A DNA stretch of 64,000 bases from Reichenbachiella agariperforans (GTDB taxonomy: Bacteria; Bacteroidota; Bacteroidia; Cytophagales; Cyclobacteriaceae): assembly GCF_900142205.1 (NCBI RefSeq), contig NZ_FRAA01000001.1, forward strand, positions 712,803 to 776,802, written 5' to 3'. A program made the position numbers and the translations under genes. The notes below the pieces were generated by a model. The model did not search any database. It saw only the letters and a list, made by a program, of their open reading frames with translations, and was not told where the DNA came from. Positions 1 through 64,000 of this stretch are shown piece by piece (position 1 is the first letter of the stretch; each line of letters opens with the position of its first letter).

Positions 1-669
1 TCCTGCTCCTTCTGCCACGTACTTCTCTGGAATTAGGGACTCATCACCAATATTGGTATAGTCATCGGGCAACAAAGCTAAAGCTGCCTCAGAATCAGCG
101 TAGAACTGCTGCATACACTGCTCGAAAGTAGCTCTAGGCACATTAAACTCTGAAGACAAATTTTTAGATCCCAAAACAATAGGTACACCTAAGAGTTCAC
201 CTCCATTGCTCATGCCTCCATGTGCTTGAAGCAAATAGTACATAAACAAAGCTCTAAGCCCATAGATTTCGCCCGTGATCCGATCCTGAAACATCTCATT
301 GACGACAGGCGTCTCAGAGAATTTCACAGAATCCACCGTTTCCAACATCAAGTTGAGGTATTGGATGGCCGCTCTAGAATTAGACCATTGCTCCATTGGG
401 TTGTTGTTGGCTGCCCACTGGCCTGTCCCCAAAGCATAGAAATTATCATCTTGGTCATTGGAAACGGCATTGTCAGTAGCCATGTCACTCAGGTCATTGC
501 CGATGGTGGGTATCCGTCCATAGCCGTTTTGAAGCAAACCATGAGCAAACCGAGGCTCATTGAATCCCTCTTCCAGCCCACGGTTGTTTTCGATCGCAGG
601 CTCTATCAGGTCATCACATCCTACTAGGACAAAGATGATAGCTAGATATATTAATATATTCTTATTCAT
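1..669 (-). CDS. SusD/RagB-family surface lipoprotein, partial (C-terminus beyond window)
   Basis: The frame opens at an ATG at 669 and runs off the left edge, so about 223 residues are visible. The N-terminus is a lipoprotein signal peptide with lipobox LVGC (Cys18) followed by acidic residues, as in surface-exported Bacteroidota lipoproteins. The helical repeats and the segment ALFMYYLLQAHGG resemble the TPR core of SusD proteins, which form the lid on SusC porins and capture oligomeric nutrients. It starts 21 bp after the preceding SusC gene, so the two are surely cotranscribed. The ligand cannot be read from the sequence. Confidence 0.85.
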   Translation of the reverse strand, partial: MNKNILIYLAIIFVLVGCDDLIEPAIENNRGLEEGFNEPRFAHGLLQNGYGRIPTIGNDLSDMATDNAVSNDQDDNFYALGTGQWAANNNPMEQWSNSRAAIQYLNLMLETVDSVKFSETPVVNEMFQDRITGEIYGLRALFMYYLLQAHGGMSNGGELLGVPIVLGSKNLSSEFNVPRATFEQCMQQFYADSEAALALLPDDYTNIGDESLIPEKYVAEGAG

Positions 670-690
670 TTCTTTCAATTTTTGTCCTAC

Positions 691-3675
691 TTAAAACATT
701 GCTCTTAGTCCCAAATTGTAGAATCTGGTTTGTGGCGCACTGCCAATATTCATTTCCAGAATCTCACGATTAGGAGAGATAGTCAATAGGTTGGCTCCAT
801 TGACATAGATACCGAGCTCTCGAATAAAGCTGTCAGGCCCTCCCAATAGGCTTTCAGGAAAATCGTAAGAAATCTGCACTCTAGACAAGTCAAAGCGATC
901 AGTACTATACATCCAGAAATCAGAGTTTCTGAAATTATTGGCACCATTCAATGTCGTCAAACGAGGAAATGTCGCCGAGTTCTGCGTGTCCTCTGTCCAT
1001 CTTCCTCGAACTTCTTCAGAGTATTTGTCCTGACCATTGACCCAGAAATAATTGTTGTTCTTCATCCCATAAGCACCAGAGCGGTATGTTCCCAATGCGA
1101 AGAATGTGAAGTTTTTGTAATTGGCCGTGAGGTTAAAACCCATCGTCAAAGGAGCACCCGACCAACCCGCTCTACCCAAGTAAACTTCGTCCTGCGCATT
1201 GATGATTCCGTCATTGTTTTGATCCTTGTACTTGAGATCACCTGGTTGTACTTCACCCAATGCGATTTGATCTGGTGAATTTTGAATATCTGTAGCATCT
1301 GCAAAGAAGCCTAGATTTTCCAACCCCCAAATTGCGTCCAAAGGTTGTCCCTGTCTGTTTTGGTAAGCGTCCTCATACATCTCCGCGCGCTGGCTTGCTT
1401 CGGTAGTATAATAGATCCCTGACACACCTAAAGATAGTGCTAGCTCTCCCACATTTTGGTTCAGTCTTAGGTTAAAATCAACCCCCATCCGATCATCATT
1501 GTTGTAGTTCGTATATGGAACAAATGACCCACTAGGGTAGCCATTGGAAACAAAATAACTAGGAAACAGCACATTGTTTTGGACAGCAATACCAGATGTC
1601 TGACTGGCAAAAAACGACCCCTCAAAAACTATGGCATTGTCAAAAAGTGCAAAATCAAGACCCAAGCTCAACTCTCTTCTTTGTGGATAATCCAAATTAG
1701 GGTTAGATCCTCTTCGAGAGTCTGTACTTTGGTTAGAAAAACCATCCTTCCAAGTCACCCATGCTCCATCGGTCTGGTTATAAACTTGCTGATATAGATA
1801 GTAATCAGATGCGTCATCTTCATTATTTACATTTTGAATATCCAGATCAGTATTTAGAATACCACCCGAAACACTTAGTTTCAAATTGCTAAGAAAAGAT
1901 ACATCCTTCAGAAAAGCCTCCTCGCTCAAACACCATCCTAGCGTAGCTGTAGGAGAAATACTCTGACGGTTGTCCTCTGGTAACTTGGCCGAATGCACCA
2001 AAGCCCCATCAAAATCTACATAATATTTATGTTTGAAATTGTACCCTAAATGCAGACCTAGGTTCGCATTGCTAGGTTTGTGATAGAGTGCTGAGATAGA
2101 ACGTTGAAATCCATATGCAAGCAACATTCCTGAGAAGTTGTGCTTGTTGTCAAAGGTTCTCTGATAATCTAAGTGTGCATTAAAAGACAGGGTCTGCGTG
2201 TACCAACTATCCGTTATGTCCTGTGATCCAGAACTGGCGTCATTGCCATACTTTGTCAATGATGCAATCCTATTGTCTCCTGCATAGCTCGTCCAAGAGG
2301 GTTGATAAACAGCATATTCATTGTTAAAAGCGACATTGTAAGTAGAATTATAATCCACACCAAATGTCGTACTCAAAGACAACCCCTGTACCACAGCACC
2401 CAAATCTGCATTGGCACCAGCATTGAACTGAAACTGTCTGCTATTGTAGTTATTCGTTCCACCAGCATAAATCGCACCAATCGGGGTGGACTGCTGCAGC
2501 TGTGTACCTCCTAGCAAATATTGGCCGTTTATGATATTCTGGCTCGCACCTACCAAATCAAGAGACGCTTGGTCGTTTGCTTCTATCCTGTCAATCGGTA
2601 CTAAGGGAGTATATCGATTGGGTGTTAACGTATCTGCGGCACCCCAATAATCCGTATTAGACCCTATGCCATTGTAAAAAACCACAGCAGCATCAACCTT
2701 GGCAGTCAGCCAATTGGCAATATTCATATCTACATTGCCTCGAATGTTGAAACGCTTGTCATGGTTTTCAGTCGCTCCTCCAAAATTGAGCGGTGTACCT
2801 GTACGGTAAAAACCCATGTTGGTATAATACTGTGTTTTTTCATTGCCACCTTCGATCTCTACGGTAGCATCATAGCGACTGTATGCCTTCTGAACATAGT
2901 CTGTAGAATAATAATCCACATCAGGATACCTATATGGATCTGTACCCTGTGCAGAATAATAAATCTGCTCCTGGGAATATAATTCATCCAAACCATCATT
3001 GACACGTGCCTCATTAAATAAGTCCATGTACTCAGCAGACCCTAGGTAACGTGGGTAAGCTTTAGGAACATGAACTCCAGCGTTGGTTCTCACAGTAATC
3101 TCCTGTCCATGAATCTTGCCACGCTTGGTTGTAATGAGTACAACACCTCTGGCGCCCATGCTACCATACAATGCGACTGCAGATACCCCTTTGAGAAACG
3201 TGACTTGGGCTACTTCTGTAGGCAAGACACTACCAATATCGCGAGGCACTCCATCTATCAAGGTGAGGTAATCCGTTTGCCCCCAAAGGTTGCCGTTGAA
3301 TCCCCCTACAAAAGCCTCCATATTATCTAACGGATTAGTAATGTAGTTTTTGTCCAAAATAGATGGCATATCTACAAAAGACACATCATGACTAAGGTCT
3401 TTTTCGCCAACTTGACGAAACGCCACTTCTACAGGATAACCGTCCGAGCCTGGCAACAAAACCACTTCCTTGTTGGCCACAGTATCTGCAGAAGCTATGA
3501 GTTTGTCTGCTTCACCATTGTTATCCTTGTATAAATCTATGTCCACACCACTTTGAGCCCTTATAGGTACAATACTGGCGGTCAATTCTGTATTCATGGT
3601 ATTTTGTGCCTGTAGCAAAGCCGGAAAGAAGCCCCACACAGCACATAGCACCATTGCTATTTTCATATAATTCAT
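691..3675 (-). CDS. SusC/RagA-type TonB-dependent receptor lacking the N-terminal carboxypeptidase-like domain
   Basis: A 994-residue outer-membrane receptor with a signal peptide (about residues 1-24, cleavage near LLQA-Q). A plug domain follows (TLIDGVPRD, then YGSMGARGVVLITTKRG), then a long beta-barrel ending in an aromatic residue (LRAMF). SusC proteins import nutrients with their SusD lid, powered by TonB. Unlike the SusC upstream, no STN domain is visible, and the usual carboxypeptidase-like beta-sandwich and TonB-box region (VVGYG) are replaced by about 90 unrecognised residues. It is the fifth gene of the locus. It is either an auxiliary porin using the same regulator or a specialised subfamily. 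Confidence 0.9.
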   Translation of the reverse strand: MNYMKIAMVLCAVWGFFPALLQAQNTMNTELTASIVPIRAQSGVDIDLYKDNNGEADKLIASADTVANKEVVLLPGSDGYPVEVAFRQVGEKDLSHDVSFVDMPSILDKNYITNPLDNMEAFVGGFNGNLWGQTDYLTLIDGVPRDIGSVLPTEVAQVTFLKGVSAVALYGSMGARGVVLITTKRGKIHGQEITVRTNAGVHVPKAYPRYLGSAEYMDLFNEARVNDGLDELYSQEQIYYSAQGTDPYRYPDVDYYSTDYVQKAYSRYDATVEIEGGNEKTQYYTNMGFYRTGTPLNFGGATENHDKRFNIRGNVDMNIANWLTAKVDAAVVFYNGIGSNTDYWGAADTLTPNRYTPLVPIDRIEANDQASLDLVGASQNIINGQYLLGGTQLQQSTPIGAIYAGGTNNYNSRQFQFNAGANADLGAVVQGLSLSTTFGVDYNSTYNVAFNNEYAVYQPSWTSYAGDNRIASLTKYGNDASSGSQDITDSWYTQTLSFNAHLDYQRTFDNKHNFSGMLLAYGFQRSISALYHKPSNANLGLHLGYNFKHKYYVDFDGALVHSAKLPEDNRQSISPTATLGWCLSEEAFLKDVSFLSNLKLSVSGGILNTDLDIQNVNNEDDASDYYLYQQVYNQTDGAWVTWKDGFSNQSTDSRRGSNPNLDYPQRRELSLGLDFALFDNAIVFEGSFFASQTSGIAVQNNVLFPSYFVSNGYPSGSFVPYTNYNNDDRMGVDFNLRLNQNVGELALSLGVSGIYYTTEASQRAEMYEDAYQNRQGQPLDAIWGLENLGFFADATDIQNSPDQIALGEVQPGDLKYKDQNNDGIINAQDEVYLGRAGWSGAPLTMGFNLTANYKNFTFFALGTYRSGAYGMKNNNYFWVNGQDKYSEEVRGRWTEDTQNSATFPRLTTLNGANNFRNSDFWMYSTDRFDLSRVQISYDFPESLLGGPDSFIRELGIYVNGANLLTISPNREILEMNIGSAPQTRFYNLGLRAMF

Positions 3676-3717
3676 GATTGTTTCACTTTAAAGTTATAAG
3701 TACTTGAACCATGTGTA

Positions 3718-5640
3718 TTACCACCCTGGATTTTGATTGAGCTCTGGATAGATACTCACATCAGCCACTTTGAGCGGAAGCCAATAGTGTTTCTCCGTGA
3801 AATTCCTTTCTAGGATTACATTTTCTACCAGATTGACCACACGATTTTGAGAAGGATCATCTGTGTCCTCTACAGTAGGCATACCTGCTGCAGGGCGATC
3901 AAAAGAAAGTGCAGTTTTAAGCGTATAAGGCTCTTCGATCAACAGCAACCATCTGCGCAAGTCATTGAACCTGTGTCTCTCAAACGCCAATTCCACTGCT
4001 CGCTCTCGACGTACTTCTTCGAGAAAATCCTCCGCTGAACCCAAAAATTGTCCATCGACCTCTCCTACACCAGCACGATCACGAATCTTGTTGATAGCAT
4101 CCACTGCAGTCAAACTAGCTCCAGGTGCCTGACCCGTAGCAGATCCATAACCCATCGTCGCTGCTTCGGCATACATGATGTAGATGTCTGCCAAACGCAT
4201 GTAGGGTACATTGATGTTCAAGGCCTGACCGTAAGATTGTCCATTGTCAAAGTTATTGACCGTGATAGGAACAAACTTATAATTCAGGTACCCTGTACGA
4301 CTCCCAGTCCTGGCATCTCGGTAATTACCCCCCGAGTACAAGTTGGCATAGCGAAGTTCCTCTTGGCCATTCGTAGAACCTTGTACCACCTGAACACCAT
4401 CATAAATAATATCATGATAGAAACGTGGATCTCTGTCTCTCCAAGGGAACTGAGGGTCATACCCTGATGCTGCATCCATCTGGCTGACATCATCAGGCAG
4501 CGGCAAACCATTGGCCATCCCGTAAAAGTTGACATAGTTGGCTGTTGGCAAAAACTTGACATCACCACCAGCCAAAATCGCTGGGGTATACTGGGTAGCG
4601 GTACCATACGTAGAGTTGTGTGCATCGAGATATGGAGACCTAAAAATCGCCTCATCAGCTCCCGGATAGGCCCAATTTTGACCCGCAGTATAAAACAGAG
4701 AACTGTAGTCCTCAAAATTGACCAAGGAATATGGAGCTTCTCCACTCTCACTCAATTCGATCAATTCAGCAAAAGCTACAGCAGCACGTTGACAATAGTC
4801 TGCGTTATAAGTTCTACTGCCAGTCGATTCGAAATTCATCAATGGGCTACCCGCCCAAAGTAAATTTTTACCCAAATAACCTAGTGCCATGATCTTGTTA
4901 ATACGCAAATCATTCTTTCCCGAAGTACTACTACCTGCTACTGTTTCATCCCAATGCACTGGAAGTAAATCAGCAGCCATTCTCAAATCAGCTGCCGCTT
5001 TTTCGGCACATTCTTGATAGCTCAAGCGTGGCAAACGAAGCTGCTCATCAGCTGGCAGCAATGCATCTACATAAGGAAGTCCACCAAAGTACTGGATCAA
5101 CTGAAAATGAAACCACCCTCTAAAAAACAACAACTGCCCTTCGATTAGATCTCGCTCTTCCTGCGTCGCATCGGTCATCAAATCCATATTCGCCAATCCC
5201 AGATTAGCCTTACGAATTCCTATCCATGCTAGCGGCCAAAGTCCTTTGAACATTCTAGCATCATTATTATCTACGTTTTCATATGGCGTAAATGCTCCTG
5301 TTCTATCCATCCATCCAGCATTCCAGCCATCAAATTCAGACTGCCAGCCCCAGAAGTCACCGTTTTCTATTTTCGTTCCAAAATGGAAATTTTGTGCTGT
5401 AGATTGTATTTCATCATCTCCCCAATTGAAAGAATTCGTCCAATACCTGTTGGTAAAATTGGGCACACAATGATATAGTTCCTCTGTGAACCCCTGAAAA
5501 TTGGTAAAATTCTTAAATGCAACTTCAGAAGATAAAACTGCTTCTGGAGTTCTTTCCAAATATTCCTCACAAGAAAACCCTGCAAGCAGGCCAACCATTA
5601 AGGCTGTATGCTTAAATAAGCTCTTTATATATTTTTTCAT
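3718..5640 (-). CDS. SusD/RagB-family nutrient-binding lipoprotein
   Basis: 640 residues from the ATG at 5640; a longer frame would need a TTG at 5649. The lipoprotein signal ends in LAGFSC (Cys24) followed by Glu-Glu, typical for export to the cell surface. The family signature of large hydrophobic helices is seen in LLFFRGWFHFQLIQYFGG and VDAINKIRDRAGV. The C-terminal block (RERAVELAFERHRFNDLRRW) is the well-conserved SusD end region. It sits 12 bp after the STN-containing SusC and is its partner lid. No glycosidase gene lies in the window, so the substrate is unknown. Confidence 0.95.
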   Translation of the reverse strand: MKKYIKSLFKHTALMVGLLAGFSCEEYLERTPEAVLSSEVAFKNFTNFQGFTEELYHCVPNFTNRYWTNSFNWGDDEIQSTAQNFHFGTKIENGDFWGWQSEFDGWNAGWMDRTGAFTPYENVDNNDARMFKGLWPLAWIGIRKANLGLANMDLMTDATQEERDLIEGQLLFFRGWFHFQLIQYFGGLPYVDALLPADEQLRLPRLSYQECAEKAAADLRMAADLLPVHWDETVAGSSTSGKNDLRINKIMALGYLGKNLLWAGSPLMNFESTGSRTYNADYCQRAAVAFAELIELSESGEAPYSLVNFEDYSSLFYTAGQNWAYPGADEAIFRSPYLDAHNSTYGTATQYTPAILAGGDVKFLPTANYVNFYGMANGLPLPDDVSQMDAASGYDPQFPWRDRDPRFYHDIIYDGVQVVQGSTNGQEELRYANLYSGGNYRDARTGSRTGYLNYKFVPITVNNFDNGQSYGQALNINVPYMRLADIYIMYAEAATMGYGSATGQAPGASLTAVDAINKIRDRAGVGEVDGQFLGSAEDFLEEVRRERAVELAFERHRFNDLRRWLLLIEEPYTLKTALSFDRPAAGMPTVEDTDDPSQNRVVNLVENVILERNFTEKHYWLPLKVADVSIYPELNQNPGW

Positions 5641-5652
5641 CAGAATCAAATT

Positions 5653-8600
5653 TTAGAATGTGAGATTAAGTCCTAGGTTGACCCGTTTGACAGTAGGATA
5701 AGCTCCTTGTGCTGCCCAACCATTACCGGCAAAGTTTGACTCACGGTCATCTGGCATTTTGGTCCATAACAATAGGTTGTTGCCATTGACATATACACGC
5801 ATACTGCTGAGTCCTATTTTGTTGATCCAATCAGTACTGAATCGATATGCGATCTCAGCATTTTTCAAACGCAAATAAGAACCATCATACATGTAACGGC
5901 TACCCGTGTTGTAATTAGGTGTACTCAGCCATCTTGGCATAGGTTGATCAGCATTGGTATTGTCTTCAGACCAGTAGCTACCTTCCTCATATACCCTATT
6001 GAGCTGACCAGACAAACTGGTAAAGACCACCTGACGAGTTACATTCGTCACACCATAAAACTGTACAAATGCACTCAAGCCTTTCCACTCAAACCCTACG
6101 GTCGTACTGTAAGTATTCTGTGGAGTACCCGAAAACCCAAAAGGGGCTGCATCTTGTGCTGTGATAATTCCATCTGCATTGTAATCCAGTATGTTACGAT
6201 TGCCTGGTATCTTCGCCTGATCATTGTTGTCATGTGGCGTACTCGCATACAGTTCATCCCAAGTATCATAGTAGTCTGCACTGATATGCGTACGTGCCTG
6301 CCCCAATTGGTATCCAGCCTGTTTTTGATACTCTGGCAACAACTCCGGATCATCACGATTAATGATTTCATCTTTGGCATGTGTCATATTCATGCTGGCC
6401 CACACTCTCAGGGAGTTTGTTATGTTTTTCTCAATATTGAGTACTACTTCATACCCCTGAGTTTGCATCTCACCGAGGTTAGCTACTGGTGGGGAAGCCC
6501 CAAAATAGAAAGGTACTGCACGACCATCACCTATCAGGATGTCCTCTCGTCTATCACGAAAAACATCCACACTACCACTGATCAGTCCTTTGAAGAAACC
6601 AAAATCCACACCCGCATTGTATTTGTAAACAGTTTCCCAACGTACAGAAGGGTTGCCTAACTCTGTCTGTCTGTACCATGTGTATGGGCTATACTCACCT
6701 GTTACACCTGCAGTTCCTAACTGAGACTCATACTGATAGTTCCAAGTATCTGCAAAAAGAAATCTACCCGCTACCTGATCATCACCTACTTCACCATAGG
6801 AAGCTCTGAGTTTTAATACGTCCAAAAATGGAATTCCCTTCATAAAATTCTCCTCAGACAACATCCAGTTGACCCCTCCTGATGAGAAAAAAGCAAAACG
6901 ATAATCCACTCCAAACTTCTCAGATCCATTGTAGGCACCATTATACTCTATCGAATACTTCCCATCATAGTTGTAGGTCGCACGAAACACCCAATCTTCT
7001 CTATATCTTGGGATTTGGCTACCCAGCACATCCTCTTGTCTACTCATGAGTCCCATCAGACCGACATTGTGCTTCTCGGCGATAGTCTTGTCATAGTTCA
7101 ATCTCAACTGATAATAAAGACGGCGCTGTGACTCCCAGTCGGCCACTGATCCTCCTGTAGGAGACCATGACGCTCCTTGATCATAAAAATCGAAACGGGT
7201 AGCTGCATCAAAGTTTTGTCCATAAAGGGTTTGACCTGTTTGAGGATTGATCCACTTCTCTTGGACAGCATTGTATTGATCATTTACCCCTCTGTCTATT
7301 TCGACAAATTGATTATCAACAGCCAGCGTACCTGTAAATTTCAGTCCCTTGAGTACAAAGTCTAAATCCTGCTCTAGGGAAAAATTGGTTGACATCTGTG
7401 CTCTTGTCGTATATTGTACACCAGACAAGGCCAAGATTCTTACCGAATTGAGTCCACCTTGCACATTTGGCTCATAAAATCCCCATGTCCCGTCCGAGTA
7501 TCTAGGAATGAAAGCATCGGGCGCATTACCATAGGCAGCTATCCAAAATGGGTATTCATTTCCACCACCCCATGGGGTTTTTCTTACGCCATAGGTACCA
7601 CTCAGGTTAGTAGAGAGTTTGGTCGTAGGCGTCAATTGAAAATCCAGGTTGCTACGGAAATTGAGTCTGTTGTAGCTATACCCTGGATCATAGCCACGGT
7701 TGTTGTTCGCATCTTTCATCAAATCACCTTCATTTTGGTAATCAATGCTCGCAAAGTATTTGGTAATTTCAGTACCCCCTCTGATACCTATGTTCGCATT
7801 GTAGGCCATGGCATAGTCTTTAAACAACTCATTCTGCCAGTCTACATTTGGATAGCGTTCAGCTTCGGCTGCATCTGCTGGATATCTATATTTGTCCACA
7901 GTAGATTGAGGTATCATAAAGTCCCAACTACCAGGATTGTTTGACAATTCGTTTTCGATGGCCTGGTTTCTTACCCTAATGGCACTATACGAATCCAATG
8001 TCCCCGGTAGTTTGGAAACGATTTTAGCGGTTGTATTTACCCTAGCCGTAATCTCCGCTTTTCCTTCTCTACCTCGTTTGGTCGTTACAATAACTACACC
8101 ATTAGCCCCTCTAGAGCCAAAAACCGCTGTTGCAGAAGCATCTTTCAGTACAGAAATATTTTCGACAGAACCTACGTCCATCGTGTTGAAATATTCAGGT
8201 CTCTCTACCCCATCGACCAAAATCAGAGGTTGAGAACCATTCCAGCTACTAACTCCACGAATCACGATTTGAGGGTTTTCATCTCCTGGCATCCCTGTAC
8301 TCGCAGTAGTGATCACACCAGGCAAGTTACCTGTCAAGGCGGTACTTACATTGGGCACGCCAGCAACTCGCTCCAGTACAGCGGCATCTGTCTGAGAAAC
8401 AGCGCCAACTACGGTCTCTTTTTTCTGTTCGCCATACCCCACTATGACCACCTCTTCTAGAGAGGTGACATCTAGCTTCATGACAACATCAATCACAGCT
8501 TGGTCCCCTACTAGAGCTTCTTGAGCGATGTAGCCTATAAAACTAAAATATAATACAGACTCTTTTGAAGGTACATTGATTCGAAAATTCCCATCGATAT

Positions 8601-9093
8601 CAGTGACCGTTCCTACTGTTGATCCTTTGATTACAACGTTTACTCCAGGCAAACCAGTACCGTCGTCTTCTGATCTTACAGTACCTGTCACGACCAAATC
8701 CTGCTCGTAAAAAGACTCTGTTACTTGTGCTTTGGTACCCGCGGCATCCTCTACATGAATCGTTTCATTGATTCTTCTAAAATTCAACTGAGCCTCCTTG
8801 GCTAAGTATCGTAGACACTCGCCTAGTGTAACTTGGGACATTTCTGACTTGACCGAACGACTCACAGCTAACTGTCGATCATAGTGAAAATTGAGCCCTG
8901 TTTGCTCACTGATGGTCGTAAAGGTCTCTTCCAAATTGCCTTCCTCCATCTGTATCGTCACGTATATATCCTCTATGCTCTTGATGGCCTTTCCGTCCCA
9001 TGCATTTGCACTCGACATTAGTCCGCATAAAAGATATAAACCAATAAATATCGCCCTACATCGAAGAGGGATTACTAGTAATTTTGCTTTCAT
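5653..9093 (-). CDS. SusC/RagA-type TonB-dependent receptor with STN signalling domain
   Basis: 1146 residues. Order of domains: signal peptide (about 1-32); STN domain (about 46-115), the periplasmic part that talks to FecR-type anti-sigma factors; carboxypeptidase-like sandwich (about 134-205); the TonB-box region EEVVIVGYGEQKKETVVGAV; plug with GSRGANGVVIVTTKRG; and a beta-barrel ending in LGLNLTF. The STN domain and the adjacent sigma/FecR pair predict that ligand binding here induces the whole locus. It lies 109 bp after fecR and 12 bp before its SusD. Confidence 0.96.
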   Translation of the reverse strand: MKAKLLVIPLRCRAIFIGLYLLCGLMSSANAWDGKAIKSIEDIYVTIQMEEGNLEETFTTISEQTGLNFHYDRQLAVSRSVKSEMSQVTLGECLRYLAKEAQLNFRRINETIHVEDAAGTKAQVTESFYEQDLVVTGTVRSEDDGTGLPGVNVVIKGSTVGTVTDIDGNFRINVPSKESVLYFSFIGYIAQEALVGDQAVIDVVMKLDVTSLEEVVIVGYGEQKKETVVGAVSQTDAAVLERVAGVPNVSTALTGNLPGVITTASTGMPGDENPQIVIRGVSSWNGSQPLILVDGVERPEYFNTMDVGSVENISVLKDASATAVFGSRGANGVVIVTTKRGREGKAEITARVNTTAKIVSKLPGTLDSYSAIRVRNQAIENELSNNPGSWDFMIPQSTVDKYRYPADAAEAERYPNVDWQNELFKDYAMAYNANIGIRGGTEITKYFASIDYQNEGDLMKDANNNRGYDPGYSYNRLNFRSNLDFQLTPTTKLSTNLSGTYGVRKTPWGGGNEYPFWIAAYGNAPDAFIPRYSDGTWGFYEPNVQGGLNSVRILALSGVQYTTRAQMSTNFSLEQDLDFVLKGLKFTGTLAVDNQFVEIDRGVNDQYNAVQEKWINPQTGQTLYGQNFDAATRFDFYDQGASWSPTGGSVADWESQRRLYYQLRLNYDKTIAEKHNVGLMGLMSRQEDVLGSQIPRYREDWVFRATYNYDGKYSIEYNGAYNGSEKFGVDYRFAFFSSGGVNWMLSEENFMKGIPFLDVLKLRASYGEVGDDQVAGRFLFADTWNYQYESQLGTAGVTGEYSPYTWYRQTELGNPSVRWETVYKYNAGVDFGFFKGLISGSVDVFRDRREDILIGDGRAVPFYFGASPPVANLGEMQTQGYEVVLNIEKNITNSLRVWASMNMTHAKDEIINRDDPELLPEYQKQAGYQLGQARTHISADYYDTWDELYASTPHDNNDQAKIPGNRNILDYNADGIITAQDAAPFGFSGTPQNTYSTTVGFEWKGLSAFVQFYGVTNVTRQVVFTSLSGQLNRVYEEGSYWSEDNTNADQPMPRWLSTPNYNTGSRYMYDGSYLRLKNAEIAYRFSTDWINKIGLSSMRVYVNGNNLLLWTKMPDDRESNFAGNGWAAQGAYPTVKRVNLGLNLTF

Positions 9094-9202
9094 AAATTTA
9101 CTTTCATTAGTTCATAATAGTTCATGTTTGATTGCTTCACGCCTAGGAATTATAGTCATACAACTCCCATCGGCTACCCTGTTGCTAACTCGTATTCTTC
9201 AT

Positions 9203-10135
9203 TTAATAAATCGTTACTTTTTTATCCACTATTCTATATTTAAAATGATCAGGGTAGCTCAAAGCCTCCAATATATAGGCTAATGATTTCCCCCTAAACT
9301 TCCCGTGATACCGCCAATTAGAATTAATAGCTGCATCAGGTGCTACTTCTATAGTTACCCCATACCATCTTTCTAACCTAACGGTTAGACTAGTCAGAGA
9401 TTCATGATTACATACCAACACACCTTCTTTCCAGGCGATCTGTTGATCAAAATCAAATGCCGATATTGTTGTTTTATGATTACTGTTGTCAAAAATGACC
9501 ATGTGACCTGGTGTGAGTTTTAACTCACTATCAGTATTTTTCACATTGACAGCACCTTTCACCAGCGCAATTTTTGTTTCGGTATTATTAGAATAGGAAT
9601 TGACATTGAATTGAGTACCTAAAACTGTGGTTTTTGTTTTATCCGCCACTACGACGAATGGAGATTTAGGATCATGAACTACATCGAAGAAAGCTTCGCC
9701 ATCTAAAAACACCTGTCTTAAATTCTCCTGTCCAAAAACCTTCGAGTACTTTAAGGTAGAACCTGCATTTAATACAACCTTACTTCCATCAGGCAGTGCA
9801 AAGGTGAGTTTTTGACCATTCAGGGTTGACTTTTCTACTTGAACACCTTTATTGTCAGTCAATTGACGAGACGAGTCCATCCACACCACAGATGAGATAA
9901 CAAAAGCCAATACAAACAACACAACCGTAGCTGCAATCAGATAAGTGCTGGACAGGTGACGACCAGACTTTTTAGGATTATTCAAACCATTCGGTCTTAG
10001 CGAATTCCATGCTTCTTCTACATCGTGATCAGTAACACGGTGAGTTTCAAAAGAGAGTTGAGAAAGCAGGTTTTCCATCTCCCACATTTTATCTGCTTTG
10101 TGCTTACCTGTGTTGTTTTTGCTATTTGTCTTCAT
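9203..10135 (-). CDS. FecR-family anti-sigma factor
   Basis: 310 residues. A cytoplasmic N-terminal part of about 60 residues, which should bind the sigma factor, is followed by one membrane helix (about 63-85). The periplasmic FecR domain follows, with the typical run LPDGSKVVLNAGSTLKY and VFLDGEAFFDV, and a C-terminal DUF4974-like region (about 235-310). In this family the periplasmic part senses the STN domain of the receptor and releases the sigma factor. The gene lies between the sigma factor (117 bp upstream) and the STN-containing SusC, which fits a three-part trans-envelope signalling relay. Confidence 0.94.
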   Translation of the reverse strand: MKTNSKNNTGKHKADKMWEMENLLSQLSFETHRVTDHDVEEAWNSLRPNGLNNPKKSGRHLSSTYLIAATVVLFVLAFVISSVVWMDSSRQLTDNKGVQVEKSTLNGQKLTFALPDGSKVVLNAGSTLKYSKVFGQENLRQVFLDGEAFFDVVHDPKSPFVVVADKTKTTVLGTQFNVNSYSNNTETKIALVKGAVNVKNTDSELKLTPGHMVIFDNSNHKTTISAFDFDQQIAWKEGVLVCNHESLTSLTVRLERWYGVTIEVAPDAAINSNWRYHGKFRGKSLAYILEALSYPDHFKYRIVDKKVTIY

Positions 10136-10252
10136 ATCATTCTTAAAATGACTTTTGCCAGCTCAAAGCATTCAACATTTTCAATCGAACTTCTTGAGTC
10201 TAATGATAAAAAGACCTGTTGCTACAAAACTGACCCCACTACACAAAAGAAA

Positions 10253-10855
10253 TTAAGACGCTACCAATGACAATTTGTACTTTTCTGTCTCTTGTTGCTG
10301 CTTCAACTCTACTGCAAGACGAGCAGTTGCTTTGTAAACCAACTTATAAACTGCTCTGGTGGTAATTCCCATCACCGTGGCGATTTCTGCAAAACTTTGA
10401 TCTCCATAAAACCTCAGGTATAGTGCTTCCTTTTGACGATGTGGTAAAAGATTCAGCAATTGAACAACTCTTGCAGCATCTTCTTGTTTAATCACCCCCT
10501 TCAGATACTGATTCTCTACAGAAACATCCAAAAGAAACTTATGATTGAGTCCTGAAATCTCAACCATTAAAGGTTTTCTCTTCGATTCTCTCAAAATCAT
10601 CCTCCGAACCGACGCTAACAAATACCCACGTATATTGTTGTTAGCCCCTAACCTCTCACGAGACTCCCACAGCTTAGCAAAGAGCTGCTGAACACAGTCC
10701 TTTACTTCATCTTCTTCATTGTTAAATTTCAAGCCATAGTTTATCAAAATAGGATAATTTTCACGAAACATGAGTTCATACGCACTCTCGTCCCCCTTTT
10801 TGAAAGCTTCCCACATCTCAGAGTCATTGCTCAATTTTTTCTCGATCATAATCAT
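10253..10855 (-). CDS. ECF-type RNA polymerase sigma factor (FecI-like, Bacteroidota group)
   Basis: 200 residues, or 198 if the second ATG at 10849 is used. Region 2 is recognisable (ENYPILINYGLKFN to NIRGYLLASVRRMILRESK), and so is region 4, the helix-turn-helix (LPHRQKEALYLRFYGDQSFAEIATVMG) that reads the -35 element. There is no fused extra domain. It heads the SusCD locus and should be held inactive by the FecR protein encoded next. The start overlaps the stop of a doubtful upstream frame by ATGA. Confidence 0.95.
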   Translation of the reverse strand: MIMIEKKLSNDSEMWEAFKKGDESAYELMFRENYPILINYGLKFNNEEDEVKDCVQQLFAKLWESRERLGANNNIRGYLLASVRRMILRESKRKPLMVEISGLNHKFLLDVSVENQYLKGVIKQEDAARVVQLLNLLPHRQKEALYLRFYGDQSFAEIATVMGITTRAVYKLVYKATARLAVELKQQQETEKYKLSLVAS

Positions 10856-11127
10856 GCTGCTTTAGTAAAGTAAATTTGTTGGCTCGTTTGTTTCTTTTGT
10901 AGACAAACGCCATCACAAAACCTCGCTATTACAAATGATGATTGGGATGTTGACAGAAAAGCATCGATTACCTTCTTCGATTGCTTACTTGAGAGATCAC
11001 CTATTTCAACAGGTGAATTACCTTCAGGCTTAGAAATACCTGTAGAGAAGTGGAGTACTAATCGAGACGGTTTAGCTGCTATATTTTCCGATCCCGCAAA
11101 TCGAATACCCGATAGAAATTTAGTCAT
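10852..11127 (-). CDS. Doubtful small ORF upstream of the sigma factor
   Basis: An open frame of 91 residues whose TGA overlaps the sigma factor ATG (ATGA), an arrangement often seen in translationally coupled genes. The protein has no signal peptide, membrane segment or motif that I recognise, and its composition (Ser and Lys rich) is not distinctive. It could be a real coupled leader gene. It could equally be chance open frame covering the promoter and 5' untranslated region of the sigma factor. Confidence 0.25.
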   Translation of the reverse strand: MTKFLSGIRFAGSENIAAKPSRLVLHFSTGISKPEGNSPVEIGDLSSKQSKKVIDAFLSTSQSSFVIARFCDGVCLQKKQTSQQIYFTKAA

Positions 11128-11357
11128 ATGCCTTCAAATCATTTGCAACTGACCTGAAGCACATTGAAAGCTATACTTCATAATACCTAGGTTCAGTGAA
11201 AATCAAAGGTATCTCCTACTGCTCCTGAGGCTTTTCCGATACGTTACATATGCTTTCTACTTAGTTACATCGTGCGCCATAATCCATGTATAAGTGAGTA
11301 CTGGCATAGATTGGATTAAGTACGTCTTCTAGAAGTACAGCAAAAGCCTACTATAAC

Positions 11358-11394
11358 TGATCGTTGCCTTCACTCCTATCGAGGGCAACGATCA
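11358..11394. repeat. 11-bp perfect inverted repeat
   Basis: TGATCGTTGCC (11358-11368) is matched by GGCAACGATCA (11384-11394) across a 15-base loop. No T-run follows on either strand, so it is not a clear intrinsic terminator. It lies in the gene-free stretch 11128-11642, between the lipoprotein gene and the sigma factor of the SusCD locus. It could be an operator or an mRNA hairpin. Confidence 0.6.
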
Positions 11395-11494
11395 ACTCAA
11401 AACTACTCTGCAAAACCATCCTCGGTCATTCCAAAAGCACTCCTGTCCCTCACAAACGACCGCAACAATGACAAAACCGTATCTGGAAATAAGA

Positions 11495-11557
11495 AAAATC
11501 ACACAACCGCAGCAGATAATGACAAAGCCGCTAAAGAAAATCATACCACCGCATAGA
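11495..11557. repeat. Degenerate 21-bp tandem repeat (about three in-phase units)
   Basis: Three adjacent 21-bp units start at 11495, 11516 and 11537, each with an A-rich start, a TSA/TCA step and a central CCG(C) (ACCGC at 11506, GCCGC at 11527, ACCGC at 11548). Looser, out-of-phase relatives of the same motif lie at 11459 and 11476. The minus-strand frame across it encodes hydrophobic heptads, but I do not believe it is a gene. The function is unknown. Confidence 0.5.
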
Positions 11558-11642
11558 CAGCCGAGTCTGTTCAATAAACTGTGTCTTTATATTTTTTTCT
11601 TTTCAAGAATCATTCTTAAATCTTGGGTCTAATCTCTAAAGC

Positions 11643-12794
11643 CTAGTAGCCATCATAGAACCGTCTCAGGTGAGTCCGCACTTGACTGTAGATTGGTTTG
11701 GTAAACTCCACAAAGAGATCCTGCGGTGGTGGAGGCATCAGCATCTTGGCATTGCAGATCGCAAGTTGGTCACGGCTCAGTGCGCGCTCATCGCCGTTGA
11801 AGCTACCCCATTCGTTGAACCACACGAACTCTCCTCCGAAATCCTCTTTCGTCAAAATTGTCCGTGCATATCCATCTTGGACTGACATACGCAGACGTCC
11901 AGCAGATAGCACTTCCATTTTGCGTATCGTTAGCTTGGCAGAGACGGTGTTGTACACCTTCTTGGTCGTACCATCATCCAGCTGTACCGTACCCACTACG
12001 ACACTGTCTCGCTCGACTTTCTCGACACGCTCTAGTGTCCGCGTATCTCCTACCCTAAAGTCTACAAAATTCATCGTCAAGACCTGATGCGGCTTCTCTA
12101 ATCTCACTCGACGCGCTTCGTTCGGTGTATAAAAGCGGATAAATTCATCGCTTTCGATCTCACGAAACACCTTCACCACCTGATCATAAAAGAAGTCGCC
12201 GCTGAGCTGATACGCCTGCGACTGCACGGGCTGCAACTGTACCAATACCGTCAGTATCGACAGATTGTAGGCTTCTTCTATTTTCTGTCTCACATCCTCG
12301 TATCCAGGCTGATATTTGTTTGCCATCTGAAAATAGGCATAGGCCTCTTTGGCACGCTGCCTACTCCCTGCACGTAACTCTTTCAATCCCGCCTCATACT
12401 GCTCTCCCGCAGCGGCTAGTTTCACATGCGCCAGTTGCTGATAATAACTCGTCGGGTTAGGGATCACCCGCAGTGCTCCTGGTGATCGCTTGATCTCATC
12501 ATACATGTGGTTGAGCTTCTCCAGCGGATAAATCGATTCGGTATTCTGAAAATCTGGACTGACCGTTTTGGCGCGTGCAACCTGTGCCAGCAGCTCTTCT
12601 ACAGCTAACGGATATGCGACCTTTAGCGCCTCTTTGGTCTTTTTGTGATCAGCATTTTTGCGTAGTTTATCAGCTGACTTGATCACTGCTTGATAGTAGT
12701 CTCCCTGTTCGTAGAGTTTTTTGGCTGATCCACATGCTGATACTAGCATTGTGATTATGAGGAAATACAGTAGTGTTTTACGTCTCGTTTTCAT
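11643..12794 (-). CDS. Lipoprotein with TPR-like helical N-terminal region
   Basis: 383 residues from the ATG at 12794; the open frame extends to a TTG at 12800. The signal peptide ends in the lipobox LVSAC (Cys21). The next stretch (KKLYEQGDYYQAVIKSADKL) looks like a TPR helix pair, and another (RQRAKEAYAYFQMANKYQPGYEDV) lies mid-protein. The C-terminal half is rich in beta-strands, with a signature LTKEDFGGEFVWFNEWGSFNGDERALS. I cannot name a function. It is probably an envelope-associated lipoprotein, transcribed alone, with the radical-SAM gene 96 bp upstream. Confidence 0.75.
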   Translation of the reverse strand: MKTRRKTLLYFLIITMLVSACGSAKKLYEQGDYYQAVIKSADKLRKNADHKKTKEALKVAYPLAVEELLAQVARAKTVSPDFQNTESIYPLEKLNHMYDEIKRSPGALRVIPNPTSYYQQLAHVKLAAAGEQYEAGLKELRAGSRQRAKEAYAYFQMANKYQPGYEDVRQKIEEAYNLSILTVLVQLQPVQSQAYQLSGDFFYDQVVKVFREIESDEFIRFYTPNEARRVRLEKPHQVLTMNFVDFRVGDTRTLERVEKVERDSVVVGTVQLDDGTTKKVYNTVSAKLTIRKMEVLSAGRLRMSVQDGYARTILTKEDFGGEFVWFNEWGSFNGDERALSRDQLAICNAKMLMPPPPQDLFVEFTKPIYSQVRTHLRRFYDGY

Positions 12795-12890
12795 AGTCAA
12801 TTTGTTAGTGAGGTCATGTCCAAAACGATAGCGGTCTCCTATCGGATCATCTCAGTCTCTAGAAATAACCTTGCCAAACCTAGCACCATT

Positions 12891-15098
12891 TTATACAATC
12901 AGCAAGGCAGTATTCTTCAGTTCCTGCCATGCCTGTCCATGGATCAAACGATCGATGGACTGACCAAAATCTCTTTCGTACTCCTGTCTCAGGGTAGCAA
13001 ACGTAATTTTCTCTTTGGATGCCAAGGACATACGGTTCAAAAATGCATGAAGCCACTTGCCTTCCGTTTCTTCGGCGGTCACATCTATGCTATGTGATTT
13101 AAGCTCCACGGACAGTCTCGCTCTCACGGTAATCTTTCCTTTTTTTCTCTTCTCATAGAAACTCAAAACAGGAACAGCCGCCAGCCACACCACCCTAGAT
13201 GAGTCACTGATATACGTCCCTGGGTTGTCCGCCAAAGCCTGCTCGATATAGTGTGCTGGGATACTGCTCCCCGGCACCTCAAAATCAAACCACTCCTGCA
13301 AGTCATAATCAAAGCAGATCCCATGCATGTAGTTGAAAAGTGACTTCTTCAATCCCTCGCTGTATTGGACATGATCAGCACCCGATGTATCGACATGCTG
13401 CAGATCATTGTTAGCAAATCCCTCGAACACGGGTCCTACGCGCTCCACCCCAAAGGACTCTGGCTCTAACCCCGCAGGAGCATGTGCCGTCATCGCAAAC
13501 TGATGCCAAAAACCTGACTGAATCACACCATGCATAAACAGCTGACGCACCATCTCCAGCGAATCTATCGTCTCCTGATCGGTCTGCGTAGGAAAACCGT
13601 ACATCAGATAGGCATGCACCATGATCCCCGACTGGGTAAAATTCTCTGCAACCTGAGCGACTTGCTCGACCGTCACCCCTTTCTTCATCTTCTCTAGCAG
13701 ACGATCGGAGGCTACTTCTAATCCTCCTGATACAGCAATACAGCCAGAGGTCTTCAACAGACGACATAGGTCGGGTGTAAAACGGCTCTCAAAGCGAATG
13801 TTCGTCCACCAGGTCACGACCAACTTTCGGCGCAGTATCTCTAGTGCTAACTCCCGCATCAGTGCAGGAGGCGCAGCTTCGTCTACGAAGTGAAAGCCCG
13901 TTTCGCCAGTCTGCTCCATTTGTTCCTCCATTCGGTCACACAAAATCGAAGCACTGACAGGTTCATAGTTCTTGATATAATCTAGCGAGATATCGCAAAA
14001 GCTGCACTTTTTCCAATAGCATCCATGTGCCATAGTCAGCTTGTTCCACCGGCCATCACTCCAAAGACGATGCATCGGGTTCGCTACCTCTAGGACAGAT
14101 AAGTACCGATCGATGGGCAGGTCACTATAGTCTGGCGTACCCGTCTGACCAAAAGACACATCACCTTGTTTGCTCCCGTTGTGATAGACGACTTTTCCCT
14201 CCACGAGAGAGAAAGTTCTTTTGAGGTCTTCCAATTTTCTATCCCCAAAGAGATGCCCCATCAGGTGATGAATCGGTCGTTCTCCATCATCTAATGTGAT
14301 GAAATCAATAGCAGCAAACACACGCGGATCGGAGACCGACCGCAGCTCAGTATTGGGATACCCTCCGCCCATGACGACATGGACACCTGGGTGATTGGCC
14401 TTGATATATTGTCCACAGCGCAGTGCGCCGTACAGATTCCCTGGAAAGGGCACGGATAGACAGACCATATTGGGTCGAGCATGCTGAATTTTCTCCTCCA
14501 AAAGCGCCATCAATATTCCATCAATGAAAGAAGGCTCCTGAGACAAAGCCTCCGCCATCTCATCGAACGAAGAAGCCGACATCCCCAGTCGCTCCGCGTA
14601 TCGACTAAACCCAAAGTGCGGATCCACAGCCTCTTTGATGAAATCCGCCAGATCCTCTAAGTACAAGGTTGCCAAATGCCGCGCTTTGTCCTGCACGCCC
14701 ATGTTGCCAAAGGCCCATTCTAAGTCCGCCAACTGATCAAAACGGCTCGCCTCTGGTAGAAACTCACGCTCGGCTACCGAATAAGCCAGCGTGGGATTCT
14801 TGTGCTGTAGCATACGGATCACGGGGTGCACCGTGGCGATATACTCCTCGCGCAATTGATAAATCCGCATGGCATTGTCACTCACCTTATCCAATAGTCC
14901 CTCAGCCTCCACTGCGTCAAACATCGCTCTCAATCCTGCCTTAGAGAACAAACGCAGGATCACTTCGATCCCCAAGTCTACTTGATAAGACGCTACCTGT
15001 TGGGTATTGAGATATCCTTTGAGATAGCAGGTGCCAGGATAGGGCGTATTGAGCTGGGTAAAAGGAGGGGTAATAAGAAGCACCTTGGGATTTGACAT
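12891..15098 (-). CDS. B12-binding-type radical SAM protein with an atypical CX4CX2C cluster motif
   Basis: 735 residues from the ATG at 15098 (MSNPKVLLITPP); a TTG lies two codons upstream. The N-terminal half has the Rossmann-like cobalamin-binding layout (PNMVCLSVPFPGNLYGAL and VVMGGGYPNTE). The radical-SAM core follows, with cysteines 360, 365 and 368 in HGCYWKKCSFCDIS, then GGLEVASDRLLEKMKKG and the strand AYLMYGFPTQT. Such enzymes bind a 4Fe-4S cluster and S-adenosylmethionine and often methylate or rearrange unreactive carbons. The cysteine spacing CX4CX2C differs from the usual CX3CX2C. The substrate is unknown and the neighbours give no pathway clue. Confidence 0.85.
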   Translation of the reverse strand: MSNPKVLLITPPFTQLNTPYPGTCYLKGYLNTQQVASYQVDLGIEVILRLFSKAGLRAMFDAVEAEGLLDKVSDNAMRIYQLREEYIATVHPVIRMLQHKNPTLAYSVAEREFLPEASRFDQLADLEWAFGNMGVQDKARHLATLYLEDLADFIKEAVDPHFGFSRYAERLGMSASSFDEMAEALSQEPSFIDGILMALLEEKIQHARPNMVCLSVPFPGNLYGALRCGQYIKANHPGVHVVMGGGYPNTELRSVSDPRVFAAIDFITLDDGERPIHHLMGHLFGDRKLEDLKRTFSLVEGKVVYHNGSKQGDVSFGQTGTPDYSDLPIDRYLSVLEVANPMHRLWSDGRWNKLTMAHGCYWKKCSFCDISLDYIKNYEPVSASILCDRMEEQMEQTGETGFHFVDEAAPPALMRELALEILRRKLVVTWWTNIRFESRFTPDLCRLLKTSGCIAVSGGLEVASDRLLEKMKKGVTVEQVAQVAENFTQSGIMVHAYLMYGFPTQTDQETIDSLEMVRQLFMHGVIQSGFWHQFAMTAHAPAGLEPESFGVERVGPVFEGFANNDLQHVDTSGADHVQYSEGLKKSLFNYMHGICFDYDLQEWFDFEVPGSSIPAHYIEQALADNPGTYISDSSRVVWLAAVPVLSFYEKRKKGKITVRARLSVELKSHSIDVTAEETEGKWLHAFLNRMSLASKEKITFATLRQEYERDFGQSIDRLIHGQAWQELKNTALLIV

Positions 15099-15209
15099 CC
15101 GCAAATCTCCACTTGTTTGGGGATTAAATCAAAAAATGGTTAGGGAATGTTCCGCTAGCGGTCTAATGTGCTTATTTTCGCTACTTCTAGTGAATACAAA
15201 GCAACAATC

Positions 15210-15779
15210 ATGAGCATACCAAACGCAAAAACAGTCAGTTTTTCGAAGACTACCATTACCGAATTGATGATTCCTTCTTATGCCAATTTTGGAGGGAAAA
15301 TCCATGGAGGGATTCTCTTGTCTTTGATTGATAAAGTGGCCTATGCCTGCGCCAGCAAGCATGCCGCCAACTACTGTGTCACGGTATCGGTAGACAATGT
15401 GGACTTTCTAGAACCGGTAGAAGTAGGTGATCTGGTACACCTCAGAGCCTCTGTCGTCCATGTCGGTAACTCTTCCCTCGTAGTAGGCATCAGCGTCATT
15501 GCCGAAAACGTCAAAGAAGGCTCGGTCAAGAAGACCAACAACTCCTACGTCACCATGGTCGCCAAAGGTGACGATGACAAACCAACACAGGTCCCCGCTT
15601 TAATTCTAGAATCCCAAGAAGAAGTCCGGTTGTTTCTTGAAGCCATCAAGAGAAAGGAACTCAAGAAAGACTTCCGCAGCAAAATCAAAGAAGTATCCGC
15701 AGTGATCATGGATCAAGCACATGAGGAACTCCTCGAACATGAAAGATGTATCTTGGATTTGAAGAACTTTACTTTGTAA
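15210..15779 (+). CDS. Acyl-CoA thioesterase, hotdog fold
   Basis: 189 residues from the ATG at 15210; the open frame extends upstream to 15168, but that part is unlike the family. The core GGKIHGGILLSLIDKVAYACA matches the helix and catalytic loop of the YciA/BFIT-type hotdog acyl-CoA hydrolases. The strand CVTVSVDNVDFLEPVEVGDLVHLRASV is also typical. The C-terminal 50 residues form a charged helical tail beyond the usual domain. It likely hydrolyses fatty acyl-CoA in the cytoplasm. It is divergent from the radical-SAM gene and monocistronic. Confidence 0.9.
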   Translation: MSIPNAKTVSFSKTTITELMIPSYANFGGKIHGGILLSLIDKVAYACASKHAANYCVTVSVDNVDFLEPVEVGDLVHLRASVVHVGNSSLVVGISVIAENVKEGSVKKTNNSYVTMVAKGDDDKPTQVPALILESQEEVRLFLEAIKRKELKKDFRSKIKEVSAVIMDQAHEELLEHERCILDLKNFTL

Positions 15780-15879
15780 ATCTTCAAAAAATCAACTTGA
15801 TGATTATGTCTGACTCATCTGTCCATGTGTAAACCCAGATGATGCCATAAAACATCATATGCATAAAGTAAAGCTACCA

Positions 15880-15923
15880 CCGCTTAGATCTCTCCTATCG
15901 TCGAGATGACAGAAGCGGTCTAA
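15880..15923. repeat. Intergenic palindromic repeat
   Basis: ACCGCTT and AAGCGGT bracket a stretch reading CTCCTATCGTCGAGATGACA. Elements of this type, ending in a (T)CGAGATGACA-like tract, are common dispersed intergenic repeats in Bacteroidota genomes, from general knowledge. The end motif AGCGGTCTAAT also occurs at about 15155, on the other side of the thioesterase gene. It may act as an mRNA-end hairpin for the two convergent genes. Confidence 0.45.
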
Positions 15924-15961
15924 TACACCTACTGGATTGTCTTGAGTATTGGTTCTTTAAA

Positions 15962-16831
15962 TCACCCCTCCGTCTCTGGAAAGACGATCGTGCGGTTGCC
16001 CGTCACGATGATGCGGTGGTCTAGGTGGAACTTCACGGCCTTGGAGAGCACCTTTCGTTCGATCTCTGAGCCAATCTGCGTCAACCCTGCGGGCGAACTG
16101 GCATGAGAGACACGCTCTACATCCTGCTCGATGATGGGGCCCTCGTCTAGGTCATCTGTCGCGTAGTGAGCCGTCGCTCCGATCATCTTCACACCTCGTT
16201 CGTAGGCACGTTTATAGGGATTGGCACCTTGAAAAGCAGGCAAAAAGGCATGATGAATGTTGATGATTTTCTCTTTGAATGAATTGATAAAGTCAGAGGA
16301 CAAGATGCGCATGAAACGCGCCATCACCACCAACTCTGTGTTGTGTGCCTTGAGCAGTTTTTTCATCTCTCCCTGTTGCATCACCCAGTTGTCTGCTGTG
16401 ACAGGCAGATGATGAAAAGGAATATTGAATTGATCCGCCACGTACTTGACCGTCTCGTGGTTACTGATGATGAGGGGGATGTTGCAGTGCAGTTTGCCCT
16501 CGCTGTGTTTTTCCAGTAGGTCAAACAAACAGTGACTGGTCTTAGAAGCTAAAATCGCTACGTTAGCCTTGTCCACAGAGTAATACACCCTCCAGTCCAA
16601 CTTCAAGGGCTCGGCGACCTGACGAAACTTCTCGGAGAGCTCTTCTCTGGACATCACTAGGTCTTTGGCATCCAGACTCACCCGCATGAAATACGCATCC
16701 TCGATGTTGTCCGTGAACTGCTGACAGGTTAGGATGTTGAATCCCTCGTCGTAAAAAAATGTAGTGACCTTGGCGATGATCCCTTTGCTATCCTCGCACT
16801 GGATCAGAAATGTAATTCTATTCTCAGACAT
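15962..16831 (-). CDS. purU: Formyltetrahydrofolate deformylase
   Basis: 289 residues, the usual length. An N-terminal ACT domain (about 1-85; FLIQCEDSKGIIAKVTTFFYDEGFNI) is followed by a formyltransferase-fold domain. Catalytic residues are visible in INIHHAFLPAFQGANPY (Asn and His) and ATDDLDEGPII (Asp). The enzyme hydrolyses 10-formyl-THF to THF and formate, which balances one-carbon pools and can feed formate to purine synthesis. It is relevant to the methionine/folate unit far downstream in this window but not linked to it. It appears monocistronic. Confidence 0.96.
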   Translation of the reverse strand: MSENRITFLIQCEDSKGIIAKVTTFFYDEGFNILTCQQFTDNIEDAYFMRVSLDAKDLVMSREELSEKFRQVAEPLKLDWRVYYSVDKANVAILASKTSHCLFDLLEKHSEGKLHCNIPLIISNHETVKYVADQFNIPFHHLPVTADNWVMQQGEMKKLLKAHNTELVVMARFMRILSSDFINSFKEKIINIHHAFLPAFQGANPYKRAYERGVKMIGATAHYATDDLDEGPIIEQDVERVSHASSPAGLTQIGSEIERKVLSKAVKFHLDHRIIVTGNRTIVFPETEG

Positions 16832-17021
16832 TGATCTCTGTTAATGTCGGGTTTGTTGTTGCCTCGAAAATAATAGAAAATAATGAAGAAAGGCTTTTGA
16901 GACAAGATGTTTGATGGAAGAATGAATCGATATCCTGTCTCTCAGGATCATCATGAAGTCTCACTCCCTCTGCCTCCCTTCAAGAGGCCTAGGAAATGTC
17001 CGATACCGTATCGTAGAAACT

Positions 17022-17255
17022 CTACTCCGCATACTCCGCGCGATGCGGTCTCAAGTTGTCTCTCACGGTGATCATGTCGCTCTCATCGATGATCATGTAG
17101 GCCACTACATAGGCATCATTGACGACTTCTGTCCCTGCTTCGTGTAGCGTCATGTTCCACTTGGCTGCATATTCTTTGAGATGGATGGCGTGGTGCTCTG
17201 CCATCCCTTTGGCATCTCCCCCACGCATGTCCCAGATCATCTTTACTTTCTTCAC
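17022..17255 (-). CDS. Small conserved-looking protein cotranscribed with msrA
   Basis: 77 residues if it starts at the GTG at 17255, immediately after the msrA stop codon, or 72 residues from the ATG at 17240. It has no signal peptide or membrane segment. The sequence contains His-His (AEHHAIHLKEYA) and a patterned alpha/beta layout ending in VRDNLRPHRAEYAE, which looks like a compact real protein. I do not recognise a named family. The zero-base spacing to msrA suggests translational coupling, so it may act with methionine sulfoxide repair. Confidence 0.65.
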   Translation of the reverse strand: MKKVKMIWDMRGGDAKGMAEHHAIHLKEYAAKWNMTLHEAGTEVVNDAYVVAYMIIDESDMITVRDNLRPHRAEYAE

Positions 17256-17858
17256 TTAGTCTTTGAGTTTGTCTTTGAATACTTTTCTAAACTTCTCCAC
17301 CTTGGGCTTGATCACGAAGTTGCAATAGGGCTGTGAACCGTTAAGGTTGTAATAGTTCTGGTGGTAGTCTTCTGCCACGTAGAACTTGTCAAAAGCCGTG
17401 ATCTCTGTCACGATCGGGTCGTTGAACGCGCCAGAGGCGTTGAGTTCCTTCTTGTACTTCTCAGCCAATGCCTTTTGCTCGTCGCTGTGATAGAACACCA
17501 CCGAACGATACTGCGTCCCGACATCATTGCCTTGGCGGTTGAGCGTCGTGGGGTCATGCGTCTTCCAAAACACCTCTAGCAACTCGTCGAACGAAATCAC
17601 TGCTGGATCATAAGTGATCTGCAGCACCTCCGCATGGCCAGTCGTACCCGTACATACTTCTTTGTAAGTAGGGTCTAGCGTCTGTCCGCCAGAGTAGCCT
17701 GACTCCACTTTACTCACTCCCTTCAAATCCTGAAAAATAGCTTCTGTACACCAGAAACATCCATTCCCAAACGTTGCTACATCCATTTCTTTGGCTTCTA
17801 ATTGTTTACTCGGCAAAATTGCACTGATAATTATTGATAAAAAAACTAATCCCTTCAT
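17256..17858 (-). CDS. msrA: Peptide-methionine (S)-S-oxide reductase, exported form
   Basis: 200 residues from the ATG at 17858; the longer open frame to 17957 overlaps gene remnants and is unlikely. The catalytic motif GNGCFWCTEAIF carries the active-site cysteine, and the family blocks SGYSGGQTLDPTYKEVCTGTTGHAE and YHQNYY are intact. The first 20 residues (KGLVFLSIIISAILPSKQLEA) form a probable signal peptide, so it likely repairs oxidised methionines in periplasmic or surface proteins. It uses thiols for recycling, with no fused MsrB. A small gene follows without a gap. Confidence 0.95.
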   Translation of the reverse strand: MKGLVFLSIIISAILPSKQLEAKEMDVATFGNGCFWCTEAIFQDLKGVSKVESGYSGGQTLDPTYKEVCTGTTGHAEVLQITYDPAVISFDELLEVFWKTHDPTTLNRQGNDVGTQYRSVVFYHSDEQKALAEKYKKELNASGAFNDPIVTEITAFDKFYVAEDYHQNYYNLNGSQPYCNFVIKPKVEKFRKVFKDKLKD

Positions 17859-17868
17859 GTCTTTACTT

Positions 17869-18131
17869 TTAAACCTTACTGATCCATAACCCTCCCACCG
17901 TACTTTTAATTCCCCAACCCGCGCGCAATACGACGATAGGTGCTTGGTCTCCTTCATCTGACCAGACGAACGGGAGCCGATCCTCTACATACGAAACAAT
18001 GTCTCCAATAGATTTGATCTCTCCGATGATTTCACGACTGATTCAGAAAAAATACCGGTGAAGTGATCATGCATGATATGTTCATCTTCGCAATTGCCAT
18101 TGAAATACAAGTAGGTGTTAACTGTTGCCAT
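17869..18131 (-). pseudogene. Decayed VOC/PhnB-like gene remnant
   Basis: From an ATG at 18131 the frame reads MATVNTYLYFNGNCED, which looks like the start of PhnB/3-demethylubiquinone methyltransferase-like (VOC superfamily) proteins. After about 16 residues the similarity stops, as if an internal piece was lost, and the frame ends at 17985. A different frame then gives a protein-like stretch (DIVSYVEDRLPFVWSDEGD, then PIVVLRAGWG) ending at 17869. I read this as deletion plus frameshift of one or two former genes. The second half is not identified. Confidence 0.5.
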
Positions 18132-18235
18132 AATTTCATTCTAAAATCTTCTAATGATTGTCCCTCTTCTAGCGCAGGCTTTCAGCTTGTGCAGCCAACA
18201 CAGTTCGGAGATGAAAGATATTGAATCTTTATTTC

Positions 18236-18400
18236 AACCCTCGCTATGCTCCCCGTCATGACCCGGCGTGAGACCGGGTTATCCCCATGGGTGAGCACCG
18301 TGGTGGCGCAACAGCTCCTCTGCTCATAGTGGGGGATTGCGCCGAGCGGCGTCCTCGTACCTCGTCCTGGTCGGGCAATGACGGTGATGTTGTGTTTTGA
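18236..18400. repeat. GC-rich intergenic repeat-like element
   Basis: This block is clearly richer in G and C than the sequence on either side. It contains several short inverted repeats (CCCGGTCTC-type and GGCGCAA/TTGCGCC). Its translation in several frames gives peptides of a kind often misannotated as small proteins in Bacteroidota. No gene is supported. It is probably a copy of a dispersed intergenic repeat or transferred sequence. Confidence 0.4.
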
Positions 18401-18430
18401 TAATGGTAGGCTCGGGTCAAGTCTCCCATT

Positions 18431-18528
18431 GCGCCCAAAAAGGCTAAACGCGTGATATGGGGAGAATACCAACAACGAGCGGATGCTTCCTCATTTTAGG
18501 TCTTAGCGGATGCCAAGACCAGAGGAGG
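18431..18528 (+). repeat. 98-bp direct repeat, copy A
   Basis: Copy A of a 98-bp repeat that recurs at 19151-19248 in the same orientation, exactly 720 bp away, with about seven differences by eye. It contains GCC-caaaaa-GGC and a second small hairpin, GGTCTT (10 bases) AAGACC. A shorter, diverged piece of the same element lies at 21796-21825. The two full copies bracket a single small gene. Confidence 0.85.
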
Positions 18529-18730
18529 TGCTACTAGCCTATGTCCAGACGTGGTATTTTACAGTATACCTCTTTTGCCTGATTTATATAAATGCAAATA
18601 ATCTCAACTTTATAAAGTGATCAAAAATAAAATATTCGATTGAGTAGCTACGACCATTTATGCTGATTGCACAGGTGAAATCCGAAAAGCCCATTATTAA
18701 ATAGAGTAGGAAATTTTAAATTAAAACAAA

Positions 18731-19117
18731 ATGAGTAATTCAATTAATGTAACAAAATGCGATAACGAATTGATTCTTATTGCTTACCAGTGGGGAGCTA
18801 GTTTTGAACTCGCTAGAATATTAAGTGGTAATTATAATTCTCTAGATGTGACCTTGGACATAGAAGCTGGGGCATATCAAGGGGGTGTCATTGTCAATGG
18901 TGTCAACCATCCAATTCCTCCTTCAACCCATTATTTATATCTACAACCAGGAGAATACACATTGGTTGCTATTGGAATTGATTGGGGTGGGCCACAAGAA
19001 TTTAGTTTTACATTCAACGGAGAAACGTATGCTCTACCCCAAAACAAGAATCCAACGCCTGATTCTGGAGTAGTTTGGACTCCCTCTCCTATTTCTTTTA
19101 CGATTCCAGCATCATAA
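18731..19117 (+). CDS. Orphan small beta-rich protein between 98-bp direct repeats
   Basis: 128 residues with a clean ATG at 18731 and an A-rich leader. There is no signal peptide, membrane helix or known motif. The pattern of short strands, Gly/Pro turns and aromatic residues (LILIAYQWGASFELARIL, HYLYLQPGEYTLVAIGIDWGG) suggests a compact beta-sandwich. The coding region is richer in A and T than most neighbours. It is the only gene between the two full copies of the repeat, which makes it look like the cargo of a small cassette or duplication-formed unit. I cannot assign a function. Confidence 0.7.
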   Translation: MSNSINVTKCDNELILIAYQWGASFELARILSGNYNSLDVTLDIEAGAYQGGVIVNGVNHPIPPSTHYLYLQPGEYTLVAIGIDWGGPQEFSFTFNGETYALPQNKNPTPDSGVVWTPSPISFTIPAS

Positions 19118-19150
19118 AAACAATGTTGCCTCCCTCAAAAGTCACGCGTT

Positions 19151-19248
19151 GTGCCCAAAAAGGCTAAACGCGTGATATGGGGTGAATACCAAAAACGGGC
19201 GGACACTTCCTCATTTTAGGTCTTAGCGGATGCCAAGACCAAAGGAGG
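19151..19248 (+). repeat. 98-bp direct repeat, copy B
   Basis: Second full copy of the element at 18431-18528. Just before and inside it, TCACGCGTT (19142-19150) pairs with AACGCGTGA (19167-19175), giving a 9-bp stem plus GCC/GGC. Copy A lacks the left arm. The element therefore folds as two consecutive hairpins here, which may also end the transcript of the 128-residue gene. Confidence 0.85.
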
Positions 19249-19269
19249 ATTCCGTTTAATACATTTTTA

Positions 19270-19431
19270 AACCATTGAAATGGTTGGATCGGCATTCTTG
19301 CTGATGTCTCCACGAATAAATTCATGGGCTATGATATATCCTATCATGTTTGGTATTGCACACCATAGCCCATGGTTTAAACCGTGGGCTATCAAGGGCA
19401 TTCCAATATACCTTCAATGGTTTTAACCATT
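19270..19431. repeat. REP/BIME-like cluster of palindromes
   Basis: AACCATT-GA-AATGGTT (19270-19285) and AATGGTT-TT-AACCATT (19416-19431) bound the cluster. Inside, CATGGGCTATG (19323-19333) pairs with CATAGCCCATG (19364-19374). Positions 19365-19392 form a near-perfect 28-bp palindrome centred on TTTAAA. Such nested palindromes resemble REP elements mobilised by REP-associated tyrosine transposases (RAYT/Y1 family). No transposase gene lies nearby, so this would be a non-autonomous copy. Confidence 0.6.
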
Positions 19432-19586
19432 TCCTCGCTGGGGAGTGTAAGCGCACCTTTTTTCAAGAATCATGGTCTGGATGGTCGTTTTCTACAGTTT
19501 TCTATCATCCTAGCTTTCTGGAAGGCAGATTTGACCGTCAGCCGTCTACTCGATTAGGTGTTTCTTTCATCTAGAGGTAATTACCC

Positions 19587-19704
19587 ACAACGTCCGACTA
19601 TCATCCGTAAGCAGGATTTTTCAAATTTCTTTAAAAGTATCGGATAGCACCAGCCTTTGCAAATAGCTCAGTAAGCTTATGGATGATAGTATTTGTTGGC
19701 ATGC
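19587..19704 (-). repeat. attC-like imperfect inverted repeat at the 3' end of the HEPN gene
   Basis: ACTATCATCCGTAAGC (19597-19612) matches the reverse complement of 19675-19690 at 15 of 16 bases. Just outside these arms, CAAC (19588-19591) faces GTTG (19696-19699). This gives the R-box, spacer, L-box order of integron attC sites, with a total span of about 115 bp. It sits just after the stop codon of the HEPN gene, the position expected of attC. The outer 7-mers do not fit the strict RYYYAAC/GTTRRRY consensus, and no integrase gene is in the window. Confidence 0.45.
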
Positions 19705-19708
19705 GTTT

Positions 19709-20383
19709 TCACTTATCAAATTTGATTATACCAATGTCATCGGCAGTTATCCGATGAAGCTTGTCCTTCTTACCCATCTTGTACAAGAATTTAGAAACTA
19801 TTTCAAAGGATTGAAGACAAACTAACCAGTCTTCATTTATTTTATCGATGAGCAAGTTCAGGTCTCTCGGTTCAGTTAATATCAAATCGTTTTTGAATAA
19901 ATGCGATTTTTCTAAAGTCGAATTAACAGCACTTTCTATCATCTGAAGAATTAGGACTCCTTTGAAATCTGCCTCTAATTCATTGCTGATGAAAACACCT
20001 TTGTAGTTATAATCTTCGCAGAAATCAATAATGGTATTTATATCAAGATGTCCTCCAATTTTGTTCCTTACATGCTTCCACTTACCAGTTCTTCTTCGTA
20101 GATCTTTTAAATGAGTATTCAAATTTGAATTGAGATGAGTTGAGACATTCTTGTACTTAAAAATGTTATCTGCCAAAGACCAATAACCTTCGAATAAAGA
20201 GATTATGTCGACTAAGTTATAAGCGATCTCTCCCTTTTTTGTAATAGATTCTTTTGATGATGAATCCGTGAAATTGATAGAATTAATTCTTTGAATATCG
20301 TCATTAATCTTCACCGACTTAAAGTGCAAGTACAAAAGTTTGGTTTGAAGTGCACTGACTTCTGTTATTACAAAATCATCCAT
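19709..20383 (-). CDS. HEPN-motif protein, possible RNase/toxin-like factor
   Basis: 224 residues, almost entirely alpha-helical, with no signal peptide. The segment KWKHVRNKIGGHLD contains R106-N107-x4-H112, the Rx4-6H motif with a polar residue after Arg that marks HEPN-domain ribonucleases, here preceded by a long helix as in that fold. HEPN proteins occur as toxins and in abortive-infection systems, but many similar helical proteins are uncharacterised. It starts 2 bp after a membrane-anchored protein gene, so the two form an operon. The region is AT-rich and lies between attC-like structures, which points to transfer. Function is inferred from one motif only. Confidence 0.6.
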   Translation of the reverse strand: MDDFVITEVSALQTKLLYLHFKSVKINDDIQRINSINFTDSSSKESITKKGEIAYNLVDIISLFEGYWSLADNIFKYKNVSTHLNSNLNTHLKDLRRRTGKWKHVRNKIGGHLDINTIIDFCEDYNYKGVFISNELEADFKGVLILQMIESAVNSTLEKSHLFKNDLILTEPRDLNLLIDKINEDWLVCLQSFEIVSKFLYKMGKKDKLHRITADDIGIIKFDK

Positions 20384-20385
20384 AT

Positions 20386-21018
20386 TTAAGGCTCGGTTAA
20401 TTGACTCGTTCCAGGCAGCTCAAAGGCTAATTTTTTGTTTACTTGAAGTAAAGTTGAGTCGATGTTCGCCTCAATAAAACTTCCAAGAAGTGTGTCTCCC
20501 GAAATACCAGCAAAGTATGTTGATTCGATCCAGTTACCTTTTTCATCTAGTTCGCTTTGATACCAAACAACTCCATGGTTGTTTGGAAATATCTCTCCGT
20601 AAAATGCTCTCTTCTTGGCTATGAGTTCACCGTCTTCCCAATTGTAGAGTTCACCCGGCAATCCATATCGAAGTTGTTCATGTGATTGCTTCATTGACCC
20701 ATCTGAAGGACTGTGTATGTAAATTGAGATGTTTGCATCACACATGGTACATTGACGACCCGTTAAGATCAGATAAGGAATCTTGGTTTTAGTAGGAAGT
20801 TGAGCCACAAATTCAAGTTCGTAGAGGTTCGTGAGGAATTCGGTTCCATCATCAAATATGACACTTGCACTGTCCGTTCCAGTTACTTGAAATTCGTTCG
20901 GGTTCTGCTGCTCAATAGAAGTTGGTTGATGAATTGACGAATAGAGCTTAAGAGAAGCAAACAAAAGAGTTGCTCCTCCAAGAATTCCAAAGAAAGCTAT
21001 GAGAATTATTCGTTTCAT
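20386..21018 (-). CDS. Membrane-anchored protein with a CXXC motif, partner of the HEPN gene
   Basis: 210 residues. One N-terminal hydrophobic helix (about 3-25) probably anchors it in the inner membrane with the rest outside. The body is mixed alpha/beta with GRQCTMCDANISIY (Cys90 and Cys93), a CXXC pair that could be redox active or bind metal. The family is not recognised. Only 2 bp separate it from the HEPN-type gene downstream, so they are cotranscribed. Its start lies about 11 bp inside the terminal inverted repeat of the module. A sensor or inhibitor role for the partner is conceivable but unproven. Confidence 0.6.
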   Translation of the reverse strand: MKRIILIAFFGILGGATLLFASLKLYSSIHQPTSIEQQNPNEFQVTGTDSASVIFDDGTEFLTNLYELEFVAQLPTKTKIPYLILTGRQCTMCDANISIYIHSPSDGSMKQSHEQLRYGLPGELYNWEDGELIAKKRAFYGEIFPNNHGVVWYQSELDEKGNWIESTYFAGISGDTLLGSFIEANIDSTLLQVNKKLAFELPGTSQLTEP

Positions 21019-21028
21019 GGTGCTTTAT

Positions 21029-21117
21029 GCATGCCAACATTTCGCTATACGCAATTGCGTATATATTATTGGTTCAAGCTAATCTAGTGGGTTTTTAATG
21101 TTTTTCATAGCGTTATG
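21029..21117 (-). repeat. attC-like structure upstream of the HEPN module
   Basis: GCATGCCAACA (21029-21039) is the exact reverse complement of 19694-19704 on the far side of the two-gene module, so the module is bounded by 11-bp inverted repeats. Next come CGCTAT (21043-21048), a perfect 18-bp palindrome at 21046-21063 centred on AATT, and ATAGCGTTATG (21107-21117). The arms CGCTAT/ATAGCG enclose the central part. Overall size and order resemble an attC site, but the core 7-mers do not match the strict consensus. Confidence 0.45.
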
Positions 21118-21437
21118 AGCAACATGTGTATAAAGCTCCCTAGTGCCTGCCGTGTCGGGACAATGCTTTTCGTTTCAGTGGTTTTCAGTCACTCTGCGGA
21201 AGGCCTAAAACAACAGACAGCCAAGCTGCACACTATTCATTTTACACGCTTAAAAACCACGGCTACCGACACCTCGTCAATCATTGATTTTCTCAAGAAT
21301 ACCTTTTTCCCAGCGTAGCGACAAGCAAGCGGGTCTTTAAGATCAAAGTACAACTTATATATACCCATATCTAGGTAGTGGGTCAAAAGCTTTCATCTTT
21401 CAGATCGCTTTGAGGAGAGTAATACAGGTTCGGGTTT

Positions 21438-21560
21438 CTGCTTGCGCAAGCAGAAGGCCCACCTTGGGCAAGCAGACCGTTGCGCTTGCCCAAGCACAGG
21501 CTTCCCCTTGCGCAAGGGGAAGGCCGACCTTGCGCAAGGCCAAACCGCCGCTTGAAGTGT
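21438..21560. repeat. 22-bp-period array of 10-bp palindromes (CTTGCGCAAG type)
   Basis: Cores CTTGCGCAAG, CTTGGGCAAG, CTTGCCCAAG, CTTGCGCAAG and CTTGCGCAAG start at 21441, 21463, 21485, 21507 and 21529, a spacing of exactly 22 bp. A decayed sixth core (CTTGAAG) starts at 21551. Several cores extend into longer palindromes, the best being 22 bp perfect at 21501-21522. The small open frames across it are by-products of the repeat. The 22-bp period is about two turns of DNA, so protein binding on one face is possible. Confidence 0.8.
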
Positions 21561-21795
21561 TCCCAGTCTTCGGGTTCCTACTATTCAACTTATATGCCTT
21601 CATCGCACATTGTCTTCAAGCCAGTCAGGCCATGCTTACGGCAGGTAAACGCTTCTTTTTTCATGGCCAAAAAAGGACGCAAAAAGGCTAGAGACCAATA
21701 AACTCGCTACCGCTCAGACAGTATAATTTTCGATAACCTAGAATAAAGCAGATAGAAGATGATTTATAGTACTGATTAGTCGAACTCAGGTTCAT

Positions 21796-21825
21796 AAGTC
21801 TTAGCGGGTGTTAAGACCAGTGGAG
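21796..21825 (+). repeat. Partial third copy of the 98-bp repeat end
   Basis: About 30 bp here match the distal end of the 98-bp repeat (the GTCTTAGCGG, AAGACCA and GGAG parts, with a few changes). It lies just before the terminator of the endonuclease gene. It marks the right limit of the repeat-rich accessory stretch 18.2-21.8 kb. Confidence 0.65.
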
Positions 21826-21840
21826 TTTATGGAGCATAAA

Positions 21841-21867
21841 AAAACCTCGCAGGAGCTGCGAGGTTTT
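21841..21867 (-). terminator. Intrinsic terminator of the endonuclease gene
   Basis: A 12-bp perfect stem (AAAACCTCGCAG with CTGCGAGGTTTT) closes on a 3-base loop. On the minus strand it continues into a run of seven T residues. It lies 20 bp after the stop codon at 21887. Confidence 0.92.
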
Positions 21868-21886
21868 CTTTGACGTTTAGTGATGG

Positions 21887-24406
21887 TTAGTGGATCACTA
21901 GTTTCTTCATATACACCTGAGCGGCGGATTTGGCCTGTAGCCAATATACACCTGCGTGCACCTCGCTCACATCTACTTCGATCGTTTGGCTGTGATAGAA
22001 TCGGCTGTAGATCAGCTGACCAGACATCTGGTACAGGTTCAGTTGATAGTAGTCTTCTGCATAATCCGCCGGCAGGGTTATCGTCACCATGTCTGCTGCG
22101 GGGTTTGGGTAGATGCGCATCTGGTCATCTATGCTGGCAGTCGCCCCGAGTACGGCGCTCACATTGGAGATGTCTGCGGCAGTCCGTGCATAGACTTCAT
22201 ATCCGTCCGAGCTCTCCCCTACATAGCCTGTCAGGTCAAAGGTCCCCGCAGGGATGGCTGTCCCGACTAGGTCATGGGTCGTGGTTCCTATTTTGAAAGT
22301 GATCTGTAGATCGCCATCTGTCAGGGTGTACTCCCCTTGGCCAAAATCACCTGACTCTGCGATAGATACACCGCTGAGATGGATCAGTTCGGACTCATAG
22401 TCCTCACCTATCTCGGCGATAGATATCTCCTGCGGGTCGGGCAGGGTGTTGTCGGTATTGAGCACGGTGATGCTCACATCGTTTCCTTCGAGCTCGAAGA
22501 GTCCGTTGTAATCCAACGCCTCGCCTTGCACCACTACGCTATCCCCTACCGTCAGCGGAGCGGACAGGTCACCCGTGAGGCTCCTCACGACTAGTCCTGC
22601 TGTGCCATCGTAGACGACACGGTTGTGCTCGCTGTTGTTTTCACCACCGATCACGATTCCTTTTATTTTGGCAGACTGCCCCTCCGATTTGAGCCTCACT
22701 TCAGCGATGGATTCAAAAGGCACTTCTGGTTCGGCTACTTTGATCAGATCATCCACGCCGTTGACGAAAAGCTGGTAGTCCGAAAAGTACTGCCCTATGA
22801 AGCCCTGAATATCATAGCTACCCGATGGGATCGTCTCCCCCACCAAAGGATGAAGGTCATTGCCGATTCGGAATATCAAGCTACCCGTGTCATCAGAGAT
22901 CGTAAAGTTGCCATAGGCAAACTCGTCCCCCGCTTCATTAAATGTGACATTGCGAATGATGACAGGTTCTGATTCATACGCCTCTCCGATCTCAGCGATG
23001 GTCACCTCCTGATAAGTCGGCAAATCCACGTTCTGATTCAAAACATCAATCACAATGGGGCTACCGTCTATCTCTAAGAGTGAATTGTAATCAGTCAGTG
23101 GACCGCTCACCGTCACTTCGTCACCTAGCACCAAGTTTTCCGATTCGTTACCCGCATCAAAACTCCTGACGACCAAACCAGCCGTACCATCATAGATGAA
23201 TTTGTTGTCGGCGCTATTGGTTCCAGCACTGATCACGATACCCGTCACATAGACGATTTCACCTTCGTCTTTTTGACGCGCCTCAGCGATGGAGATCAAC
23301 TCCTGTGTGCCTTCCGATCCAGTCACCTCAAACGAATAGGTATCGCCATCCGTGGTATGTGTCACCGTGGCACTGGCCTCTTCGTCTTCACTGCCCGGTT
23401 CGTATTTGACCGAAACGTTAAACGACTGCTCACTCTCTCCATCAGATGCCAGTGTCAGTGTCTGCGCATAATCTGTCCCATTGGATGACAAAGAGAATGG
23501 CGCTGCTACTGCTACGCTGACATCTCCCGTGAGATTGTATGCCTTCAGCGTATAGGACTGAACCAAAGAAGACCCGAGAGCCACTTTGCCAAAGTCAGGG
23601 TTGAAATTGTTTTGGTCCACGATTAGGTTAGGATCGGTGGCCGAGCCGAATATAGCTGCTACCCACTCTGGGTGATCCACAAATGGGTTTCTGTTCTCTT
23701 GATAGCCATAGGCACCTTCGTGTCTCTCCTGCTCGTAGGTATCGACAGGGTCAGCTTCGTGCCATCGAATGAGGGTATAGAGCACACCCAGCTCAGGATC
23801 TGACGATCCACTCGCTCTATCGACCAACTCTAGATCCAAGACATCACTCTCGTAGCGAGTCGCCATATAAAACAGGATACGTGCCACATCGCCTTTGATC
23901 TCGTCGCGTGGCTCCCAAAAGTCCGAATCGGTGTAAGTATCCGGCGCTTCTCCTTCTGCATTTTCGTCTGTATGCTCGACGTTGCTAAAGTCCTTGTTGC
24001 TTTTGGAGGTATTCACTGTAGCGTCCGAAGGTCTCAGGTTGTGCACATCGGTGTACGCAGTATCTGCTTCGTCAGGAAACCCGTGGGATTTGGGCCAGGT
24101 ATGCTCCCTGTTCCAAAAATCAGGTTGGTTGTTAGACGCGAAGTTGCTTTTCGGGATCGAGTTGTTCTTGTAGAACAAAATGATATTGTCAGAATTGTCA
24201 GGATCTTCATCCAAATCCGGAAGGATCGTATCCCTAAAATCTGCGTAGGTCTTGACGGTATGCCCTCTGATGATCTGGTGTAGCTGCAGCTTCAATTCTT
24301 CTCCAGTCAACCCATCTGTACCAGTGTAGTAATCAGTCGGAATTTGTCCCCAAGCGACTTGAACCAAGGCGCAAAACAGGATTGCTAATGTTGTGATTTT
24401 TTTCAT
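21887..24406 (-). CDS. Secreted endonuclease I-family nuclease with OB-like repeats and T9SS sorting domain
   Basis: 839 residues. A signal peptide (1-20) is followed by an endonuclease I (EndA/NucM type, beta-beta-alpha metal) domain to about residue 255, with catalytic blocks REHTWPKSHG (about 100-109) and DVHNLRPSD (120-128). Next comes a beta-sandwich of about 110 residues, then two homologous units, each opening with SIAE(A/V)R and containing YDGTAGLVVRS, that look like DUF5689-type OB folds. The end carries a type IX secretion domain (YPNPAADMV near 765, final KKLVIH). It should be released or bound at the surface and cut DNA non-specifically. The TonB receptor and lipoprotein upstream suggest uptake of the products. 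Confidence 0.92.
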   Translation of the reverse strand: MKKITTLAILFCALVQVAWGQIPTDYYTGTDGLTGEELKLQLHQIIRGHTVKTYADFRDTILPDLDEDPDNSDNIILFYKNNSIPKSNFASNNQPDFWNREHTWPKSHGFPDEADTAYTDVHNLRPSDATVNTSKSNKDFSNVEHTDENAEGEAPDTYTDSDFWEPRDEIKGDVARILFYMATRYESDVLDLELVDRASGSSDPELGVLYTLIRWHEADPVDTYEQERHEGAYGYQENRNPFVDHPEWVAAIFGSATDPNLIVDQNNFNPDFGKVALGSSLVQSYTLKAYNLTGDVSVAVAAPFSLSSNGTDYAQTLTLASDGESEQSFNVSVKYEPGSEDEEASATVTHTTDGDTYSFEVTGSEGTQELISIAEARQKDEGEIVYVTGIVISAGTNSADNKFIYDGTAGLVVRSFDAGNESENLVLGDEVTVSGPLTDYNSLLEIDGSPIVIDVLNQNVDLPTYQEVTIAEIGEAYESEPVIIRNVTFNEAGDEFAYGNFTISDDTGSLIFRIGNDLHPLVGETIPSGSYDIQGFIGQYFSDYQLFVNGVDDLIKVAEPEVPFESIAEVRLKSEGQSAKIKGIVIGGENNSEHNRVVYDGTAGLVVRSLTGDLSAPLTVGDSVVVQGEALDYNGLFELEGNDVSITVLNTDNTLPDPQEISIAEIGEDYESELIHLSGVSIAESGDFGQGEYTLTDGDLQITFKIGTTTHDLVGTAIPAGTFDLTGYVGESSDGYEVYARTAADISNVSAVLGATASIDDQMRIYPNPAADMVTITLPADYAEDYYQLNLYQMSGQLIYSRFYHSQTIEVDVSEVHAGVYWLQAKSAAQVYMKKLVIH

Positions 24407-24421
24407 TGGGTCTGAAATAAG

Positions 24422-24449
24422 AAAGACTGCCCATGGCTGGGCAGTCTTT
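24422..24449 (-). terminator. Hairpin terminator between lipoprotein and nuclease genes
   Basis: A 12-bp perfect stem (AAAGACTGCCCA with TGGGCAGTCTTT) and a 4-base loop, flanked by T/A-rich tracts. It lies 23 bp after the stop of the lipoprotein gene and 16 bp before the nuclease start. It may end most transcripts and lower nuclease expression relative to the receptor. Confidence 0.8.
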
Positions 24450-24471
24450 TATGGTTTTCATTATTTATTCT

Positions 24472-26190
24472 TTACTCAGCTACTTCTACTAAAGTAGTAC
24501 CATCATAAACAAACCTAACATCGTACTCACCATCACCTGGTTCCCAAGTATGATAAGTCATCAAAAATGGTTGATCAACATCAGGGTTAGGATACAAAAC
24601 AAGCGTATACTCGATTACCGCCTCTATAATCTGGTCATTAGACCACAGACTTAAATCAAAGTTTTTATAGCTATTCATACTCGCTGCACCTTCTGAGTTT
24701 CTATCTTCCCATAATGCTGCCATAGAGATATAATCAGCATCACTAAATTCATGTTTGATAGTTGGGTCTACTACCCACTCATCTACTAAACCGAATTTAA
24801 GACTCTCCTCTATGCGTCCCCATGCACCATCTTGATAGATGTAATAATCTCCACGTACATTAGTAGATCCACTATAGTACTTGTACATAATGATAATTTC
24901 ATCCATGTCTTGAGCATATGGATATTTTGACGCTAAATAAGTTGGCAAATAATTATCAGGATGAGTACCAGAATCAAAGTTATCGTATCTACCAGGTTGT
25001 CCACTCGCCTCTCCCATAGAATTATAATCAACTGAAGTCAATGAATAAACTCCTTCATTTAAACTCCATGATCCTCCTGAGTACGTATAGTAGCTTGTAT
25101 AGCTAACTGGCTCCTCGACTACCTCTACAGTAGCGCTAGTAGTCCCTTCAACTAGCACTTCACCGACTTCCCAAGAAGGGTCATCTAATACTGTTGTATT
25201 GTCATAGACAAAAGCAACATACACAGTACTCTCATCATATGTCGAAATATCGATAGTAGACCAAACTTCTTCGGACCAGCTATTTCCTGCAGGCCAAACA
25301 TCAACGACTAAGTCTGTCCATGTTGCAGATGCAACGTCCGCTCCATCAAAATCAGTTGAAATTTTCACGCCTAGTACAGAAGCAGGATCAATACCTGTTC
25401 CTAAATAGTTAATCACTTGATGAAATTGAAGTTCGCTACCAGTGACCCCTGAGAGATCTATGGCAGGAGAGATCAACCAATCATTAACTTCTTGTGTACT
25501 TCCGCTATATGCGGACATAATAGCACATCCATTGAAAAAGGTGTTATATTCCCATACCAAGTCATCATTTAATAATGATATGGCATTAAATGCATCTATA
25601 TTATCAGCGAACCCTTCTGAATAAATAGTATTTAAACCTGCTGCATCCAAATCGACGATTGGATCTTGTCCTGCATAACTGTAACTCACTGCATACACAT
25701 CACCTTCAGACGGATCTTGAACTTCATTTTCAAGAATCGATACAAGGCTTTCATCTAAATCATACGCTGGTGATAAAAAACCTGCAACAGCAGCCTCTTC
25801 ACTAACAACTTCTAATTCCTCACTACCAATCCAAAGTGTCTCAGCTCCTGTATAACTACTTACCTCGCTTTGACCTCCTTCAACTTCAAAAGTTACTTCT
25901 GCAACAGATCCCTTTGCTAAATACACAAATTCTGAAGCTAGTATCTCAGGGATCAATCTTCCTGCTTGCTCGATATCTTCAAACAAAAGATTAGTAGCTA
26001 CCAAAGAGTCTTTATCTGGTTTTGATTCGAAATACTCATAATCAGAATCATCCAGCGTATAAGCAACGGTTTTCTCTAAAACCAACTCTCCTTCTTCAAT
26101 TCCTAACTCATTGTAGGTATCTTCCATTGGATCACAAGAGAAGCATGCAATTGAGATAAGGAATACAAAAATTTTATATATGTTTTTCAT
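24472..26190 (-). CDS. Surface lipoprotein with choice-of-anchor J-like domain
   Basis: 572 residues with lipobox CFSC (Cys19) followed by Asp. The middle segment (GFADNIDAFNAISLL, then NGCAIMSAYSGSTQEVNDWLISPAIDLSG) matches the cleaved-adhesin/choice-of-anchor J fold found in Bacteroidota surface lipoproteins. The C-terminal third (WSLNEGVYSLTSVDYNSMG and AALWEDRN) resembles repeats seen in lipoproteins encoded with TonB receptors and secreted nucleases. It follows the receptor gene by 21 bp. I infer that it captures the ligand for that receptor. It is acidic and low in repeats. No enzymatic residues are evident. Confidence 0.75.
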   Translation of the reverse strand: MKNIYKIFVFLISIACFSCDPMEDTYNELGIEEGELVLEKTVAYTLDDSDYEYFESKPDKDSLVATNLLFEDIEQAGRLIPEILASEFVYLAKGSVAEVTFEVEGGQSEVSSYTGAETLWIGSEELEVVSEEAAVAGFLSPAYDLDESLVSILENEVQDPSEGDVYAVSYSYAGQDPIVDLDAAGLNTIYSEGFADNIDAFNAISLLNDDLVWEYNTFFNGCAIMSAYSGSTQEVNDWLISPAIDLSGVTGSELQFHQVINYLGTGIDPASVLGVKISTDFDGADVASATWTDLVVDVWPAGNSWSEEVWSTIDISTYDESTVYVAFVYDNTTVLDDPSWEVGEVLVEGTTSATVEVVEEPVSYTSYYTYSGGSWSLNEGVYSLTSVDYNSMGEASGQPGRYDNFDSGTHPDNYLPTYLASKYPYAQDMDEIIIMYKYYSGSTNVRGDYYIYQDGAWGRIEESLKFGLVDEWVVDPTIKHEFSDADYISMAALWEDRNSEGAASMNSYKNFDLSLWSNDQIIEAVIEYTLVLYPNPDVDQPFLMTYHTWEPGDGEYDVRFVYDGTTLVEVAE

Positions 26191-26211
26191 TACTAAAGTT
26201 CTTTATATCAA

Positions 26212-28794
26212 TTAAAAATTAAACTTAAGCGTAGCAGTCCATGTTCTTCCTAAACCATAGAATACAGTCGCCCCCGATGCCTGCTGATTACTATCGCTTG
26301 CATCAGAAATATATTCTGTGTCTAATAGGTTATTCACATTACCAATCACTTTAGCATCAATTTTATCGCCGACTTTAAAAGAGTAAACTAAGTTCAAGTC
26401 AACAGTTGAATAATCAGGGGCTTTCCAAGATTGAACAATATCTCCGTTACCATCAGTAATACTATTTGTTCTAGACGTAATACTGTAGTCAGAATATAGA
26501 TTACCGAAATAGTTATAAGCAACACCGAATTTCAATGACTTGATCAGCTCATAACTAAGATTACCAGAAAAAGTAGTTTGAGCAGAGTTTCCAACTTTCA
26601 GATCTTTAATAAATAAACCACTAACAGAAGCACCTTCAACAATATCACCTGTATTTTGATCTCTAACGATTGTAGAATCGACATCACTTGCCCAAACCCA
26701 ATCACCTAATGAAGCCATACCTCTGATTTCTAATCTTGGGGTAGGCTGATAACGAAAATCAACTTCTATACCTTGGTGAAGAGCATCTACACCCAAGATA
26801 TTAGCATATCCCAAGACAGTTGTTTCACCATCTCCTACTGGAACCTCGTCTCCATTTTCATCTAAATCATACAATGGAACTGAAGATGTATAGGCTTTAT
26901 CCAACCAAGAGGTTCTATAAAGGTTCACATTGACATTCAACTGCTCACTTCTATAACCATAGCCAATCTCATAACTCAATACTTTTTCATTTTCAGCATC
27001 TTCATTAATAGTACTAATGTCATTACTTCTTTCGCTATTAAATACTGCATCAAAAATTGGTGCCTTTGAGAAATAACCCAAGTTACCAAATACATTATGG
27101 TGATCTGTCAAATTGAAATTAGCTCCACCTTTCACTTGGTAACCAATAAAATTGTAACTATCTGATTTCTTATCAGTATACATCATCTCATCATGCGCAT
27201 AAGACGTATTGGATAATGATGCATTAACAAAAGCAGTCAATTTATTCAGTTCATATTCTCCCTGGACGAACACACCCTGCCATCCAACTAAACCTTCATA
27301 ATTCTTATTATATTTCCCCCCTGTAGATATTGCAGTTTCCTCTCCTGTCAAGTTATCATCTGACAACACATATTCTGCACCTAACAAATCAGTTACTTCA
27401 TAATAATGAATACCAGTATATTGACGCAGATCGATACCTGCCATCAAGTCTAAATTCTGATTCACTTCTTTAGTATAAGTACTTAACAAGCCGTACCATT
27501 TATGGTTGTTTACTGAAGATGCTATATAGCTACCAGCTTCACCATCTCCATTAACATTTGCGGCAAAGGCAGAGTTATAGTCATACTGACCATTTACGAT
27601 ATCAACAGCATCTCCACCATCTCTACGTCCTCCACCGACACCATACGAGGCATACACAGAAGTCGATAATTCAGAAGTCTCATTTATTGTCCAATAATGA
27701 TTCAATGAAAATTGTGGTTTATGATAATAATTGTAACTTCTATTATAAACCTCTCCATTCAAATACCCCCAATCAGCATTATACTTTAGTCCTTCAGGAT
27801 TTGATTTCCATTCATCTATCTTTTGTTTGGTAGATCTTTGACCATGTGTTTGAGGAGCACCAAACCCAGTTAAACTAATCGTGTGATTTTTACCAATCAT
27901 TTTACTAAGGTTGAAAAAGTAGTTGTATGCTTCGAATTGCAATCCTGTAGCCCAACCTTCACCTGTTGTCTTAGAGGCATAAATAGTAGATGCCCATCCA
28001 TTATCCATTAAGCCTGTAGAAACTGATAATCCGATAGTTTCATACCCATTATTACCGATACCAACGGTCAGTGTTCCTCCTGCCTCAGTATCAGCAGCTT
28101 TAGTGACAATATTGATTGTTCCACCAATAGATGGCACAGCTACCTTTGAAGCCCCTAGACCTCTTTGTACTTGTACATCACTAGCCACTGCCGTTAAACC
28201 TGCCCAGTTAGACCAATAAACGGCTCCATTTTCCATATCATTAACAGGAATACCGTTAATCATAACCGCAACGTTCTCCGATTCAAACCCTCGGATATTA
28301 ATCCTTGCATCTCCAAATCCACCCCCTTGCTTTGTAGCATAAACTCCTGGAGTAGACTTTAGCAACTCAGGGAACTCTTGATTACTGGCGGTCTCTTCTA
28401 TTTGCAATGAAGATAATCTAGAAACAGCTACAGGAGTTTTTCTATCAACAGCTACAGATGCAAGAACCATTACTTCTTCCAATCCAACAGAAGAAGATTT
28501 AAGTTCTACTGGATCGATTGTCAATGATGAACTGTTCAGCTCAATCGTTTTCGTCTGCTCTGTATACCCCACAAAGTTGAACAGCAAAGTGTAAGTACCG
28601 TAATCTAAATTGTTTAGAACGTAGTTCCCTTCAACATCTGCTACAGCACCAATACTGGTACCTTGAATCGTGACCGTAGCACCTATCAATGCTTCGCCTG
28701 ATTCCTTGTCTATCATCTGGCCCTTAATGCCCCCTGTTTGAGCCCAAGCTGTCATGGACGATAAACATAAAAGTAGTAAAAGTGTTTTCCTCAT
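26212..28794 (-). CDS. TonB-dependent outer-membrane receptor
   Basis: 860 residues. Signal peptide (1-18, TAWA-Q) then a carboxypeptidase-like regulatory domain (about 22-95; GGIKGQMIDKESGEALIGATV). The TonB-box region VGLEEVMVLAS is followed by a plug (QEFPELLKSTPGVYATKQGG, INIRGFESENVAVMINGIP) and a 22-strand-type barrel ending in WTATLKFNF. It is not a SusC type and has no STN domain. First gene of a three-gene minus-strand unit with a surface lipoprotein and a secreted nuclease, which points to nucleic acid or nucleotide-phosphate uptake. That substrate is an inference from context only. Confidence 0.93.
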   Translation of the reverse strand: MRKTLLLLLCLSSMTAWAQTGGIKGQMIDKESGEALIGATVTIQGTSIGAVADVEGNYVLNNLDYGTYTLLFNFVGYTEQTKTIELNSSSLTIDPVELKSSSVGLEEVMVLASVAVDRKTPVAVSRLSSLQIEETASNQEFPELLKSTPGVYATKQGGGFGDARINIRGFESENVAVMINGIPVNDMENGAVYWSNWAGLTAVASDVQVQRGLGASKVAVPSIGGTINIVTKAADTEAGGTLTVGIGNNGYETIGLSVSTGLMDNGWASTIYASKTTGEGWATGLQFEAYNYFFNLSKMIGKNHTISLTGFGAPQTHGQRSTKQKIDEWKSNPEGLKYNADWGYLNGEVYNRSYNYYHKPQFSLNHYWTINETSELSTSVYASYGVGGGRRDGGDAVDIVNGQYDYNSAFAANVNGDGEAGSYIASSVNNHKWYGLLSTYTKEVNQNLDLMAGIDLRQYTGIHYYEVTDLLGAEYVLSDDNLTGEETAISTGGKYNKNYEGLVGWQGVFVQGEYELNKLTAFVNASLSNTSYAHDEMMYTDKKSDSYNFIGYQVKGGANFNLTDHHNVFGNLGYFSKAPIFDAVFNSERSNDISTINEDAENEKVLSYEIGYGYRSEQLNVNVNLYRTSWLDKAYTSSVPLYDLDENGDEVPVGDGETTVLGYANILGVDALHQGIEVDFRYQPTPRLEIRGMASLGDWVWASDVDSTIVRDQNTGDIVEGASVSGLFIKDLKVGNSAQTTFSGNLSYELIKSLKFGVAYNYFGNLYSDYSITSRTNSITDGNGDIVQSWKAPDYSTVDLNLVYSFKVGDKIDAKVIGNVNNLLDTEYISDASDSNQQASGATVFYGLGRTWTATLKFNF

Positions 28795-28930
28795 AATTTT
28801 TGAATAGTTGTAAATAGTTTAATTGTCCGCAATTTAGCACTTTCTCTTTCGCTGATTGATCACATTTAAGCCCTAATCACACTTGACCGCAATTTTACAG
28901 ACACTAACCTGATAAAACGCAACCACTAGA

Positions 28931-28977
28931 TTAAGTACTTGTTAACATTCTCTCTCTAACAATTAACAAGTACTTAA
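28931..28977. promoter_or_regulatory. 15-bp perfect inverted repeat in a divergent promoter region
   Basis: TTAAGTACTTGTTAA (28931-28945) is matched exactly by TTAACAAGTACTTAA (28963-28977) over a 17-base spacer. It lies between the divergent TonB receptor (start 28794) and the gene starting at 29034. It ends 24 bp before a TATTTTTG -7-like element (29002-29009). It looks like an operator for a dimeric regulator. Confidence 0.6.
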
Positions 28978-29033
28978 CTTTTAATTCGTCTAGGGTATGT
29001 GTATTTTTGGGACGCTAAACAGTTGATCAAAAA

Positions 29034-29585
29034 GTGTATTACATCATAACAGACGAACTCCTCCAACAAAGCTTCGAAAAAGATAAGAATGTCATTCTAA
29101 AAGCTGCTCAAGAAGTGCACTTTGACGAGTTGGCGAACTTGATCATCAAGAAAACTATCGAGAAGTATGGGGCACTGTTCAACCCTCTAGGATTAGTAGA
29201 CGACACTTTCCAAAAGATCATCGACTACAACTATCACAACACGACAGAAATCAAAGGAATCTACGACAACCTCTGTGTCACCTATAGATATAAGAACTGT
29301 GACAACCAATTGGAGATCATCTGGGATGGAACTAGTCAGGAAGAGAAATATGCTACCGAGTGGACAGAGACGCTACTAAGCTGGATAGATGATTTAACCT
29401 ATAACCCCTCATTCGTCAAAGCTATACTACAACTGACCGTATTCAATGATGGCAGTAGAAATCTAACCTTTGTTAGAAACGCCATTAAGGCAATCATCAA
29501 TGATCACTTTGAAATCAAAATATTGACGAGAAAAGGCGTGAAAAAAGTAGTGGTTTATCAGAAGAAACTAAAGAAGGCTTCTTAA
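29034..29585 (+). CDS. Uncharacterised cytoplasmic protein
   Basis: 183 residues starting at a GTG at 29034. An in-frame stop lies 15 bases upstream and no ATG is available near, so GTG is the likely start. A TATTTTTG promoter element sits 25 bp before it. There is no signal peptide or membrane helix. The N-terminal half is helical (DELLQQSFEKDKNVILKAAQEVHFDELANLIIKK), and the middle has strands with aromatic residues (GIYDNLCVTYRYKN). It ends with a basic tail (KKVVVYQKKLKKAS). I do not recognise the family. The gene is convergent with the acylphosphatase, 3 bp apart. Confidence 0.75.
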   Translation: MYYIITDELLQQSFEKDKNVILKAAQEVHFDELANLIIKKTIEKYGALFNPLGLVDDTFQKIIDYNYHNTTEIKGIYDNLCVTYRYKNCDNQLEIIWDGTSQEEKYATEWTETLLSWIDDLTYNPSFVKAILQLTVFNDGSRNLTFVRNAIKAIINDHFEIKILTRKGVKKVVVYQKKLKKAS

Positions 29586-29588
29586 ACC

Positions 29589-29870
29589 TCAGTATATAAT
29601 CTCAAAACCGTTGTAAGAAGGATCATAGGCAATCTGCTTGGTCAATACTTCGTTTACTTCTGCCAAGTCGGATCCTGTATCACACCACGCAACCAACTGC
29701 TCTATTGAAGAGTCTTCCCCATGTGCCTCGATCTCTACACGACCATCAGCCAGGTTTTTAACCCACCCCCTAATACCTAGAGAGATTGCGACTTCTAAAG
29801 TGGAAGCTCTAAAAAACACCCCCTGAACTTTGCCAGATACGAGGATTGATTTACCTATTTGCATAACCAT
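29589..29870 (-). CDS. acyP: Acylphosphatase
   Basis: 93 residues, normal size. The phosphate-binding loop VSGKVQGVFFRAST supplies the catalytic Arg, and GWVKNLADGRVEIEAHG supplies the catalytic Asn; both family signatures are complete. The enzyme hydrolyses acyl phosphates such as carbamoyl or 1,3-bisphosphoglycerate-type substrates in the cytoplasm. It follows the small exported protein gene by 19 bp and may be cotranscribed with it. A second in-frame ATG at 29864 is equally possible as start. Confidence 0.96.
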   Translation of the reverse strand: MVMQIGKSILVSGKVQGVFFRASTLEVAISLGIRGWVKNLADGRVEIEAHGEDSSIEQLVAWCDTGSDLAEVNEVLTKQIAYDPSYNGFEIIY

Positions 29871-29889
29871 AACTGTTTACTATCTGTAA

Positions 29890-30234
29890 TCAATGGACGA
29901 TCCCACATTCCTTGCACATTTTTCTTTTTCCGATAGGCCGCTTTTTGGGTGGTCTTTTATGCCCAAAGTAAGAAGGGTCAGAATACTGAGGCTTCTCCAT
30001 TTCTTTGGCTTGTTTCTTATACTTCTTTCTGTTCTTCTTCATCAGCTCCTCGTACTCTTCGAGTGCTTGATCCTCTCTTCTCCTAAAAGCTTTTTTGGAA
30101 GCCTTCTTTCGGTTAGAGAACTGAGCCTCGGACGATGACCTAGAGTTATCCTCTGAGTCACGTGACGTTTGGGCTTTCGCCTCCATTGACATTAAGAGCA
30201 GCAACACTATTCCAGTCGAAATCAGTAAACGCAT
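29890..30234 (-). CDS. Small exported, highly basic protein
   Basis: 114 residues with a signal peptide (1-21, cleavage at AKAQ) and a mature part dominated by Lys, Arg and Glu, with a likely charged helix (RRREDQALEEYEELMKKNRKK). The C-terminus carries MCKECGIVH, a CxxC pair plus His that might bind metal or form a disulfide. No named family recognised. It lies upstream of acyP on the same strand. Low-complexity charge makes function hard to infer. Confidence 0.65.
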   Translation of the reverse strand: MRLLISTGIVLLLLMSMEAKAQTSRDSEDNSRSSSEAQFSNRKKASKKAFRRREDQALEEYEELMKKNRKKYKKQAKEMEKPQYSDPSYFGHKRPPKKRPIGKRKMCKECGIVH

Positions 30235-30420
30235 ATCCTGTAGTTTTTATCCCAGCAAAGTAACAAAAATTAGACCTATTCTCACGGCTCTCTCATTTAG
30301 GTTTTGGAAGTAAGGCTAATGACAGACACTCTACCTTATACTAACGATCCATTTCTCTTTATTCCCAAACACACTATACTTGCCTACTCAATCTTCAAAC
30401 TCTAACACACTACTTAATAC

Positions 30421-31320
30421 ATGAAACCTACACTATTGATACTGGCTGCCGGTAGAGGCAGTAGATTTGGCGGAGCTAAGCAAGTCACCCCTATGGGGCC
30501 AAGTGGAGAGACGATCATGGAGTATAGCATCTATGACGCCCTCAACAATGGGTTTGACCAAGTCGTACTGGTCATCAACAAGGATGTGGAACAAGAAACC
30601 ATGAACTTGATAGAAAACATACCCGACCTCCAAACACGTATTTCCTATGCCTATCAAGACTTATACATAGACATGATTCCACACCATGTGCAATCTGCCC
30701 GTACCAAACCATGGGGAACTGCACATGCGATCATGAGTGCTGGTGATTATATCAAAGGGAATTTTGCGATGATCAATGCGGACGACTACTATGGTGCAGA
30801 TGCTTTCAAAACCATGGCTGAGTTCCTCCAGACTCATCAAGAAAATCAACAGTACAGCATGGTAGGTTATGACCTACACAACACGCTATCGCTTAATGGC
30901 ACAGTATCGCGAGGCATCTCCATCAGTGACCAAGAAGGCAAACTGGCCTCAATCAAAGAAACCCATGGGATACATGAAAAAGACGGAAAAATAGTCGCGC
31001 AAGCTGAGGACGGTTCAGAATTCGAAATCACCGAAGGCTTGGCTTCTATGAACTTCTGGGGATTTCAAAACAATCTATTTGAAGAAATGAAAAACCAATT
31101 TGAGACCTTCCTGCATGAGACCAATGACCTCACCAAAGATGAGTTTCAGATTCCTACTGTCATCGATCAGATGATCAAAAAAGGAATGATAGAAGTGTCC
31201 GTACTGCACTCATCAGCCAAATGGTTTGGTGTGACCTACAAAGAGGATAAAGATTTTGCTGCATCATCCATCCAACAGTATGTCAAAGAAGGCTACTACC
31301 CTTCTCCACTTTGGGGGTAA
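30421..31320 (+). CDS. Nucleotidyltransferase (sugar-phosphate nucleotidylyltransferase type)
   Basis: 299 residues. The N-terminal signature LAAGRGSRFGGAKQVTPMGPSGETIMEYSIYDA is the nucleotide-binding loop of the GlmU/RmlA-type NTP_transferase fold, and MINADDYYGADAF is the metal-binding Asp pair. It lacks a left-handed beta-helix domain, so it is a one-domain enzyme that transfers a nucleotide to a phosphorylated small molecule. Proteins of this size are common in Bacteroidota next to sugar-kinase genes, but no kinase is adjacent here. Monocistronic, with a hairpin terminator downstream. Confidence 0.85.
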   Translation: MKPTLLILAAGRGSRFGGAKQVTPMGPSGETIMEYSIYDALNNGFDQVVLVINKDVEQETMNLIENIPDLQTRISYAYQDLYIDMIPHHVQSARTKPWGTAHAIMSAGDYIKGNFAMINADDYYGADAFKTMAEFLQTHQENQQYSMVGYDLHNTLSLNGTVSRGISISDQEGKLASIKETHGIHEKDGKIVAQAEDGSEFEITEGLASMNFWGFQNNLFEEMKNQFETFLHETNDLTKDEFQIPTVIDQMIKKGMIEVSVLHSSAKWFGVTYKEDKDFAASSIQQYVKEGYYPSPLWG

Positions 31321-31325
31321 TAAAA

Positions 31326-31378
31326 AATGGTTATCTATTCTTTCAGAATTTCTATACTGATGAGGGTAGATAACCATT
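31326..31378. terminator. Bidirectional hairpin terminator between convergent genes
   Basis: AATGGTTATCTA (31326-31337) pairs perfectly with TAGATAACCATT (31367-31378), with a 29-base loop. An A-run precedes the stem, and a T-rich tract (CTATTTTTTCT) follows, so it can serve both the nucleotidyltransferase (plus) and the outer-membrane protein gene (minus). Confidence 0.7.
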
Positions 31379-31418
31379 CTATTTTTTCTATTGACGAAAG
31401 GTCGTGCGAGCGAAGCGG

Positions 31419-32228
31419 TTAAAACCGCCCGATTTTCATAGTCAAAGTATAATTCAACTCGTCGAACTCATCATTGGCAGTACCTATCAATCTCAAGTCC
31501 TGCGTAAAACGCTTGGATACTGCAAAATTGAGTCTAAAACATCTGGCCAAGTTTAACTCTACAGCAGCTCCAGGCTCTACATACCAAAACACATCCTGAT
31601 CGACAATCTCTGAACTCTCTCCACTATAGACACTAGGCACATACCCGAGCCAACCTGCTCCCGCTGACACAGGAAATGTCAAATGAATGACCTGATTAGA
31701 GAACAGAATAGGTTCTAAGAGAAAACCTCCATAGCCACCTAACAAAGACAGATCATCCATAGCCAAACTAGGCAGATCATCATATTCATTGGTCGGAATC
31801 ACTCCCCAAAGATCCACTCCGAATGCCAACGCACGATTGATCACCCAAGCTCCGCGAGCACCTGCCATGGTGAGTGACTCGTCGTTGAACGAAGATATTT
31901 TGATCCCCAATGCTCCATATCCACCTCCATGATGTCCTGATCCAGATATGGTTCTGATATCACTATGTTTTTTCTCTTTTGGTTTTGCAGGTTGTGGTTC
32001 GGGTTCACTTACTGGCTGAGGCTGAGGATCCACTGCTTGATAGTACTTGACTACTATAGCGTCCTGCTTGCTCGAGTCTCGGTTCAAAGTGTCCACAGAT
32101 ACCACCACGGCATCAGGCAGAGGTTCTTCTACCGCTACTGTATCAGTAGTGATTTGCTGAAAAGCAAAAACAGGAAAAGATAAAAAGACTAAAAGAGCAA
32201 GCGTTGCTACGGAATAATAATTTTTCAT
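31419..32228 (-). CDS. Putative outer-membrane beta-barrel protein
   Basis: 269 residues. Signal peptide (1-22, ending PVFA-F). The stretch to about residue 90 is Pro/Glu/Val-rich and looks disordered (QPQPVSEPEPQPAKPKEKK), like a periplasmic spacer. The remaining 170 residues alternate as in small beta-barrels (GHHGGGYGALGIKISSFND ... LRLIGTANDEF) and end in LTMKIGRF with a C-terminal Phe, the usual outer-membrane insertion signal. Family not named with confidence. Transcribed alone, opposite to the SRP RNA. Confidence 0.7.
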   Translation of the reverse strand: MKNYYSVATLALLVFLSFPVFAFQQITTDTVAVEEPLPDAVVVSVDTLNRDSSKQDAIVVKYYQAVDPQPQPVSEPEPQPAKPKEKKHSDIRTISGSGHHGGGYGALGIKISSFNDESLTMAGARGAWVINRALAFGVDLWGVIPTNEYDDLPSLAMDDLSLLGGYGGFLLEPILFSNQVIHLTFPVSAGAGWLGYVPSVYSGESSEIVDQDVFWYVEPGAAVELNLARCFRLNFAVSKRFTQDLRLIGTANDEFDELNYTLTMKIGRF

Positions 32229-32346
32229 TAGATAGATTTTTTTGGCTAAAATCAGGGTAAAGACATCTCTCCAACGAATAGGTTTCCAGTCTTCGTACTA
32301 TTTTATATTTTTTCTCTAGAATATTAGTAAACTGAAAAAACTCGAC

Positions 32347-32354
32347 TAGTTTTG
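32347..32354 (+). promoter_or_regulatory. -7 element of the SRP RNA promoter
   Basis: TAGTTTTG fits the Bacteroidota -7 consensus TAnnTTTG and lies 5 bp before the predicted 5' end of the SRP RNA. A matching -33 TTG is not clear. Confidence 0.5.
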
Positions 32355-32358
32355 CAGC

Positions 32359-32450
32359 GGCAAATCGATACGACCAGCTCCTGTCGAACTCCCCCAGGGC
32401 CGGAAGGCAGCAAGGGTAGATAGTCGTAGCGGTGCGATGTTGGTTTGCCA
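32359..32450 (+). ncRNA. ffs: Signal recognition particle RNA, small bacterial type
   Basis: The conserved domain IV is intact: GGCCGGAAGGCAGCAAGGG with the GGAA tetraloop and the asymmetric A-rich internal loop that binds Ffh. The 5' end GGCAAATCG pairs with the 3' end GGTTTGCC, closing a single elongated hairpin of about 92 bases. A T-rich tract (TTTTTCTTTTC) follows as terminator. It directs signal-peptide-bearing ribosomes to the membrane together with Ffh. The next gene begins 38 bp later. Confidence 0.95.
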
Positions 32451-32488
32451 TTTTTCTTTTCTTTCAGATTACACCCCTTCCTTCTGAA

Positions 32489-32692
32489 ATGCACATCATC
32501 AAAATCAAAGGCAAAGCAAAAATCCCAGATTATATCCAACTGAGAGATGATGATTTTGTACTAATTGCCTATTTTCGTGCAGATCGTCCACTCAAAAAAT
32601 TAGAGAAATACGGACTAGAAGGTAAGGAAAACGAATTACAGAAAATCATCGAACACCTCCCCTTCGGAAAGATTCAACCTTTAAACATCTAA
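32489..32692 (+). CDS. Small conserved-looking protein between the SRP RNA and an ftsE-like gene
   Basis: 67 residues from the ATG at 32489 (MHIIKIKGKAKIPDYIQLRDD). The open frame extends upstream to 32432, but that part overlaps the 3' end of the SRP RNA and is not plausible. No signal peptide; the protein alternates strand and helix (FVLIAYFRADRPLKKLEKYG). The stop codon lies 3 bp before the ftsE-like ATG, so the two are cotranscribed. The family is not recognised. Confidence 0.7.
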   Translation: MHIIKIKGKAKIPDYIQLRDDDFVLIAYFRADRPLKKLEKYGLEGKENELQKIIEHLPFGKIQPLNI

Positions 32693-32695
32693 TGC

Positions 32696-33406
32696 ATGGA
32701 ACTCAATAGTCGCCCAGTTGTAGAAGTCAGTGAAACCGACATTTATCAAGAAAGCCACACCGTGCTCAGCGACATTAGTTTCAAAATAGAAAAAGGGGAA
32801 TTTGTGTACCTAATCGGACGAACAGGTAGTGGTAAGTCATCTCTACTCAAAACCCTCTATGCTGACCTTGCTTTCCACAAAGGAGCCATCGAAGTAGCAG
32901 GGTATGACTTGACCAAAATCAAGAGTAAAAACATCCCCTATCTCCGTCGAAAAATCGGCATTATCTTCCAGGACTTCCAGTTGTTTCCAGATCGTACAGT
33001 TACTGAGAATCTAACTTTCGTCATGAGGGCCACTGGATGGAAAGACAGAACAAAAATGAAAGGTAGGCTGGCTGAAGTTTTGATGCGGGTCGGTCTCGGT
33101 GCTGCGGCAGAAAAAATGCCTCACCAGCTATCAGGAGGAGAACAACAACGGGTAGTAATCGCCAGAGCCCTGATCAACGAACCCTTGATCCTATTTGCGG
33201 ATGAGCCTACCGGAAACCTAGACCCAGAAGTATCTAGCGGTATATTCGGTCTATTCAAGGAAATAAACCGAAGTGGAACATCTGTCCTCATGGCTACTCA
33301 CAATCACAAATTCATCGAAGATCACCCTGCTCGTGTGTTGAAGTGTGACGAAGGAAAACTACTCGACTCTGCTGAGCATGAGTTCGAACTTAGCGGACAT
33401 TATTAG
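32696..33406 (+). CDS. ftsE: FtsE-like ABC transporter ATP-binding protein
   Basis: 236 residues. Walker A GRTGSGKS (41-48), Q-loop [12 protein letters not shown], signature LSGGEQQRV, Walker [16 protein letters not shown] and switch His in MATHNHKF are all intact. The length, the FQ.F.L dipeptide region and the TENL motif fit FtsE, the ATPase that with FtsX controls cell-wall hydrolases at the division site. No ftsX gene is adjacent, so the partner must be elsewhere. The upstream 67-residue gene is in the same operon. A LolD-type role is the main alternative. Confidence 0.85.
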
Positions 33407-33413
33407 TCCCCCC

Positions 33414-34463
33414 TTAGTCTACTTCTATATTTCCATAGCTGTTGGATAGCGTCACCACTCCCCCTTTTCCATTCCCTATTTTACCACGATACTCAGCCTT
33501 ATTATCTGAGTTATTTCTATAATTGAGAGAAATCAGTGCGTTGGAATAGTCTATATCTCCATACTTGACGAAAGCCTCAAAACTACCATTAGCTCCCTCC
33601 TCGAACTCCAGTTCTATACTACTAAATTTACTCTGTACATTTACTTTCTTGAAGCTCTTAGCAATCTTTTCTATTTGGAAACTTGGCACATAAGCGGCCT
33701 CCATATCCAGTTCTATCCCTACATAACCCACTCGCAGATCGGAATACCCTATATAGCCCTTAATACCATTTACTTGATCGATCTCGAGCTGACCATACTT
33801 ACTCACCAATTCCATCGTCTTCACACGGCCTATTCCCACCTCACTAAACCCTTGCTCAAATTTCACAATCCCTAGTTGTTCGAAATTTACTTCTGAATAC
33901 TTTACCTCTATATTACCTGTTTTGACATATTCAAAATTTCCTTCTCCAAATGATACTTTTATATCACTTTCACCATTGAGTCGCTCAGCTTTGATATTAC
34001 CATAAGAGATACGCAATTTCGCATCACCATCGAGATTCGCCAGATATGCATCACCAAAACTATTTTTAAGATCGAGAGGGTTCACCTTAGGCATACTCAC
34101 TGTATAATTTATTTCAAAATCCTCATTGTTTCGATTGTTAATATTCCCTTCTATATCTGTTTTGAACGCTATAACGCTACCACTCTCGGAGATGTCCACG
34201 TTGATCCTATCGAGGAGTTCCATCGCACGTTCGTCTGTCTTGCGTCTAGCAATCACCTCTACCAATACATCGATCTCTTGTCCCTCGGTCGTATTGATAT
34301 GAACTCTACCAAAACTGTTCTCGATTTTGAGTTGCACAAATGACTTGACCTCATACACTTTGTGTACACTTTTCTTTTTCTCAACATTACTTTTGGCCAT
34401 CACTGGCAGCACTATTACAGTGAGTAATAGACCAAAAAATGTATTATATATTAATTGCTTCAT
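33414..34463 (-). CDS. Exported DUF4097-like repetitive beta-strand protein
   Basis: 349 residues with a signal peptide (1-23, ending VMA-K). The mature part is a chain of short beta-strands with recurring SFG, YG and YSE/YSD steps (ENSFGRVHI, KNSFGDAYLAN, SYGNIKAE, SFGEGNFEYV, SKYGQLEID, SNSYGNIEVD), which implies a right-handed beta-solenoid of the DUF4097/DUF2807 adhesin-like type. Its start overlaps the end of the anti-sigma-like gene by 20 bp. It is therefore a regulated output or sensor of the sigma system. Function unknown. Confidence 0.8.
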   Translation of the reverse strand: MKQLIYNTFFGLLLTVIVLPVMAKSNVEKKKSVHKVYEVKSFVQLKIENSFGRVHINTTEGQEIDVLVEVIARRKTDERAMELLDRINVDISESGSVIAFKTDIEGNINNRNNEDFEINYTVSMPKVNPLDLKNSFGDAYLANLDGDAKLRISYGNIKAERLNGESDIKVSFGEGNFEYVKTGNIEVKYSEVNFEQLGIVKFEQGFSEVGIGRVKTMELVSKYGQLEIDQVNGIKGYIGYSDLRVGYVGIELDMEAAYVPSFQIEKIAKSFKKVNVQSKFSSIELEFEEGANGSFEAFVKYGDIDYSNALISLNYRNNSDNKAEYRGKIGNGKGGVVTLSNSYGNIEVD

Positions 34464-34998
34464 TTTCTTCGTATTTGATTAATTGATCCAAAATCTTCAA
34501 TTGCTTATTTAGAATTTCGACTCTCAGCTGAAGGTTGCGAATCATCGCATTGATCACTTTTTCATTATTCTGATTCTGTGCCAGATCCATTTTCAGTTCT
34601 TGGTACATCTGATCCAAATCATCCAAATCATGCAGCAATTGATCATCAACTATATCAGTCTGCTTCATGACTATTATTATTTCTGCTCGGCGCTCAGCGA
34701 TGAGTTGTGAATAGTAACGCTCGACACGCTCAATATCCTCTGACGGTTCCTCTTCCACCGCTACTATCTCCTCTGAAACACCACTTGTCCAATAACGTTC
34801 AGACAGCAACCCTATGCTCAGACAGACGAATACCACCGCTGCGACTTTCCAAAGCCACATATAGCGGTCAGACTGCTTTGACTTAATCTCAGAACCATCC
34901 AGTTTACCCGCTATCCCTCTCCATAAAGCCTCACTCGGCTCCAAGTCATCAAACTCGTCGCGTTGCTCTCGAATAAAATCTTCTAGCTTATCTTTCAT
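34444..34998 (-). CDS. Membrane-bound putative anti-sigma factor
   Basis: 184 residues from the ATG at 34998, which overlaps the end of the sigma gene by 11 bases; the open frame starts further upstream at 35025. N-terminal acidic cytoplasmic part (MKDKLEDFIREQRDEFDDLEPSEALW), one membrane helix (about residues 46-66, WLWKVAAVVFVCLSIGLL), then a periplasmic coiled-coil region (about 90-180) rich in Leu, Gln and Asn. This layout and its position between an ECF sigma factor and an exported protein support an anti-sigma role. There is no FecR domain. Confidence 0.75.
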   Translation of the reverse strand: MKDKLEDFIREQRDEFDDLEPSEALWRGIAGKLDGSEIKSKQSDRYMWLWKVAAVVFVCLSIGLLSERYWTSGVSEEIVAVEEEPSEDIERVERYYSQLIAERRAEIIIVMKQTDIVDDQLLHDLDDLDQMYQELKMDLAQNQNNEKVINAMIRNLQLRVEILNKQLKILDQLIKYEENEAINI

Positions 34999-35578
34999 AG
35001 TTATACATATTTTTGAGCAATTCACGTAGCTTAACTTTTGCGCGATTCAACTGCGATTTACTCGTAGACTCAGTAATATTCAGAATCGATGCTACTTCTT
35101 TGTGATCATATCCCTCGAACATATAGAGTGTAAACACAATACGAAACCCATCTGGCAACTCCGCTACAGCTGCTTTGACCTGATTCACTTCCAACGTATC
35201 GTAACTCACAGGCTCTTCGATCCATTCCTCCTCATTTTGATCATTGATATCCATGAGTTCCTTTCGCCGTTTTAATACATTCAGTGCCCCGTTGATGACT
35301 ATGCGTTTCAACCAAGAACCAAATGAGGCATCTCCCCGAAACTGATCTATGCTACCAAATGCCTTGACAAAAGCCTCTTGCACCACATCCTCAGCCTCCA
35401 TCTGATCATAGACGATCCTGTAGCTCGTATTCAACATAGCCTTAGCATATAGCTGGTATAGCTCGAACTGCGCCGTTCGATCTTGCCGTCTTACTGCCTC
35501 CACCAGTTCAAAATGGATATCCTTATGATTAGTTACTTGCTCCAAAAAGTTTCGAAATTCTACACCAATGACTACCAA
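34988..35578 (-). CDS. ECF-type RNA polymerase sigma factor
   Basis: 196 residues. Region 2 (MEAEDVVQEAFVKAFGSIDQFRGDASFGSWLKRIVINGALN) and region 4 (LPDGFRIVFTLYMFEGYDHKEVASILNITESTSKSQLNRAK) are complete, RpoE-like. The start must be a TTG at 35578, or an inner TTG 11 codons on, because a TAA lies directly upstream and no ATG is near; this may keep expression low. It is the first gene of a three-gene overlapping operon with an anti-sigma-like protein and a DUF4097-like exported protein. Confidence 0.93.
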   Translation of the reverse strand: MVVIGVEFRNFLEQVTNHKDIHFELVEAVRRQDRTAQFELYQLYAKAMLNTSYRIVYDQMEAEDVVQEAFVKAFGSIDQFRGDASFGSWLKRIVINGALNVLKRRKELMDINDQNEEEWIEEPVSYDTLEVNQVKAAVAELPDGFRIVFTLYMFEGYDHKEVASILNITESTSKSQLNRAKVKLRELLKNMYNYER

Positions 35579-35699
35579 TTAAAAGAAGGGTTGCATTCAT
35601 TTTGATAAAAATATTATTTCTCTCCCAATTTTAATGAAATTACGTAGTGAGGTAATTTTATACTAATTTGAGAGACATCAAACCTTATTGCTAGACACC

Positions 35700-37220
35700 A
35701 TGAGAAATAAATTCATCGCAGTATCATTCCTAACTCTAGTCGCCATAGGTATTGGCGCTTACTACTACATCAATACACTTTGGATATTGGTTCTCGTCCT
35801 ACCGGTTATTCTACTTGGCATTTCCGATTTATTCCAAAAGAAACACACGCTACGAAGAAACTTCCCTGTACTCGGAGTTGCACGATATATCATGGAGGAT
35901 TTGCGTCCAAAAATCTATCAATACTTTATTGAATCTGAGACTGACGGCACTCCAATCAACCGTATGTACAGATCCATAGTCTACCAGCGCGCCAAAGGCG
36001 CATTATCCACCAATCCTTTTGGAACCAAACTAGATGTCTATAGCGTCGGGTATGAATGGGCCAACCACTCCATCATGCCTTTGGATCACAAAGATTTAGA
36101 TCCACACCCACGTACTCTAGTCGGTGGACCTGACTGCACACAACCCTATAGTGCCAGTATATTCAATGTATCAGCGATGAGCTTTGGCTCGCTAAGTAAC
36201 AGAGCCATTTTGGCACTCAATGGCGGTGCACAGAAAGGCGGCTTTGCACACAATACGGGAGAAGGTAGCATTAGCCCTCACCATCTCAAACATGGAGGCG
36301 ATTTGATATGGCAAATTGGGACGGGTTATTTCGGATGTAGAAACGCCGATGGTACGTTCAGCCCAGAACTATACAAGGAAAAAGCAGCCCTAGCATCTGT
36401 CAAGATGATAGAATTAAAAGTCTCTCAAGGTGCAAAACCAGGACACGGAGGTATACTCCCCGCAGAAAAAAACACGCCTGAAATCGCTGCGATACGTGGC
36501 GTGGAAGTTCACACACGTGTAGACTCTCCTCCAGGACACAAATCTTACTCCACCCCGTTAGAGATGATGGAATTCATCAAACAATTAAGAGAACTCGCTG
36601 ATGGAAAACCGATAGGTTTCAAACTATGCATTGGAAACAAACTGGAATTCATTGACCTCTGTATCGCGATGCAGCAGACAGGTGTCAAGCCTGACTTTAT
36701 CACCGTAGATGGTGGAGAAGGAGGAACGGGTGCTGCACCACTAGAATTCTCCAACAGCATCGGTATGCCACTCAAAGACGGACTAGCTTTCGTAAACGAC
36801 ACACTCCGCGGATATGGCCTACGAAAGGACATCAAACTCTTTGCCTCTGGAAAGATCCTAACGGGTTTCCACATGTTCAGGCTCTTTGCATTGGGCGCAG
36901 ATGCCTGCTACAGTGCTCGTGGCATGATGCTCTCACTAGGCTGCATCCAAGCACTAGAATGCCACAGCAACAATTGCCCAACGGGTATTGCCACACAAAA
37001 GAAAGACCTCATCCAAGGGCTTGACGTACCTGACAAGATCAATCGAGTCGCCAAATTTCATAACGAAACTGTTCACAGTTTCGTGGAGTTCATGGGAGCT
37101 ACAGGCATTAAATCAGCCAATAAAATCAAACGCCACCATGTCTATCGTAGGGTCAGTGAAGATAAGATCATGACCTACGCAGAAATATATCCACAAGTCA
37201 AGGCTGGTGAGTTCGCCTAA
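35700..37220 (+). CDS. FMN-binding glutamate synthase-family protein
   Basis: 506 residues from the ATG at 35700; the open frame reaches a TTG at 35688. Two N-terminal membrane helices (about 5-45, FIAVSFLTLVAIGIGAYYY and LWILVLVLPVILLG) precede a GltB-type TIM barrel. FMN/substrate residues are visible in VSAMSFGSLSNRAI, GTGYFGCRNADG and TVDGGEGGTGAAPLEF. Cysteines near NNCPTGIATQ resemble the cluster loop of glutamate synthase. There is no amidotransferase domain, so this is a stand-alone membrane-tied paralogue of unknown reaction. Confidence 0.88.
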   Translation: MRNKFIAVSFLTLVAIGIGAYYYINTLWILVLVLPVILLGISDLFQKKHTLRRNFPVLGVARYIMEDLRPKIYQYFIESETDGTPINRMYRSIVYQRAKGALSTNPFGTKLDVYSVGYEWANHSIMPLDHKDLDPHPRTLVGGPDCTQPYSASIFNVSAMSFGSLSNRAILALNGGAQKGGFAHNTGEGSISPHHLKHGGDLIWQIGTGYFGCRNADGTFSPELYKEKAALASVKMIELKVSQGAKPGHGGILPAEKNTPEIAAIRGVEVHTRVDSPPGHKSYSTPLEMMEFIKQLRELADGKPIGFKLCIGNKLEFIDLCIAMQQTGVKPDFITVDGGEGGTGAAPLEFSNSIGMPLKDGLAFVNDTLRGYGLRKDIKLFASGKILTGFHMFRLFALGADACYSARGMMLSLGCIQALECHSNNCPTGIATQKKDLIQGLDVPDKINRVAKFHNETVHSFVEFMGATGIKSANKIKRHHVYRRVSEDKIMTYAEIYPQVKAGEFA

Positions 37221-37236
37221 GTTGCTTTAACTTTGA

Positions 37237-37264
37237 GCCATCAGTTCATAACAGGACTGATGGC
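37237..37264 (+). terminator. Weak hairpin after the glutamate synthase-like gene
   Basis: GCCATCAGT (37237-37245) pairs with ACTGATGGC (37256-37264) over a 10-base loop, 17 bp after the stop codon. No T-run follows, so termination strength is uncertain. Confidence 0.45.
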
Positions 37265-37345
37265 AGCATTGAAAGAAAGAAATTACTGCGTGTACAGATT
37301 GGCACGAGATGTGCAAGTACAGATCAATCAGCAATAATATTTCTT

Positions 37346-37486
37346 ATGAAATCAGTAAAAAAACCCATCAAATTCATCCTTAGCTTCTTGGTCTATATAC
37401 TATTCCTTAGCTTTCTTGGATGTCAAAAAAACGTACTAACCTTTAACCCTTTCGAGAAACAATCTCGATTTGCTAGAGGCAATTAG
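37346..37486 (+). CDS. Small lipoprotein of 46 residues overlapping the end of dnaB
   Basis: An ATG at 37346 opens a 46-codon frame ending with TAG at 37484-37486. The N-terminus has four lysines, then a hydrophobic helix and a lipobox-like end (LSFLGC, Cys26), so the product is probably a lipoprotein with only about 20 mature residues (QKNVLTFNPFEKQSRFARGN). Its stop overlaps the convergent dnaB stop by four bases. No family is recognised. A real start is supported only by this signal-peptide pattern. Confidence 0.55.
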   Translation: MKSVKKPIKFILSFLVYILFLSFLGCQKNVLTFNPFEKQSRFARGN

Positions 37487-39060
37487 AAAGGAGCGGAATC
37501 ATCAGAAGACTCATCATCGTTGGCCTTGGACTGAAAAGTCATGGTGCTCGGTGATGAATCAAAACTGGCAGCTCCATCCGAAGGAAATCCTCCGCCATAG
37601 TCTCCTCCCATCAGATTACCATCAAGGTTGGCAAACTTGGTAAAACGACCGATAAATTTCAGTTTTACATTCTCTAGTGAACCATTTCTGTGTTTGGCGA
37701 TGATAACCTCTCCCGTGCCTGCGGTAGGTAATCCATCCTCATCCTCAGTGATATCGTAGTACTCCGGACGGTACAGGAACATCACCATATCAGCATCCTG
37801 CTCGATAGATCCAGATTCTCTCAGATCCGATAGCATTGGACGTTTATCTCCTCCTCTAGTCTCCACCGCTCTACTCAGCTGAGAGAGGGCAAGCACAGGT
37901 ACATTCAATTCTTTAGCGATCCCTTTGAGTGCCCTAGAAATAGATGCTATCTCCTGTTCACGGTTACCTCCGCCACCACCACTCTTGGAGGTATCACCAG
38001 ACATCAACTGCAAATAGTCAATCACCACGAGTTTGATATCATGCTGGGCTTTTAACCTTCTACATTTTGCCCTCAACTCCAATATACTAAGCCCCGGTGT
38101 ATCATCGATAAATATAGGTGCCTCGGTCAGTTTAGCTGTTTTATGAACGAGTTGCTCCCACTCATGATCGGCGAGATTTCCTTTCTTAATTTTATCACTT
38201 TCGAGTTCTGCCTCAGCAGAGATGAGACGATTGACGAGCTGAATTGCCGACATCTCCAGTGAGAATATCGCTACAGCTTCACCAAAATCTACAGCAGCAT
38301 TTCGCATACACGACACCACAAATGCGGTCTTGCCCATACCAGGACGTGCTGCGATAATCACCAAATCCGAAGGCTGCCACCCAGCCGTAACACGATCTAG
38401 ATCAGACATTCCTGTAGGTACTCCCGTGAGTCCATCCTTCTGATCCTTTCGCGCTTCGATCTCGAGGATCGCATCATGCATCAACTGCTGCATGCCCGCA
38501 TAGTTCTTTTTGATATGGGATTCTGAAATCTCAAATAAGGACTGCTCAGTCTTATCCAGCAGCTCAAATACATCCTGTGTATCCTCGAAAGCATCCGTCT
38601 GGATTTGAGAAGAAATCCGAATTAGCTCACGTTTGATGGATTGCTCGGTAATGATACGAGCATGATATTCGATATTCGCAGCAGAGTTGACTCTAGTAGT
38701 GAGTTCGGCCAATTGATAGGCTCCCCCTGCGATCTCCAAAGTTCCGTTTTTTCGGAGCTGTGCCGTGACTGTCATCAGATCTACAGGCTCAGACTTATTA
38801 AACAGCTGCACGATGGCTTCATAGATATGTGTATGCGCCTCTTTGTAGAAACTCTCAGGCTTGAGAATATCAATAACTGCCGTCAGCGCATCCTTCTCCA
38901 GCATGAGCGCACCCAGTACCGTCTCCTCTAAGTCAACAGCCTGTGGCGGCACCTTCCCTAACTGAACCGATAGTTCATGGATTCCATTTTTTGTACGCTT
39001 AGCACCACGACCTGTATTGCTTCTATTCCCTGTTGCAGCCTCTGACCCTTTTGTATCCAT
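37483..39060 (-). CDS. dnaB: Replicative DNA helicase DnaB
   Basis: 525 residues from the ATG at 39060; the open frame extends to a TTG at 39105. N-terminal primase-interaction domain (VPPQAVDLEETVLGALMLEKDAL), linker helix, then the RecA-like motor with Walker A RPGMGKT (about 239-245), Walker B IKLVVIDYLQLM and the arginine-finger region MVMFLYRPEYY. It is the hexameric helicase that unwinds the fork. There is no intein, a common insertion in dnaB. The C-terminal tail is Gly/Ser/Asp rich, as in other Bacteroidota. It is divergent from mpl. Confidence 0.98.
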   Translation of the reverse strand: MDTKGSEAATGNRSNTGRGAKRTKNGIHELSVQLGKVPPQAVDLEETVLGALMLEKDALTAVIDILKPESFYKEAHTHIYEAIVQLFNKSEPVDLMTVTAQLRKNGTLEIAGGAYQLAELTTRVNSAANIEYHARIITEQSIKRELIRISSQIQTDAFEDTQDVFELLDKTEQSLFEISESHIKKNYAGMQQLMHDAILEIEARKDQKDGLTGVPTGMSDLDRVTAGWQPSDLVIIAARPGMGKTAFVVSCMRNAAVDFGEAVAIFSLEMSAIQLVNRLISAEAELESDKIKKGNLADHEWEQLVHKTAKLTEAPIFIDDTPGLSILELRAKCRRLKAQHDIKLVVIDYLQLMSGDTSKSGGGGGNREQEIASISRALKGIAKELNVPVLALSQLSRAVETRGGDKRPMLSDLRESGSIEQDADMVMFLYRPEYYDITEDEDGLPTAGTGEVIIAKHRNGSLENVKLKFIGRFTKFANLDGNLMGGDYGGGFPSDGAASFDSSPSTMTFQSKANDDESSDDSAPF

Positions 39061-39225
39061 CGAATGAGATTTCACCTTTAATTTATGACGGGCAAACCTA
39101 CACAAATGCTTGCTAGATATCTTTGACTTACTATGACGATTAATAACAATTTATCCACCTTAACGCCGTAATTTTACCTCATCATCAATATCTACTCGGA
39201 CATCTAAACTGAATCGAAACTTATA

Positions 39226-39256
39226 TTTGTACGCCTCAGTATTTGTCTTATTTTTG
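39226..39256 (+). promoter_or_regulatory. Bacteroidota-type promoter of mpl
   Basis: TTTG (39226-39229), 19 bases, then TATTTTTG (39249-39256), a full match to the phylum's TTTG-N19-TAnnTTTG pattern. The mpl ATG lies 20 bp downstream, giving a short leader. Confidence 0.7.
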
Positions 39257-39276
39257 GATATCACAGAATTAGTAGC

Positions 39277-40635
39277 ATGAACAGTAACTTCAACAACATA
39301 CACATTATCGCGATTGGCGGAGCAGTCATGAGCAGCCTAGGCATAGCCTTGAAAAAATCAGGTGCGAAAGTCACAGGATCAGATGACAAAATCTATGACC
39401 CTGCGCTATCTAATCTTCAACAAAACAACCTCCTACCTGCTGAAGGATGGGATGAAGCCAACATCCACAAAGACCTGGATACTGTCATCGTCGGCATGCA
39501 TGCCAAAGCAGACAATCCTGAACTCAAAAAGGCTCAGGATTTGGGACTCACCATACTATCCTACCCTGAGTTCATCAGATCACAAAGCGAACACAAACAG
39601 CGCATCGTGATCGCTGGCAGCCATGGAAAAACTACCATCACCGGGATGATTGTGCATGTACTCAACTACCTCAACAAGCCATGTGACTACCTCCTAGGTG
39701 CCAAAATCAAAGGCATAGACAATACCATACAACTATCCAATGCCCCGATTATCGTTATAGAAGGGGATGAATATTTCACATCTCCACTAGATCAGTCTCC
39801 AAAATTCTTAAAATATGATCATCATATCGCACTCATCAGTGGTACAGAATGGGATCATATCAATGTCTACCCTACAGCAGATAGCTACATCGAGCAGTTC
39901 GAACTACTCGCAGACAGCTCTCCTAAAGCTGGCTCACTACTGTACTGCGAGGATGATCGTATGGCGATGATCATTGGTAGCAAAGAAAGAGATGACGTTC
40001 GGGCGATTCCATACAAAACACCGAAATACAAAGTCAAAAATGGCCAATTCATTTTGGACGGTGAGCATCCGCTCAAAGTATTCGGAAAGCACAATATGCA
40101 AAACCTAGAAGGTGCAAGAAAGCTACTAGACTTGTTAGGCGTGACCGATCAGCAGTTCTATGAAGCGATTCAAAGCTACGAGGGAGCTGAGAAAAGAAAC
40201 AATCTGGTCCAGGCCAACGACAGCTCTGCCATCTATTCGGATTTCGCGCATGCGCCATCCAAAGTAAAAGCGACTGTGCATGCAGTCAACGAATTACACC
40301 CCGATCGCAAACTCACCGCTTGTTTTGAGCTCCACACCTTTAGCAGTCTCAACAAAGAATATCTCCCCAACTACGCAGACAAGATGAAATATGCGGACAC
40401 GGCCATCGTCTATTACAACAAAGCTACTTTGGAAGCAAAAGGAGACACAGTCTTAAGTACAGATGAACTCAAAGCCTTTTTCAACGAGAAAAATCTTTTG
40501 GTTTTCACAGATAGTGACGAACTAAAAAACTATCTAAACAAGCAAAACTGGAAGAATCATGACCTGCTCATGATGAGCTCTGGCAACTTCGGCGGCCTCA
40601 ACTTATCCGAACTAGCAGACAACCTACTGAGCTAA
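39277..40635 (+). CDS. mpl: UDP-N-acetylmuramate:L-alanyl-gamma-D-glutamyl-meso-diaminopimelate ligase
   Basis: 452 residues with the full Mur-ligase layout. The N-terminal Rossmann part (HIIAIGGAVMSSLGIALKKSGAKVTGSDD) binds UDP-MurNAc, the central ATPase has GSHGKTT (114-120) and EGDEYF, and a C-terminal domain follows (SDFAHAPSKVKATV). IIVIEGDEYFTS and GTEWDHINVYPT distinguish Mpl from MurC. The enzyme re-attaches recovered cell-wall tripeptide to UDP-MurNAc in peptidoglycan recycling. It lies 16 bp before an exonuclease gene, probably one operon. Confidence 0.95.
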   Translation: MNSNFNNIHIIAIGGAVMSSLGIALKKSGAKVTGSDDKIYDPALSNLQQNNLLPAEGWDEANIHKDLDTVIVGMHAKADNPELKKAQDLGLTILSYPEFIRSQSEHKQRIVIAGSHGKTTITGMIVHVLNYLNKPCDYLLGAKIKGIDNTIQLSNAPIIVIEGDEYFTSPLDQSPKFLKYDHHIALISGTEWDHINVYPTADSYIEQFELLADSSPKAGSLLYCEDDRMAMIIGSKERDDVRAIPYKTPKYKVKNGQFILDGEHPLKVFGKHNMQNLEGARKLLDLLGVTDQQFYEAIQSYEGAEKRNNLVQANDSSAIYSDFAHAPSKVKATVHAVNELHPDRKLTACFELHTFSSLNKEYLPNYADKMKYADTAIVYYNKATLEAKGDTVLSTDELKAFFNEKNLLVFTDSDELKNYLNKQNWKNHDLLMMSSGNFGGLNLSELADNLLS

Positions 40636-40651
40636 CCAACAGACAGCAATT

Positions 40652-41458
40652 ATGAATTTAAAATTAAAGAACCCGTTGGCCATATTCGATCTGGAGACAA
40701 CGGGCACCAGTGTTTCACAAGACCGCATCTTGGAGATATCAATTGTCAAGATCCTCCCAGACAATGAGCAAATCATCAAAACACTAAGAATCAATCCTGA
40801 AATCCCCATTCCTATAGAGTCCAGTTTGATACACGGCATCTACGACAAAGACGTCAAAGATGCACCAACTTTCAAATCAGTCGCCAAGGAGTTCGAAGCA
40901 TTCCTAGCAGGAGCAGATTTAGGAGGCTTCAATTGCCTCAAATTTGACATACCACTTTTGGTCGAAGAGTTTTTGCGAGCGGGGGTGGATTTTGACACCT
41001 CAAACAGAAAGTTTGTGGATGCGCAAAAGATTTTTCATATGATGGAAAAGCGAACACTTAGCGCAGCCTACAAGTTCTACTGCGATCAAGAGCTAGAAGG
41101 CGCACATGGTGCAGAAGCGGACACACTCGCTACAGCAGCCGTCATCAAGGCACAAGTCGAACGATACAATGGGCAAGAGGTAGTAGATGCACTAGGTAAA
41201 AAACTCGGTATCGTTGAAAATAATATGGACAGTCTTCACAACATCACCGCGTCTAACATGGTGGATCTAGCAGGCCGTTTTGTATTCAACAATGACGGTG
41301 TAGAAGTGTTCAACTTTGGTAAACACCGCAATCGCCCCGTCGAAGAGGTACTACGTGCAGAATCAGGCTACTATGACTGGATGATGAAGGGCGACTTCCC
41401 TCAAGATACCAAACGAAAACTCACACAAATCAAACTGCGCGGTTTCAACGCGCGGTAA
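40652..41458 (+). CDS. 3'-5' exonuclease of the DnaQ/PolC type
   Basis: 268 residues. ExoI motif AIFDLETTGTSVSQDRILEI (catalytic Asp and Glu), ExoII GGFNCLKFDIPLL, and ExoIII-type HGAEADTLATAAV (His and Asp of DEDDh) are all present. The last 70 residues form a separate small domain (RFVFNNDGVEVFNFGKHRNRPVEEVL, SGYYDWMMKGDFP) often seen in Bacteroidota versions and thought to bind DNA or a partner. It probably acts in proofreading or repair, not as the main epsilon subunit. It follows mpl by 16 bp and ends at a strong hairpin. Confidence 0.92.
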   Translation: MNLKLKNPLAIFDLETTGTSVSQDRILEISIVKILPDNEQIIKTLRINPEIPIPIESSLIHGIYDKDVKDAPTFKSVAKEFEAFLAGADLGGFNCLKFDIPLLVEEFLRAGVDFDTSNRKFVDAQKIFHMMEKRTLSAAYKFYCDQELEGAHGAEADTLATAAVIKAQVERYNGQEVVDALGKKLGIVENNMDSLHNITASNMVDLAGRFVFNNDGVEVFNFGKHRNRPVEEVLRAESGYYDWMMKGDFPQDTKRKLTQIKLRGFNAR

Positions 41459-41467
41459 GATTCCCAA

Positions 41468-41503
41468 AAAGAGGGAAGTTGTTTTGAAACCACCTCCCTC
41501 TTT
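41468..41503 (+). terminator. Strong terminator after the mpl-exonuclease operon
   Basis: AAAGAGGGA (41468-41476) pairs with TCCCTCTTT (41495-41503), and the inner bases continue the stem (GT, GTTT with AAAC, AC). T-rich sequence follows. It is placed 10 bp after the exonuclease stop. Confidence 0.85.
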
Positions 41504-41562
41504 CTCATTATCGTCACACTCCGACAACTCCTATATCGCATCAGTGAATGACGATTGATAAG

Positions 41563-41576
41563 ATGATACAAATCAT
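41563..41576. promoter_or_regulatory. Candidate CRP/FNR-type operator upstream of cydAB
   Basis: ATGATACAAATCAT has the TGAT-N4-ATCA core of CRP/FNR-family sites, inside the 316-bp gene-free stretch before cydA (41459-41774). Oxygen or redox control of bd oxidase by such regulators is common. A TAACTTTA -7-like element lies at 41630-41637. No other element stands out in this stretch. Confidence 0.35.
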
Positions 41577-41774
41577 GAATAAACGATAAAACTTCGCGTC
41601 CACAAAGTGGTGAGATAAGCGTGATTTGCTAACTTTATATCCGATTAGAAGCTCCTCATTTAGCTTCAGAAAACACAATAAATCCGAATTCACTTTGTCC
41701 CAATCACCACACTCAAAACATCCAAATCCAGCACACGGATACCTCACCCAATCATCACCTATACCCTCCCGCCC

Positions 41775-43106
41775 ATGGAAGACATGATATTTTACGATAG
41801 GCTGCAATTTGCATTCACTATCACTTTTCACTACCTATTTCCTCAGTTGACCATGGGGCTATCTCTCATCATCGTCTACTTCAAGTGGCAGTATCTGCGT
41901 ACCAAGACCGAACAATACAACGACGCAGCACGCTTCTTTATGAAAATCTTCGCCATCAATTTCACCATGGGAGTCGTAACAGGCATCCCGATGGAGTTTC
42001 AGTTCGGGACTAACTGGGCCAAGTTCTCCGAGCTGACTGGAGGCATCATCGGACAGACACTTGCTATGGAAGGAACTTTCTCCTTCTTCCTAGAATCTTC
42101 TTTTTTGGCATTATTCATTTTCGGAGAGAAACTGATGGGACAAAAACTACACTTACTGACAGGCTTTCTCGTCTTCTTAGGGTCTTGGGCAAGTGGCTAC
42201 TTCATCCTTGCGACCAATGCATGGATGCAACACCCCGTAGGCTATGAGGTGCTCGCCAATGGCAAGTTCGTTCTTGAAAACTTCTCTGCACTGTTTAGCA
42301 ATCCTTGGCTATTGCCAGCCTTTCTGCACAACCAGATGGCCTCTGTCGTGACCTCATCCTTCGTCGTAGCGAGTATCGGAGCATTCTACCTACTCAGTAA
42401 AACAGAAGAAGAATACGGCAAACTATTCCTCAAGACAGGCGTCATATTCGGACTGACATCAAGTCTGTTAGTCGCCTTTCCTACTGGCGACTGGAATGCC
42501 AAGAATGTCGTCAAATATCAACCCGCAGCCTTTGCTGCTATGGAAGGAATCTTCGAGACCGAAGAAGGTGGTGCGGAGATCGTTCTCATAGGTCAACCGA
42601 ATATGGTAGAAAAGAAACTCGACAACAAAATAGCCGTCCCTAACATTCTCAGTTTCCTCACCTATCAAGAGTGGGACAAAGAGATCAAAGGCATGGAGGA
42701 GTTCGACAAGGAAGAACTCCCCGACAATATCCCCGCACTCTACTACTCCTACCATATGATGGTCGGACTGGGTACTATATTCATAGGTGTGATGGCTCTA
42801 GCCGCCTTTCTCCTATGGCGCAAAAAACTTTACAGTTTTGCACCGCTACTCTGGGTGATCATGTTCTTATTCCCTTTTCCATATATCGCCAATATCACTG
42901 GGTGGTACGTTGCAGAACTAGGTAGGCAACCCTATCTCGTCTACGGACTCTTACGAACCGTAGAGGGGATTTCTCCTACTGTATCCTCTGGCAACACGCT
43001 GTTTACCTTGCTAGGTTTTGTCGGGCTGTATATGCTGCTCGGTCTCCTATTTTTACTCCTCGTCGGAAAAGCGATCCACGCTGGTCCTAAACCTATAAAA
43101 CACTAA
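41775..43106 (+). CDS. cydA: Cytochrome bd-type quinol oxidase subunit I
   Basis: 443 residues, nine or so membrane helices. His19 in RLQFAFTITFHYLFPQLTMG is the conserved haem ligand, and GRQPYLVYGLLRT near the C-terminal helices is the family signature; the quinol-binding Q loop is of the short type. With CydB it reduces oxygen to water at high affinity, taking electrons from quinol and contributing to the proton gradient. It is 2 bp upstream of cydB. The start ATG is the only one with family-like sequence. Confidence 0.97.
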   Translation: MEDMIFYDRLQFAFTITFHYLFPQLTMGLSLIIVYFKWQYLRTKTEQYNDAARFFMKIFAINFTMGVVTGIPMEFQFGTNWAKFSELTGGIIGQTLAMEGTFSFFLESSFLALFIFGEKLMGQKLHLLTGFLVFLGSWASGYFILATNAWMQHPVGYEVLANGKFVLENFSALFSNPWLLPAFLHNQMASVVTSSFVVASIGAFYLLSKTEEEYGKLFLKTGVIFGLTSSLLVAFPTGDWNAKNVVKYQPAAFAAMEGIFETEEGGAEIVLIGQPNMVEKKLDNKIAVPNILSFLTYQEWDKEIKGMEEFDKEELPDNIPALYYSYHMMVGLGTIFIGVMALAAFLLWRKKLYSFAPLLWVIMFLFPFPYIANITGWYVAELGRQPYLVYGLLRTVEGISPTVSSGNTLFTLLGFVGLYMLLGLLFLLLVGKAIHAGPKPIKH

Positions 43107-43108
43107 TC

Positions 43109-44173
43109 ATGGAGATTTTCTGGTATATCATCATTGCGATCGTTCTTTCAATTTTTTTCATACTCGATGGGTATGATTTCGGGACGGGTATTATACATCT
43201 ATTCTTTGCCAAAGAAGAAAAAGACAAGGTAGTAATAGCCAAAGCAGCGGGACTATTTTGGGATTCGAATGAGGTGTGGCTCGTCGCAGGAGGCGGACTG
43301 CTCTTCATGGCATTTCCTACATTCTATGCCTCGGTTTTCAGTGGTTTTTATTTACCGCTGATTCTCGTACTATGGTTCATTATCTTTCGAGCGATTGGGC
43401 TAGAACTGCGAGGGCAATTCGACTACCCGATATGGAAGAGCATCTGGGACAAATCCTTCGGGATATCGAGTCTACTCATGGCGCTGTTCTTCGGTGTAGG
43501 ACTAGGTAATATCGTCCGTGGTGTCAACCTCGGCGGAGTAGAGAATGGCGTCTCGACCTACGAAGCACACTACTTTTTTCTCCCATTATGGAACAGCAGC
43601 TTTAGTCCCTCTGGTACACACCCTGGTGTGATCGACTGGTTCACTATTATCATCGGCATCATTGCTGTGGTCACGCTGGCGATACATGGTGCGAACTGGA
43701 TACGTCTCAAGACCAACTCGTCTATCAACGAGAAACTCAAAAGCATCGTCTCACGCCTGACCTGGGTACTGATTGCACTCACCATATTCTCATTAGCAGT
43801 ATGGCATGTCATCAACCCACGCCCCTTTGGCAACTTCGCTGACAACCCTATGTTTCTGATATTTCCACTACTGTATCTGGCAGGGATCGCAGGGCAATTC
43901 TTCGCTCCTACCTACTGGTGGAAATTCTGCAGCTCGTCGATGATCATCGTAGGGGGTATTACTTCCTCTTTGGCCTCTATATTTCCCGTGATCCTACCTT
44001 CTACCAATACACTCAATGACTCGCTCACCATCTACAACACGACTACTTCAGCCTATGGGCTATCAGTCGCCGCGGGCTGGATGATCATCGGGATCATCCT
44101 ATTGGCCGTATACACCATCGTCCAAAAGAAACTACTGGGAGGAAAAATCGATGACATGGACTATGGACATTGA
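43109..44173 (+). CDS. cydB: Cytochrome bd-type quinol oxidase subunit II
   Basis: 354 residues with eight predicted membrane helices. The start FWYIIIAIVLSIFFILDGYDFGTGI and the block GLFWDSNEVWLVAGGGLLFMAFP are diagnostic of CydB. It stabilises the haems held by CydA and is essential for the oxidase. It begins 2 bp after cydA, so the two are translationally coupled. No cydX-like peptide was found directly after it; a 98-residue membrane protein follows after 112 bp. Confidence 0.97.
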   Translation: MEIFWYIIIAIVLSIFFILDGYDFGTGIIHLFFAKEEKDKVVIAKAAGLFWDSNEVWLVAGGGLLFMAFPTFYASVFSGFYLPLILVLWFIIFRAIGLELRGQFDYPIWKSIWDKSFGISSLLMALFFGVGLGNIVRGVNLGGVENGVSTYEAHYFFLPLWNSSFSPSGTHPGVIDWFTIIIGIIAVVTLAIHGANWIRLKTNSSINEKLKSIVSRLTWVLIALTIFSLAVWHVINPRPFGNFADNPMFLIFPLLYLAGIAGQFFAPTYWWKFCSSSMIIVGGITSSLASIFPVILPSTNTLNDSLTIYNTTTSAYGLSVAAGWMIIGIILLAVYTIVQKKLLGGKIDDMDYGH

Positions 44174-44285
44174 TCACAAAGGAATCTACAAGCATTAGCC
44201 ATCAGAGACCTATCCTTGACAGGTATCTGCCTACACCATTGCTTGCCATGTGTCACTTTCAACCTTATTACTTTCCAACTCTCCT

Positions 44286-44582
44286 ATGACAGAGACCTCT
44301 ATCTCACTACTCAGCATCATCTGTGGCATCATCGGCGCACATTCGCTGTGCTACTTAATGCCTCGCTACGACTTTGGACTGACGGGCAATAGCATCGCTG
44401 GGGTATTTGGCAGTATCTTCCTGATCAAGTCGCTGGGTAGACTGGGCTTTGACCCCTTATCGATCATGGCTAGCGGGACAGTTCATACGGGGCTATTGAC
44501 ACTCAATCTCGTGGTTTCTTTTTTAGGTGGATGCCTAGTCATAGTGATCGCTTTTGGGATCAAAAAAAAGATGAACCAGTAG
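44286..44582 (+). CDS. Small integral membrane protein, GlsB/YeaQ-like
   Basis: 98 residues from the ATG at 44286; an upstream GTG at 44250 would add 12 unlikely residues. Three hydrophobic helices (about 6-26, 34-52, 68-92), the middle one Gly-rich (YDFGLTGNSIAGVFGSIF), resemble the GlsB/YeaQ/transglycosylase-associated membrane proteins, but the match is only by general pattern. It follows cydB on the same strand. Role unknown; it could be a stress-related membrane protein or an accessory of the oxidase. Confidence 0.6.
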   Translation: MTETSISLLSIICGIIGAHSLCYLMPRYDFGLTGNSIAGVFGSIFLIKSLGRLGFDPLSIMASGTVHTGLLTLNLVVSFLGGCLVIVIAFGIKKKMNQ

Positions 44583-44616
44583 GCAACCTAACCATCTAAC
44601 GACATTATTATCAGAG

Positions 44617-45075
44617 TTAACCCTTAATCAACAAGGTTTGGTAACGATCGGTAGGACTTTGAAACTGCATAATATACTTTCCGTTGACCTGATACTGCAG
44701 ACACTGGCTGATCTGAACCTGCACCCCTTCAGTAGTCTCTGATACTACACAAACTTGATTGCCGCTCAAAGAGAATACAGTCACATTCAACACCCACCAA
44801 CAAATCCTTGCCAAGTAACACCTCCAGTGGTAGGATTAGGATAAATCAAATATGGACTACCTACATCCCTTCGATCAACTCTGACTACAGGACTATATTC
44901 AAAGACTCCATCATAATCCTCCTGTCTCAACCGAAAATAGACTCGTTCTGCGTGACTCTCGCATTCACACTGGTAGACTTACATGTGTGATATTGTTCCT
45001 TGTCCTGATACAAATCCTATATCACTGTAATTGCCCCCATCATAACTCATTTCGAAATCTCCAATACACGACAAA
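44617..45075 (-). pseudogene. Broken type IX secretion cargo gene, C-terminal part only
   Basis: Read on the minus strand, three successive frames give FEMSYDGGNYSDIGFVSGQG, then VYFRLRQEDYDGVFEYSPVV and PYLIYPNPTTGG, then LNVTVFSLSGNQ up to YQTLLIKG with a stop at 44617. Together they form the well-known end of Bacteroidota secreted proteins: a fibronectin-like strand region followed by a type A sorting domain with the YPNP motif. Two frame changes and a missing N-terminus show it is dead. It accounts for most of the gene-free stretch 44583-45181. Confidence 0.7.
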
Positions 45076-45144
45076 AGACAACCATACCCCTCCTACGAAA
45101 AATAATAGTCCCTTCATTCCCGTTACACCTTCCCCTTTCTATTC

Positions 45145-45162
45145 TACATTATAAATAATGTA
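45145..45162. promoter_or_regulatory. 8-bp inverted repeat before a sigma-factor gene
   Basis: TACATTAT-AA-ATAATGTA is a perfect 8-bp inverted repeat ending 19 bp before the ATG of the ECF sigma gene at 45182. It lies where an operator or the promoter itself would be. Confidence 0.5.
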
Positions 45163-45181
45163 AACAACTGTTAATGTCACA

Positions 45182-45796
45182 ATGGACAACAATACGACTA
45201 CCTTCTTATATCTTCGCGGCATGCCTACCGCTGCTGAATCAAAACTCATTGACGAATTAAACAATGGAGAAGTCCATGCACTCAACCAATTGTTTGACGA
45301 GCACTTTGCTGCTATGATACGCTGCGCTTATACCCTGACCAAAAACAAAGAAGTCTCCGAAGAGCTCACTCAGGATGTATTTATCTCCATCTGGAACAAA
45401 CGAGGCAGCTTCCATATAGAAGGGAGTTTCAGACCCTATCTCGTCCAAGCGGTACGCTACCGCTGCTACACCTATTTCAAACGAGGCATGAACCAAGAAA
45501 CCATAGAGATCGATCATCTAACTGATCCAGCTTCCAGCCACACAGCAGACATGGCCATACACTCATCCGATCTCAAGGAAGGCATAGCACTAGCTCTCTC
45601 CGCTCTACCAGACAAGACCAAAGCAGTCTTCCTGATGAGTCGAGAAGACGAGCTCTCCTATCAAGAGATCGCTCAGCACCTAGACATCTCCCTCAAAACG
45701 GTAGAATACCACATGGGCAAAGCCCTAAAAACACTCAAAAGGAACCTTACCAGCATGGGTTTTTTCACTCTATTATTTGCGATGCTATTCCTATAG
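45182..45796 (+). CDS. ECF-type sigma factor (FecI-like)
   Basis: 204 residues. Region 2 (HFAAMIRCAYTLTKNKEVSEELTQDVFISIWNKRG) and region 4 (LPDKTKAVFLMSREDELSYQEIAQHLDISLKTVEYHMGKAL) are clear, in the form typical for Bacteroidota FecI-like factors. The C-terminus ends in a short hydrophobic tail (FFTLLFAMLFL), which is odd for a soluble factor and could tether it to the membrane. It heads an operon-like series with a FecR protein, an STN-containing receptor and a lipoprotein. A palindrome precedes its start. Confidence 0.94.
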   Translation: MDNNTTTFLYLRGMPTAAESKLIDELNNGEVHALNQLFDEHFAAMIRCAYTLTKNKEVSEELTQDVFISIWNKRGSFHIEGSFRPYLVQAVRYRCYTYFKRGMNQETIEIDHLTDPASSHTADMAIHSSDLKEGIALALSALPDKTKAVFLMSREDELSYQEIAQHLDISLKTVEYHMGKALKTLKRNLTSMGFFTLLFAMLFL

Positions 45797-45928
45797 TTTA
45801 CTTATCAATGTCTTGAATCTTGCTTCTAGGCTCTTGGTTATAAAAATCTTGACTCTTTTTTCACCTTTTCACTAGGGTAGTCTCCTGATCAGGTTACTGA
45901 TATATGAAAACCATATACTATTGACCCC

Positions 45929-46921
45929 ATGCAGGATCATCATTGGCAACTGATCGCCAAACAACTTAAAGGAGAACTGACTCCCTCAGAACAACAAGAG
46001 TGGCAGGATTGGCTCGATAAAAGCGAGACCAACCAGACCCAATACGAACAAGCCAAAGTGCTATGGCAAACAAAGAGTGCGGATAGCAAGCTGAGAGATG
46101 CGGAGTTTCTACAGCACATCCAGTCTGACTCAGCGCAAGTCTGGCAGGGCATCCTATCTCAGATCGATACACCGCAGCGCCAGCACACAAGCTATGCATG
46201 GATCTACAAAGTGGCCGCTATGTTAGCAGTAACGCTAGGTCTGGCATGGACAGTTCTGCGGCATAACACAGACCTACTCACTGGCCAAACACACTTTGAG
46301 ACGACTAATTTCACAGACTCCACTTACCTTCCTGACAGTACACATGTATGGCTCAACAAGCACACAACGATTTCTTATGGAGATTTCAGTGGAGAGACGA
46401 GAGAGGTTACCCTAGACGGAGAAGCTTTCTTTGAGGTCACTCGGGACGAACAAAAACCTTTCATTGTCAAGACCAACCACGCACAGATCCAAGTACTTGG
46501 CACTTCGTTTAATATCAACTCTCATGGAGACCTAAGGAATGAGAGTCTAACGGTGGCCAGCGGAAAAGTAGCCTACTCGACACTGAAGAAACCCGACCAA
46601 AGCATAGAGCTAGTCAAGAATGAACATGCAATCTTGACTTCTCATACACTTCTACCAGTCAAAACCAGTATGGACCCCAACTTCCTAGCCTGGAAATCTG
46701 GTATTCTTCTCTTCGAAAATAACGACCTAGACTATGTTCAAAAAATGCTTAGTGACTACTATGATCTAGAAATCATCATCACAGATGAAGACATATTAAG
46801 CAAAAGACTAACCGCAACCTTCGAAAGAATGACAGCCGAAGAATCCATACAAGTGATCTGCAATCTGTACGGTCTCCAAAAAACACAACAAAATAATACC
46901 ATCACACTAGCCAAAAAATAA
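45929..46921 (+). CDS. FecR-family anti-sigma factor
   Basis: 330 residues. The N-terminal cytoplasmic domain has the usual family start (WQLIAKQLKGELTPSEQQEWQDWLDKSETNQTQYEQAK), followed by a single membrane helix (about 92-110). The FecR domain comes next (YLPDSTHVWLNKHTTISYGDF, VTLDGEAFFEVTRDEQKPFIV), then the C-terminal DUF4974 region (LTATFERMTAEESIQVICNLYGL). It relays the state of the receptor encoded 9 bp downstream to the sigma factor encoded 132 bp upstream. Confidence 0.95.
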   Translation: MQDHHWQLIAKQLKGELTPSEQQEWQDWLDKSETNQTQYEQAKVLWQTKSADSKLRDAEFLQHIQSDSAQVWQGILSQIDTPQRQHTSYAWIYKVAAMLAVTLGLAWTVLRHNTDLLTGQTHFETTNFTDSTYLPDSTHVWLNKHTTISYGDFSGETREVTLDGEAFFEVTRDEQKPFIVKTNHAQIQVLGTSFNINSHGDLRNESLTVASGKVAYSTLKKPDQSIELVKNEHAILTSHTLLPVKTSMDPNFLAWKSGILLFENNDLDYVQKMLSDYYDLEIIITDEDILSKRLTATFERMTAEESIQVICNLYGLQKTQQNNTITLAKK

Positions 46922-46930
46922 CACTATCGC

Positions 46931-49597
46931 ATGTTTTTCAAATCGAATAATCAATTAACACTATCCGTTAGAGTCATCAGTATGTGCTTATGCCTACTGG
47001 GTATGAGTCTAAGCCACATAGCCCTGAGCCAAGCAGATGATATAGGACAGCTTACTGTCTCTATAGACCGCTCACGCCAGACAGTAGGTACTGTACTACA
47101 TGAGCTCATCGCAAACACGGACATGAATGTAGCCTACGAAGAAAGTACGCTGGACATGCAGCGTACTGTCAAGCTGTCCTATACAGAAAAACTGGATATA
47201 ACTGAGGTCATGGATGCCATAGCTGATGCGACAGGTACAGACTATCAAATCGTCGGAAAACAAATTCTCATTCTGAAAAAAGAGAAGACGTCACGCACAG
47301 TTAATCCAACCAAATACACGCTAAGTGGACAAGTGTCCGACGCACAGACTGGAGAAGATCTAATAGGTGCGACCATACGGATCGTAGGACAAACCCTCGG
47401 TGTGGTGACCAACGTCTATGGCTTCTATTCACTGACTCTACCAGAGGGAACCTATCAGGTTAGTTGTAGTTTCGTGGGCTTCCAAGAACAGGTTGTCACC
47501 ATTGATCTCTCCTCCAACCAAACGCAAAAATTCGAACTATCAGAGAATGAAGAAGTTTTGGAAGAGGTCGTCGTATTAGCCAGCAGAGAAGAGGATATCA
47601 ATATCACCTCTACCGAAATGGGAGCTGATGAGGTGAGTATCGATGTGGCAAAAAAACTACCTGCGCTATTCGGTGAGGTAGACATCATCAAGACGATCCA
47701 ACTACTCCCAGGTGTCAAAGTAGTCGGTGAAGGGGGGTCAGGCTTCTATGTACGAGGGGGCAATGTCGATCAAAACCTAGTCCTACTAGACGAGGCGCCT
47801 ATCTACAACGCCTCGCACCTCTTGGGTTTCTTTTCGGCATTTAACCCTGAAGCGGTCAAGGACATGAAGCTCTATAAAGGAGCCATCCCCGCACAATACG
47901 GTGGGCGTCTGTCCTCTGTGCTAGACATTCGGATGAAAGATGGAAACTCAAAACGATGGACAGCAGCAGGAGGTATCGGCACCATGATGACTCGACTAGG
48001 TGTGGAAGGTCCTATTACACCTAAAGGCTCTATCATGGTCGCAGGCAGGAGATCCTACCTAGACACCTTTGCCAAAGTGTCCAATTGGGTACAAGGCAAG
48101 GAAATAAACAGTAGTCAGCAGTTCTATTTCTATGATCTCAACGCCAAAGCCAACTACCGTATCAATGACAACAACCGATTGTTTGCATCAGGTTATTTTG
48201 GTAGAGATGTCATCGCTACGGATATCGGTAGTGATATGAATATCAATGTAGACTGGGGAAACTCTACTGCCATGATGAGATGGAACCACCTCTTCAGTCC
48301 TCGGCTTTTTTCTAACTTGACCTACTACTATAGTAACTATGACTATGCCCTCAAGTTCGATCAAGAAGTCTCCGAGTTTCTATGGGATTCTGATTTGCAA
48401 GAACATAGTGTAAAATTGGACTTTGGCGCCTATCTAAACCCCAACAACACATTGAAATTTGGTATACAGACCATACAGCACGCCATCGCTCCAGGCAATA
48501 TCGAAACCTACGAAGCAGATGGTACCAAAGACACGCACAATCTTCAAAAGAACAAGTCCTATGAGTCGGCAGCATATATCAGCAATGAACAGGTCGTCAG
48601 CAAAAAAATCAAACTGGACTATGGACTCAGACTCTCCAATTTTCAAAACGTAGGACCTCAGGAAGTCTATACCCTTGATGAAAACTACGAGATCTCGGAT
48701 ACGGTACAGCATAACAAAGGCGCCTACAACAGCTACTGGAACCTTGAGCCGCGGATAGCTGCTCGCTATCAAATCAACAGCTCTAGCTCGTTTAAGGCGA
48801 GCTACAACCGTACATCACAATATATACAGTTGGCCTCTAACGGTAACTTCTCCTCTCCCTTCGATATTTGGTTTTCGAGCACAGAGCAGATCAAACCACA
48901 GTTGGCAGACCAATTCTCCATAGGCTACTTCAAAAACTTCAAGCAAAACACCTACGAGGCATCCATCGAGGTATACTACAAAGACCTCCAAAACTCTATT
49001 GATTTTAAGGATCACGCAGAATTGCTCTTCAACGAAAACCTGGAAGGCGAACTCAGAGTTGGAGATGCGAGAGCCTATGGTGTAGAGTTTTTGCTCCGAA
49101 AAAATGTAGGCAAGTTGACTGGTTGGATAGGCTATACGCTATCCAAAGCGGAGAAGAAGATACCCACGATCAACGAGGGCAACTGGTACAATGCCAAATT
49201 TGACAAACCGCATGATCTCTCTATCGTAGGTGTGTACGATATCACGCCCTACATATCCATAGGTGGTAGCTTTGTCTACTCTACAGGGGGCGCAGTGACC
49301 TTCCCAACCGGTCGCTACTACTACGGTGGTGCTGCAGTACCTGTCTACTCCGAACGAAACGGTGAGCGTCTACCCGATTACCATAGATTGGATGCATCTG
49401 TGACTTTGAAGAGTAAAAAGAATGATAACAGACGGTTTCAATCAGAATGGGTATTTAGTGTCTACAACCTATACAATAGGAAAAATGCCTTCACGATCAG
49501 TTTCAAACAAGAAGCAGACAACCCTACCGTAACCTATGCAGAAAAGAGTGCCATATTCGGAATCATTCCTTCATTAACCTACAACGTTAGATTTTAA
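46931..49597 (+). CDS. TonB-dependent receptor with STN domain (FecA-like transducer)
   Basis: 888 residues. Signal peptide (about 1-34), STN domain (about 45-115; VGTVLHELIANTDMNVAYEES), carboxypeptidase-like domain (about 127-205; YTLSGQVSDAQTGEDLIGATI), TonB-box region LEEVVVLASREED, plug (LLPGVKVVGEGGSGFYVRGG, DQNLVLLDEAPIYN) and barrel ending SLTYNVRF. The plug is the DUF4249-associated type, not SusC. It imports an unknown ligand and, through STN, activates its own sigma factor. The DUF4249-like lipoprotein gene begins 4 bp later. Confidence 0.95.
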   Translation: MFFKSNNQLTLSVRVISMCLCLLGMSLSHIALSQADDIGQLTVSIDRSRQTVGTVLHELIANTDMNVAYEESTLDMQRTVKLSYTEKLDITEVMDAIADATGTDYQIVGKQILILKKEKTSRTVNPTKYTLSGQVSDAQTGEDLIGATIRIVGQTLGVVTNVYGFYSLTLPEGTYQVSCSFVGFQEQVVTIDLSSNQTQKFELSENEEVLEEVVVLASREEDINITSTEMGADEVSIDVAKKLPALFGEVDIIKTIQLLPGVKVVGEGGSGFYVRGGNVDQNLVLLDEAPIYNASHLLGFFSAFNPEAVKDMKLYKGAIPAQYGGRLSSVLDIRMKDGNSKRWTAAGGIGTMMTRLGVEGPITPKGSIMVAGRRSYLDTFAKVSNWVQGKEINSSQQFYFYDLNAKANYRINDNNRLFASGYFGRDVIATDIGSDMNINVDWGNSTAMMRWNHLFSPRLFSNLTYYYSNYDYALKFDQEVSEFLWDSDLQEHSVKLDFGAYLNPNNTLKFGIQTIQHAIAPGNIETYEADGTKDTHNLQKNKSYESAAYISNEQVVSKKIKLDYGLRLSNFQNVGPQEVYTLDENYEISDTVQHNKGAYNSYWNLEPRIAARYQINSSSSFKASYNRTSQYIQLASNGNFSSPFDIWFSSTEQIKPQLADQFSIGYFKNFKQNTYEASIEVYYKDLQNSIDFKDHAELLFNENLEGELRVGDARAYGVEFLLRKNVGKLTGWIGYTLSKAEKKIPTINEGNWYNAKFDKPHDLSIVGVYDITPYISIGGSFVYSTGGAVTFPTGRYYYGGAAVPVYSERNGERLPDYHRLDASVTLKSKKNDNRRFQSEWVFSVYNLYNRKNAFTISFKQEADNPTVTYAEKSAIFGIIPSLTYNVRF

Positions 49598-49601
49598 TCC
49601 C

Positions 49602-50465
49602 ATGAGCAATATCAAAAACACAATCATAGCACTAGCACTGGCATGTACCATGACGTCATGTTTCTACGACAGAATAGATTTAGACTTGAATGCGGAGAAT
49701 CCCAAACTGGCCGTAGAGGCGTGGATCACAGACCTGGACGAACCACAGTACATAGAACTGAGCCGTACGGTCAACTACCTCGGTGAACAAGAGATAGATC
49801 ATGTCACTGATGCCATAGTAACCCTAAATGATGAAGTAGAAGATATACAGCTGGTTCAGCAAGAAGATGGCAAATACTACCTATCCGAGGATTGGCAACC
49901 AAGACTAGGCAACTACTACACACTCACTATCCTCCTAGATGGAGAGACCTACACCGCGAGAGAACAGATGCGTGTATGCCCACAGATCGAAAACCCCTTT
50001 GCAGAAATAGTGGATTTCGAAAGCATATTTGATGACGAGACCTACGATGAGGATACTTATCGGATCACCTTCAGTTTCCAAGACTCTCTAGGCTTAGGTG
50101 ACGGATACTACCTCGTAGATTATCTAAAGGGATCCCTTGCCGGAGACAGTATCAGCAATGGTGACACCACACATGATCGCTTTTTTGATGGAGAATATCA
50201 ACTGGATGTGAGCGTCACTTCGTCAGATAGACCTTTCTTTCTTCATGATGAAGCTGTCCTTGAGATCTATTCCATTAGTAAGGAGGCAACCCTCTTTATT
50301 TACGACTTAGAGGCAGAAGCTTTCGGAGATGTCGATCCATTTGCAGGCCCTCCTGCCAACCTACGCACCAACATTAGCAATGGAGCTGTGGGTTATTTCA
50401 TGATTGGAGGAGCTCACAGGGTAATTGTTCCCGTAGAGGAGTCTGAAGAAGACACTACTCTATAA
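49602..50465 (+). CDS. DUF4249-like lipoprotein
   Basis: 287 residues with lipobox TMTSC (Cys20) followed by aromatic and acidic residues. The N-terminal strand pattern PKLAVEAWITDLDEPQYIELSRT, then VTDAIVTLNDEVE, is the hallmark of the DUF4249 family, beta-sandwich lipoproteins encoded right after TonB receptors of the type seen here. It probably sits at the cell surface next to the receptor, as SusD does for SusC. The gene is followed by a very strong bidirectional terminator. Confidence 0.88.
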   Translation: MSNIKNTIIALALACTMTSCFYDRIDLDLNAENPKLAVEAWITDLDEPQYIELSRTVNYLGEQEIDHVTDAIVTLNDEVEDIQLVQQEDGKYYLSEDWQPRLGNYYTLTILLDGETYTAREQMRVCPQIENPFAEIVDFESIFDDETYDEDTYRITFSFQDSLGLGDGYYLVDYLKGSLAGDSISNGDTTHDRFFDGEYQLDVSVTSSDRPFFLHDEAVLEIYSISKEATLFIYDLEAEAFGDVDPFAGPPANLRTNISNGAVGYFMIGGAHRVIVPVEESEEDTTL

Positions 50466-50467
50466 AA

Positions 50468-50511
50468 AAAGACCTTAGCTGCTAGGTAAATAGCTAGCAG
50501 CTAAGGTCTTT
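50468..50511. terminator. 18-bp-stem bidirectional terminator
   Basis: A perfect 18-bp stem (50468-50485 with 50494-50511), loop of eight bases, A-run before and T/A-rich sequence after. It separates the sigma/FecR/receptor operon (plus) from the mscS-like gene (minus). Confidence 0.92.
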
Positions 50512-50579
50512 ACTAAACTACCATGGATCGATGCACCATGGTTTTAGACAGTTGTCTATTGTAAAAATCTAAATACCCC

Positions 50580-51413
50580 TTACTTATTATGCACATGCAC
50601 ATCCATTTGTGGGAATGGAATATTGAGTCCCTGTGCATTGAATGAATTGTAGACGTTTTCGTTCATTTCAAAAAAAACGTTCCAATAGTCACCTGACTCT
50701 ACCCAGACACGCAGCTTCAGGTTGACCGAGCTATCGCCGAGTGAGTCCAGCATCACCTGCGGTGCAAGACCTTCTTCTTGGATAATACGGGTATCCGCAT
50801 TCGCTAGCCCGAGGAGCACCTCACGGCCCTTGTCTACGCTATCACCATACCCTATCCCATAGGCAAAATCAATCCTACGACGAGGCTCAGTAGAGAAATT
50901 GGTCATCGAGCCAGTAGCTAGTCCACCGTTGGGGATGATGATCGTTTTATTATCTGGCGTCTTTAGGATGGTATTGAAGATCTGAATCTCCTTGACTGTA
51001 CCCATGTAGCCTTGCGCATCGATAAAGTCTCCCACTCTATATGGTTTGAATAGCAAAATCATGACTCCCCCTGCAAAATTCTGCAAGGTACCCGACAGTG
51101 CCAGACCAATGGCAACACCCGCTGCACCTAACAGTGCAATGAAAGAAGTCATTTCCACTCCCACCATACCGAGCACACTGATAATCAGCATAATCCGTAA
51201 AACGATACGTAAAAAACTCTTGATAAAGGTTTTTAATGACGGATCCAAGTCACGCTTGTCCATGAGAGAGGATAAAGCAGACACTAGAGCTTTGATCACC
51301 CATGATCCGATGATCAATACAAGAATAGCACCCACTAACTTAGGCGCATAATTCACACCTAATTCGTATAGTTGTGAAATGGATTTTTCTACATCCATAT
51401 TTTCAATATCCAT
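50580..51413 (-). CDS. mscS: Small-conductance mechanosensitive channel MscS
   Basis: 277 residues. Three membrane helices, the pore helix TM3 being MTSFIALLGAAGVAIGLALSGTLQNFAGGVMILLFKPY with the Gly/Ala pattern of MscS, followed by the beta domain (GDFIDAQGYMGTVKEIQIFNT, TIIIPNGGLATGSMTNFS) and a C-terminal alpha/beta cap. The inner-membrane heptamer opens under membrane tension to release solutes on osmotic downshift. Normal length, monocistronic. Confidence 0.96.
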   Translation of the reverse strand: MDIENMDVEKSISQLYELGVNYAPKLVGAILVLIIGSWVIKALVSALSSLMDKRDLDPSLKTFIKSFLRIVLRIMLIISVLGMVGVEMTSFIALLGAAGVAIGLALSGTLQNFAGGVMILLFKPYRVGDFIDAQGYMGTVKEIQIFNTILKTPDNKTIIIPNGGLATGSMTNFSTEPRRRIDFAYGIGYGDSVDKGREVLLGLANADTRIIQEEGLAPQVMLDSLGDSSVNLKLRVWVESGDYWNVFFEMNENVYNSFNAQGLNIPFPQMDVHVHNK

Positions 51414-51493
51414 ATTGTAGATTGTTTTGGTTCAAAAAAAAGAGACTCCTAAGAGCCTCTGTAATTTCTACCTTTTTTCGATCACTGGCAAAA

Positions 51494-52201
51494 TCAATCC
51501 GCCAATATCTGAACCGTTCGTTGTTTCATGGTTTCCAAATCCGAATAGCCCATAGTCACGGCGATATATTCTTCTCCTTTTTGGATCACGATGGCAGGAA
51601 AGCCACGCACCCCCAACTGCTGTGAGCGGATAAAATCCTGATAAACCAGTCGCTTGTACCCCTCTGATTCAAACAGTGGCTCAAATGCCAAGTAGTCTAT
51701 TTCTAGTTCGGTACAGGCGCGTTCCAAAACCACTGGATCCAGTATATTTTGGTTCTCAGCGTAGAACATCTCCTGTAGTAACTTATAAAACTCCCACTCC
51801 TTGTCTGGTGCGATATCTCGCACCACTCTCACTGCACGAGCGGGAGGCTCTGTATCATACTCAAAAGCATCCCTCTCGAAAAAACTATAATCAAAAGGCT
51901 GACCGGAGGCTTCATGTACATGCTCCCAGTGTGTACGGAGCATGTTTCTAAACTCCTCATTCCACTCTTCTCCACCACCTGGACGCAAACCTCCCAAGAC
52001 CAACTCGAACGACAGTTTATCGCTAAACTCCTCTATCAGAGCATCCAAATGATTGGCTACACCCCAACACCACGAACACATCGGGTCGCCAAAATATAAC
52101 AGTTTGGGCTTATCTATTGGGTTTTGAATTATAGTAGCTGATGGGTTTGTTGTTTGAGAAGGCACCTCGCAGACACCATCTTCACACTTCAATTCACTCA
52201 T
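51494..52201 (-). CDS. DsbA-family (FrnE-like) thioredoxin-fold protein
   Basis: 235 residues from the ATG at 52201, which has a good GGAGGA ribosome site eight bases before it; this decides against the start at 52228. The thioredoxin-fold active site FGDPMCSWCWGVANHLD has the CSWC pair, followed by the large helical insertion and the cis-Pro loop GVRGFPAIVI. No signal peptide, so it is cytoplasmic. A Cys pair near the N-terminus (CEDGVC) is an added feature. It likely acts as a disulfide oxidoreductase in oxidative stress. Confidence 0.9.
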   Translation of the reverse strand: MSELKCEDGVCEVPSQTTNPSATIIQNPIDKPKLLYFGDPMCSWCWGVANHLDALIEEFSDKLSFELVLGGLRPGGGEEWNEEFRNMLRTHWEHVHEASGQPFDYSFFERDAFEYDTEPPARAVRVVRDIAPDKEWEFYKLLQEMFYAENQNILDPVVLERACTELEIDYLAFEPLFESEGYKRLVYQDFIRSQQLGVRGFPAIVIQKGEEYIAVTMGYSDLETMKQRTVQILAD

Positions 52202-52301
52202 TATTCCTCCTTTTTTAGATTTAATCAATTCAAACCATGAATTGTTCCTTGCGCTTGTAATAATTTAGCTAACACAACAACTAAACGTAAAAAACGCATA
52301 G

Positions 52302-53195
52302 ATGTCCATTCTTCAGACAAAAAATCTCACAAAACATTTTGGTTCTAGAACTGCGGTCAACCAACTGAGCCTAGAGATCAGTTCCGGACAGGTGTTCGGT
52401 CTGCTCGGCCCCAACGGCAGTGGCAAGACTACTACCTTAGCGATGATCCTAGGCGTACTCCAACCCAGCGCAGGCGAGTTCTCTTGGTTTGGCCAGCAAC
52501 CCAGCGCTACATCTAGACAAAAGATAGGCGCTATCCTAGAACAACCCAGTTTCTACCCCTATCTCACAGCGGTGGAGAACCTAAAAGCTGTCGCTCAAAT
52601 CAAAAACTGTAGCGATGACCGTATCAACATCGTTCTAGAAACCGTCGGACTTCTCCCGCGAAAGCACGACAAATTCCAGACCTACTCGCTCGGGATGAAG
52701 CAACGCCTCGCTATCGCGTCGGCACTCCTCGCAGACCCAGAAGTCCTTATCCTCGACGAACCGACCAATGGTCTCGACCCAGCGGGCATCGTAGAGATTC
52801 GTGAGATTATCCAAAAAATCGCCGACTCAGGCAAGACCATCGTCCTAGCCAGCCACTTGCTCTCTGAGGTACAAAAGGTCTGTAGTCATTTTGGGATACT
52901 CAAAGAAGGTAAACTCCTCCACCAAGGCAGCATACAGCAGATCGAAGGAGAGAAAATCACCATAGAGGTAGGTGCTGACGATATGACACAACTCGAAGAG
53001 GTACTCCGCAACATCAAAGGTGTCCTGGCAATCAATCGTGACGGCTCGTTCTACCGACTAGAAGTCGAGCATGAGGTCTCTACCAGCTATATTATGCAGC
53101 ACCTGCAGGAGCACCACATCACGCCCACACACATCCTGCGCAAACAAGGAAACCTAGAACAAGAATTTTTAAAAATACTCGCCAGTCATGCTTAA
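52302..53195 (+). CDS. ABC transporter ATP-binding protein
   Basis: 297 residues. Walker A GPNGSGKTT, signature YSLGMKQRLAIA, Walker B VLILDEPTNGLDPAG and the switch His in LASHLLSEV are intact; about 70 C-terminal residues form an accessory domain, as in CcmA/NatA-type exporters. Its last eight bases overlap the permease gene, so they form one two-gene ABC-2 transporter. The exported substrate is unknown; such pairs often serve antimicrobial-peptide or envelope functions. Confidence 0.95.
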   Translation: MSILQTKNLTKHFGSRTAVNQLSLEISSGQVFGLLGPNGSGKTTTLAMILGVLQPSAGEFSWFGQQPSATSRQKIGAILEQPSFYPYLTAVENLKAVAQIKNCSDDRINIVLETVGLLPRKHDKFQTYSLGMKQRLAIASALLADPEVLILDEPTNGLDPAGIVEIREIIQKIADSGKTIVLASHLLSEVQKVCSHFGILKEGKLLHQGSIQQIEGEKITIEVGADDMTQLEEVLRNIKGVLAINRDGSFYRLEVEHEVSTSYIMQHLQEHHITPTHILRKQGNLEQEFLKILASHA

Positions 53196-53988
53196 TCTCA
53201 TCAAACTCGAATGGATCAAAAACAAATCCAACATGACCTTTTGGATACTGCTACTGATCTACATAGGTGCTACCTACGTCATACTATCTACAGGATCCAT
53301 CCTGATGAATGCTAGTTATGAGTTCACTTCCAATCAGGAGATTCAGGATTTTCCGCAGATCACGATCTATGAGTTCCCTGGCATCTGGCACAACATGAGC
53401 TATATTGGGTCATTTGTACGTCTGCTACTCGCCGTTATTATCATCTTTAATATTAGCAACGAAGTGACGTTTCGTACCCTGCGCCAAAACATCATTGATG
53501 GGTTGAGCCCAGCACGTTTTCTAGTATCCAAACTCATCCTGATCACTGCCCTCGCGACGATAGCTACTATCGCACTATTCCTGATTAGTCTATATTTTGG
53601 ATTCCAATACTCTGAGAACCAGACCGAGCTTATTTTTTCTAAACTCAGTTTTGTGGGGGCATACTTCATCGAGATTTTCGGTTACTTGTGCTTTGCGATG
53701 GCTGCTTCTTTTTGGATCAAAAAATCAGTCATGAGCGTCATGTTTGTCTTGGCTTACAGCATCATTTTCGAACCGTTCTTTGGCTGGGTATTTCTAGATG
53801 GAGAGGGGCTATTGATACAGCTGCTCCCTATTAATGCACTGGATAACCTGATCCAAAGCCCTATCAACCTGCTCAACCCAGAAGAAGTCCAAACCTATAT
53901 CAGTATGACAGAATTGAACTATGCTGTAGCGTGGATTTTAGCATTCATTGGTATTTCATACTTATTGCTCACCAAAAGAGACTGGTAA
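53188..53988 (+). CDS. ABC-2 type permease
   Basis: 266 residues with six predicted membrane helices (FWILLLIYIGATYVILS, LLLAVIIIFNISNEV, LILITALATIATIALFLISL and three more towards the end). The sequence EVTFRTLRQNIIDGLSPARFLVSKL after helix two is the coupling-helix region of NatB/bcrB-like permeases. It overlaps the ATPase gene by eight bases. It is probably an exporter half that dimerises. Confidence 0.9.
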   Translation: MLNLIKLEWIKNKSNMTFWILLLIYIGATYVILSTGSILMNASYEFTSNQEIQDFPQITIYEFPGIWHNMSYIGSFVRLLLAVIIIFNISNEVTFRTLRQNIIDGLSPARFLVSKLILITALATIATIALFLISLYFGFQYSENQTELIFSKLSFVGAYFIEIFGYLCFAMAASFWIKKSVMSVMFVLAYSIIFEPFFGWVFLDGEGLLIQLLPINALDNLIQSPINLLNPEEVQTYISMTELNYAVAWILAFIGISYLLLTKRDW

Positions 53989-54039
53989 CATTTAGGAACG
54001 GTTCTTACGTTTAAACTCACATAATAAAAACACATTATC

Positions 54040-54747
54040 ATGAAACATATACTCACTACCCTCCTGTGTCTCAGCATCGGGCTGATGGCTCAGGCACAAA
54101 CCGAATCAATCATACAGGTAACAGGTCAATCAGAAGTAGCGACCAATCCGCAAATAGCCGTGTTCACCTACCGAATCTCTGCCAATGAAAAGAACTATGA
54201 CACTGCTGTAGAAACCATGAATACGAGAGTCAACAGTCTCATCGGTCAACTCAAAAAATCGGGCTTTAAAGAAGAGGAAATCAAAACGTCACAGTTCAAC
54301 ATCCGAGAAAGCAAAATCTACAACCAAGGAAAAGTCAGTGGTGAAGAATACATCGCGAGTCAAACCCTAGTTGTCAAATTCGCCTATGATGTCAAAAAAC
54401 TTCTGAATGTGCTCAACACCACGACAGCAAAAGCGTCTGCACCAAACCTCTCGATTTCCTTCGAGTTATCAGAGGCACAAAAAGAACTCACCAGAACCGT
54501 ACTCCTCAAAGCAGCAATGAAAGACGCACTCGAACAAGCGGAAATACTGTCTCTACAAGCAGGCTATGAAATCAAAGGGGTAAAGGAGATCAGTCATTAT
54601 GCAAACAATGCACAACCCATGGCCAAAACAATGGAGTTTGATATGGTGAGAAGCATGGCAGACAGCAACACCTCCAGCTACCAACCCTCAGACATGGTGG
54701 TCACAGATCAAGTCTCCGTTACTTACATTATCGTAAAGAAGTCTTAA
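54040..54747 (+). CDS. SIMPL-domain (DUF541) exported protein
   Basis: 235 residues with signal peptide (1-19, LMAQA-Q). IIQVTGQSEVATNPQIAVFTYRISANEKNYDTAVETMN is the SIMPL-domain start, and VSVTYIIVKKS the usual C-terminal strand. Family members (such as BP26/OMP28) form ring- or channel-like oligomers in the periplasm or outer membrane; exact roles are unclear. The gene follows the ABC transporter by 51 bp and could be in the same transcript. It is convergent with the reductase gene. Confidence 0.9.
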   Translation: MKHILTTLLCLSIGLMAQAQTESIIQVTGQSEVATNPQIAVFTYRISANEKNYDTAVETMNTRVNSLIGQLKKSGFKEEEIKTSQFNIRESKIYNQGKVSGEEYIASQTLVVKFAYDVKKLLNVLNTTTAKASAPNLSISFELSEAQKELTRTVLLKAAMKDALEQAEILSLQAGYEIKGVKEISHYANNAQPMAKTMEFDMVRSMADSNTSSYQPSDMVVTDQVSVTYIIVKKS

Positions 54748-54772
54748 ATCTGAATTCTATGATTCTATAGCA

Positions 54773-55840
54773 TCACTTGGGATCATCCAGTATCCGTACT
54801 ACTACATTGTTGGTGACCGGATAACTGACACAAGATAAGATCATGTTTTGGGCGACTTCTGACTCGTCTAGGACATGATCTTTTGGCATATACACTTCGC
54901 CAGATTCACATACTGCCTTGCAGCCCCCGCAGATACCATCTTTGCAGACATAGGGCAGATCCAGCCCCTCATCCAATGCTGCATTTAAGATACTTCGGTT
55001 GGCTTTTACCGTAATCATATTCGTGGCACCTCCATGAATCAGTCGAATATCTCGATTCTGAACCAAAGCCCCCTTAGCCCGTACCTCATGTATGGATACC
55101 TGCTGGCTATAGCGTTCAATAAAAATATTAGAACGAGGCACTCCAGACATGAGCAAACCTGCCTCTGCTTCTATCATCATACCAGAGGGGCCGCAGATAT
55201 AACAATAGGTATGTCCAAAAGGGAATTTAGGGACAAGTTTTAGCAACTCAGGGACTTGCCCTCGTTCTACTCGGCCCTTTCGATAGGACTGCTTTGTCCC
55301 AGGATCTTCCAGAATATGTACCAGATTCAATCGATCCTTAAAATCAAACTTGAGATCCTTCAGTTCCTCATTGTAGATAATAGACTCTTCGTCGCGATTA
55401 CCATAAAACAACGAGACAATACTCTTTGGTTCCAGATTTAAAACAGTCTTTAGAATAGACATGAGTGGTGCGATTCCACTCCCCCCTCCAAACAAAAGTA
55501 TATGGCGTTTGTTCTCAGGATCAGGAGTAACAGTGAATTCTCCCTGCGGATGCAGCACTTTGATCCTATTTCCTACCTTGACCGTCTCAAACAATTGGCT
55601 AGACACATCTCCATCGTTCAACCTCTTGACCGTGATACTCAATTCTTCCTCTATACCTGGAGCACTATTGAGAGAAAAACACCTGCGCTCCATCTGACCA
55701 CCTATTTCCACTAGAGCAGTCAAGTACTGTCCTGCCGAATACTTCAGCTTCCAGAACAGCGGTTGTTTGAAAAAAACAGTTATTGCATCATGGGTCTCTT
55801 GTACCACACGTTCCACTTTCAACTTTGATATCTTCTCCAT
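54773..55840 (-). CDS. Ferredoxin-NAD(P)H reductase-type protein with C-terminal 2Fe-2S domain (PaaE-like)
   Basis: 355 residues. FAD-binding domain (RCFSLNSAPG), NAD(P)H-binding domain (LLFGGGSGIAPLMSILKTVL, YCYICGPSGMM) and a plant-type ferredoxin domain with CKDGICGGCKAVCESG and a last Cys about 35 residues on. This order matches PaaE/HCR-type reductases, which pass electrons from NAD(P)H to an oxygenase or desaturase. No oxygenase lies next to it. It may be a partner of a fatty-acid desaturase or hydroxylase elsewhere. A tiny membrane peptide may be encoded upstream. Confidence 0.9.
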   Translation of the reverse strand: MEKISKLKVERVVQETHDAITVFFKQPLFWKLKYSAGQYLTALVEIGGQMERRCFSLNSAPGIEEELSITVKRLNDGDVSSQLFETVKVGNRIKVLHPQGEFTVTPDPENKRHILLFGGGSGIAPLMSILKTVLNLEPKSIVSLFYGNRDEESIIYNEELKDLKFDFKDRLNLVHILEDPGTKQSYRKGRVERGQVPELLKLVPKFPFGHTYCYICGPSGMMIEAEAGLLMSGVPRSNIFIERYSQQVSIHEVRAKGALVQNRDIRLIHGGATNMITVKANRSILNAALDEGLDLPYVCKDGICGGCKAVCESGEVYMPKDHVLDESEVAQNMILSCVSYPVTNNVVVRILDDPK

Positions 55841-55953
55841 TTCTTTCTATATAAAAAGATCGATTCCTACACTAAGGATAATCATTTATCATTAGAATAA
55901 GAACCGATCCTCACCTTCATTGGTGAATTTCCCTCATGTCATTTGAACAAATC

Positions 55954-56031
55954 TTACACTTGCATAAAGGCCAACATGACAACTGTGTAAGCTATTAACA
56001 TGATAACAATTTTAGTTTTGGCTTTATCCAT
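55954..56031 (-). CDS. Possible 25-residue membrane peptide
   Basis: A short frame from ATG at 56031 gives MDKAKTKIVIMLIAYTVVML followed by AFMQV and a stop. Three N-terminal lysines before one hydrophobic helix is the layout of small single-span membrane proteins. It lies about 110 bp upstream of the reductase gene on the same strand, in the 480-bp stretch before the riboswitch. No homology is claimed. Chance is possible at this length. Confidence 0.35.
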   Translation of the reverse strand: MDKAKTKIVIMLIAYTVVMLAFMQV

Positions 56032-56287
56032 AATGAAAAGTTTAAGTGAATAGTTCGGTATACTTTAATGACTTTTTCGATCATCTATTGAATACAAAGG
56101 TAACCGTGGGCAGGTCTGGAAAGAAGAGATATAAACAGACAACAGCCTGCTTTTTGTCATAAAATAAAATTCCTCAAAAACCAGCGCTGAATTGCACCAC
56201 GAATTACGAATTCTCCCAAAACAAAGGGACAATTCATCAACCTCACTAAACTGCACCAAAACACCTTTGGGCTTTTAGCTCATTGCC

Positions 56288-56317
56288 TTGATACTCTATC
56301 AAAAAGCCCTATCTTTG
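56288..56317 (+). promoter_or_regulatory. Bacteroidota-type promoter of the methionine unit
   Basis: TTG (56288-56290), 19 bases, TATCTTTG (56310-56317): a full match to the phylum's consensus. The predicted start, five or six bases on, coincides with the 5' end of the SAM riboswitch. Confidence 0.8.
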
Positions 56318-56322
56318 CAGCA

Positions 56323-56441
56323 CTTATCAAGAAAGATCGAGGGACTGGGCCCGAAGACATCTTGGCAACATATCCATAGCCGCAATATTGGATGTTGTGC
56401 CAACTCCCATTCTAGATGCGAATATCTGGATATAAGATAGG
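56323..56441 (+). promoter_or_regulatory. SAM-I (S-box) riboswitch
   Basis: All core blocks of the SAM-I aptamer are present in order: CTTATC at the start (P1), GAGGGACTGG followed by GCCC, CTTGGCAAC (P3 side), GTGCCAACTCC, AGATG, and the closing ATAAG that pairs with the start. The ATG of the methionine synthase gene follows 51 bases later. No strong terminator hairpin is evident in between, so control may act on translation. When S-adenosylmethionine is plentiful it should repress methionine synthesis. Confidence 0.93.
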
Positions 56442-56491
56442 TATTCATCGAACGATATTTTTCTAGGTAAGTAGTTGATTAAACTATAGAT

Positions 56492-57484
56492 ATGAACATT
56501 AGAGATATTCTCAAGAGCAGAATATTGATATTGGATGGAGCCATGGGGACCATGATTCAGCGGTATCAATTGGAAGAAAAAGACTTCAGAAACGAAGAAC
56601 TAAAAGATCATCCCGTCCCTCTCAAAGGCAACAATGATTTGCTATCCATCACCCGGCCAGACATCATCAAAGCCATCTGCTCTGCCTATCTCGAAGCTGG
56701 TGCAGACATCATAGAGACCAACACCTTTGGGAGTACATGGGTGGCACAGGCTGATTATCAGCTAGAAGACTGGGTCTACCGTATCAACTACGAATCTGCC
56801 AAAATCGCCAAAGAAGTAACCGATGAATTCACAGCCAAAGACCCCAGCAAACCACGCTTTGTCGTAGGATCTATGGGACCTACCAACCGGCTGGCATCTA
56901 TGTCTCCAGACGTAAATAATCCAGGGTTTAGAGCCATCACTTACGATCAATTGTTGGAGGCATTTACCGAGCAGGCCAAGGCTCTACTTGACGGAGGTGC
57001 AGACCTCCTACTCGTGGAAACCATCACCGACACCCTCAACTCCAAAGCAGCACTGATGGCTATCGACCGCATAGCCGAAGCGCGCGGCATCAAGATACCG
57101 ATCATGGTATCAGGTACAATCACTGATGCAAGTGGTAGAATCCTATCAGGCCAAAACACAGAGGCCTTTTTGATCTCTGTATCACACTTAGACCTCCTCA
57201 GTGTAGGTCTCAACTGTGCACTCGGTGCGAGAGAATTGAAACCTTACCTCAGTACGCTATCAAGTAAGTCAACCTTCAACATCAGCGCACACCCTAACGC
57301 CGGACTACCCAACGAGTTTGGAGAGTATGATGAAACGCCTGAGGACATGGTCGATCAGATCAAAGAGTTCCTCGACGATGGACTGATCAACATCATCGGA
57401 GGCTGCTGTGGCACGACTCCTGAGCACATCAAGGCCATCGCAGAACTGGCTGCTAAATATGAACCGAGACTACTAACTCAGTGA
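56492..57484 (+). CDS. metH: Methionine synthase, homocysteine-binding module (split MetH, part 1)
   Basis: 330 residues that match only the first domain of cobalamin-dependent MetH: LDGAMGTMIQRYQLEEKDFR, then GADIIETNTFGST. The zinc-binding cysteines are seen at about residue 240 (GLNCALGA) and 302-303 (GGCCGTTPEH). This barrel activates homocysteine for methylation. The rest of the enzyme is a separate gene 98 bp downstream, so the two products must associate. It is controlled by the SAM riboswitch directly upstream. Confidence 0.95.
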   Translation: MNIRDILKSRILILDGAMGTMIQRYQLEEKDFRNEELKDHPVPLKGNNDLLSITRPDIIKAICSAYLEAGADIIETNTFGSTWVAQADYQLEDWVYRINYESAKIAKEVTDEFTAKDPSKPRFVVGSMGPTNRLASMSPDVNNPGFRAITYDQLLEAFTEQAKALLDGGADLLLVETITDTLNSKAALMAIDRIAEARGIKIPIMVSGTITDASGRILSGQNTEAFLISVSHLDLLSVGLNCALGARELKPYLSTLSSKSTFNISAHPNAGLPNEFGEYDETPEDMVDQIKEFLDDGLINIIGGCCGTTPEHIKAIAELAAKYEPRLLTQ

Positions 57485-57582
57485 TAACCCAGCTCTTTAG
57501 TCAAAACCTAGAGCCGTTTCAAAAAAAAGAATAAATCCATGGCATTGGGGACACCCAAAGACCATCGACTAAATAAAAATAT

Positions 57583-60312
57583 ATGGACTTAATCATTCAT
57601 CCCGATTACCCTGGCAAGTACCAATACAAGTGGCACGAATACGAGCCGATGAAACTCAGCGGATTAGAACCCCTAGTCGTTACACCTGACATGAACTTCA
57701 TCAACGTCGGCGAGCGTACCAATGTAACAGGCTCTAGGATGTTTCTTCGTCTCATCAAAGAAGAGAAATTCGAAGAAGCACTCGCTGTAGCACGCAACCA
57801 AGTCGAAGGAGGCGCGCAGATCATCGATGTAAACATGGATGAAGGGATGCTCGAAGGAGCTGAAACCATGACCAACTTCCTCAACCTGATGGCTTCTGAG
57901 CCAGATATTGCACGAGTACCGGTCATGATTGATTCGTCCAAGTGGGAAATCATCGAAGCGGGACTAAAATGTACCCAAGGTAAGTCTGTAGTCAACTCTA
58001 TCAGTCTCAAGGTCGGCGAAGAAGAATTCATCCGACAGGCCAAACTTGTCAAGCAGTACGGAGCAGCCGTAATCGTCATGGCCTTTGACGAAGATGGACA
58101 AGCCGACAACTATGAGCGTCGCGTCGAGATCGTCAAGCGATCTTATGAACTGATGGTTGGTCCAAAGATTAATTTCAAGCCAGAAGACATCATCTTTGAC
58201 CTCAACATCTTCCCTGTCGCTACAGGGATGGAAGAGCACAGGCAAAACGCCATGGACTTCTTTAAAGCGACACGTTGGGTAAGAGAAAACCTCCCTGCTG
58301 CACACGTCAGCGGTGGGGTGAGTAATGTCTCGTTCTCTTTTCGAGGCAACAACCCCGTACGTGAAGCCATGCATTCTGCATTTCTCTATCACGCCATCGG
58401 TCAAGGCATGGACATGGGGATCGTTAACCCTGCCATGTTGGAGATATACGACGACATCCCGAAAGATCTGCTAGAACATGTCGAGGACGTATTACTTGAC
58501 CGCAGAGATGACGCGACGGAGCGTTTATTAGACTTTGCAGAGTCCTTTATCGGTGCAGAAAAGAAAGAAAAGAAAAACGACGAATGGCGTTCTTTGCCAG
58601 TGGGCAAAAGAATCGAACACGCCCTTGTCAAAGGAATCGTGGAATTCATCGATGAGGATACCGAAGAAGCTCGCCAGTCGCTAGACAAGCCCCTACACGT
58701 CATCGAAGGTCCACTCATGGACGGCATGAATGTCGTAGGCGACCTGTTCGGCGAAGGAAAAATGTTCTTGCCTCAAGTAGTCAAAAGTGCCAGAGTTATG
58801 AAAAAGGCAGTGGCCTATTTGACTCCCTACCTCGAAGCAGAAAAAGCAGAAGGCGATGCTAAAAATGCCGGGACTGTCCTACTCGCTACTGTCAAAGGCG
58901 ATGTACACGATATTGGCAAAAACATCGTCGGAGTAGTCATGGCCTGCAACAACTACGAGATCATAGACATGGGCGTCATGGTCCCCAACGAAAAGATCCT
59001 CGCCAAAGCCAAAGAAGTCAATGCAGACATCATAGGCCTAAGTGGACTCATCACTCCGTCACTAGACGAAATGGTTGATTTTGCGAAGCTCCTCGAAAAA
59101 GAGGGCGCTAGCTACCCATTACTGATCGGTGGTGCGACTACTTCGCGTATTCACACAGCTGTCAAAGTAGACCCGTGCTATAGTGGCCCGGTGATCCACG
59201 TCCTCGATGCGTCACGGAGTGTACCTGTCGCAGGTGATCTCCTTAGCGGAAAGAAAGAGGCCTTTGTCGCCAAAACCAAACAAGAATACCTCGAAGCACG
59301 AGAAAATCATGCGGGGAGGACCAAGGATAAAAACTACATCAAGTGGCCAGAGGCGAAAGCCAATCACTTTCAGATTGACTGGGAGACCACTCCTATCACC
59401 GAGCCCAAGTTCATCGGCAACAAGACCTTCAACAACTATCCATTAGAAGAAATCAGAAAGTTCATCGACTGGACACCCTTCTTCCAGACGTGGATGCTCA
59501 AAGGCAAGTATCCTAAAATCCTACAAGACGAGGTGATCGGTACCGAGGCAACCAAGCTCTACGAAGATGCCAACAAGATGCTCGATGATGTGATCGCCAA
59601 AAGAAGCCTACAGGCCAACGGCGTGATCGGTATCTACCCAGCGATCAACACAAACGGAGATGACATAGAAATATCAGATCGCGAAGGAAAAGCAGTCACC
59701 ACTTTCCACTTTTTGCGTCAGCAAGGGAAGAAAGGAAAGAACATCGCCAATCTATCGCTGGCTGATTTTGTAGCGCCGAAAGCTTCAGGTCGCCAAGATT
59801 ACATGGGGGGCTTTGCCGTCACCACAGGTATCGGGATCGAAAAACTCATCGAGCAGTTCGAGAAAGATCATGACGACTACAATGTCATCATGATCAAAGC
59901 TGTAGCGGATCGATTGGCAGAGGCATTTGCCGAACTGATGCACGCCAAAGTCAGAAAAGAACTGTGGGCCTATGCCCCAGATGAATCGCTCGAAAACGAT
60001 GCGCTGATCTCAGAAAAATACAAAGGCATACGTCCTGCACCTGGCTACCCTGCCTGTCCAGACCATACCGAAAAGCCTATTCTATTTGATCTGCTCAATG
60101 CAGAAAAAGAAACAGGTATCATCCTGACTGAGTCTAACGCCATGTACCCAGCTTCATCCGTGAGTGGATTCTATTTCGCCAACGAGCATTCGAAATACTT
60201 CGGATTGGGGAAAATCGAAAAAGATCAAGTAAAAGACTATGCCGCGAGAAAAGGGATGACGCTAGAGGAAGCAGAAAAATGGCTGTCGCCAAATCTCGCT
60301 TATGATGCCTAG
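57583..60312 (+). CDS. metH: Methionine synthase, folate/cobalamin/reactivation modules (split MetH, part 2)
   Basis: 909 residues. Pterin-binding barrel ([23 protein letters not shown]-type loop at [13 protein letters not shown]), cap and cobalamin domain with the His-on motif DVHDIGKN (near 440) and [13 protein letters not shown], and the reactivation domain with [15 protein letters not shown] (near 815). It transfers the methyl group from 5-methyl-THF via cobalamin to homocysteine held by the separate first module. About 27 residues before the first barrel are not part of the usual family start. Confidence 0.96.
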
Positions 60313-60357
60313 TTTTGCCCTATTACCTATTAAAGAATAACGATTAACAAACAACCT

Positions 60358-61314
60358 ATGAAGGTTACCGAACATATTAAAAACGCCAACGGGAAGACAC
60401 TCTTTTCACTTGAGATCATCCCTCCCAAAAAAGGCGAAAACGTACAGACCATATTCAATCACCTCGATCCTTTGATGGAGTTCAATCCACCGTTTATCGA
60501 CGTGACCTACCACCGAGAAGAATACGTCTACAAAAAGCATCCGAGCGGGCTACTAGAAAAGAAAACAACCCGCAAGCGTCCAGGCACAGTAGGCATCTGT
60601 GCAGCGATCCGTCATCGCTATGATGTAGATCCAGTGCCGCATATCATATGTGGTGGTTTCTCTAAGGAAGAAACCGAAAACGCGCTAATCGATCTAGATT
60701 TCTTGGGGATAGACAATGTCCTTTTGCTACGTGGAGACGCTATCAAATCCGAAGGGAAATTCATCCCTCAGAAAGATGGCAACAACTATGCGATCGACCT
60801 ACTACATCAGGTCGATGGACTCAACAAAGGAGTCTACCTTGACGACAGTTTGGACGATCCTACACCGACTGATTTTTGTATTGGTGTAGCGGGTTATCCT
60901 GAGAAACACTTCGAAGCACCCAACCTAGAAATGGATCTTGACTTCTTGAAACAGAAAGTAGAAGCGGGTGCAGAATACATCGTGACTCAGATGTTCTTTG
61001 ACAATGAGAAATACTTTGAGTTTGTAGATCATTGCCGTGAGATGGGGATCAATGTACCAATTATCCCAGGGCTTAAGCCCATTGCTACGAAAGCCCAATC
61101 CACCATACTACCGAGTATTTTTCACATCGACCTGCCTGTAGAACTAAGTGAAGCACTGCAGCAATGCAAGGACAATAAACAAGCAAAAGAAATAGGGATA
61201 GAATGGGGTATCAAACAATCCAAAGAGCTCATGGAGCGAGGTGTACCTGTACTCCACTATTACTCGATGGGCAAATCAACGAGTGTCCAAAAAATAGCTG
61301 AGGCAGTTTTTTAG
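60358..61314 (+). CDS. metF: 5,10-methylenetetrahydrofolate reductase
   Basis: 318 residues, a single TIM barrel. FSLEIIPPKKGENVQTIF carries the catalytic Glu, LLRGDAIKSEG the FAD/folate loop and ITQMFF-type segment (YIVTQMFFDNEKYFEFV) the substrate strand. It makes the 5-methyl-THF used by the methionine synthase encoded 45 bp upstream, so riboswitch, split metH and metF form one methionine operon. Length is slightly above the bacterial norm because of an insertion (NNYAIDLLHQVDGL region). Confidence 0.96.
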   Translation: MKVTEHIKNANGKTLFSLEIIPPKKGENVQTIFNHLDPLMEFNPPFIDVTYHREEYVYKKHPSGLLEKKTTRKRPGTVGICAAIRHRYDVDPVPHIICGGFSKEETENALIDLDFLGIDNVLLLRGDAIKSEGKFIPQKDGNNYAIDLLHQVDGLNKGVYLDDSLDDPTPTDFCIGVAGYPEKHFEAPNLEMDLDFLKQKVEAGAEYIVTQMFFDNEKYFEFVDHCREMGINVPIIPGLKPIATKAQSTILPSIFHIDLPVELSEALQQCKDNKQAKEIGIEWGIKQSKELMERGVPVLHYYSMGKSTSVQKIAEAVF

Positions 61315-61353
61315 CATAAAACACTAGCTCCTCATGAAAGGTACATCGATCTA

Positions 61354-62406
61354 CTAGCAGACCGCAGTCTCTAGCAAGGTCAGTGTACCTTTTTTTGAAT
61401 CCATCTTCGCTTCTATTCCTATTGGAAGTGTACTATTGTCATCGATATGTCCAATCGGTAGCCCATAAATCACTGGCACGTTCAACTCGCCCAAACGATC
61501 CATTAGCACTTTGGTGAGCGTCACGTAGTGATCATCATCTACTCCACCAGATTTAGCCCTGCAGCTCGCAAACACGCCTAATACCACGCCAGCACACGCA
61601 TCCAGCTTACCACTGTTCAGCAACTGGGTCAACATCCGATCCACGTGATAAAGGGACTCTCCTACCTCTTCCAGAAAGACGATTTTGTTTGTGTAGTCCA
61701 CATCATACGGCGTGCCCAGCATGGAACATACGATACTCAGATTCCCTCCTATCAGCTGCCCCTTCGCTACTCCATCTACCAAACGCATGTACTGGTAGGA
61801 TTCGGCTGACTTTTCTTCCCAAGTCAGTGGTCGCTTGATGACCGCACGATCACCCGCCATCAATACCCGCTGCGCATCGGTAGTGGTATGGATAGAAAAT
61901 TCAGAAGAAGCTACTGGCCCATGAAAACACACCAAACCGGTCTGTTGATAGATGGCGTAATGCAACGCTGTAATATCACTAAACCCCAACAAGACCTTAG
62001 GATTCCTTTTGATCAAATCATAATCAAGCATCTGTAACAGTCTACCCGTTCCATATCCGCCACGCGCACAGACTATACCGTCCACGTCAGGATTGCCAAA
62101 CATCTCATGAAGGTCATCGACACGTTGCTGATCAGTCCCCGCAACAAAACCCGTTCTCACATTGTAGTTCTTAGATTTGACGACCTTAAAGCCTAGTGCC
62201 TTCATGTTGGCTTCAGCCTTAGCTTCCGCATCCCCGACTAAAGCACTCCCTGGCGTGACCAATCCAACGGTATCCCCCACTGCCAAGGCTTTAGGCTTAA
62301 TGATGGGCAACTCACCCTGCTGAGACCTGGCTTCTACACTTTGGTAAGGCAACACACTCGCTCCAGCCAACACTGCAGAACGCCCTATAAACTTTCTTCG
62401 ATTCAT
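61354..62406 (-). CDS. ldcA: LD-carboxypeptidase (peptidase family S66)
   Basis: 350 residues. The N-terminus has a twin-arginine-like start (MNRRKFIGRSAVLAGASVLP), so it is probably exported folded. The family core is intact: VGLVTPGSALV, the nucleophile elbow VCARGGYGTGRLL, GFSDITALHYAIYQQTGLVCFHGP, and the Glu/His end region IVFLEEVGE and GLPIGHIDD. LdcA removes the terminal D-Ala from murein tetrapeptides in cell-wall recycling, which pairs functionally with Mpl at 39277. It may end within a long-range hairpin shared with metF. Confidence 0.93.
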   Translation of the reverse strand: MNRRKFIGRSAVLAGASVLPYQSVEARSQQGELPIIKPKALAVGDTVGLVTPGSALVGDAEAKAEANMKALGFKVVKSKNYNVRTGFVAGTDQQRVDDLHEMFGNPDVDGIVCARGGYGTGRLLQMLDYDLIKRNPKVLLGFSDITALHYAIYQQTGLVCFHGPVASSEFSIHTTTDAQRVLMAGDRAVIKRPLTWEEKSAESYQYMRLVDGVAKGQLIGGNLSIVCSMLGTPYDVDYTNKIVFLEEVGESLYHVDRMLTQLLNSGKLDACAGVVLGVFASCRAKSGGVDDDHYVTLTKVLMDRLGELNVPVIYGLPIGHIDDNSTLPIGIEAKMDSKKGTLTLLETAVC

Positions 62407-62563
62407 ACGATTTTGGATATTGTCCTTTTGGTTCTACCTGTAATTTTAACCTGAATTATGCAATTCAGTAGTTAATCGTTAAAAAGAAGAGGGTGAAAAA
62501 GCAATAATCAATGTGCTAAGCAGCATCTTACTAAACATAAGAAAAAGGATACCATGGCAGATA

Positions 62564-62690
62564 GAAGACGGTATTACACCTACCTACTCTCCACAATCAA
62601 ACAGAAGCGGCTTTTAACGGGACTTTTAAAAGAGATTATGTTAACGAACACTGCCTAGACAATCTTCTCCATGATCAGATACAAAACTGA
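62564..62690 (+). pseudogene. IS3-family transposase remnant
   Basis: One frame gives EDGITPTYSPQSN and a second, shifted frame gives TEAAFNGTFKRDYVNEHCLD then a stop at 62688-62690. Joined, they match the end of the DDE domain of IS3-type transposases (SPQSNGMAEAF..TFKRDY), including the last catalytic Glu. Only about 40 residues remain, with a frameshift at the join. No inverted terminal repeats were identified. Confidence 0.65.
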
Positions 62691-63046
62691 GTCCAGTTTT
62701 TAAGCGGAAAGAGCAAAAATAATGGCTAAGTAGTAGCGCCTAAAACAAAGCATGCTCATCTAGTTGGCATTTTAAAATGGCGAGTACCCCGTCAAACCAA
62801 CGTAGCCTCTAGCGCAGCTATATACGCAATGCTCCACTTCGTCAACACAGCCTACCATCTTATGCCCATATGCAGGGAAATCGGAACGTTCTAAAAAAGC
62901 ACATCAGAAGATGATCCTGCAGTGTTTTGTCCTCCAAATGGTATCCTACTCTCCTCTCCTCCGCTATACCCTCCCACCAGCAAAGGCAGGGTAAAGTCGA
63001 CACTACAGTACTAAGCACATCGAATCACCTTACTTGATATACTTTT
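62691..63046. other. Gene-free stretch, no element recognised
   Basis: No open frame with protein-like sequence, no RNA gene and no strong hairpin seen. Composition is mixed. It may be decayed insertion-sequence flank. Confidence 0.4.
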
Positions 63047-63134
63047 GATATATATCTAAATTGATTTAGATATATATCTTTTTTACTTTACATATATATC
63101 TTTTTATATTTAGATATATATCTAAATGGTAGAA
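63047..63134. repeat. 22-bp-period array of AT-rich palindromes (GATATATATC type)
   Basis: GATATATATC, GATATATATC, CATATATATC and GATATATATC start at 63047, 63069, 63091 and 63113, exactly 22 bp apart. Linkers are T/A rich and mostly end in TTTA. The fourth core lies in a 20-bp perfect palindrome (63108-63127). The layout resembles operator clusters or iterons. It lies between LD-carboxypeptidase and an acetyltransferase, 150 bp after the latter's stop. Confidence 0.8.
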
Positions 63135-63169
63135 CCACCTGTAGTGTCAAGCCACAAGACAGGTGGTTC
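63132..63169. terminator. 11-bp-stem hairpin next to the 22-bp array
   Basis: GAACCACCTGT (63132-63142) pairs perfectly with ACAGGTGGTTC (63159-63169), loop 16 bases. It directly follows the palindrome array and lies 119 bp past the acetyltransferase stop. On the minus strand the AT-rich array follows it, so it may terminate that gene's transcript. Confidence 0.5.
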
Positions 63170-63287
63170 ATACACGCCCCTGCTGTCACCCATAAAGGTT
63201 GTGCCTAATAGGATCATATGGACGCCCATTCATTGCATATTTCATCAAGCTTTTTCTCTGTGGCAGAGACCTAAACAATAGATGCCC

Positions 63288-64000
63288 CTACCCGTCATCT
63301 GTCAAGCGGTAGTTTTTGATTTTGAACTCCTCTGCAAAGCCTAGTTTGAGATAGAGCCCTTTGCCCATCTCAGAGGCTTGCAGTGTGACGTATTGGCTCT
63401 TGTCCTCTGTAGCGAGGTGGAGCAACTGGTTCATCAGTTGGTTTGCTAATCCCTTTCGCCTACCCGCTGGTGCTATGCCCATGGCATGGATTCCTGTCAC
63501 CTCTCCGGTCTGATAAGTGATCGCCGTACCTATGGCTTGGGTTTGATAGTGGGCGATGTAGTAATTGATCTCAACATGCGTATGCATGATTAAATCAGGG
63601 TGGATTTCATACCCAAAAGCAGCGAAAAAGAGCTTGCTCCATGTGATCGCCTCTTCTCTCGTCGAGACCCGCGTGATTTTCAAATCGATTTGTTCTTCAT
63701 AGGGCTCATGCAGTTTCAGAGACATCCCCGTTTGCTCAAAAAGTTTGACAAAGCCATTTTGCGTTAATAGTTGCTCCGAATCACTGCCATAGATATCCCA
63801 ATAGGGCACAATGAGATTGGGGGATTCAGCGAAAACATGTTCTTTGGCTAGCTCTAGTGATTCCTGATCCAAATCATCATGAAACCACAGTCGATTGGGC
63901 CACTGCAAATCGTCACATGCTACATAATTGAACCTTGACGAAGAAACAAAGCTGCTTTTGAAACGTCCCGCCTCTGTCCACAAAGAAGTCAGGTTATGTA
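63288..64000 (-). CDS. GNAT-family N-acetyltransferase, N-terminus beyond window
   Basis: The frame stays open to the right edge without an ATG in the last 17 bases, and the first possible start is a TTG at 63983, so the gene is probably cut by the window. The visible 237 residues contain a complete C-terminal GNAT fold: the strand VTGIHAMGIAPAGRRKGLANQLMNQLL holds the acetyl-CoA loop (Q/RxxGxG/A type), and YVTLQASEMGKGLYLKLGFAEEF the end of the fold. Substrate unknown. Confidence 0.85.
   Translation of the reverse strand, partial: HNLTSLWTEAGRFKSSFVSSSRFNYVACDDLQWPNRLWFHDDLDQESLELAKEHVFAESPNLIVPYWDIYGSDSEQLLTQNGFVKLFEQTGMSLKLHEPYEEQIDLKITRVSTREEAITWSKLFFAAFGYEIHPDLIMHTHVEINYYIAHYQTQAIGTAITYQTGEVTGIHAMGIAPAGRRKGLANQLMNQLLHLATEDKSQYVTLQASEMGKGLYLKLGFAEEFKIKNYRLTDDG

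Follow-up and report, generated by a model that had tools for sequence, protein, structure and literature searches.

Palindrome arrays of unrelated sequence share a 22-bp grid in the genome of Reichenbachiella agariperforans

Short palindromes of several unrelated sequences recur at 22-bp intervals in the genome of Reichenbachiella agariperforans. Two such arrays are present in the window, i.e., the whole stretch of 64,000 nucleotides analysed here (RefSeq assembly GCF_900142205.1, contig NZ_FRAA01000001.1, positions 712,803 to 776,802), and the one at 63 kb, an intergenic minisatellite of small size, belongs to the many arrays that follow a common 22-bp grid in this genome (G000; the close relative with arrays is referred to as G001). 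In G000, at least four palindrome words obey this grid. Repeats are usually catalogued by sequence; here the geometry stays while the sequence changes, so that similarity searches miss the relation. The arrays are a variant of dispersed repeats that bear minisatellites, in which the multi-word 22-bp grid appears to be new. No description of a 22-bp palindrome grid was found in the literature searched, a scope that excludes subscription papers and preprints.

The array at 63 kb consists of GATATATATC-type dyads starting at 63047, 63069, 63091 and 63113, with an exact 22-bp period and linkers of exactly 12 bp, and was recorded by Tandem Repeats Finder with a period of 22, 3.9 copies and a score of 91. 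The dyad cores of units 1 (63047..63056), 2 (63069..63078) and 4 (63113..63122) are GATATATATC, the last of these lying within a 20-bp perfect palindrome (63108-63127), and the core of unit 3 (63091..63100) is CATATATATC. Four 10-bp palindromes 22 bp apart had been described here in an earlier reading made from the sequence only, and this description was borne out, the third palindrome having one broken pair. The three 12-bp linkers are TAAATTGATTTA (63057..63068), TTTTTTACTTTA (63079..63090) and TTTTTATATTTA (63101..63112). Adjoining the array is a 38-bp inverted repeat, GAACCACCTGT...ACAGGTGGTTC (63132..63169), which may form a hairpin. The array is also flanked by the arms of a 10-bp inverted repeat, GACACTACAG on the left (62999..63008) and CTGTAGTGTC on the right (63139..63148), which may be due to chance.

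The array occupies a non-coding gap. On one side is an S66 peptidase gene on the minus strand (61354-62406), on the other a GNAT acetyltransferase gene, likewise on the minus strand (63288-63983 as a first-pass open reading frame, which is longer in locus L061). The body of the array (63043..63123) is homologous to, and matches at 86-88%, the arrays that A elements carry at other places in the genome, and no similarity to the fetched loci was found beyond 63043-63123. In seven relatives, a search upstream of the S66 gene turned up no related DNA, so that the window locus has no orthologous site among them. For an empty-site comparison bearing on mobility, a 97% protein match was present in genome G003, but the upstream DNA there is unrelated.

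The second array of the window (21440..21539) comprises five CTTGNNCAAG units with a 22-bp period, the 12-bp dyads starting at 21440, 21462, 21484, 21506 and 21528. When taken as 10-bp units, these start at 21441, 21463, 21485, 21507 and 21529, with a centre that is non-palindromic in two of the five. The array of unrelated sequence and identical period that the sequence-only reading had placed at 21441 is, then, real. Approximately 75 bp past it lies a partial copy of a MITE-like dispersed repeat, B (21614..21792, + strand), which ends in TCGAACTCAGGT and has 23 genome-wide matches at E <= 0.1, some of them partial.

Two such arrays had been held unlikely to arise by chance. In dinucleotide shuffles of the window, 22 of 200 replicates contained dyad chains of at least four units (four of five pairs formed, spacing free between 12 and 44), the mean being 0.115 chain starts; the same test on the real window gave four chain starts at spacing 22 and two at 21. 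Under the stricter demand of three perfect 10-bp palindromes in a row, the window had none and one of the 200 shuffles had some. Given these shuffle counts, AT-rich dyad chains alone are only moderately rare, and the stronger point is that two unrelated words occur at one spacing.

A pattern search of the genome for GATATATATC returned 28 forward and 30 reverse matches, compared with one forward and four reverse for a reversed-pattern control. These define seven GATATATATC arrays, that of the window included, and a single stray match with three mismatches lies outside them. Sampled stretches added arrays of CTTGCGCAAG, GTAAGCTTAC and ACCYGCGCRGGT, all at 22 bp, as well as a weaker second ACCYGCGCRGGT array in L285. 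A genome-wide scan for further 22-bp arrays, which had been proposed as a check on the sequence-only reading, was in this way answered in the affirmative, both for the AT word and for others.

Six of the seven AT arrays (L062 to L067) share common flanks and are termed dispersed A elements, with 4, 4, 8, 6, 7 and 4 units, respectively; among the fetched loci the window copy is without those flanks. Inverted copies of ACTCAGGTTA mark the boundaries of the A element in most cases. To judge by eye, there is a small hairpin on either side of the array, and the arrays themselves form a 44-bp higher-order repeat made up of two 22-bp dyad units. Broken core variants such as GATTTATATC and GATATATACC are common. 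The arrays examined in G000 and G001 are intergenic and multi-copy, and no open reading frame of threshold length was found to cover them; short open reading frames of 86-132 aa overlap the arrays in several named loci i.e., L114, L117, L118, L127 and L138.

The A elements are embedded among MITE-like repeats B and C, the ends of which are ACCTGAGTTCGA/TCGAACTCAGGT. Seven copies of repeat B with both ends measure 229-238 bp. As the B end ACCTGAGTTCGA agrees with the printed end of MITE239, ACGTGAGTTCGA, at 11 of 12 letters (PMC4596501, Table 2), repeat B is probably an IS5-type MITE. No ACCTGAGTTCGA-type ends, allowing up to one mismatch, were found in the 7 kb of L061 around the window array. 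A second S66 peptidase (G000:C8:834635-835687), which is 55% identical to the one beside the window array, was observed approximately 67 bp from a complete B repeat.

The spacing was also examined by scans that are blind to the word. Chains of at least three 12-bp dyads were sought at spacings 12-44 in 464 kb of the genome, the window included, yielding three chains at 22 (two of which are the window's own arrays), two at 44 and none at any other spacing, as against a mean of 0.05 chains per spacing in five block shuffles (0.20 at spacing 22, i.e., one chain). A second 400 kb of the genome yielded two chains at 22 and one at 44. The five 22-bp chains of both scans, the window's two included, are made of GATATATATC, CTTGNNCAAG (twice), ACCYGCGCRGGT and GTAAGCTTAC; the sampled stretches L170 and L191 hold arrays already known from word searches. 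When pairs of similar 12-bp dyads were counted over 864 kb at spacings 12-60, there were 15 at 22, 13 at 44 and no more than two elsewhere. The 15 pairs at 22 represent seven arrays, three of them known beforehand, and nine of the pairs fall in four arrays that were new to the scan.

Similar scans were applied to other genomes, where chains give a weaker signal than pairs. The 400 kb of G001 searched held four dyad pairs at 22, four at 44 and at most one at other spacings, together with one chain each at spacings 12, 16, 22 and 31. Across the named loci, whose genomes had themselves been found via a 22-bp pair, there were 20 chains at 22, 10 at 44, three at 33, two at 18 and one each at 19, 20 and 24. 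The chain scan detected none in six known G001 loci and none in two chosen stretches of G123, which can probably be attributed to the strict dyad threshold. A further 38 genomes belonging to the genus, the family or the order, each sampled as a single stretch of no more than 20 kb (674 kb in total), gave no pair at 22; the arrays are therefore lineage-limited and dispensable. In twenty of these 38 stretches, taken together, a single weak chain was seen at 22 and a single chain at each of the spacings 14, 24, 25, 41 and 42, the other 18 had no chain at any spacing, and there was none in 50 kb of E. coli. Some lineages, then, show the 22-bp grid strongly, and in others it was not seen.

To allow the spacing to vary, the AT word was searched as ATATATATC N{0,30} GATATATA in 15 genomes, 12 of which had been chosen for holding a 22-bp pair; G123, taken from the family scan, gave no match. 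A gap of 12, i.e., a 22-bp period, was found in 44 of the 46 forward matches, the two exceptions having gaps of 13 and 30. In the remaining two genomes, which had come by neither of these routes, the 22-bp period accounted for eight of eight matches (G000) and three of four (G001). The GC word, searched as GCGCRGGT N{2,30} ACCYGCGC in eight genomes of the genus, gave a 22-bp period in all eight matches, which form four arrays, two being inverted copies, and so do not count as eight independent events. Matches within one array, and copies of the A element, are likewise not independent. G001 carries ACCCGCGCGGCT and GTCTGCGCAGAC arrays besides those of GATATATATC, and in its L192 array the first units are one base out of phase. 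The inverted-copy GC-word arrays of G001, seen at G001:C1:3328325-3328394 and 3473373-3473442, i.e., 145 kb apart and with the same linkers, are a trace of copying or exchange.

Neither the AT nor the GC word was matched in six of the eight genomes of the genus. The spacing, whose conservation in relatives had been proposed as a test, is accordingly kept in the close relative and in distant Bacteroidota and not in those six genomes. With up to two mismatches, the AT word matched 18 of 295 genomes of the family, 14 of them with one pair, and the reversed control matched four. An exact scan for the AT word in 84,980 species genomes returned 26 stretches from 18 genomes, of which 20 were labelled Bacteroidota, four another phylum and two had no label; several of the stretches have only two units. 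One virus contig carries two units.

Comparison of units within arrays showed greater likeness among cores than among linkers in 14 of the 15 arrays compared, with linker length constant; because the arrays had been found via their cores or dyads, core identity is raised and this result favoured. Eleven of the 15 had a core identity of 0.76-1.00 with a linker identity of 0.39-0.64, and linker identity reached 0.71 in L064. The linkers of L127 and L138, from the Bacteroidaceae MAG RUI084, are nearly as alike as the cores, the units being recent near-identical copies, and those of Parabacteroides L223 are slightly more alike than the cores. Eight copies of an Elizabethkingia array, from four of six genomes searched and four of them not preselected by exact match, kept the 22-bp spacing in eight of eight cases, with one of 20 core columns variable versus six of 12 linker columns (Fisher p = 0.006). 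The hairpin beside these arrays looks less conserved than the cores. The Elizabethkingia loci L115, L135 and L137 consist of two-unit arrays in tandem segments approximately 400-490 bp apart, and a LuxR-type response regulator gene adjoins the arrays of L115 and L137, the two loci for which a neighbour was scanned.

Different words were also found on one grid within a single locus. In L278, three CTTGCGCAAG dyads are followed by GTAAGCTTAC on the same grid, the distance from 8802 to 8890 being 88 bp, i.e., four times 22. In L127, GAAGCTTC and GTATATAC units continue the phase of the GATATATATC units before them, and further on, after a 2-bp shift, come GTAGCTAC units. Mere copying of a single founder repeat does not readily account for different words in phase. 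The RUI084 loci L127, L136 and L138 were each seen to be composite, with sub-arrays of different palindromes in succession at 22 bp and up to 11 units in one chain.

As the dyads are conserved, the distance between them fixed and the linkers freer, we infer that the grid may be a row of candidate dimer-binding sites about two helical turns apart; 22 bp is approximately two turns of B-DNA, and exactly two at 11 bp per turn. Such sites might be filled side by side by a DNA-binding protein, or by a family of paralogues with different words, while slippage or unequal exchange would alter the number of units and array copies would spread together with MITE-like elements. On the strength of the geometry, we give this explanation of the grid, a lattice of dimer-binding sites, a standing just short of even. 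More tentatively, the arrays may be chromosomal palindrome grids with replaceable words and a conserved geometry of one dyad per 22 bp. Their reader would be an as yet unrecognised family of DNA-binding proteins in Bacteroidota, lining up along the grid in the service of chromosome organisation, defence or element spread. No binding protein or partner gene for the arrays was found. The idea that one period shared by unrelated palindromes reflects a common process or same-face binding of a dimer, with which the sequence-only reading began, survived the tests proposed for it, although the spacing is not kept genus-wide. If the grid is read by a protein, the array DNA would be a ready bait for finding it.

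The strongest alternative, which we nonetheless consider rather unlikely, is a neutral minisatellite carried in MITE-like elements, as in BrickBuilt, whose 22-bp period would be inherited from a founder and whose unit number would change by slippage, with no reader. Minisatellite MITEs do exist in Bacteroidota, BrickBuilt being the precedent in the available part of its description (PMC4596501). Consistent with neutrality are the fact that all but one of the seven AT arrays belong to dispersed elements, each with 4 to 8 units, the near-identical recent unit copies in RUI084, the same linkers in the two inverted GC-word copies of G001 and the absence of the arrays from most of the genus. A single founder, however, does not easily explain unrelated words at one period, and it is equally hard to reconcile with different words in phase within one array or with linkers scrambled at constant length beside conserved cores. 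Should the arrays prove neutral, they would illustrate cleanly how words turn over in bacterial minisatellites while the period is preserved; either outcome would show what MITE-borne minisatellites do.

The BrickBuilt MITE of Porphyromonas gingivalis (Klein et al., 2015; PMC4596501) is the nearest described system, as judged from the part of that paper available. It resembles the arrays reported here in belonging to Bacteroidota, in being dispersed and intergenic, in having tandem short repeats between shared flanks and a variable number of units, and in its IS5-like terminal repeats, with the qualification that the IS5-like ends in G000 are those of the neighbouring repeats B and C. The BrickBuilt unit is 23 nt, whereas a 22-bp unit and not a 23-nt one was found here, and among the fetched loci the window copy lacks the shared flanks that six of the seven AT arrays possess. 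In the available text, stem-loops are predicted from the repeats, dyad symmetry is mentioned in passing and 22-nt repeats in strain W83 are cited, and a row of dyads with free linkers and several unrelated words on one period is not described (PMC4596501).

The BOX elements of Streptococcus pneumoniae, according to the part of the source available (PMC3049150), consist of internal repeats, variable in number, that are enclosed by two end modules, are MITE-like and are often nested with other repeats, and the A elements have the same layout. This arrangement of end modules and a variable internal repeat was found in the six A elements, with their 4 to 8 units, and the window copy is without the modules. 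BOX differs in belonging to another phylum and the A arrays in forming a 44-bp higher-order repeat by eye, the comparison being one of layout; a dyad grid with free linkers is not described in that part of the source (PMC3049150). REP/BIME sequences are likewise dispersed extragenic palindromes, but in the available part of their description REPs are palindromes of 20-40 bp, most with a tag at one end, as opposed to the 10-12-bp dyads in period-locked rows seen here (PMC3733652).

A BOX- or BIME-like role as structured nucleic acid, i.e., hairpins in transcribed RNA or single-stranded DNA that would, for example, stabilise or cut transcripts, appears improbable. RNA folding gave z-scores of -6.6 and -8.2 for the window array and -9.7 with the neighbouring hairpin, values that do not discriminate because any row of palindromes folds well. 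A strong inverted repeat does abut the window array, and the arms of the window's CTTGNNCAAG array are extended by different, mostly complementary letters (self 0.70 versus 0.31-0.44). Similarly, nested partners are favoured in the MAG RGIG6920 (0.62 versus 0.44 for self in L230, and 0.56 versus 0.25 in L218). Against this, over 20 arrays, one of which (L136) was taken one base out of register, flank complementarity was 0.495 within the unit, 0.490 for nested partners and 0.467 both for neighbours and for other combinations. Compensatory change was not seen in the AT word; in the ACC word it was weak and concerned one pair (P = 0.048), six L192 units having been placed in their best register, a choice that leans towards pairing. 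The array region had no Rfam match at the gathering score, the best weak match having E = 0.58. A specific RNA fold thus receives little support from flank pairing (towards which three single arrays lean), compensation or Rfam.

A local operator cluster or replication-origin iterons, both raised by the sequence-only reading on account of a 22-bp same-face spacing like that of plasmid iterons, can be set aside as very improbable, since the array copies occur at scattered sites next to unrelated genes (of the 12 genes flanking the six A elements, 10 were scanned), array positions in G001 spread over the chromosome, no initiator gene was found among the array neighbours scanned, and GC skew, the check proposed for an origin, falls to approximately zero at 58-60 kb and neither changes sign nor switches near the 63-kb array, the coarse skew of G001 and of contig C8 (stretches either side) likewise giving no support. 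In plasmid iterons and multi-site dimer operators, sites lie about two helical turns apart on one face of the DNA. The arrays differ from these in being dispersed over the chromosome, in using several words and in having no neighbouring initiator seen; a cluster at an origin beside an initiator gene was not found. For comparison with CRISPR arrays, which consist of repeats with unique acquired spacers together with cas genes, the units here are only 22 bp, with linkers of 10-12 bp.

Two structured RNAs were noted elsewhere in the window. A Bacteroidales small SRP RNA gene is present at 32351-32454. A SAM riboswitch (56321-56443, 60.4 bits) lies upstream of the homocysteine S-methyltransferase, methionine synthase and methylenetetrahydrofolate reductase genes (56492-61314), which form a methionine cluster.
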